From contig QQUF01000055.1 in the NCBI GenBank assembly GCA_008501735.1, positions 1-24,073 on the forward strand: a stretch of 24,073 nucleotides of DNA, read 5' to 3'. Shown piece by piece: positions 1 to 24,073 of the stretch (within the stretch, counting starts at the first letter, position 1; each line of letters starts with the position of its first letter). The notes below the pieces were generated by a model. It ran no database searches and was not told where the DNA came from. It worked only from the letters and a program-made list of their open reading frames with translations. Origin of the DNA: Calditrichota bacterium. GTDB lineage: Bacteria > CLD3. Position numbers and translations under genes: made by a program.

Positions 1-1
1 T

Positions 2-1072
2 ACTGCCGAAGACTCGTCAACAGGCGAACTTTCAACCCAAAAATTGAAAATCTCAAACGACAATGAATTTTCATTCACTACAACTCTTGACCAAGCGATT
101 TATAGTTTTGGCAAAGTTGGAAGTGCAATTACTGCTTCTGGTCATTACAAAAAACTTGTGAATTATAATTTCACTTCACAAAGACAAGAGGTTTTGACAC
201 AAGTTAAGAAGTCATTTTATGGTACAATTCTTTTGAAAAATGTTTACGAAGTTTCAAAAGAATCGGAAGAAAATGCAAAAGAGAATTATGAAAAAATTAA
301 AACGCGTTTTGAGAACGGAGCTTCTTCCGAATTTGCACTTTTACAAGCTGAAGTGAATTGGCAAAATGCAATTCCACAGACTTTGAAAGTCAAAGAAGAT
401 TACGAACTTGCACTGAATAATTTGAAAAGCCAAGTTGGAATCTCTCTCGAAGAGGAAGTGAAATTAACAGGAAGTTTTGAGAAATATCCGACTCTTCCAA
501 CGAAGTTAGCACTTGACGCAGTGTTAGAACAAAGACCTGATTACAATTCTTTGCTTTGGAAAAAGAAATTTGACGACAAAGTAACTTCTATTCAATTTGC
601 GAACCACCTTCCTTCTTTGACTGGGAATTTGACTTACTCTTATTCAGCTCAGTCTGACAAATTTAAACTTGACAATGACAATGACAATGTTATTCTCGGT
701 CTGAATTTGAACATTCCGATTTTTTCTGGTGGTTTGACAGATTCAAAAGTGCAACAAGCTAAAATTGATGCGAAAAAGACAGAAACTCAAATTGCGATGA
801 CAACTGATTTTATTGAAATTGAGTTAAAAAATATTTATATCAAACTCCAAAAATCTGAGCAAAGAATTAATGCTACTAAAAAAGGAGTTTCAACAGCAGA
901 AAGAGCTTTTAAGATTGCTGAATCAAGTGTCAAAAATGGTTTGGCAACTCAACTCGAACTTAAAGAAAGCAGAAATGCTTTAAATTTTGCAAAAGTGAAT
1001 TATTACACGGCAGTTTACGAATACCTTGAAGCCTACTTTGATTGGCAAAAAGCAATCGGAAACGTCAATTAA
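2..1072 (+). CDS. TolC-family outer membrane efflux protein (5' truncated by window edge)
   Basis: Outer-membrane channel component of a tripartite efflux pump, carrying substrate from the adaptor across the outer membrane. The reading frame is open from base 2 with no stop, so the true start lies left of the window; 356 residues are visible against the usual 430-480, so roughly the first 70-120 are missing. Seen: two long heptad-rich helical stretches (around bases 240-420 and 790-1000), the RPDY motif at the start of the second OEP repeat (bases 532-543), and short beta segments such as the one with LNLNIPIFSGG near base 710. These fit the TolC fold of two repeats, each with strands and helices. 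It ends 18 bases before the adaptor gene, so the two are almost certainly co-transcribed. An internal TTG at 44 could be mistaken for a start, but the upstream codons look equally coding. Substrate cannot be told. Confidence 0.9.
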   Translation, partial: TAEDSSTGELSTQKLKISNDNEFSFTTTLDQAIYSFGKVGSAITASGHYKKLVNYNFTSQRQEVLTQVKKSFYGTILLKNVYEVSKESEENAKENYEKIKTRFENGASSEFALLQAEVNWQNAIPQTLKVKEDYELALNNLKSQVGISLEEEVKLTGSFEKYPTLPTKLALDAVLEQRPDYNSLLWKKKFDDKVTSIQFANHLPSLTGNLTYSYSAQSDKFKLDNDNDNVILGLNLNIPIFSGGLTDSKVQQAKIDAKKTETQIAMTTDFIEIELKNIYIKLQKSEQRINATKKGVSTAERAFKIAESSVKNGLATQLELKESRNALNFAKVNYYTAVYEYLEAYFDWQKAIGNVN

Positions 1073-1073
1073 C

Positions 1074-1082
1074 AAAAAGGAG
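1074..1082 (+). promoter_or_regulatory. Strong Shine-Dalgarno deciding a TTG start
   Basis: AAAAAGGAG sits eight bases before the TTG at 1091. No ATG is available nearby in frame, so this site supports TTG as the initiation codon of the adaptor gene. Confidence 0.75.
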
Positions 1083-1090
1083 ATTTTCTC

Positions 1091-2137
1091 TTGAATTTCA
1101 AAATAAATCAATTTCTAAGTATTATAATTTGTGGATTTGTGGCTTTCTCTTGTGCAGAAAATCAAGCTCAAGAAATTCCAAAAACAGAAGAAAAAGTTGA
1201 AAAACAAATTCCTGTAAAAATCGAAAAACTAAAAGGTGAAAATTTTAACGATTACCTTGAAGTTACTGGAGTTTTGAAAGCTAAGAATGAAATCAAAATC
1301 ATCGCAGAAGAAGGTGGAACTTTAGTCAAAATTAGATTTGACAAAGGAAGAAGTGTTTCAAAAGGCGATACGATTGCCGTTCTTGAAAATAAAATGATTG
1401 AAGCAGGTTACAAAGACGCGAAAGCTGCTTTGGAACAAGCAAAATTGCAAACCAAAAGCAGTGAAGTTCTTTTTAAAGAAAAAGCAATTTCTGACATCGA
1501 AGCGAAAATTTCAAAGTTGAATTTGGAACGTGCAGAAGCAGCTTACAGCTTGGCAAAATCACGCTTTGAAAAATTGTCATTAGTCGCCCCATACGGCGGT
1601 TTTGTAAATGATAGGTTTTATGACTTAGGTTCTTACGTTACTCCAATGACTTCTGTTTTTGACTTCACAGACAACTCTGAAATGAAAGTCTCTGCTGGAG
1701 TTGCAGAAAGATTTTTGGGAGACATCAAGGTTGGAACTCCAATCGAAATTCATCTTGATGCATTCCCAACAATGAAAATTGAAAGTAAAATTTCTTTTGT
1801 AAGTAAAAGTATTAAAACTCAAGACAGAACATTTCAGATTGAGTGCAAAATTCAAAATCCTGAAAGAGTTTTGGCTTCACAAATGATTGCAGATTTGAAA
1901 CTTTTGAGGAAGTCTTACCAAAACGAAATTGTTGTTCCTTTAGATGCTCTAATTGAATCTGAAACGGGAAAGTTTGTTTTCTTAGATGAAGCAAATCGTG
2001 CAAAGAAAAGTGTTGTCGAAATCTTAGCAGTTTACAAAGACAACGCTTTAGTAAAAGGTTTGGAAGAAAACCAAAATTTGATTGTTCTTGGACACCGAAA
2101 TCTCACTGAAGGCGACTTGCTTAAAGTCGTAAAATAA
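1091..2137 (+). CDS. RND efflux periplasmic adaptor subunit, membrane fusion protein, probable lipoprotein
   Basis: Bridges the inner-membrane permease and the outer-membrane channel in the periplasm. 348 residues. An N-terminal hydrophobic segment (about 8-20) ends in VAFSC with Cys21, a relaxed lipobox, so it is probably lipid-anchored. Next come a first half-lipoyl segment (about 58-100), a helical hairpin rich in Ala/Lys/Glu (about 102-162), the second half-lipoyl segment with the typical LVAPYGGFV (164-172), then a beta-barrel and membrane-proximal domain to the end. This order is the AcrA/MexA/HlyD pattern. Start is TTG, supported by an upstream AAAAAGGAG. It lies 18 bases after the TolC-like gene and 11 before the permease gene, the standard operon order. 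Family assignment is secure; the transported compound is unknown. Confidence 0.95.
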   Translation: MNFKINQFLSIIICGFVAFSCAENQAQEIPKTEEKVEKQIPVKIEKLKGENFNDYLEVTGVLKAKNEIKIIAEEGGTLVKIRFDKGRSVSKGDTIAVLENKMIEAGYKDAKAALEQAKLQTKSSEVLFKEKAISDIEAKISKLNLERAEAAYSLAKSRFEKLSLVAPYGGFVNDRFYDLGSYVTPMTSVFDFTDNSEMKVSAGVAERFLGDIKVGTPIEIHLDAFPTMKIESKISFVSKSIKTQDRTFQIECKIQNPERVLASQMIADLKLLRKSYQNEIVVPLDALIESETGKFVFLDEANRAKKSVVEILAVYKDNALVKGLEENQNLIVLGHRNLTEGDLLKVVK

Positions 2138-2148
2138 CGGAATTCTGA

Positions 2149-5100
2149 ATGAAAATTACAGACATCTCATTAAAGTCAGTTACAAGTATTTTTGTACTAC
2201 TTTTCATAATTGTTGTAGCAGGTTTGAAAACTTATTCGGGTTTACCTGTTGAAAACTTTCCTGACATAAAACAACCTGTTGTAATTGTTGCTGCTCCTTA
2301 CGTCGGAGTTTCTCCTTCGGATATGGAAACACTTGTTACGCAACCGCTTGAAGAAAAAATCAGTGAAATTACAAAAATCAAAAAATTATCTTCTTCGACT
2401 TCCGAGGGTTATACAAATATTACAGTTGAATTTGAGCCAGACATTGACATTGACGATGCAGTTCGAAAAGTTCGTGAAAAAGTTGACCAAGCAAAACAAG
2501 ATTTGCCGAGTGACCTGGAAGATCCAATAATCCAAGAAGTAAATTTTGAAAATATTCCGATTATGTACATTAGCATCACAGGAAACCAAACTCTTGTGAA
2601 ACTTAAAGAACTCGCTGAAGACCTTGAAGATAAATTCAAACAAGTTTCTGGAGTTTTGGACGTAAACATTACGGGCGGACTTGAAAGAGAAGTAAAAATC
2701 AATGTTTCACCTTCACGTTTGCAGGCTTACAACATCGGAATTGAAGACGTAACAATTGCAATTCAAAATGAAAATGTAACAATTCCCGGCGGCTCACTTG
2801 AAAGTGGAAACTTAAAATATACAGTTAGAGTTCCAGGAGAATTTACTTCAATTCAAGACATTGAAAACGTTGTTGTAAAGCAAAAATCAGGCTCACCAAT
2901 TTACCTAAAAGACGTTGCAAATGTATTTTTCGGATTTAAAGAAAGAGAAAATTTTGCAAGACTAAACGGAAGCTCAAGTGTTACAGTGTCAATTCAAAAA
3001 CGTTCTGGTGAAAACTTAATCCGAATTGCAGACTCGATAAAAGAGATTATGGAGAAAGAATCAAAACATTTTCCTGAAGGAACAGTTTACACGATTCTTG
3101 GCGACCAGTCTAAAGATATTCGAATTATGGTTAATGACCTTGAAAACAACATTATTGCAGGAATGCTCCTTGTTATCGGAGTTCTGTACTTTTTCTTCGG
3201 TCTTAGAAATGGACTTTTGGTCGGAATTGCGATTCCGCTTTCGATGCTCATTTCTTTTATTGCAATGGGAATGCTTGGTTACACTTTAAATATGATTGTT
3301 CTTTTCAGTTTGATTCTTGCTCTTGGAATGCTTGTTGATAATGCGATTGTAATTATTGAAAATATTTATCGGCATCACACAGAAGAAGGTAAACCGCTTT
3401 TCCAAGCAGCAAGTGAAGCAACAAAAGAAGTTGGTGTTGCAGTTGTCGTTTCAACAATTACGACTCTTGCAGCTTTTGCTCCAATGATTTTTTGGCCCGG
3501 AATGGTCGGTGAATTTATGAGTTATTTGCCAATTACTTTGATAATTACTTTGTCTGCCTCGCTTTTCGTTGGACTTGTAATTAACCCAGTACTTTCAGCA
3601 ATGTTTATTAAGAAACAGAAAGAAGACAAAGTTTTAATCGGAGATGTTTTAATTCAAAAACTGGCTATTCTCTACGACGGAAGTTTAAAGTGGGCTTTAA
3701 ACCATAGGAAGACGACAATTTTATTTACGGTTGTTGCTTACATTTTTGTATTTATGATTTATGGAATGTTTAATGCAGGAGTTGAATTCTTTCCTGACTT
3801 AGAACCAAAACAAATTTTTGTAAATGTTGAAGCTCCTGTTGGAACTCACCTTGATGCTTCAAATGAAATTGTTAAAGAAATTGAAAGCAAAATTAAAGAC
3901 ACTCCAGATATGGATAATTTTATTGTAGATGTTGGAGTTTCAAATAATGGAGGTTTTGACTTCGGAGTTGGAGGAGGTTCTTCTCACACTTCAACAGTTA
4001 CGATTGACCTTTTCGATAAATTTAAAAGAGTGCAAAATTCTTTCCTTACTCTTGATGGCGTAAAAGAAAAAATTTCTGGAATTCCAGGAGCAAGAGTTGA
4101 TGTTTCAAAACCTCCAGAAGGACCACCAACTGGAGCAGCCGTAGAAATTCAGATTAAGGGAAATGACTTTAATATTTTGGATGACATTTCAAACAAAATT
4201 CAAAGAAAAATTGAAAATGTAGAAGGTCTTGCAGAACTTAAAGACAATTACAATAAAGGTCGTCCTGAACTTAGAATCAGAGTTGATAGAGAAAAAGCTG
4301 CACTCTTTGGTTTGAACACAATGCAAATTGCAAATTCAATCCGAACTGCTGTAAATGGTTTTGAAGCTTCGGAATACAGACTTGGACAAGACCAACACGA
4401 AATTACTGTTCGTTTTGACAAAAATTATCGTGAAAATTATTCTGATATTTTAGAACTTACAGTTTTTCACGAAGGTACACATTTTCCTTTAGCAAACTTT
4501 GCAACAATTGAACTTTCATCTGGACTTAGCCAAGTGAATCACGTTGACGAAGACAGAGTTGTAATTGTTACTGCTGATGCAATTGGTAGAAGCTCATCTG
4601 AAATTATGGTAGAAGTTAAAGAACTTCTAAACGGTTTTGAAGTTCCTGAAGGTTACACTCTGAATTATGCAGGACAAGACAAGGAACAAAAGGAAGCGGA
4701 AGAGTTTTTAACAAATGCTTTCCTTGTTGCTTTAGGTTTGATTTTCTTTGCTTTGGTTAGCCAGTTTAACTCTGTTACAATTCCTTTTATAATTATGATT
4801 TCAGTTCTACTTTCGTTCATCGGAGTTTTCTTTGGACTTCTTGTTACAGATAAACCTTTTGGGATTATTATGACAGGAATTGGAGTAATCTCACTTGCTG
4901 GAATTGTGGTAAATAATGCAATTGTGTTGATTGATTACATTCAGAAATTACGTGAACAAGGTATGGAAAAAGTTGATGCAATTATTCTTGGTGGAAAAAC
5001 AAGACTTAGACCAGTAATCCTCACAGCAATCACAACCATTCTTGGACTTATTCCTCTTACTGCTGGAATTAACATTGATTTTATTGGATTGTTCAAAGGT

Positions 5101-5277
5101 GATGTCAGTAAGTTTATTGAATTTGGAGCAGACAGTTCTCAATGGTGGGGAAATATGGGAGTTGCTGTAATTTTCGGTTTAATGTTCGCAACTTTCCTTA
5201 CTTTAATTGTTGTTCCAGTGCTTTATTACTACCTTAGTGATTTGTTCTCAGGTAAAAAAGAAGAAGTAAAAATTTAG
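2149..5277 (+). CDS. RND-family efflux permease, HAE1/AcrB-like
   Basis: Inner-membrane proton-driven exporter, the motor of the pump formed with the two upstream genes. 1042 residues, the normal length. Seen: N-terminal membrane helix (about 8-30) followed by the ENFPDI element, a porter domain, a membrane block around residues 335-500, a second porter domain and a second block from about 855 to the end. The TM4 signature is GMLVDNAIVIIEN (393-405): Asp397 matches AcrB Asp407, but the next position is Asn398 where AcrB has Asp408. In TM10 the sequence GIVVNNA places Asn922 where AcrB has Lys940. This VDN/VNN form occurs in a recognised subset of RND pumps, so it is not by itself inactivating. 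A loop before the last helix (about 973-1003, containing SSQWWG) is also typical of that subset. Drug, lipid or metal substrate cannot be decided; the length and motifs argue against a CusA-type metal pump. Confidence 0.95.
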   Translation: MKITDISLKSVTSIFVLLFIIVVAGLKTYSGLPVENFPDIKQPVVIVAAPYVGVSPSDMETLVTQPLEEKISEITKIKKLSSSTSEGYTNITVEFEPDIDIDDAVRKVREKVDQAKQDLPSDLEDPIIQEVNFENIPIMYISITGNQTLVKLKELAEDLEDKFKQVSGVLDVNITGGLEREVKINVSPSRLQAYNIGIEDVTIAIQNENVTIPGGSLESGNLKYTVRVPGEFTSIQDIENVVVKQKSGSPIYLKDVANVFFGFKERENFARLNGSSSVTVSIQKRSGENLIRIADSIKEIMEKESKHFPEGTVYTILGDQSKDIRIMVNDLENNIIAGMLLVIGVLYFFFGLRNGLLVGIAIPLSMLISFIAMGMLGYTLNMIVLFSLILALGMLVDNAIVIIENIYRHHTEEGKPLFQAASEATKEVGVAVVVSTITTLAAFAPMIFWPGMVGEFMSYLPITLIITLSASLFVGLVINPVLSAMFIKKQKEDKVLIGDVLIQKLAILYDGSLKWALNHRKTTILFTVVAYIFVFMIYGMFNAGVEFFPDLEPKQIFVNVEAPVGTHLDASNEIVKEIESKIKDTPDMDNFIVDVGVSNNGGFDFGVGGGSSHTSTVTIDLFDKFKRVQNSFLTLDGVKEKISGIPGARVDVSKPPEGPPTGAAVEIQIKGNDFNILDDISNKIQRKIENVEGLAELKDNYNKGRPELRIRVDREKAALFGLNTMQIANSIRTAVNGFEASEYRLGQDQHEITVRFDKNYRENYSDILELTVFHEGTHFPLANFATIELSSGLSQVNHVDEDRVVIVTADAIGRSSSEIMVEVKELLNGFEVPEGYTLNYAGQDKEQKEAEEFLTNAFLVALGLIFFALVSQFNSVTIPFIIMISVLLSFIGVFFGLLVTDKPFGIIMTGIGVISLAGIVVNNAIVLIDYIQKLREQGMEKVDAIILGGKTRLRPVILTAITTILGLIPLTAGINIDFIGLFKGDVSKFIEFGADSSQWWGNMGVAVIFGLMFATFLTLIVVPVLYYYLSDLFSGKKEEVKI

Positions 5278-5284
5278 ATATTTA

Positions 5285-5322
5285 TTTTTTTAGGGAACAA
5301 TAAATTTTGTTCCTTAAAAAAA
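5285..5322. terminator. Long A/T-armed inverted repeat, possible bidirectional terminator
   Basis: Arms 5285-5300 and 5307-5322 pair over 16 bases: a T7 run plus AGGGAACAA against TTGTTCCTT plus an A7 run, with one G-T pair and a six-base loop. It starts eight bases after the permease stop codon. As RNA the U and A runs pair with each other, so there is no free U tail in either direction; termination is plausible but not textbook. It separates the efflux operon from the AIM24-family gene. Confidence 0.5.
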
Positions 5323-5362
5323 GTGTAATTAAAGAATTTCAAGTAAAATTTTGGAGTAAAAA

Positions 5363-6157
5363 ATGCGTTGCCACGAAGTTGATTATCAAATATTTGGCGA
5401 TGATATGCAAGTCGTCGAAGTCGAATTAGACCCAAATGAAACAGTCATTGCCGAAGCTGGTGCAATGAATTGGATGGAAGATGGAATTAATTTTGAAGCA
5501 AAAATGGGCGATGGTTCGAACCCAAGCGAAGGAATTCTTGGAAAATTATTAAATGTCGGGAAAAGGGTTTTGACTGGTGAGTCTATCTTTATGACTCATT
5601 TCTCAAATAATTTTTCAGGGAAAAGGTGTGTTGCTTTTGCTGGACCTTATCCAGGGAAAATTATCCCATTAAATATGGCTTCTCTTGGAACTGATTTAAT
5701 TTGTCAAAAAGATGCTTTCCTTTGTGCAGCTTATGGAACAGAGATTAGCATTGCTTTTAACAAAAAAATCGGAGCTGGTTTCTTCGGTGGTGAAGGTTTT
5801 ATTTTACAAAGGCTTCGTGGAGACGGAATGGCTTTTATTCACGCTGGTGGAACAGTTATCAAAAAAGAATTGAACAACGAAACTTTGAGAGTAGATACAG
5901 GTTGTATTGTTGCTTTTACTCCTGGAATCGAATACGACATTCAAAGAGCAGGTGGTTTGAAATCAATGTTTTTTGGTGGTGAAGGTTTATTCTTAGCGAC
6001 TTTAAGAGGGACAGGAACTGTTTACTTACAAAGTCTTCCATTCTCAAGATTAGCTGATAGAATTATTGCTCACGCTCCAAGTGCTGGCGGTTCACGAAAA
6101 GGTGAAGGTTCTGTTCTTGGTGGTTTAGGTGATTTAATTGATGGCGATAATTATTAA
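5363..6157 (+). CDS. AIM24 / TIGR00266 family protein
   Basis: Member of the AIM24 (DUF124, TIGR00266) family, a beta-rich fold resembling the trp RNA-binding attenuation protein but with no proven bacterial function. 264 residues, the usual length. Seen: the characteristic opening with [12 protein letters not shown] and AEAGAMNWM (near residues 32-40), repeated Gly-rich blocks such as [19 protein letters not shown] (about 137-155), and [16 protein letters not shown] (about 207-222), ending in the common [12 protein letters not shown] tail. No signal peptide or membrane helix is evident, so it is probably cytoplasmic. TTGGAG lies about nine bases before the ATG. It stands alone between two stem-loops, so it is likely its own transcription unit. 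The family is sometimes described near membranes or in mitochondria in yeast; the role here is unknown. Confidence 0.9.
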
Positions 6158-6174
6158 GAAATGCTTAAAAACGC

Positions 6175-6202
6175 AAGAGCCTGAAAAAATTTTCAGGCTC
6201 TT
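6175..6202 (+). terminator. Stem-loop after the AIM24-family gene, terminator-like without a U tail
   Basis: A 12-bp perfect stem (AAGAGCCTGAAA with TTTCAGGCTCTT) closes on a four-base loop, 18 bases after the stop codon. The following bases (GGTCAGATTGGG) lack a U tract, so it may be an RNA 3'-end stabiliser or a factor-assisted terminator rather than a classic intrinsic one. Confidence 0.5.
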
Positions 6203-6331
6203 GGTCAGATTGGGAGGAAATCCAAACTAATCAAAACTCGCTTTCATAAACGCTACACATTCCTCAAAAGTTCCCAAAAAATATCAAAAAAAATATTTTA
6301 TTTCAAAACACCGCTTAAGTAATTGTTTTTT

Positions 6332-7132
6332 ATGAACAAAAAAAATAACATTTTTTTTCAGCAATACGAAAATTGTGTAATTTGTGAGCACAATTGTCAA
6401 GTGAATCGAAAATTTGAAGAAGGATTTTGCAGAACTTCGGATAAGTTTTTTATTTCATCTGTTATGACTCACGTTGGAGAAGAAAAAATCATAAATCCAA
6501 CTTTAGCAATTTTTATTTCGGGTTGTAACGCAAGGTGTAATTTTTGTTACAATTCTGAAACGGCTTTCAATTCGACAAAAGGAGTTGAAGTTTCACCAAA
6601 AATGTTAGCCAAACAAATTGACTTTGAATTAGCGAAAAATCCAAAAATCGAAACTGTAAGTTTCCTTGGAGGAGACCCAATTCCTCATTTGCCAAAAGTA
6701 ATCAAAACAGTTTCCTTAGTCGAAACAAAGACTAAATTTGTTTTGAATTCCAATTTTTATTTTACTGAAAAAGTCTTGCTTGAGATTTTAGACTACTTTC
6801 AAGTTTTCCTCGTAGATTTTAAATTTGGAAATGATTCGTGTGCAGATAAAATCGCTCAACTCCCTAACTACACTGAAATTCTGAAACGCAATTTGAAAAT
6901 CTTACAAAAACACAACCAATTCGACAAAATTTTAATCCGTCATCTTTTGATGCCGAATCATTTTGATTGTTGTTTCGTGTCTGTTGTAGATTGGCTTTCT
7001 GAGAATTTGCCAAGTGTAAAATTTAGCCTTTTAGACCAATTTGTAGGGAAAGAGAAATTGAGTAAAAGCGAGATTGAAAAGGCTTGGAAATATTTGGAAA
7101 ATAAAAATTCAGGCTCTCTTAAAATTATCTAA
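6332..7132 (+). CDS. Radical SAM protein, COG1313/PflX-like
   Basis: Predicted 4Fe-4S radical S-adenosylmethionine enzyme, 266 residues from the ATG at 6332 (a TTG three codons earlier is possible; neither has a clear Shine-Dalgarno). Seen: CxxxCxxC cluster motif GCNARCNFC with Cys65, Cys69 and Cys72; the GGD variant of the SAM-binding GGE motif at 113-115, followed by PIPHLP; and an N-terminal extra cysteine set (Cys15, Cys18, Cys22, Cys33) in CVICEHNC...GFC. That N-terminal cysteine arrangement before the radical SAM core is typical of the COG1313 group, annotated as pyruvate formate-lyase activase-like but of unproven substrate. No glycyl-radical enzyme is visible nearby, so a PFL-activating role is not supported by context. 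The gene precedes the sigma-54 activator by 111 bases on the same strand. Confidence 0.85.
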   Translation: MNKKNNIFFQQYENCVICEHNCQVNRKFEEGFCRTSDKFFISSVMTHVGEEKIINPTLAIFISGCNARCNFCYNSETAFNSTKGVEVSPKMLAKQIDFELAKNPKIETVSFLGGDPIPHLPKVIKTVSLVETKTKFVLNSNFYFTEKVLLEILDYFQVFLVDFKFGNDSCADKIAQLPNYTEILKRNLKILQKHNQFDKILIRHLLMPNHFDCCFVSVVDWLSENLPSVKFSLLDQFVGKEKLSKSEIEKAWKYLENKNSGSLKII

Positions 7133-7149
7133 TAAATTTCAAATTTATT
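7131..7149. repeat. Short AT-only palindrome at the end of the radical SAM gene
   Basis: AATAAATTT and AAATTTATT flank one C. It overlaps the stop codon. In AT-rich sequence such a palindrome can arise by chance; at most it is a weak 3'-end structure between the radical SAM gene and the downstream regulator. Confidence 0.3.
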
Positions 7150-7243
7150 TAGATAGCCTTGGAACCAAAGATAGTAAATTGAAATTCTAATAAATTATTT
7201 TATATTTAATTTAAATGCTACTTAATTAAATTGCTAAATAGTA

Positions 7244-8947
7244 ATGGATATCGAAAGTAAAATCTTTTATCAAATTTTAAACAATTTACCTGGAATTATA
7301 ATTGTTGCAACTGAAGAAAAAAAAATAATTTTTATTAATAATGATGGTGAAAAATATTTCAAATGTAAGTTGGAAAAAATCCAAAACAAAAGTTGCCAAA
7401 TAATTATTAATAAAGAATTTCACGAAACTTTTTGTCTTTTTGAAGAAGTCTCTGAAAATTCAGAAGTTCAATACAAATTTAATGTGAATTTAGCTGGTGA
7501 AGCATTTTCTGTTACAGCTTTTAAGGTTGCAACACCTGAAGGAACTTTGATTGTTCACAATTTTAGATTTGTGAATGAAATCGTTTCAAAAATTAGAAAA
7601 ATCGAAAATGAGAGAGATAAATATCATCTTCAATTTGATAATTTTACTAAAATTTTTGATAAACTTAAAGAAGCCTTTTTGTTAGTCAATTCAGAAAATA
7701 AAGTTATTTTGATGAATGAGTTTGCACAAACGACAGTCGGGATTTCTAAAAGCCAAGTTTTAAATTATGAATTTTCAAATTTCCTGAAACTACTTAAGAT
7801 TAAAAATGACAATAAATTGATTAAGTCTTTAAGTAAAAAAGAGGAACTGTCAAATTACAGTGCATTTTTGGTAGGATTAGAAAATGAGGACAGAAAAATT
7901 ATTCTTAATACTTTCAAACTTTCTAATGAAGAGAACTCTTTCGATTATTTAATTAATATTCGAGACCTTAAAAGAATTGAAGGCGATTTGCGACTAAAGT
8001 CTGAGGGTGAATTGATTCCGGGATTTATTGGTAAATCAAAAGCAATTCAGCAAATTTCGCAAATGGTTCAGATGGTTAAAAATGGCGATACAACAATTTT
8101 GATTCAAGGTGAATCAGGAACAGGAAAGGAAGTAATTTCTCACGGAATTCACGAAATGGGAGAAAGAAGAGACAAGCCTTTTGTTGCAGTAAATTGTGCG
8201 GCGATTCCTGAACATCTAATAGAATCTGAACTCTTTGGACACGAAAAAGGAGCTTTTACAGGAGCTACAGCCACTAAAATTGGAAAATTTGAACTTGCTT
8301 CCGAAGGCACACTTTTCCTTGACGAAATTGGAGAAATGCCTCTTCAACTTCAAACAAAGTTATTACGAGTTTTGCAGGAAAGGAGTTTTGAGCGAGTCGG
8401 AAGTAACAAGCAAATTCAGACTAATACAAGAGTTATTGCTGCCACAAATAAAAACTTAGCAAGTGAGGTTGAAAAAGGTAATTTTAGGAGAGATTTATTT
8501 TTTAGACTAAATGTAATTCCAATAAAATTACCACCTTTACGAGACAGAAAAGAGGATATTGAACTTTTGATTAAAACTTTTATACCAAAACTTTCAGCAA
8601 AATACAATAAAAGAATTCTTGGTGTAGAAAAAAAATCACTTCAATTTTTATTAGAATATCCTTGGCTTGGAAATGTTAGAGAATTGATGAATGTTTTGGA
8701 ATATGGAATTATCTGTTGTCAATCAACAGAGTTAGAACTTCCTGACTTTGAAAATATTTTGAACCTAAAATCCACTAAAAATGAACCTAACAGTGAGAAA
8801 AACGAAAAGCTAACTTATTCAGATTTGGAGCGAAATAAGATTTTAAAAACTTTAGAAAAAGTTAACGGCTCGTTAAATGATGCCGCTGAAATTTTGGAAA
8901 TGCACAGAACAACTCTTTGGAGGAAAATGAAAAAATATGGAATTTAA
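7244..8947 (+). CDS. PAS-containing sigma-54-dependent transcriptional activator (bacterial enhancer-binding protein)
   Basis: Activator that uses ATP to remodel sigma-54 RNA polymerase at -24/-12 promoters. 567 residues. Residues about 1-110 and 135-245 look like two PAS-type sensory modules (for example PGIIIVATEEKKIIFIN and EAFLLVNSENKVILMN), joined by a charged helical linker; no phospho-receiver domain is seen. The AAA+ core follows: Walker A GESGTGKE (289-296), the sigma-54 contact loop GAFTGA (336-341), Walker B LFLDEI (357-362), and the RDLFFRLNV and PPLRDRKEDI segments. A Fis-type helix-turn-helix ends the protein (about 525-567, with LNDAAEILEMHRTTLWRKM). All motifs are intact. Its stop codon lies one base from the next gene's preferred ATG, so it probably shares a transcript with the phosphatase and kinases. 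The signal sensed is unknown. No convincing sigma-54 promoter was found in the window. Confidence 0.95.
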   Translation: MDIESKIFYQILNNLPGIIIVATEEKKIIFINNDGEKYFKCKLEKIQNKSCQIIINKEFHETFCLFEEVSENSEVQYKFNVNLAGEAFSVTAFKVATPEGTLIVHNFRFVNEIVSKIRKIENERDKYHLQFDNFTKIFDKLKEAFLLVNSENKVILMNEFAQTTVGISKSQVLNYEFSNFLKLLKIKNDNKLIKSLSKKEELSNYSAFLVGLENEDRKIILNTFKLSNEENSFDYLINIRDLKRIEGDLRLKSEGELIPGFIGKSKAIQQISQMVQMVKNGDTTILIQGESGTGKEVISHGIHEMGERRDKPFVAVNCAAIPEHLIESELFGHEKGAFTGATATKIGKFELASEGTLFLDEIGEMPLQLQTKLLRVLQERSFERVGSNKQIQTNTRVIAATNKNLASEVEKGNFRRDLFFRLNVIPIKLPPLRDRKEDIELLIKTFIPKLSAKYNKRILGVEKKSLQFLLEYPWLGNVRELMNVLEYGIICCQSTELELPDFENILNLKSTKNEPNSEKNEKLTYSDLERNKILKTLEKVNGSLNDAAEILEMHRTTLWRKMKKYGI

Positions 8948-8948
8948 A

Positions 8949-9419
8949 ATGAAAATTCTTTTCGTCTGTTATGGAAATATTTGTCGTTCTCCGTCAGCAG
9001 AAGCAGTTATGAAAAAATTAGTAAAAAATGAAAAATTGAGTGATAAAATTTACTGTGATTCAGCAGGAATTAATGGTTACCACGAAGGGCAAAATGCTGA
9101 TTCACGAATGAGAGAATACGCTTCAAAACGTGGCTTAAATCTGACAAGCATTTCGAGGCAAATTAATCCGAAAATTGATCTCGAAAAATTCGATTACATC
9201 GTTGGAATGGATTACGAAAATATGAATGATTTGACTCATCTTGATTTTGATGGGAAATACAAAAATAAAATTATCAAAATGACTGATTTTTGCACAAAAA
9301 TTAATGCAAGAGATGTTCCCGATCCTTATTACGGAGGTGGTAAAGGTTTTGAAATTGTTCTTGATATTTTAGAAGATGCTTGTGAAGGTTTTTTACAAAA
9401 ATTGAAAAAAGAAATTTAG
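8949..9419 (+). CDS. Low-molecular-weight protein tyrosine phosphatase family protein
   Basis: Cytoplasmic cysteine phosphatase of the LMW-PTP fold. With ATG 8949 the protein has 156 residues, the family norm, and starts MKILFVC; an in-frame ATG at 8937 would add four residues and overlap the upstream gene. Seen: P-loop CYGNICRS with nucleophile Cys7, Arg13 and Ser14, and the general acid Asp125 in DVPDPYYGG (122-130). All catalytic residues are present. In many bacteria LMW-PTPs act on phosphotyrosine (often beside tyrosine kinases and polysaccharide genes), but here the next gene encodes a fructosamine-3-kinase family protein. A human LMW-PTP has been shown to dephosphorylate ribulosamine 5-phosphates on proteins, which supplies substrate for this kinase family, so a deglycation role is the context-based inference. 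No tyrosine kinase is visible nearby. Confidence 0.93.
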   Translation: MKILFVCYGNICRSPSAEAVMKKLVKNEKLSDKIYCDSAGINGYHEGQNADSRMREYASKRGLNLTSISRQINPKIDLEKFDYIVGMDYENMNDLTHLDFDGKYKNKIIKMTDFCTKINARDVPDPYYGGGKGFEIVLDILEDACEGFLQKLKKEI

Positions 9420-9427
9420 CTCTAAAA

Positions 9428-10285
9428 GTGGAAGTTTTGCAAAAAATTGAAGAAGTCTTAAACGAAAAAGTCAAAAGTAAGACTAATATTTTTGGCGGTT
9501 GCATTGCAAATTCACAAAAGATAGAAACTGAGTCAGGTCGTAGTTTTTTTGTGAAGACTTTAGAAAACAAACCCAAGATTTTTCAAAATGAAGCAAGTGG
9601 ATTGAAAGAATTGCAAAAAGCTAAGGCAATCAGAATTCCAAAAGTGATTTTTCAGGATGAAGCTTTTCTTTTGCTTGAGTTTGTTGAAGAGGGAAGAAAA
9701 GACAATGAGTTTTTTCGTAATTTTGGTCAGCAATTTGCAAATCTACATAAATTTGAGAATGAGAATTTTGGCTTTTTTGAGGATAATTACATTGGTGCAA
9801 ATCCACAAAAAAATATTCCGAATAGATCTGAAGCAAACAATTGGACGGAATTCTATTTTAACAAACGTTTGCTTTTCCAATTCAAACTTTGTGAAAACAA
9901 TGGCTTTTCTACACTGGAAATGAGGAAATTGTTTTTACAATTGGAGAGCAAAATCGAAAAAATTTTGGAAGGAAGTGAAAATGTTCCTTCTTTGCTTCAC
10001 GGAGACTTGTGGAGTGGTAATTTTCTTGTTGATGAAAATTCAAATCCTTGTTTAATCGACCCTGCGGTTTACTACGGAAATCGGGAAGCAGATTTGGCGA
10101 TGACAAAATTATTCGGTGGATTTGACCAAAATTTCTATCAAACTTACAATGAAACTTTTCCACTTGCAGAAGGTTATAAATATCGAGAAAATATTTACAA
10201 CCTTTACCACATCTTAAATCATTTAAATTTGTTTGGTAAAAGTTATTACTTACAAGTGATTTCACTAATGAAAAGTTACGTTTAA
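9428..10285 (+). CDS. Fructosamine-3-kinase family protein (probable ketosamine 3-kinase, protein deglycation)
   Basis: Predicted to phosphorylate the 3-hydroxyl of ketosamines formed by non-enzymatic glycation, making them unstable so the amine is freed. Bacterial members mostly prefer ribulosamines and erythrulosamines. 285 residues, the family length. Seen: glycine-rich loop GGCIANSQ (23-30) with Cys25, matching the redox-sensitive P-loop cysteine of eukaryotic FN3Ks; likely ATP-site Lys43; catalytic LLHGDLWSGN (189-198, Asp193, Asn198); metal-binding IDPAVYYGNREADLAMT (210-226, Asp211); and the FGGF..FY element. Start is GTG at 9428, eight bases after the phosphatase stop; no ATG is available. 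The stop codon directly abuts the next gene's ATG. It should not be mistaken for an aminoglycoside-resistance kinase, which shares only the fold. Confidence 0.93.
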   Translation: MEVLQKIEEVLNEKVKSKTNIFGGCIANSQKIETESGRSFFVKTLENKPKIFQNEASGLKELQKAKAIRIPKVIFQDEAFLLLEFVEEGRKDNEFFRNFGQQFANLHKFENENFGFFEDNYIGANPQKNIPNRSEANNWTEFYFNKRLLFQFKLCENNGFSTLEMRKLFLQLESKIEKILEGSENVPSLLHGDLWSGNFLVDENSNPCLIDPAVYYGNREADLAMTKLFGGFDQNFYQTYNETFPLAEGYKYRENIYNLYHILNHLNLFGKSYYLQVISLMKSYV

Positions 10286-11224
10286 ATGATTCCTTCCACT
10301 AAAAATACTTTTGGTTTTGCTCAAGAAGCAATGCAATTTTGGGACTTCAAAAATCCAAAACTTACACATCTTGGCGATTCAGGAAATTCTGTTTACTTAG
10401 TTCAAACCGAAAATCAAAAATTTATTTTACGGCTGACTTCAACTGCTTACAGAACTAAACCCGAAAATCAAGCAGAATTGGAATTTTTACTTCATTTAAA
10501 CAAAAATGGTGTTAAAGTTAATTTTCCAATTTTATCAAAAAATACAAATTTAGTGGAGGAAATCACTTCAAGCAATGATTTGACTTGTTCGGTTTTTAAT
10601 TTTGTTGAAGGTGAATTTGTCAAACCAAGTTCTGAACTTTGGAACAAGGAAATGTTTTTGAATTGGGGCAAAACTCTTGGGCAAATTCATAAATTTGCGA
10701 TGACTTTTGAACCGAAAAGCAATTGTGACCGATGGCATTGGAATGAGGAAGTCCTGATTCGTGATGCTAAAATTTTAATTCCAAAAAGTGATTCTAAATC
10801 TTTTGAAGAGTTAGAATTTTTAATTGAAAGAATAGGCTTGTTACCAAAAATAAAAGAAAATTATGGATTGGTTCACGCAGATTTTGCACCACAGAATTTT
10901 GCTTACGGTAAAAATGGCTTGTTTGCATTTGATTTTGGGAATTGTTGTTACCATTGGTTTGTTTCAGATTTAGCAATTTCTTTGTCTGTTTTAAGGAGGC
11001 AGAAAGAAAAGGAAAAATACCAAGAGTGGATTTTTGAAGGGTACGAGAAAGTAAAACCCTTACCAAATTCTGAATTACAAAATTTGGACTTATTCTTTAG
11101 GCTTAGACTTCTCTACGTTTACCTTTCTCGGCTTTACAAATTTGGAATGAATCCAACGAAAGAAGAAAAGAAAATCTTAGTTGAATTGAAGAGTAGAGTG
11201 CATCAAAAATTATCTTTAATGTGA
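10286..11224 (+). CDS. APH/choline kinase-fold phosphotransferase, substrate unknown
   Basis: Small-molecule kinase of the phosphotransferase enzyme family (PF01636 type), 312 residues. Seen: N-lobe glycine-rich segment LGDSGNSVYLV (29-39), strand FILRL (47-51) with Arg where many kinases have Lys (common in this family), the catalytic loop LVHADFAPQN (195-204; Asp199, Asn204), and the metal-binding FAFDFGNCCYHW (213-224; Asp216) followed by VSDLA. Catalytic residues look intact. The YHWF..DLA tail resembles the group of APH-like proteins that includes homoserine-kinase-like and stress kinases rather than drug-resistance enzymes. The ATG follows the stop codon of the fructosamine kinase gene without a gap, so translation is likely coupled, suggesting a related substrate such as a sugar or amine. 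It ends 12 bases from the convergent aminotransferase gene. Substrate is not recognisable. Confidence 0.88.
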   Translation: MIPSTKNTFGFAQEAMQFWDFKNPKLTHLGDSGNSVYLVQTENQKFILRLTSTAYRTKPENQAELEFLLHLNKNGVKVNFPILSKNTNLVEEITSSNDLTCSVFNFVEGEFVKPSSELWNKEMFLNWGKTLGQIHKFAMTFEPKSNCDRWHWNEEVLIRDAKILIPKSDSKSFEELEFLIERIGLLPKIKENYGLVHADFAPQNFAYGKNGLFAFDFGNCCYHWFVSDLAISLSVLRRQKEKEKYQEWIFEGYEKVKPLPNSELQNLDLFFRLRLLYVYLSRLYKFGMNPTKEEKKILVELKSRVHQKLSLM

Positions 11225-11236
11225 GTTTAAGAATAA

Positions 11237-12394
11237 TTAATGAGAGAATTTGTAAAGTTTTTCTCCTGCTTCTTCAAGAGTTTCATTGCCTTTACAGAAG
11301 CAGAACCTTAGCAAATTTTGAGATGAATCTTTGTTTGTATAAAACACTGAAACAGGAATCGAAGCTACTTTTGCTTGACGCGTTAATCTTTGTGCAAAAG
11401 TAAAGTCGTCTTCATCGGAAAAATTTGAGTAGTCGGCAAGAATGAAATAAGTTCCTTGTGGCTGAATTGGTTTGAAACCTGTATTTTGTAAAATCTCAAA
11501 AAGTAAATTCCTTTTTTCCAAGTAAGTTTCTTGGAACTCTTCGTAAAATTCATCGCCGACTTTTAAAGCATCTGACATTGCCACCTGAAAAGGTGTAGAG
11601 GTTGCAAAAGTAACGAATTGATGACAAGCTCGGAGTCTGCGAGTGAGTTCTTCACAAGCAAGTGAAAATCCGATTTTCCAACCTGTGTAGCTGAATGTTT
11701 TTCCAGTTGAAGAAATTGTAACAGTTCTGTCTCGCATTCCTTCGATTGTTGCAAGCGGAATGTGCTTAGCTTCGTCAAAAATCAAATGTTCGTAAACCTC
11801 GTCGCAAATTGCAATTACATTCCATTTCTTGCAAAGTTCTGCAATCTTTTTCAATTCTTCCACTGTAAACACTTTTCCAGTGGGATTTTGTGGAGTGTTG
11901 AGAACTAAAAGTTTTGTCTTTTCGTTAAAAAGTGAAGATAATTTTTCAAAATCAACTTTGTAACTTGGTAACTCAATTGAAACAGTTTTTACAGTTCCTC
12001 CAGAAAGTCGAATTACTGGAGCGTACGAGTCATAAACTGGGTCAAAAACAATGCATTCGTCTCCTTGTTCCACTAAAGTTGTAAAAGTTACAAAGAGTGC
12101 TTCTGTTGCTCCACTATAAATAGTTACTTCATTCTTAGGGTCGAATTTTGTTCGGTAGAATTTTTCAAAATGCTCCTTTACAGATTCTCGCATCATTGGT
12201 AAACCAGGCGAATTTGCGTACTGATTAAATTTATTTTGCATTGCCCAAACGGCTTTTTTGCGAATAAAATCGGGTCCATCAAAATCTGGAAAACCTTGCG
12301 AAAGATTTACTGCATTTTCATTAATTGCAAGTTCTGACATTGTTGTAAAAATTGAGGTTTCGGTTTTTGCAAATTTATTACCAAGTTTAAGCAT
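11237..12394 (-). CDS. PLP-dependent class I/II aminotransferase (methionine/kynurenine aminotransferase-like)
   Basis: Fold-type I aminotransferase, 385 residues. Seen: N-terminal NLSQGFPDFDGP (30-41), QYANSPGLPMMRESV (58-72), the NPTG PLP/substrate motif (170-173), CDEVYEHL with Asp198 and Tyr201, and the Schiff-base lysine Lys232 in SSTGKTFSYTGWK, plus a C-terminal arginine in LLRFCFCKG for the carboxylate. The NLSQGFPDF opening and the GKTFSYTGWKIG block match the YbdL methionine aminotransferase / kynurenine aminotransferase (glutamine transaminase K) group better than aspartate aminotransferases, suggesting methionine salvage or aromatic/sulfur 2-oxoacid transamination. AAAGGA lies six bases upstream of the ATG (complement of 12401-12406). 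It is transcribed alone, convergent with the kinase cluster and divergent from the HD gene. Exact substrate is uncertain. Confidence 0.92.
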   Translation of the reverse strand: MLKLGNKFAKTETSIFTTMSELAINENAVNLSQGFPDFDGPDFIRKKAVWAMQNKFNQYANSPGLPMMRESVKEHFEKFYRTKFDPKNEVTIYSGATEALFVTFTTLVEQGDECIVFDPVYDSYAPVIRLSGGTVKTVSIELPSYKVDFEKLSSLFNEKTKLLVLNTPQNPTGKVFTVEELKKIAELCKKWNVIAICDEVYEHLIFDEAKHIPLATIEGMRDRTVTISSTGKTFSYTGWKIGFSLACEELTRRLRACHQFVTFATSTPFQVAMSDALKVGDEFYEEFQETYLEKRNLLFEILQNTGFKPIQPQGTYFILADYSNFSDEDDFTFAQRLTRQAKVASIPVSVFYTNKDSSQNLLRFCFCKGNETLEEAGEKLYKFSH

Positions 12395-12411
12395 TTGATT
12401 TCCTTTAAGGA

Positions 12412-12440
12412 TTAGTGGAAAGAGAACAGGAATCCACTAA
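12412..12440. promoter_or_regulatory. Perfect 8-bp inverted repeat in the aminotransferase 5' leader
   Basis: TTAGTGGA (12412-12419) and TCCACTAA (12433-12440) are separated by 13 bases, between the aminotransferase start and the divergent HD gene. In the minus-strand transcript it would form a hairpin just upstream of the AAAGGA ribosome-binding site, so it could be a repressor operator or a leader hairpin. There is no match to a known riboswitch class that I can recognise. Confidence 0.35.
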
Positions 12441-12514
12441 AAATAAAATTTAATGTTTTAAGTATTTACCTATTTTTACTTTTTCTTTATTTTGAAAAAT
12501 AAAAGGCTAAAGCT

Positions 12515-13669
12515 ATGCCATATTCGAACTTAAAAGACTTTATCCGAATTTCTGAAAAATTTAGCTATCAATATTATGCAAAAGAAGTTGATTGGCGAAA
12601 TGTAACAGAAATTGTACTAAATAATCAAGAACTGTCAGTAAGTGACAGAAATTTAGTAAAGCAAAATATAATTTTTGTAAGTGGAATGTATGATGCGAAA
12701 GAACGTAAATTAGGTCCTTTAGCAATTTTCCATCCACTCCGAGTCGCAAGTCTTGTTTCAAAAATTATACCATTCGAGAAGAAACATAATGTCTTAGTTG
12801 CTCTTTTGCACGATATTTTTGAGGATATTAAACCTAAAAATGAAGATGTTGAAAACTTTGAATGGGTAACGAAATATCCTGATTTTCAAAAAATTCTTGA
12901 TTATTTAACCAAAGATGAAAAATGGTATTTGTTTGAAAGGTTAAAATGGTTGACGAAGAGGGAGAGAGAAAATTACATACAATACATTTCAAGACTTTTG
13001 GAGTCCTCAGAAAGTAAATTTGATAAAGATGGAACTCCACAGGTTTTAGCTATAAAGTTAGCAGATAGGTTGGATAACACATTTGATTTGGGAATTAATT
13101 TGAAAGATCCATTAGATAGCACAAACTTGTTTGAAGAAATTATTAAAATTCTCTATGGATTTTCTCAATCAAAAAAAGTTAGAGGATTAACTCCAAAAAC
13201 ATCTTTTAACAATGCAGAATGCCTTTATCAGTTAAGTAAAAATATTATTTTACTTTCATTAGTAAGGCAACACGAAGAATATTTTGAATCTGACTATGTT
13301 GTAAAAATTTTTGACTCTTTAGTTAAAGCAAGTTTAAAAGAATCCGAAAGAATTGCGTTAAGAATTTTAAATTCACCAATAAATTTTGATAAAAAAGCTT
13401 GCATAATTGAGACGATAGAGTACTCAATTAGCGGAAAGTTTGATTCAATAACTTTAAAAAGTGATTTTTCAAGTTTAGATGGACTCTTCTTATCGAAATT
13501 TGAATTTGAAAATAAAGATGAAAGAAAAGAAGAATTGAAGAACTTAAACCGAGATAAAGAGTTGATTTTTAAATGTGCTTTATCTTTCGCTGTGATATTT
13601 CTTAAATTTCAGAGCGAGAAAAATTTCTTCGTAAGAGGTATAACTGAAAGTGGAATAAACCCTGATTAA
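12515..13669 (+). CDS. HD-domain phosphohydrolase of the RelA/SpoT type, no synthetase domain
   Basis: 384 residues. The N-terminal ~200 residues match the HD fold of the (p)ppGpp hydrolase half of SpoT/Rel: His73 in IFHPLRVA, His99-Asp100 in ALLHDIFED with Glu103-Asp104 in the position of the conserved hydrolase ED pair, and Asp184 in IKLADRLDNT. These are all the metal ligands and the catalytic pair, so a hydrolase is likely, and alarmone breakdown is the leading inference. No nucleotidyltransferase (synthetase), TGS or ACT domain follows. Instead, about 180 residues of charged, probably helical sequence (200-384) that I do not recognise replace them. Small alarmone hydrolases are usually only about 180 residues, so this is larger. 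Start at ATG 12515; no strong Shine-Dalgarno (AAAAGG lies about eight bases upstream). It sits alone, divergent from the aminotransferase gene and upstream of tRNA-Leu. Confidence 0.85.
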   Translation: MPYSNLKDFIRISEKFSYQYYAKEVDWRNVTEIVLNNQELSVSDRNLVKQNIIFVSGMYDAKERKLGPLAIFHPLRVASLVSKIIPFEKKHNVLVALLHDIFEDIKPKNEDVENFEWVTKYPDFQKILDYLTKDEKWYLFERLKWLTKRERENYIQYISRLLESSESKFDKDGTPQVLAIKLADRLDNTFDLGINLKDPLDSTNLFEEIIKILYGFSQSKKVRGLTPKTSFNNAECLYQLSKNIILLSLVRQHEEYFESDYVVKIFDSLVKASLKESERIALRILNSPINFDKKACIIETIEYSISGKFDSITLKSDFSSLDGLFLSKFEFENKDERKEELKNLNRDKELIFKCALSFAVIFLKFQSEKNFFVRGITESGINPD

Positions 13670-13686
13670 AATTGATAAAATTTAGG

Positions 13687-13718
13687 TTTGACAATTTTTA
13701 ACTCCTTAATTACATTAA
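13687..13718 (+). promoter_or_regulatory. Probable promoter of tRNA-Leu
   Basis: TTGACA (13688-13693), 17 bases, then TACATT (13711-13716), ending 13 bases before the mature tRNA. It also reads as TTTG (13687-13690) with 20 bases to TACATTAA, an imperfect match to the Bacteroidota -33/-7 pattern (TTTG, TAnnTTTG). Confidence 0.6.
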
Positions 13719-13729
13719 GCCACATTTTT

Positions 13730-13816
13730 GCGGGAGTGGTGGAATTGGTAGACACGTCAGACTTAGGATCTGGTGCAATTACAACTTGCGTGGGAGTTCA
13801 AGTCTCCCCTTTCGCA
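13730..13816 (+). tRNA. tRNA-Leu, anticodon TAG
   Basis: A class II tRNA of 87 bases. Acceptor stem GCGGGAG pairs with CTTTCGC (two G-T pairs) and the discriminator base is A. The D-arm contains GGTAGACAC; the anticodon arm is CAGA-CTTAGGA-TCTG, giving anticodon TAG. A long variable arm (TGCAATTACAACTTGCG) follows, then the T-arm with GTTCAAGTC. It reads CUN leucine codons, mainly CUA/CUG depending on modification. The CCA end is not encoded (TAA follows the discriminator), so it must be added by a nucleotidyltransferase. Confidence 0.97.
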
Positions 13817-13825
13817 TAATTTTAG

Positions 13826-13854
13826 AAGCCGTTTAATTTTAGACGGCTTTTTTT
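13826..13854 (+). terminator. Intrinsic terminator after tRNA-Leu
   Basis: AAGCCGTTT (13826-13834) pairs with AGACGGCTT (13841-13849; one G-T pair) around a six-base loop and is followed by a T run through 13854. It ends the tRNA transcript ten bases after the tRNA. The minus-strand gene ends at 13858, so its own transcript runs through this site, without a U tail on that strand. Confidence 0.85.
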
Positions 13855-13857
13855 GTT

Positions 13858-14868
13858 TTAGAATATTTTTTGTTTTACAAATCGAGCGGATTTTAGGCTT
13901 TTTGAATTAATAAATTCTGTTTGATAAAATGGAACTAATTCACCTCCAAAGTCTCCTTTGAACTCTCGAATTCCAGGGGTATTTGCACCAATAAAATCTA
14001 GTTCACTAAAATCATTTCTCAACTCTTCGTTACTTAAGACTTTGTACATTAAAAATGTTCCAATGAAATTTACCTCTGGGTATTTTCCTTTTTTAATTCC
14101 TGAAATCAAACTAAAGAGTTGTTCTTTGAACGTTCCAACAATCCAATTTCCAAGCGGTTCGCCAGATTTTGAAAAAACAAAGTAAGATTTTATCAAATTC
14201 ATTTCCTTAAGTAATTTCATAAAATTTATAAAATTATCTTTTTCAAATCTAAAATTAACTCCGTTTGAAATTCGAGCCTCAATTTGAAAATTATAACTTG
14301 TCTCAAAATCGTAGTGTTCTTTTACAAAACATTCAGAATTAATAGCTTTTTTTATGTGCCTTCTTCTTGCATTTCGGATTTTCTCGAATTGTGAGTTTTC
14401 ATCTAAAAGTTCGTTTCTAAGAGTGTAACTAACTTTGACATTCCAATTTCTGTCATTAAAAACTCTTACATCTTTAAGGGCTGAATTATGACTTAAGTAA
14501 ACCCAAGCGAATTCTTTTTCCAAAAATATCGCAATCTCAGAAGTGAGTTCAAATTTTCTTTTCGTTTCTGAAGAAATATTTTGAACAGTAAAATCTGAGT
14601 CAAAAATTATTCCGTTGTAGTAATTCAAAAAAGGTAAAGTTGATGTTTTTTGATTCAGCTTTGTTGAAGGGAAAATGACGCAACCACCAAGAACGTTTTG
14701 TTTCTTCGAAATCACCAAAAGTTTAAAGTCATCTCCAAAGATTCTTTTGTAAGTCGAAAGCCATTCGAGGCTGTGAAAAATCGTAGAGTTTGAATTTGAA
14801 ACCAGTGTGTTCCAAATTTCAAATTTATCTTCTGCAAGAAATTTTATTGTGTAATCCGATTTCTGCAA
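13858..14868 (-). CDS. FemAB/BioF2-like GNAT acyltransferase family protein
   Basis: 336 residues, cytoplasmic with no signal peptide. Resembles the acetyltransferase-6 (BioF2-like, FemAB/FemX-related) double-GNAT group. Seen: N-terminal FHSLEWLSTYKRIFGDDFKLLVI (about 31-53), a basic helix ARRRHIKKA near the first GNAT fold end, then in the second half GEPLGNWIVG (about 240) and the distal signature LDFIGANTPGIREFKGDFGGELVPFY, in which a G...F...FG block followed by aromatic residues is characteristic. Such proteins transfer amino acids or acyl groups from aminoacyl-tRNA or CoA to cell-wall, polysaccharide or lipid acceptors; the substrate here is unknown. It begins six bases after the SGNH-like gene ends, so it is probably in that operon. 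A wall- or polysaccharide-modifying role would fit but is inference. Confidence 0.8.
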   Translation of the reverse strand: MQKSDYTIKFLAEDKFEIWNTLVSNSNSTIFHSLEWLSTYKRIFGDDFKLLVISKKQNVLGGCVIFPSTKLNQKTSTLPFLNYYNGIIFDSDFTVQNISSETKRKFELTSEIAIFLEKEFAWVYLSHNSALKDVRVFNDRNWNVKVSYTLRNELLDENSQFEKIRNARRRHIKKAINSECFVKEHYDFETSYNFQIEARISNGVNFRFEKDNFINFMKLLKEMNLIKSYFVFSKSGEPLGNWIVGTFKEQLFSLISGIKKGKYPEVNFIGTFLMYKVLSNEELRNDFSELDFIGANTPGIREFKGDFGGELVPFYQTEFINSKSLKSARFVKQKIF

Positions 14869-14874
14869 GAGTAA

Positions 14875-15921
14875 TTACCTCAAAAGTAACATTTTTTTGG
14901 TTTGTAAAAAGTTTGCTGTTTCAAGACTGTAAAAGTAGATTCCACTTGCAACTTGTTTAGAATTTTCGTCAGTTCCATTCCAAACGACCGAACCACTTTG
15001 CTCGCTCAATTCAAACTCTCTTACCTTCTCACCCAAAACATTAAAAATTACCAATTTTGCATTTTCGTAATTCGTAATTTGTAATTCGTAATTAATTGTT
15101 GTCGAAGGGTTGAAAGGGTTTGGAAAATTTTGCTCAAGTCTAAAATTTGAAGGCTTGTTAGTTGGGGAATTTGTAGAAGTTGTGATTGTTTGGTCTGCGA
15201 TGTTTTGTAGGAAAATAACTGAAGTAGAATCTAATCCTGCTGTAAAACTTAAGCCAACAGGACTTTCATTAAAAAAAGTTTTGTAAAAAACGCAGGCGGC
15301 AAGGTAAGAACCTTTCAAACTTGGGTGACTGTTGTCTGCACTCCAAAGTTCGGCTGCAAGTGAGTCTGTCAAAAGTGCATTTTTCCAAGCCAAACCAACA
15401 GGAGCAACTTTTGAAGCCGTTTCTTCTGCAATTGATTCGTAGGCAAATTTGAGAGAACTTTGCATTTCGTGAAAACTTGGGAAATTTGGGCTACAATTTG
15501 AACTATAACATTGTTGACCACCAAATTTTCTCCCCCAAGTCATAAAAAAAACTGTCTGAGAGTTTTGTAAACTAATCAAAGAATCTAATTCTTGAGCAGA
15601 AGGGTACATCCAATTGTAACGAGTGAAATCAATTGTAGGAACTTGACTTTGTTCCTGCAAAACTACAAAATCCCAATTTTCAAGCTGGATTTTTGTCAAA
15701 GTTGTTAGATTATTTTTGTGTTGGTCAAGCCTGTAACCTCCAGGAGTATTTTGGTCGGTAAAAACATTTTTGCCAGCAGAAGTTGCCAAATTTTTAATGA
15801 GCTGTGGCAAGTCGTTAACGTAAGTGTAGCTGTTTCCCAAAAACAAAACTTTTAGCGAGTCTTGAGCAATTACACTTGTGGTTAAAACAAGAAGTAAAAT
15901 TAGTGCTTTTAAATTTTTCAT
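14875..15921 (-). CDS. Secreted SGNH-hydrolase-like protein with T9SS type A sorting domain
   Basis: 348 residues from ATG 15921 (an ATG at 15945 would overlap rlmH and disrupt the signal peptide). Signal peptide MKNLKALILLLVLTTSVIAQ (1-20). Hydrolase domain (about 23-240): GNSYTY with presumed nucleophile Ser31 in place of the GDS motif, LQEQSQVP near 88-95, and ADNSHPS with Asp196 and His199 as catalytic pair. It resembles DUF4886/SGNH esterase-like proteins. A Ser/Thr/Asn-rich linker (about 245-259) leads to the C-terminal sorting domain (260-348): FRLEQNFPNPFNPSTTINYEL, then a beta-rich tail with GEKVREF and ASGIYFYSLE, ending LLLR. This signals export by the Por (type IX) system to the surface. 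Its substrate (ester of a carbohydrate or lipid) is unknown. Part of the sorting domain is encoded by a 7-bp tandem repeat. The gene starts one base after the rlmH stop codon. Confidence 0.87.
   Translation of the reverse strand: MKNLKALILLLVLTTSVIAQDSLKVLFLGNSYTYVNDLPQLIKNLATSAGKNVFTDQNTPGGYRLDQHKNNLTTLTKIQLENWDFVVLQEQSQVPTIDFTRYNWMYPSAQELDSLISLQNSQTVFFMTWGRKFGGQQCYSSNCSPNFPSFHEMQSSLKFAYESIAEETASKVAPVGLAWKNALLTDSLAAELWSADNSHPSLKGSYLAACVFYKTFFNESPVGLSFTAGLDSTSVIFLQNIADQTITTSTNSPTNKPSNFRLEQNFPNPFNPSTTINYELQITNYENAKLVIFNVLGEKVREFELSEQSGSVVWNGTDENSKQVASGIYFYSLETANFLQTKKMLLLR
15066..15093. repeat. Heptanucleotide tandem repeat (CGTAATT x4) within the T9SS gene
   Basis: Four tandem 7-bp units, CGTAATT, CGTAATT, TGTAATT, CGTAATT, at 15066-15093. 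Because seven is not a multiple of three, the translation repeats every 21 bases and gives the NYELQITNYE stretch in the sorting domain. Heptamer tandem repeats of this kind are a known class of short repeats in some bacteria. Confidence 0.75.
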
Positions 15922-15922
15922 T

Positions 15923-16366
15923 TTAGTAGTGATAAGTTTTTCCATTTAGGATTGTGAGTGAGCGATAAATTTGTTCGACTAAAAGAAGAGCCGCAATTTC
16001 GTGTGGAAAAGTTAGTTTAGAAAGAGACAATTTCTGCCAATTTTTTGGTATTTTTTCTTGCGAAATTCCGAAAGCTCCAAAAACTACAAACTCAAGTTCA
16101 CCACCATAAGTTTTGACTGGTTTTAAAATTTTTTCCACGAATTGTAGAGTAGAGTATTCTTTACCAAATTCTGTCAAAGCAAAAACATTTTGCCCTTTAA
16201 TCTTTGAAACGATTTTAGCCAAATCATCATCAAAATTCCGACTTTCCTTTGTTTCTACAAATTCGATTTTTGCAAAAGAGGTTGAGCATTTTTGGTAGTG
16301 CTTTGTTAAAGATAAAATTTCTTTTTTCTTTAATTTGCCAAACGTGTAAATGTTTATTCTTAACAA
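15923..16366 (-). CDS. rlmH: 23S rRNA (pseudouridine-1915-N3)-methyltransferase RlmH
   Basis: SPOUT-fold methyltransferase that methylates pseudouridine at the helix-69 position of 23S rRNA using SAM, as a dimer. 147 residues, near the usual 155. Seen: N-terminal FGKLKKKEI, the loop LTEFGKEYST (64-73, corresponding to the conserved LDERGK..S), FVVFGAFGIS (93-102) in the place of the conserved GG..G knot segment, and the diagnostic C-terminus SLSKLTFPHEIAALLLVEQIYR (114-135), then ILNGKTYHY. Start is TTG at 16366, the only plausible initiator; GGAAA lies about ten bases upstream. No ATG lies before the conserved core. The downstream T9SS gene begins one base after its stop, so rlmH is likely the first gene of a three-gene operon. 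It is divergent from carA. Confidence 0.95.
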   Translation of the reverse strand: MLRINIYTFGKLKKKEILSLTKHYQKCSTSFAKIEFVETKESRNFDDDLAKIVSKIKGQNVFALTEFGKEYSTLQFVEKILKPVKTYGGELEFVVFGAFGISQEKIPKNWQKLSLSKLTFPHEIAALLLVEQIYRSLTILNGKTYHY

Positions 16367-16396
16367 AAGATTTCCGAGTAATTAAATAATGCAAAC

Positions 16397-16427
16397 ATTG
16401 TAATTTAAAGATTTTTCATTAAATTTG
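16397..16427 (+). promoter_or_regulatory. Putative Bacteroidota-type promoter of carAB
   Basis: ATTG (16397-16400), 19 bases, then TAAATTTG (16420-16427), matching the -7 consensus TAnnTTTG exactly and three of four bases of the -33 TTTG. Located 57 bases upstream of the proposed carA start. This is pattern matching only. Confidence 0.45.
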
Positions 16428-16473
16428 CCAAGTTTTAACTTAAGAATTGTTTTGCTTAAATTCCAAAAATATT

Positions 16474-16477
16474 GGAG
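16474..16477 (+). promoter_or_regulatory. Shine-Dalgarno GGAG that fixes the carA start
   Basis: GGAG lies six bases before TTG 16484. It overlaps the start of the alternative TTG at 16472, so that codon has no room for its own ribosome site. Confidence 0.7.
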
Positions 16478-16483
16478 TACATT

Positions 16484-17581
16484 TTGACAGCTCGTTTATT
16501 TTTAGACGACGGAACTAAATTTGTAGGTTCCGCATTCGGTGCAAAAACTACAAAAGTTGGTGAAATTTGTTTTAATACCTCATTTTGTGGTTACCAAGAA
16601 ATATTAACTGACCCTTCTTACTACGGACAAATTATTACTTTTACTTCGCCTTTAATCGGGAATTACGGGATTACAGAAGATGCTTTTGAATCTCAAAAAA
16701 TCCATTGCTCTGGAGTTGTGGTCAAAGAGGCAGCGAAATCTGTTTTCTATCCAAAATCAATTGCGACGATTGACGAATTTTTGAAAAAATATGAAATTCC
16801 CGGTATTGAAGGGATTGACACTCGCAAATTGACAAAAATCATTCGTCAAAAAGGTGCATTAAAAACATTAATCACAACAGAAGATATTTCTGACAAAGAG
16901 GCTTGGGAACAACTAAAAACCACTGAAAATATTTATCTGGGAAATTTAACGCCTTTCGTTAGTCGCAAAGAAATTGAAATCCGCAAAAGAGAAAATTCAA
17001 AATATAAAGTTGCACTTTATGATTTCGGAGTCAAAGAAAGCATAATTCGTAGTCTCTTGAAAAGAAATTGCGAAGTTGTGATTTTCCCTTCAACAGCAAC
17101 TTACGAAGAAGTTTTAGCAGTAAATCCAGATGGAATTTTAATTTCAAATGGTCCGGGAAATCCAGAAGCCGTTGAAAGTGGAATTTCAAACATCAAAAAT
17201 CTTTTAGGGAAAAAGCCAGTTTTTGGAATCTGTCTTGGACACCAACTTTTATCTTTAGCTTTTGGTGTTAAAACTACAAAACTAAAATTCGGACACAGAG
17301 GTGGAAATCACCCAGTGAAAAATCTTGAAACAGGAGTTATCGAAATTACTCCACAAAATCACGGATTTAACATTGAGCCTGAAATGCTTAGTGAAATTGA
17401 CGGAATAAACGTAACTCACGTAAATATTAATGACGGAACAGTCGAAGGAATAGAAATTCCTGACCTAAATGTTTTTTCTGTACAACATCACCCAGAGGCT
17501 TCACCAGGACCAAATGACTCAAAGTATCTTTTTGATAAATTTATTGAACGAATGTCGCAATACCAAAAATCTCAAAATTAA
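16484..17581 (+). CDS. carA: Carbamoyl phosphate synthase small subunit (glutaminase)
   Basis: Hydrolyses glutamine and passes ammonia to the large subunit for carbamoyl phosphate, the precursor of pyrimidines and arginine. 365 residues from TTG 16484, starting MTARLFLDDGTKFVGSAFG, which aligns with the usual CarA opening. An upstream TTG at 16472 would add four residues but overlaps the ribosome site. Seen: N-terminal CarA domain with CFNTSF-like GEICFNTSFCGYQEILTDPSY, the SNGPGNP loop, the nucleophile elbow GICLGHQ with Cys250, and the catalytic dyad VQHHPEA (His336, Glu338). Lengths and motifs are normal. carB begins 13 bases later, so it is one operon. Confidence 0.97.
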   Translation: MTARLFLDDGTKFVGSAFGAKTTKVGEICFNTSFCGYQEILTDPSYYGQIITFTSPLIGNYGITEDAFESQKIHCSGVVVKEAAKSVFYPKSIATIDEFLKKYEIPGIEGIDTRKLTKIIRQKGALKTLITTEDISDKEAWEQLKTTENIYLGNLTPFVSRKEIEIRKRENSKYKVALYDFGVKESIIRSLLKRNCEVVIFPSTATYEEVLAVNPDGILISNGPGNPEAVESGISNIKNLLGKKPVFGICLGHQLLSLAFGVKTTKLKFGHRGGNHPVKNLETGVIEITPQNHGFNIEPEMLSEIDGINVTHVNINDGTVEGIEIPDLNVFSVQHHPEASPGPNDSKYLFDKFIERMSQYQKSQN

Positions 17582-17594
17582 TTAAAAATTAAAA

Positions 17595-20500
17595 ATGCCA
17601 AAAAGAACAGACATAAAATCAATTTTAATTATTGGAGCTGGTCCAATCGTAATTGGTCAAGCTTGTGAATTTGACTACTCAGGAACTCAAGCTTGTAAAG
17701 CTCTACGAGAAGAAGGTTACAGAATTATACTCGTGAACTCAAATCCTGCAACAATTATGACTGACCCAGAATTTGCCGATGCAACTTACATTGAGCCTGT
17801 TTCTCCAGAAATTATTGAAAAAATTATTCAAAAGGAAAAACCCGATGCAATTCTCCCGACAGTTGGAGGGCAAACAGCTTTAAATGTTGCACTGAAACTT
17901 GATGAATTAGGAATTCTTGAAAAATACAATGTTGAGCTGATTGGAGTTAATGCAAAGTCAATTGCCAAAGCTGAGAGTAGAGAACTTTTTAACAATGCAA
18001 TGGATAAAATTGGTTTACGAGTTGCTAAAGGTTCTTTTTGTAGAGATTTTCAAAGTGCTCACAAATTTTTAGACGAAATTGACTTTCCAGTAATTATTAG
18101 ACCTTCTTTTACACTTGGTGGAAGTGGTGGCGGAATTGCTGAAAATATTGAAGAATTTGAAAATGTTGTTGAAAAAGGTTTAAAAGCAAGTCCAATTCAT
18201 GAAGTTCTTATGGAAGAAAGTCTTTTGGGTTGGAAAGAATTTGAGCTTGAAGTTGTACGTGATTTGAAAGACAATGTGATAATTGTTTGTTCAATTGAAA
18301 ATATTGACCCAATGGGAGTTCACACAGGCGATTCAATAACAGTTGCTCCAGCTTTGACACTTTCAGATAAGATTTACCAAAAACTACGTGATGCTTCAAT
18401 TGCAATTTTGCGAGAGATTGGTGTTGAAACAGGTGGTTCAAATGTTCAGTTTGCGATAAATCCTGAGACAGATGACATTATTGTAATTGAAATGAACCCG
18501 AGAGTTTCAAGAAGCTCTGCTTTAGCTTCAAAAGCAACAGGTTTTCCAATTGCAAAAATTGCTGCGAAACTTTCAGTTGGAATGACTCTTGACGAAATTC
18601 AAAATGACATTACAAAAACAACTTACGCAGCTTTTGAACCTGTTTTGGATTACGTTGTAACAAAAGTTCCTCGTTGGGATTTTGAAAAATTTGCTGGAGC
18701 TGACACAAGACTTACTGTCCAAATGAAATCTGTTGGTGAAGCAATGAGTATTGGTAGGACTTTTAAAGAATCATTGCAAAAAGGATTTCGCTCACTTGAA
18801 ATTGGCTTAAATGGTTTTGAGTCAAAAAGTGTTGAAATGACAGATGAAGAACTTTTAGCTAAAATCTCAAAACCTTCTGCTTACGGTTTACTTTCCATAA
18901 AAACAGCTCTTGAAAGAGGAATTCCACTTGAAGAAATTTATGAAATTACTAAGGTTGACAAATGGTTTTTGAACCAGTTTTTGGAATTAATCAAATTTGA
19001 GAAAAAGCTCAAAAGTGAAGAATTAACGGAGGAACTTTTACGAGAAGCAAAAGAATTAGGTTTTGCAGATAAACAAATCGGAAAGATTATCGGGAAAACT
19101 GATGAAGAAATCCGAAGTCTTAGAAAACGAAAAGGCATTTTTCCAACTTATAAAACAATCGACACTTGTGCGGCAGAATTTGAATCTTACACAAATTACC
19201 TTTACTCAACCTACGACGAAGAAAACGAATCAAAAGTTTCTGATAGAAAAAAAGTAATGATTCTTGGAGGAGGTCCAAACAGAATTGGTCAAGGAATTGA
19301 GTTTGATTATTGTTGTGTTCAAACTGCTTTTGCCCTGAGGAATGAAGGATTCGAGGTTTTGATGGTTAATTGTAATCCTGAAACTGTTAGTACAGATTAC
19401 GACATTTCGGACAAACTTTACTTTGAGCCTGTAACTTTTGAAGACGTGATGAATATTTACGAACTTGAAAAACCAGAAGGTGTTTTGATTCAATTTGGAG
19501 GTCAAACTCCACTAAAAATTATTCACCAACTTGTGAAGCACGGAGTAAAAGTTCTTGGAACAAGCAGTGAAAGTATTGACATCGCAGAAGACAGAGAAAG
19601 ATTTGATGAGTTTCTAACGAAATTTGACCTAAAAGCTCCTGCAAGTGGTTTTGCTAACGAGCCAAAGGAGCTCAAAGAAATTGCTTTAAAAGTTGGTTTC
19701 CCGTTGCTTGTTCGTCCTTCTTACGTTCTGGGTGGAAGAGCAATGGAGATTGTTTACGATTTTGAAGATTTAGACAATTATTTAAAAGAAAATGCAGAAT
19801 TCACAAATGAACACCCGATTTTATTGGACTCATTTTTGGAAGATGCTTTTGAATTTGACGTTGATGTCCTTTCTGACGGAGAAGAAACTTACATTGCAGG
19901 AATTATGCAACACGTTGAAGAAGCTGGAGTTCACTCAGGTGATTCTTCTTGTGTCTTGCCGCCGTATATGATTAATCTTCCTTCATTAAATGAGATTAAG
20001 AAAATTGCTGAAATTTGTGCAAAAGAGTTGAATATTCGCGGTTTGATGAATATTCAAATTGCTGTGAAAGATGGCGAGGTTTACATTTTAGAAGTGAATC
20101 CGAGAGCTTCAAGAACAGTGCCTTTTGTTTCAAAAGCCATAAATGTTCCGTTGGCAAGAATTGCTGCTTTGCTTTCTGTCGGTAGAAAATTATTTGATTT
20201 CAATTTGCCTTCACAAAATTATCCAAGTGGATTCACTTTTGTAAAAAAACCTGTTTTTCCTTTTAACAAATTTCCAAAGTGTAGTAAACATTTAGGACCT
20301 GAAATGAAGTCAACAGGTGAAGTTATGGGAATAGCTAAAAACCTTGGAAATGCTTTTGCGAAAGCACTTCTTGGTGCAAATTATGAAATCAAACTTAAAG
20401 GAAGTGTTTTCATTAGTGTTCACGACAACGACCAATTGAGTGCAATTTCAATAGCGAGAGATTTTATCGAACTTGGATACAAAATTTTCGGAACTCGTGG

Positions 20501-20801
20501 AACTGCAGAAATCTTAAAGAAAAACGGAATCAAAGCCTACACGATAAATAAAATTAGCGAAAACAAAGCTCCAAATATTTTGACTTTGCTTCGTAACAAA
20601 GAAGTTGATTTGGTTTTCAACACTCCTCTTGGTAAAGAATCGAGAAGAGATGAATACTTGATGGCTGATACTGCTTATCTTTTCAAAGTTCCAATGATTA
20701 CAACAATTTCAGGCATTCAGGCAACTATTCGTGGAATTCGTGCTTTGCAAAATGAACTTTTAAGTGTTTCTCCATTACAAGAAATTTATCGAGAAATTTA
20801 A
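17595..20801 (+). CDS. carB: Carbamoyl phosphate synthase large subunit
   Basis: 1068 residues, standard length. Makes carbamoyl phosphate from bicarbonate, ammonia from CarA and two ATP. Seen: two homologous ATP-grasp synthetase halves. The first begins with [19 protein letters not shown] (about 12-30) and contains FTLGGSGGG (about 171-179) and [18 protein letters not shown] (about 298-315). The second begins with [19 protein letters not shown] (about 556-574), with SYVLGGRAM (about 709-717) and [16 protein letters not shown] (about 832-847). A central helical oligomerisation segment (about 400-545) separates them. The C-terminal MGS-like regulatory domain (about 935-1068) carries the fold that binds UMP/IMP or ornithine in E. 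coli. No defect is seen. Translation probably follows carA; 13 bases separate the two genes. Confidence 0.98.
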
Positions 20802-20846
20802 TTTCTAAGCGAAAACTCAAATTTTAAGTAAGCAGAAAAATTAAAA

Positions 20847-20852
20847 AAGGTG
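20847..20852 (+). promoter_or_regulatory. Shine-Dalgarno AAGGTG deciding an ATG start
   Basis: AAGGTG precedes ATG 20859 by six bases. A GTG at 20850 in the same frame overlaps this site and is less likely to be the start. Confidence 0.65.
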
Positions 20853-20858
20853 TACAAA

Positions 20859-21731
20859 ATGAAATACAAAGTTATTCTATCGCTCTTACTAACCATTCTT
20901 ATGTTCAGTTTCGCTTTTAGCCAAAACAAAAATGAGTTTGAAATCCAAATCCCTGATTCGGGAACTGTTCAAGTTTTAAAAACTAAAGATGGTTCAAAAT
21001 TTATTGGAAAAGTCATCTCCTTTGATGACGAAAAAGTTCTTTTTGAAACTCAAAACGGAAATTTCGAAATCAAAAGAAATAAGATTAAAAGCCTTGAAAA
21101 CTACTCCGATACAAATGTAAAATCAGGTGAGTTTTTTAATCCTGACCCAAATGTCTCAAGATTATTTTTTGCTCCTAAAGGTAAAATGCTTAAAAAAAGA
21201 AAAGGCTACTACCAAAATATTTGGCTCTTTTTTCACAACGTAACTTTTGGAATTACTGACAACATTACTATGGGAATTGGAGGCTCGTTATTTCCTGAAG
21301 TTGATGAGCAACTTTATTTTTTTACACCAAAAATTGGTAAGAGAGTCAATAAAAAATTTAGTGTTGCAGGTGGAGTTTTGGGAATAAAATTACCTGACGA
21401 CGAAAATAGATTAGTTGGGATTGGCTACGGTGTTGGAACTTATGAACTGAAAAAGGATGTGGTTGACGTAACTTTTGGAGCAGGTTATGGCTTTGTCGGA
21501 AAAGATTTGGCTGAAAAACCTGTTTTTGTTTTGGGACTCGAAACAAGAGCAGGTGGACATTTTGCATTAATTTCAGAAAATTGGATTATTCCTGAATTTG
21601 AAAATTCAATAAATTCTGTTGGTATTAGATTTTTTGGTGAAAAACTTGCTGTGGATTTGGCTTTTATATTTTCAATTACTGGTGATAGCGGAAATTTTTT
21701 CCCTTACTTAGATTTTGTTTACAATTTCTGA
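20859..21731 (+). CDS. Predicted secreted/outer-membrane beta-barrel protein with SH3-like N-terminal region
   Basis: 290 residues, not recognised beyond general features. Signal peptide MKYKVILSLLLTILMFSFAFSQ (1-22). The segment around residues 34-80 (LKTKDGSKFIGKVISFDDEK, then LFETQNGNFEIKRNKIKSLE) is a small beta module with the common DG..F.GK...D.....ET..G...I....I..LE rhythm seen in many Bacteroidota-Ignavibacteria hypothetical proteins. From about 125 onwards, alternating aromatic/hydrophobic strands (GITDNITMGIGGSLFPE, VAGGVLGIKLP, VTFGAGYGFVG, DLAFIFSITGD, ending FLDFVYNF-like YLDFVYNF) suggest an outer-membrane beta-barrel ending in an aromatic residue, as BAM substrates do. It lies 57 bases after carB on the same strand. 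Its last 13 bases overlap the convergent tsaC gene. Confidence 0.75.
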   Translation: MKYKVILSLLLTILMFSFAFSQNKNEFEIQIPDSGTVQVLKTKDGSKFIGKVISFDDEKVLFETQNGNFEIKRNKIKSLENYSDTNVKSGEFFNPDPNVSRLFFAPKGKMLKKRKGYYQNIWLFFHNVTFGITDNITMGIGGSLFPEVDEQLYFFTPKIGKRVNKKFSVAGGVLGIKLPDDENRLVGIGYGVGTYELKKDVVDVTFGAGYGFVGKDLAEKPVFVLGLETRAGGHFALISENWIIPEFENSINSVGIRFFGEKLAVDLAFIFSITGDSGNFFPYLDFVYNF

Positions 21732-22327
21732 TTTAAGAAATCTGTGTAAAGGCTTCTTAATTTTTCAGAACTGTAAGCTCCTTCACGTAAAATTTTTAAT
21801 TCATTTTTGCTAACGTCAGCTACTGTTGATGGAATTGGAGTTTCTAAAGCTCCAAAGTCTATTAAACAATCGACATTTTGGGTAATTTCTGAATCAATTT
21901 CTTTGATTGAAATTGGGTCAGATTTTCCACTTTGAGAAATATTAGCAGAAGTTGAGAAAATAGGTTTTTTGATTTCTGAAAGTATTTTTAAGCAAAATTC
22001 ATTTTGTGGAATTCTTGCACCGAGTGTTGTTTTACCAAATTCAAAAATTAAAGTAAGTGGTGCAACCCAGCAATTTTTTATTAAAAAAAATCCTAAGTCT
22101 GAAATTTTCACTCCAATTTCTTCGAGCATCTCAACGGAATTTACAAGAATGCTAAGAGGCAATTTCTCGTTCCGATTTTTAATCTCATAAATCTTTTTCT
22201 TGCCAATTTCCGAGTCAAAAACACAACCAATCCCATAAACTGTTTCTGTTGGATAAACGATTACACCGTCTTTTTGTAAAACTTGTGAAACTTCGGAGTA
22301 AGAGATATTTTGAGGAGTAAAAATCAT
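21719..22327 (-). CDS. L-threonylcarbamoyladenylate synthase, TsaC/Sua5/YrdC family
   Basis: Makes threonylcarbamoyl-AMP from threonine, bicarbonate and ATP, the first step of t6A37 modification of ANN-decoding tRNAs. 202 residues, the short TsaC-like form without the C-terminal Sua5 domain. Seen: VYPTETVYGIG (24-34), IKNRNEKLPLSI (49-60; the KxR...PL motif with Lys50, Arg52), WVAPLTLIF (87-95) where WPGPLT is usual, GARIPQN (103-109), and STSANIS (125-131). All main ligand residues are present. Its ATG follows the stop of the small zinc-ribbon gene by one base, so translation is probably coupled. Its 3' end overlaps the convergent barrel gene by 13 bases. I do not assign the symbol tsaC firmly because YciO-type paralogues share the fold, but length and motifs favour TsaC. 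Confidence 0.92.
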   Translation of the reverse strand: MIFTPQNISYSEVSQVLQKDGVIVYPTETVYGIGCVFDSEIGKKKIYEIKNRNEKLPLSILVNSVEMLEEIGVKISDLGFFLIKNCWVAPLTLIFEFGKTTLGARIPQNEFCLKILSEIKKPIFSTSANISQSGKSDPISIKEIDSEITQNVDCLIDFGALETPIPSTVADVSKNELKILREGAYSSEKLRSLYTDFLNQKL

Positions 22328-22328
22328 T

Positions 22329-22517
22329 TTAGAGCAAACGGAAAATGAAAACGATGAAGACTAAAAGTAGGAAAATCGCTGTTAGTTTTTTCCAATCAAG
22401 GTTCAATCCTTGGGGGAATTCATAGTTACAAATTGTGCAATGAGTTTCATTTGAATCAACTTCAAATGCACAACTCGGGCATTCTTTTTTCTTCGGAATT
22501 TCGTGAATTTTAGCCAT
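22329..22517 (-). CDS. Small zinc-ribbon protein with C-terminal membrane helix
   Basis: 62 residues. Two CxxC knuckles, CPSC (13-16) and CTIC (27-30), form a zinc ribbon; the C-terminal segment (about residues 43-61, LTAIFLLLVFIVFIFRLL) is one transmembrane helix, so the ribbon probably faces the cytoplasm as a tail-anchored protein. Its ATG overlaps the rpe stop codon (TAATG), and the next gene's ATG lies one base after its own stop, arguing strongly that this small frame is a real, coupled gene rather than noise. Function unknown. Confidence 0.82.
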   Translation of the reverse strand: MAKIHEIPKKKECPSCAFEVDSNETHCTICNYEFPQGLNLDWKKLTAIFLLLVFIVFIFRLL

Positions 22518-23170
22518 TAGAATTTGACAGCATTTTTTAAATCTTGGATTGCTTTTGGAATGTCATTTTTTCCAAAAACTGCTGAGCCTGCAACGAAAAC
22601 TTCTGCACCTGCTTTTGCAACCTCATTAATATTTTTTGTAGAAATTCCGCCATCTACTTGGATTTTAATGTTTCGAGTTCCAATTTTTTCTTTAAGTTGG
22701 CAGATTTTATCTAAACTTTGTGGAATGAAACTTTGACCACCTAAACCAGGATTGACAGACATAATTAGCACAAGGTCAATTTCATCTAAAATGTAGTCCA
22801 AAACATTTAGTGGAGTGTGAGGGTTTAGTGAAATTCCAACTTTTGCACCTGTGGATTTAATTTTCTGAATTGAACGGTGAAGGTGAGTTGGAGCTTCTGC
22901 GTGAATCGTAATCCAATCGGCTCCAGCTTTACGAAAATCTTCAACAAAGTCGTCAGGATTTGTAACCATCAAATGAGCATCTAAAGGTAAATTTGTAAGT
23001 TTGCGAATTGCCTTTACAATAAAAGGTCCAAAAGTAATGTTTGGCACAAAATGTCCGTCCATAACATCAAGATGGATCCAATCTGCACCGCCATTTTCAG
23101 CGAGTTTGATTTGTTCAGCAAGTTTCCCGAAATCTGCTGAAAGAACAGATGGAGCTATTAAAATTGACAT
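22517..23170 (-). CDS. rpe: Ribulose-phosphate 3-epimerase
   Basis: Interconverts ribulose 5-phosphate and xylulose 5-phosphate in the pentose phosphate and Calvin-type pathways. 217 residues, the normal length, TIM barrel. Seen: start [16 protein letters not shown], the metal/catalytic pair [12 protein letters not shown] (His33, Asp35), DAHLMV with His66, [11 protein letters not shown] (138-148), and QVDGGI with Asp173, plus the C-terminal phosphate-binding AGSAVF (194-199). TAGGAAA precedes the ATG by about six bases. It is followed in the same direction by a coupled zinc-ribbon gene and the TsaC-type gene. The upstream S26-like gene ends 60 bases away. Confidence 0.97.
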
Positions 23171-23230
23171 AAAATTTCCTAACTTTTTGAGGCAAAATAA
23201 AGATAAAAATTACCTTTTCCAAAATGAAAA

Positions 23231-23653
23231 TCAAAGATTGAAAAGAGTATTTTTAAAATACTCTAAATATGAAATACTTGCATAAATTTTACTTTTGAAC
23301 TTTTCACTTTTAGAAGATAATTGTATTTTTTTAGTTGCTTTTTGGATTTCTAAAACCTTTCCGACAATTTGTCTTTCACTAATCAAAGTCGGAAATTTTC
23401 TGTTATCACCTTTCTCCCAAAAGTGAATTCCATTTTCATTTCTAATAATTTTCACAATCCTGTGAATTATAAAATTATCCTCAACATAAAATGCTACTAA
23501 ATCTCCAAATTCAATTTTAGAGACAGTGACTTTCTGAACAGTAATTTTATCACCTTCACAAATTAATGGAAGCATACTAAATCCATTCACTTGGAAAGTT
23601 ACTTGTTTGTTGTTTTTACTAATTAGTTTGAGAATTTCGTTTTTACTTATCAA
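23231..23653 (-). CDS. S24/S26-type (signal peptidase I-like) peptidase domain protein without membrane anchor
   Basis: 140 residues. Seen: QVNGFSMLPLICEGDKITVQ (21-40) with candidate nucleophile Ser26, EFGDLVAFYV (48-57), FIIHRIVKI (61-69) with His64, WEKGDNRKFPT (79-89; the GDN box), and GKVLEI. A Ser with a His in the HRIV motif resembles the S26B (SipW/ER-type) group rather than the Ser/Lys LepB type. No hydrophobic N-terminal anchor is present and no HTH, so it is neither a normal LepB nor a LexA-like regulator. Similar anchor-less proteins occur beside peptide-modification genes in other genomes, but none is seen here. Start is TTG 23653 after an in-frame stop; no Shine-Dalgarno is clear, so the start is uncertain. 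Confidence 0.75.
   Translation of the reverse strand: MISKNEILKLISKNNKQVTFQVNGFSMLPLICEGDKITVQKVTVSKIEFGDLVAFYVEDNFIIHRIVKIIRNENGIHFWEKGDNRKFPTLISERQIVGKVLEIQKATKKIQLSSKSEKFKSKIYASISYLEYFKNTLFNL
23244..23264 (-). terminator. Hairpin at the 3' end of the S26-like gene, weak terminator-like
   Basis: AGAGTATTT and AAATACTCT pair perfectly (nine bases) over a three-base loop inside the final codons, followed on the minus strand by four Ts. It lies just before the stop codon, so it could only end transcripts after translation clears it. The weak U tail leaves it uncertain. Confidence 0.3.
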
Positions 23654-23748
23654 AAATCTGTAGAATTTATATTAAAAAGTATGCTTAAATATTAAAAAAT
23701 TTCGCTTTCCAATATAACATAAATAGTTTAATTTTAAAAATGCAGTAA

Positions 23749-23771
23749 AATGTAATAGCTAAAATTACATT
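23749..23771. promoter_or_regulatory. 8-bp inverted repeat in the divergent intergenic region
   Basis: AATGTAAT (23749-23756) and ATTACATT (23764-23771) flank seven bases, 35 bases before the ATG of the secreted protein. It could be an operator or a -35/-10 region, but the AT-rich context makes chance plausible. No promoter is clear in the 152-base gap (23654-23805). Confidence 0.3.
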
Positions 23772-23805
23772 AATTAATAATCATATTTTATAGTGAGGTG
23801 TTTTT

Positions 23806-24073
23806 ATGAATTTAAAAACAAAAAGTTTGATAGTGAGTTCACTAACATCAATTCTATTTTTGTCTTCGCAATTATTTGCACAGACATTTGTAGCGATGCG
23901 CGTGAATGTATCAGGTCAGAGTAATGGAGGATTTTTACCTGCCGCAAGTATTGTTGACATTACAGGAACCTATAGTTCTTTCGCGGCAGGAAATCCATTT
24001 CAGACATTTACAGCAGGTCCAGATATTCCAGGTAATTCAGGTTTCACTTACATTGAATCAACAGGAAATTTGA
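23806..24073 (+). CDS. Secreted protein of unknown function (3' truncated by window edge)
   Basis: 89 codons are visible before the window ends with the frame still open. The start is ATG 23806, preceded by the strong Shine-Dalgarno GTGAGGTG (about seven bases upstream). Residues 1-25 form a signal peptide (MNLKTKSLIVSSLTSILFLSSQLFA, then QTFV). The mature part is small-residue-rich, with the segment VNVSGQSNGGFLPAASIVDITGTY and a Pro/Gly-rich AGPDIPGNSGFTYIES. It looks extracytoplasmic and beta-rich, but I do not recognise a family. A C-terminal sorting domain, if any, lies outside the window. It is divergent from the S26-like gene. Confidence 0.75.
   Translation, partial: MNLKTKSLIVSSLTSILFLSSQLFAQTFVAMRVNVSGQSNGGFLPAASIVDITGTYSSFAAGNPFQTFTAGPDIPGNSGFTYIESTGNL

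Follow-up and report, generated by a model that had tools for sequence, protein, structure and literature searches.

The four closely packed genes at positions 7,244 to 11,224 of the 24,073-nucleotide stretch of Calditrichota DNA analysed here (the window) are probably three unrelated modules placed end to end: a known LMW-PTP and FN3K pair, a respiratory activator that acts in trans, and a kinase resembling AmiN/YerI. The LMW-PTP and FN3K genes are a predicted deglycation pair, a reading that is well supported by their conserved adjacency and co-divergence. The activator gene and the fourth gene are lineage-specific neighbours packed around this known pair. A functional link among the pair, the activator and the fourth kinase is not indicated, and a dedicated, regulated deglycation system is not evident.

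Layout and surroundings of the cluster

The first-pass annotation of this DNA had described four packed genes separated by gaps of one, eight and zero bases and had assigned each to a family. The gaps, read from the sequence, are as described, and the open reading frames, Pfam matches and motifs agree with the families named (Table 1). The LMW-PTP gene has an alternative ATG start at 8937, from which it would overlap the activator gene. Because the promoter and terminator scans returned about as many hits as shuffled sequences did (20 against 18.3 for promoters; 3 against 2.5 for terminators), they are neutral on the question of a single transcript. Co-transcription of the cluster from one promoter is plausible; for the activator and the pair it is likely, given the one-base gap between the activator and LMW-PTP genes, and read-through may give some regulatory coupling.

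A hairpin, GAGCCTGAAAAAATTTTCAGGCTC then TTGGTCAGATTGGGAGGAAATCCAAACTAATCAAAACTC, precedes the cluster. In G001, a genome from another genus of the same family as the window genome (G000), a nearly identical copy of the 3' part lies upstream of the orthologous radical-SAM gene; the stem there has different letters and keeps its pairing. No Rfam family reached threshold for this element, which is possibly a conserved RNA element.

Table 1. Features of the window considered in the text
Feature	Position	Strand	Basis and remarks
Hairpin, possible RNA element	6175-6240	+	
Radical-SAM gene	ends 111 bases before the activator gene (7244)		
Sigma-54 enhancer-binding activator (PAS)	7244-8947	+	ORF, 567 aa; Pfam
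LMW-PTP of FN3K-linked type	8949-9419	+	ORF, 156 aa from ATG 8949; Pfam
FN3K / ribulosamine 3-kinase family kinase	9428-10285	+	ORF, 285 aa, GTG start; Pfam
APH-fold small-molecule kinase	10286-11224	+	ORF, 312 aa; Pfam
Aminotransferase	11237-12394	-	converges on the 3' side of the cluster
tRNA gene	13730-13816	+	Rfam tRNA, 52 bits; conserved in G001

The LMW-PTP/FN3K pair

The LMW-PTP matches Pfam LMWPc at 131 bits and retains the catalytic motifs CYGNICRS and DVPDPYYGG. The FN3K matches Pfam Fructosamin_kin (PF03881) at 275 bits, against a curated cut-off of 22.4, and its catalytic and metal motifs are intact (HGDLWSGN for HGDLWxGN, and DPAVYYG for DPAxYYG), as is a P-loop reading GGCI. Many of the nearest relatives share the P-loop cysteine, while some have serine or aspartate instead (GGSI, GGDI); in plant FN3K, a redox-switch cysteine has been described at this position.

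We fetched 102 FN3K loci, 80 from named genomes and 22 from a sample of 386 genomes, and determined their neighbours by tblastn; 99 had enough upstream sequence for the LMW-PTP to be assessed. Of these 99, 31 have a co-oriented LMW-PTP immediately before FN3K, a fraction that is not an unbiased estimate because the 80 loci were the top scorers of a larger set. For the 11 nearest loci, with FN3K identities to the window protein of 49% or more, the count is 8. The nearest FN3K relatives belong to Bacteroidota, Ignavibacteriota, Chlorobiota, Planctomycetota, Bdellovibrionales and SAR324; a scan of viral contigs found no relatives of FN3K.

The two proteins have also diverged together, as their distances correlate with a Mantel r of 0.64 (n = 32 pairs) that none of 2000 permutations reached. 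The window LMW-PTP is 57% identical to FN3K-linked PTPs, as against 41% to the second LMW-PTP of its own genome, and a PTP tree groups it with the FN3K-linked proteins with moderate support (91/93). FN3K is present in one of the nine genomes of the phylum in the collection searched, which points to gain by transfer, loss elsewhere being possible. The pair most likely travels as a unit and has been horizontally transferred, although the transfer itself is something that we infer. In the sampled FN3K loci (the best-scoring 80 and the 22), neither the four-gene nor a three-gene order is conserved. The same four-gene order was what the first-pass annotation had proposed to look for in Ignavibacteriota and Bacteroidota genomes. 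Beside the pair, neither the activator nor the fourth kinase occurs in any of the relatives sampled.

In deglycation by such a pair, ribulosamine 5-phosphate is dephosphorylated and then phosphorylated at position 3, after which release is spontaneous. The pair is not new, a bacterial deglycation pair of an LMW-PTP and an FN3K homolog, with ribulosamine/erythrulosamine 3-kinases, having reportedly been described since Gemayel et al. in 2007. That work (FEBS J 274:4360) is listed among the references of PMC13223202 and PMC5270733. In the window genome, ribose 5-phosphate or erythrose 4-phosphate on amines would give ribulosamine or erythrulosamine phosphates, from which the LMW-PTP is predicted to take off the 5-phosphate (or 4-phosphate); the FN3K would then phosphorylate C3, destabilising the adduct so that the amine is freed. 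The substrates given here are predictions from sequence. Like a Gemayel-type pair, the window genes belong to the same two families, are adjacent and co-oriented with the PTP first, and have all the catalytic motifs; unlike such a pair, they are preceded by an activator and followed by an unrelated kinase. The earlier proposal of a deglycation system holds for the pair, on the strength of its adjacency and co-divergence, but not for the activator and the fourth kinase.

The activator and its predicted respiratory target

The activator combines an N-terminal sensory region (PAS), an AAA+ module with a GAFTGA loop and intact Walker motifs, and a Fis-type HTH (Pfam Sigma54_activat at 245 bits, with Fis HTH and PAS). 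Beyond the window genome, it is most similar to a full-length ortholog in G001 (70% identity), and the sensory region taken alone was found in two of the 386 genomes, G000 and G001. Cysteines 41, 51 and 64 of the sensory region (7244-7990) are kept in the ortholog and would fit a redox signal perceived through thiols or a metal. The AlphaFold model of this region is poor (mean pLDDT 46), a phmmer search of it against solved structures gave no match, and a scan of viral contigs found no relatives of the activator.

In G001, the activator is the last gene of an operon that encodes, in order, a NarJ/TorD-type chaperone, a molybdoenzyme, an FeS subunit and an NrfD-type membrane subunit. The best solved match of the molybdoenzyme is Thermus 2vpw (400 bits), deposited as thiosulfate reductase; among the family models it comes nearest to PhsA, with a score under the cut-off. 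The orthologous operon of the window genome lies at G000:C24 (50, 77, 78 and 70% identity for the chaperone, molybdoenzyme, FeS and NrfD products) and has no activator behind it. Thus, whereas the G001 ortholog sits in a Psr/Phs-type molybdoenzyme operon, the activator of the window genome is detached from its counterpart. Relative to each other, the two genomes have scrambled gene orders, with the window neighbours on separate G001 contigs, and the position of the activator in G001 therefore need not be ancestral.

The regions upstream of the operon share a layout in the two genomes, TTGCAA-N4-TTGCAA followed by a sigma-54-like promoter. When aligned, they read TTGCAACTTCTTGCAA and TTGCAACCTGTTGCAA and, about 60 bases later, TTGGTACAAGTTTTGAATTAATC and TTGGTACAGCTTTTGGATTAATC, a sigma-54-like -24/-12 element. 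A third case of this layout stands before a cytochrome c and DUF3373 operon that adjoins the G001 activator. Among 232 loci, the promoter pattern was not found elsewhere, except in copies of these upstream regions, and G000 has a single exact pair with a 4-base spacer, the one at the C24 operon. TTGCAA pairs with spacers of 3 to 7 bases number 17 in G000 against 1 in the reversed control, and 31 against 3 in G001; this wider set may perhaps comprise enhancers of other sigma-54 activators. Most pairs genome-wide have 6-base spacers (for example, G000:C24:167297, C17:43216 and G001:C181:11324), and one spacer, ACACAG, is identical in G000 and G001. The window genome (4.1 Mb) is rich in activators, with 38 sigma-54-activator-type matches, any of which could use TTGCAA sites.

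The window itself contains no exact TTGCAA pair and no regulon-type promoter, its two-mismatch matches being at chance level, and a scan of it with the generic sigma-54 consensus likewise stayed at chance level. Because the predicted sites lie upstream of the respiratory operons and are missing from the window, the activator most likely acts in trans. It would be an enhancer-binding protein specific to this family and directed mainly at the polysulfide/thiosulfate-reductase-type operon at G000:C24, which it would reach through a predicted code consisting of a TTGCAA-N4-TTGCAA enhancer and a TTGGTACA-N3-TTTG-N2-TTAATC promoter. Judged from these sequence comparisons, control of a sulfur-respiration-type operon elsewhere in the genome is most likely its role, this operon being the target that we infer.

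The activator had been put forward as dedicated to deglycation. That claim did not hold: the ortholog stands in a respiratory operon of a genome with no FN3K and no fourth kinase, whose closest LMW-PTP is just 35% identical, and no activator adjoins the pair in the sampled relatives, the one case near an FN3K among the fetched loci (the best-scoring 80 and the 22) being 3 kb off on the other strand. One could still envision that an autoregulated or respiration-driven activator gene carries transcription onward into the pair and the fourth gene, such that deglycation would follow the redox or respiratory state with no glycation sensor involved. The single base between the activator and LMW-PTP genes and the probable place of the activator in a respiratory regulon would fit this scenario, but the enhancer/promoter element of the regulon was not found upstream of 7244 and the arrangement is seen in one genome only. 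We think that read-through of this kind is unlikely.

The fourth kinase and the question of a regulated operon

The fourth gene product matches Pfam APH at 82 bits, with the motifs HADFAPQN and FDFGN intact. Among solved structures, it is closest to two amicoumacin kinases (114 and 98 bits; 6sui at E 6e-32), and its similarity to AmiN/YerI (PDB 6sui, 6sum) is distant, although the alignment, at 114 bits, covers almost the full length. NCBIfam gave weak homoserine-kinase-like matches, below cut-off. We place this APH-fold kinase close to the amicoumacin-kinase (AmiN/YerI) group; it would have a small-molecule substrate of its own. Its candidacy as an FN3K paralog was rejected, given that it matches amicoumacin and homoserine-type kinases best.

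Of the nine genomes of the phylum, the eight besides G000 lack the fourth gene, as do all of the 102 fetched FN3K loci (the best-scoring 80 and the 22). Conversely, in 15 loci of its homologs that we examined, no PTP or FN3K lies within about 1.5 kb and no activator stands beside the homolog. The earlier idea of a second, coupled kinase loses its footing on these counts. The zero-base gap to FN3K and the APH fold might suggest that the kinase works together with the pair, phosphorylating either ketosamines, as FN3K does, or the product that is set free; considering its best matches, which are to amicoumacin kinase and, more weakly, to homoserine-type kinases rather than FN3K, its absence from the 102 FN3K loci and the lack of PTP or FN3K near its homologs in the 15 loci, we find such a partnership quite improbable.

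Salmonella offers a precedent for a regulated operon, in that GfrR is a sigma-54 activator of the gfrABCDEF glucoselysine/fructoselysine operon (PMC4987338); there, a sigma-54 activator governs glycated-amine genes, as had been proposed for the window. Unlike the window, however, gfr encodes a PTS and deglycases, with no FN3K or LMW-PTP, and GfrR is LevR-like with PTS-regulation domains, whereas the window activator has PAS. For want of these domains, the window activator was rejected as a GfrR homolog. Despite this precedent and the tight one-strand packing, it is very improbable that the activator PAS senses a glycation-related signal and, with sigma-54, induces the LMW-PTP, FN3K and second kinase as one operon, since the window has no sigma-54 promoter above chance and no enhancer pair upstream, the sampled FN3K loci show no conserved three- or four-gene order, and G001 has the activator ortholog without FN3K and the fourth kinase. 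It is likewise highly doubtful that, in this lineage, gene order has come to link a respiratory, possibly thiol/redox-sensing, activator with a captured deglycation pair and a second kinase, tying deglycation to the respiratory state.

The first-pass annotation had staked its proposal partly on conserved adjacency in related genomes; such adjacency is absent for the activator and the fourth kinase and present for the LMW-PTP and FN3K genes. The pair is widespread, being present at about one-third of the sampled FN3K loci, and its two genes seem to move together as a unit. The extra genes of the window should not be taken as new parts of a deglycation pathway. The more useful lead is the family-specific PAS activator together with its predicted enhancer/promoter code and the sulfur-respiration-type operon, a regulon that would belong to a phylum with nine genomes in the collection searched.
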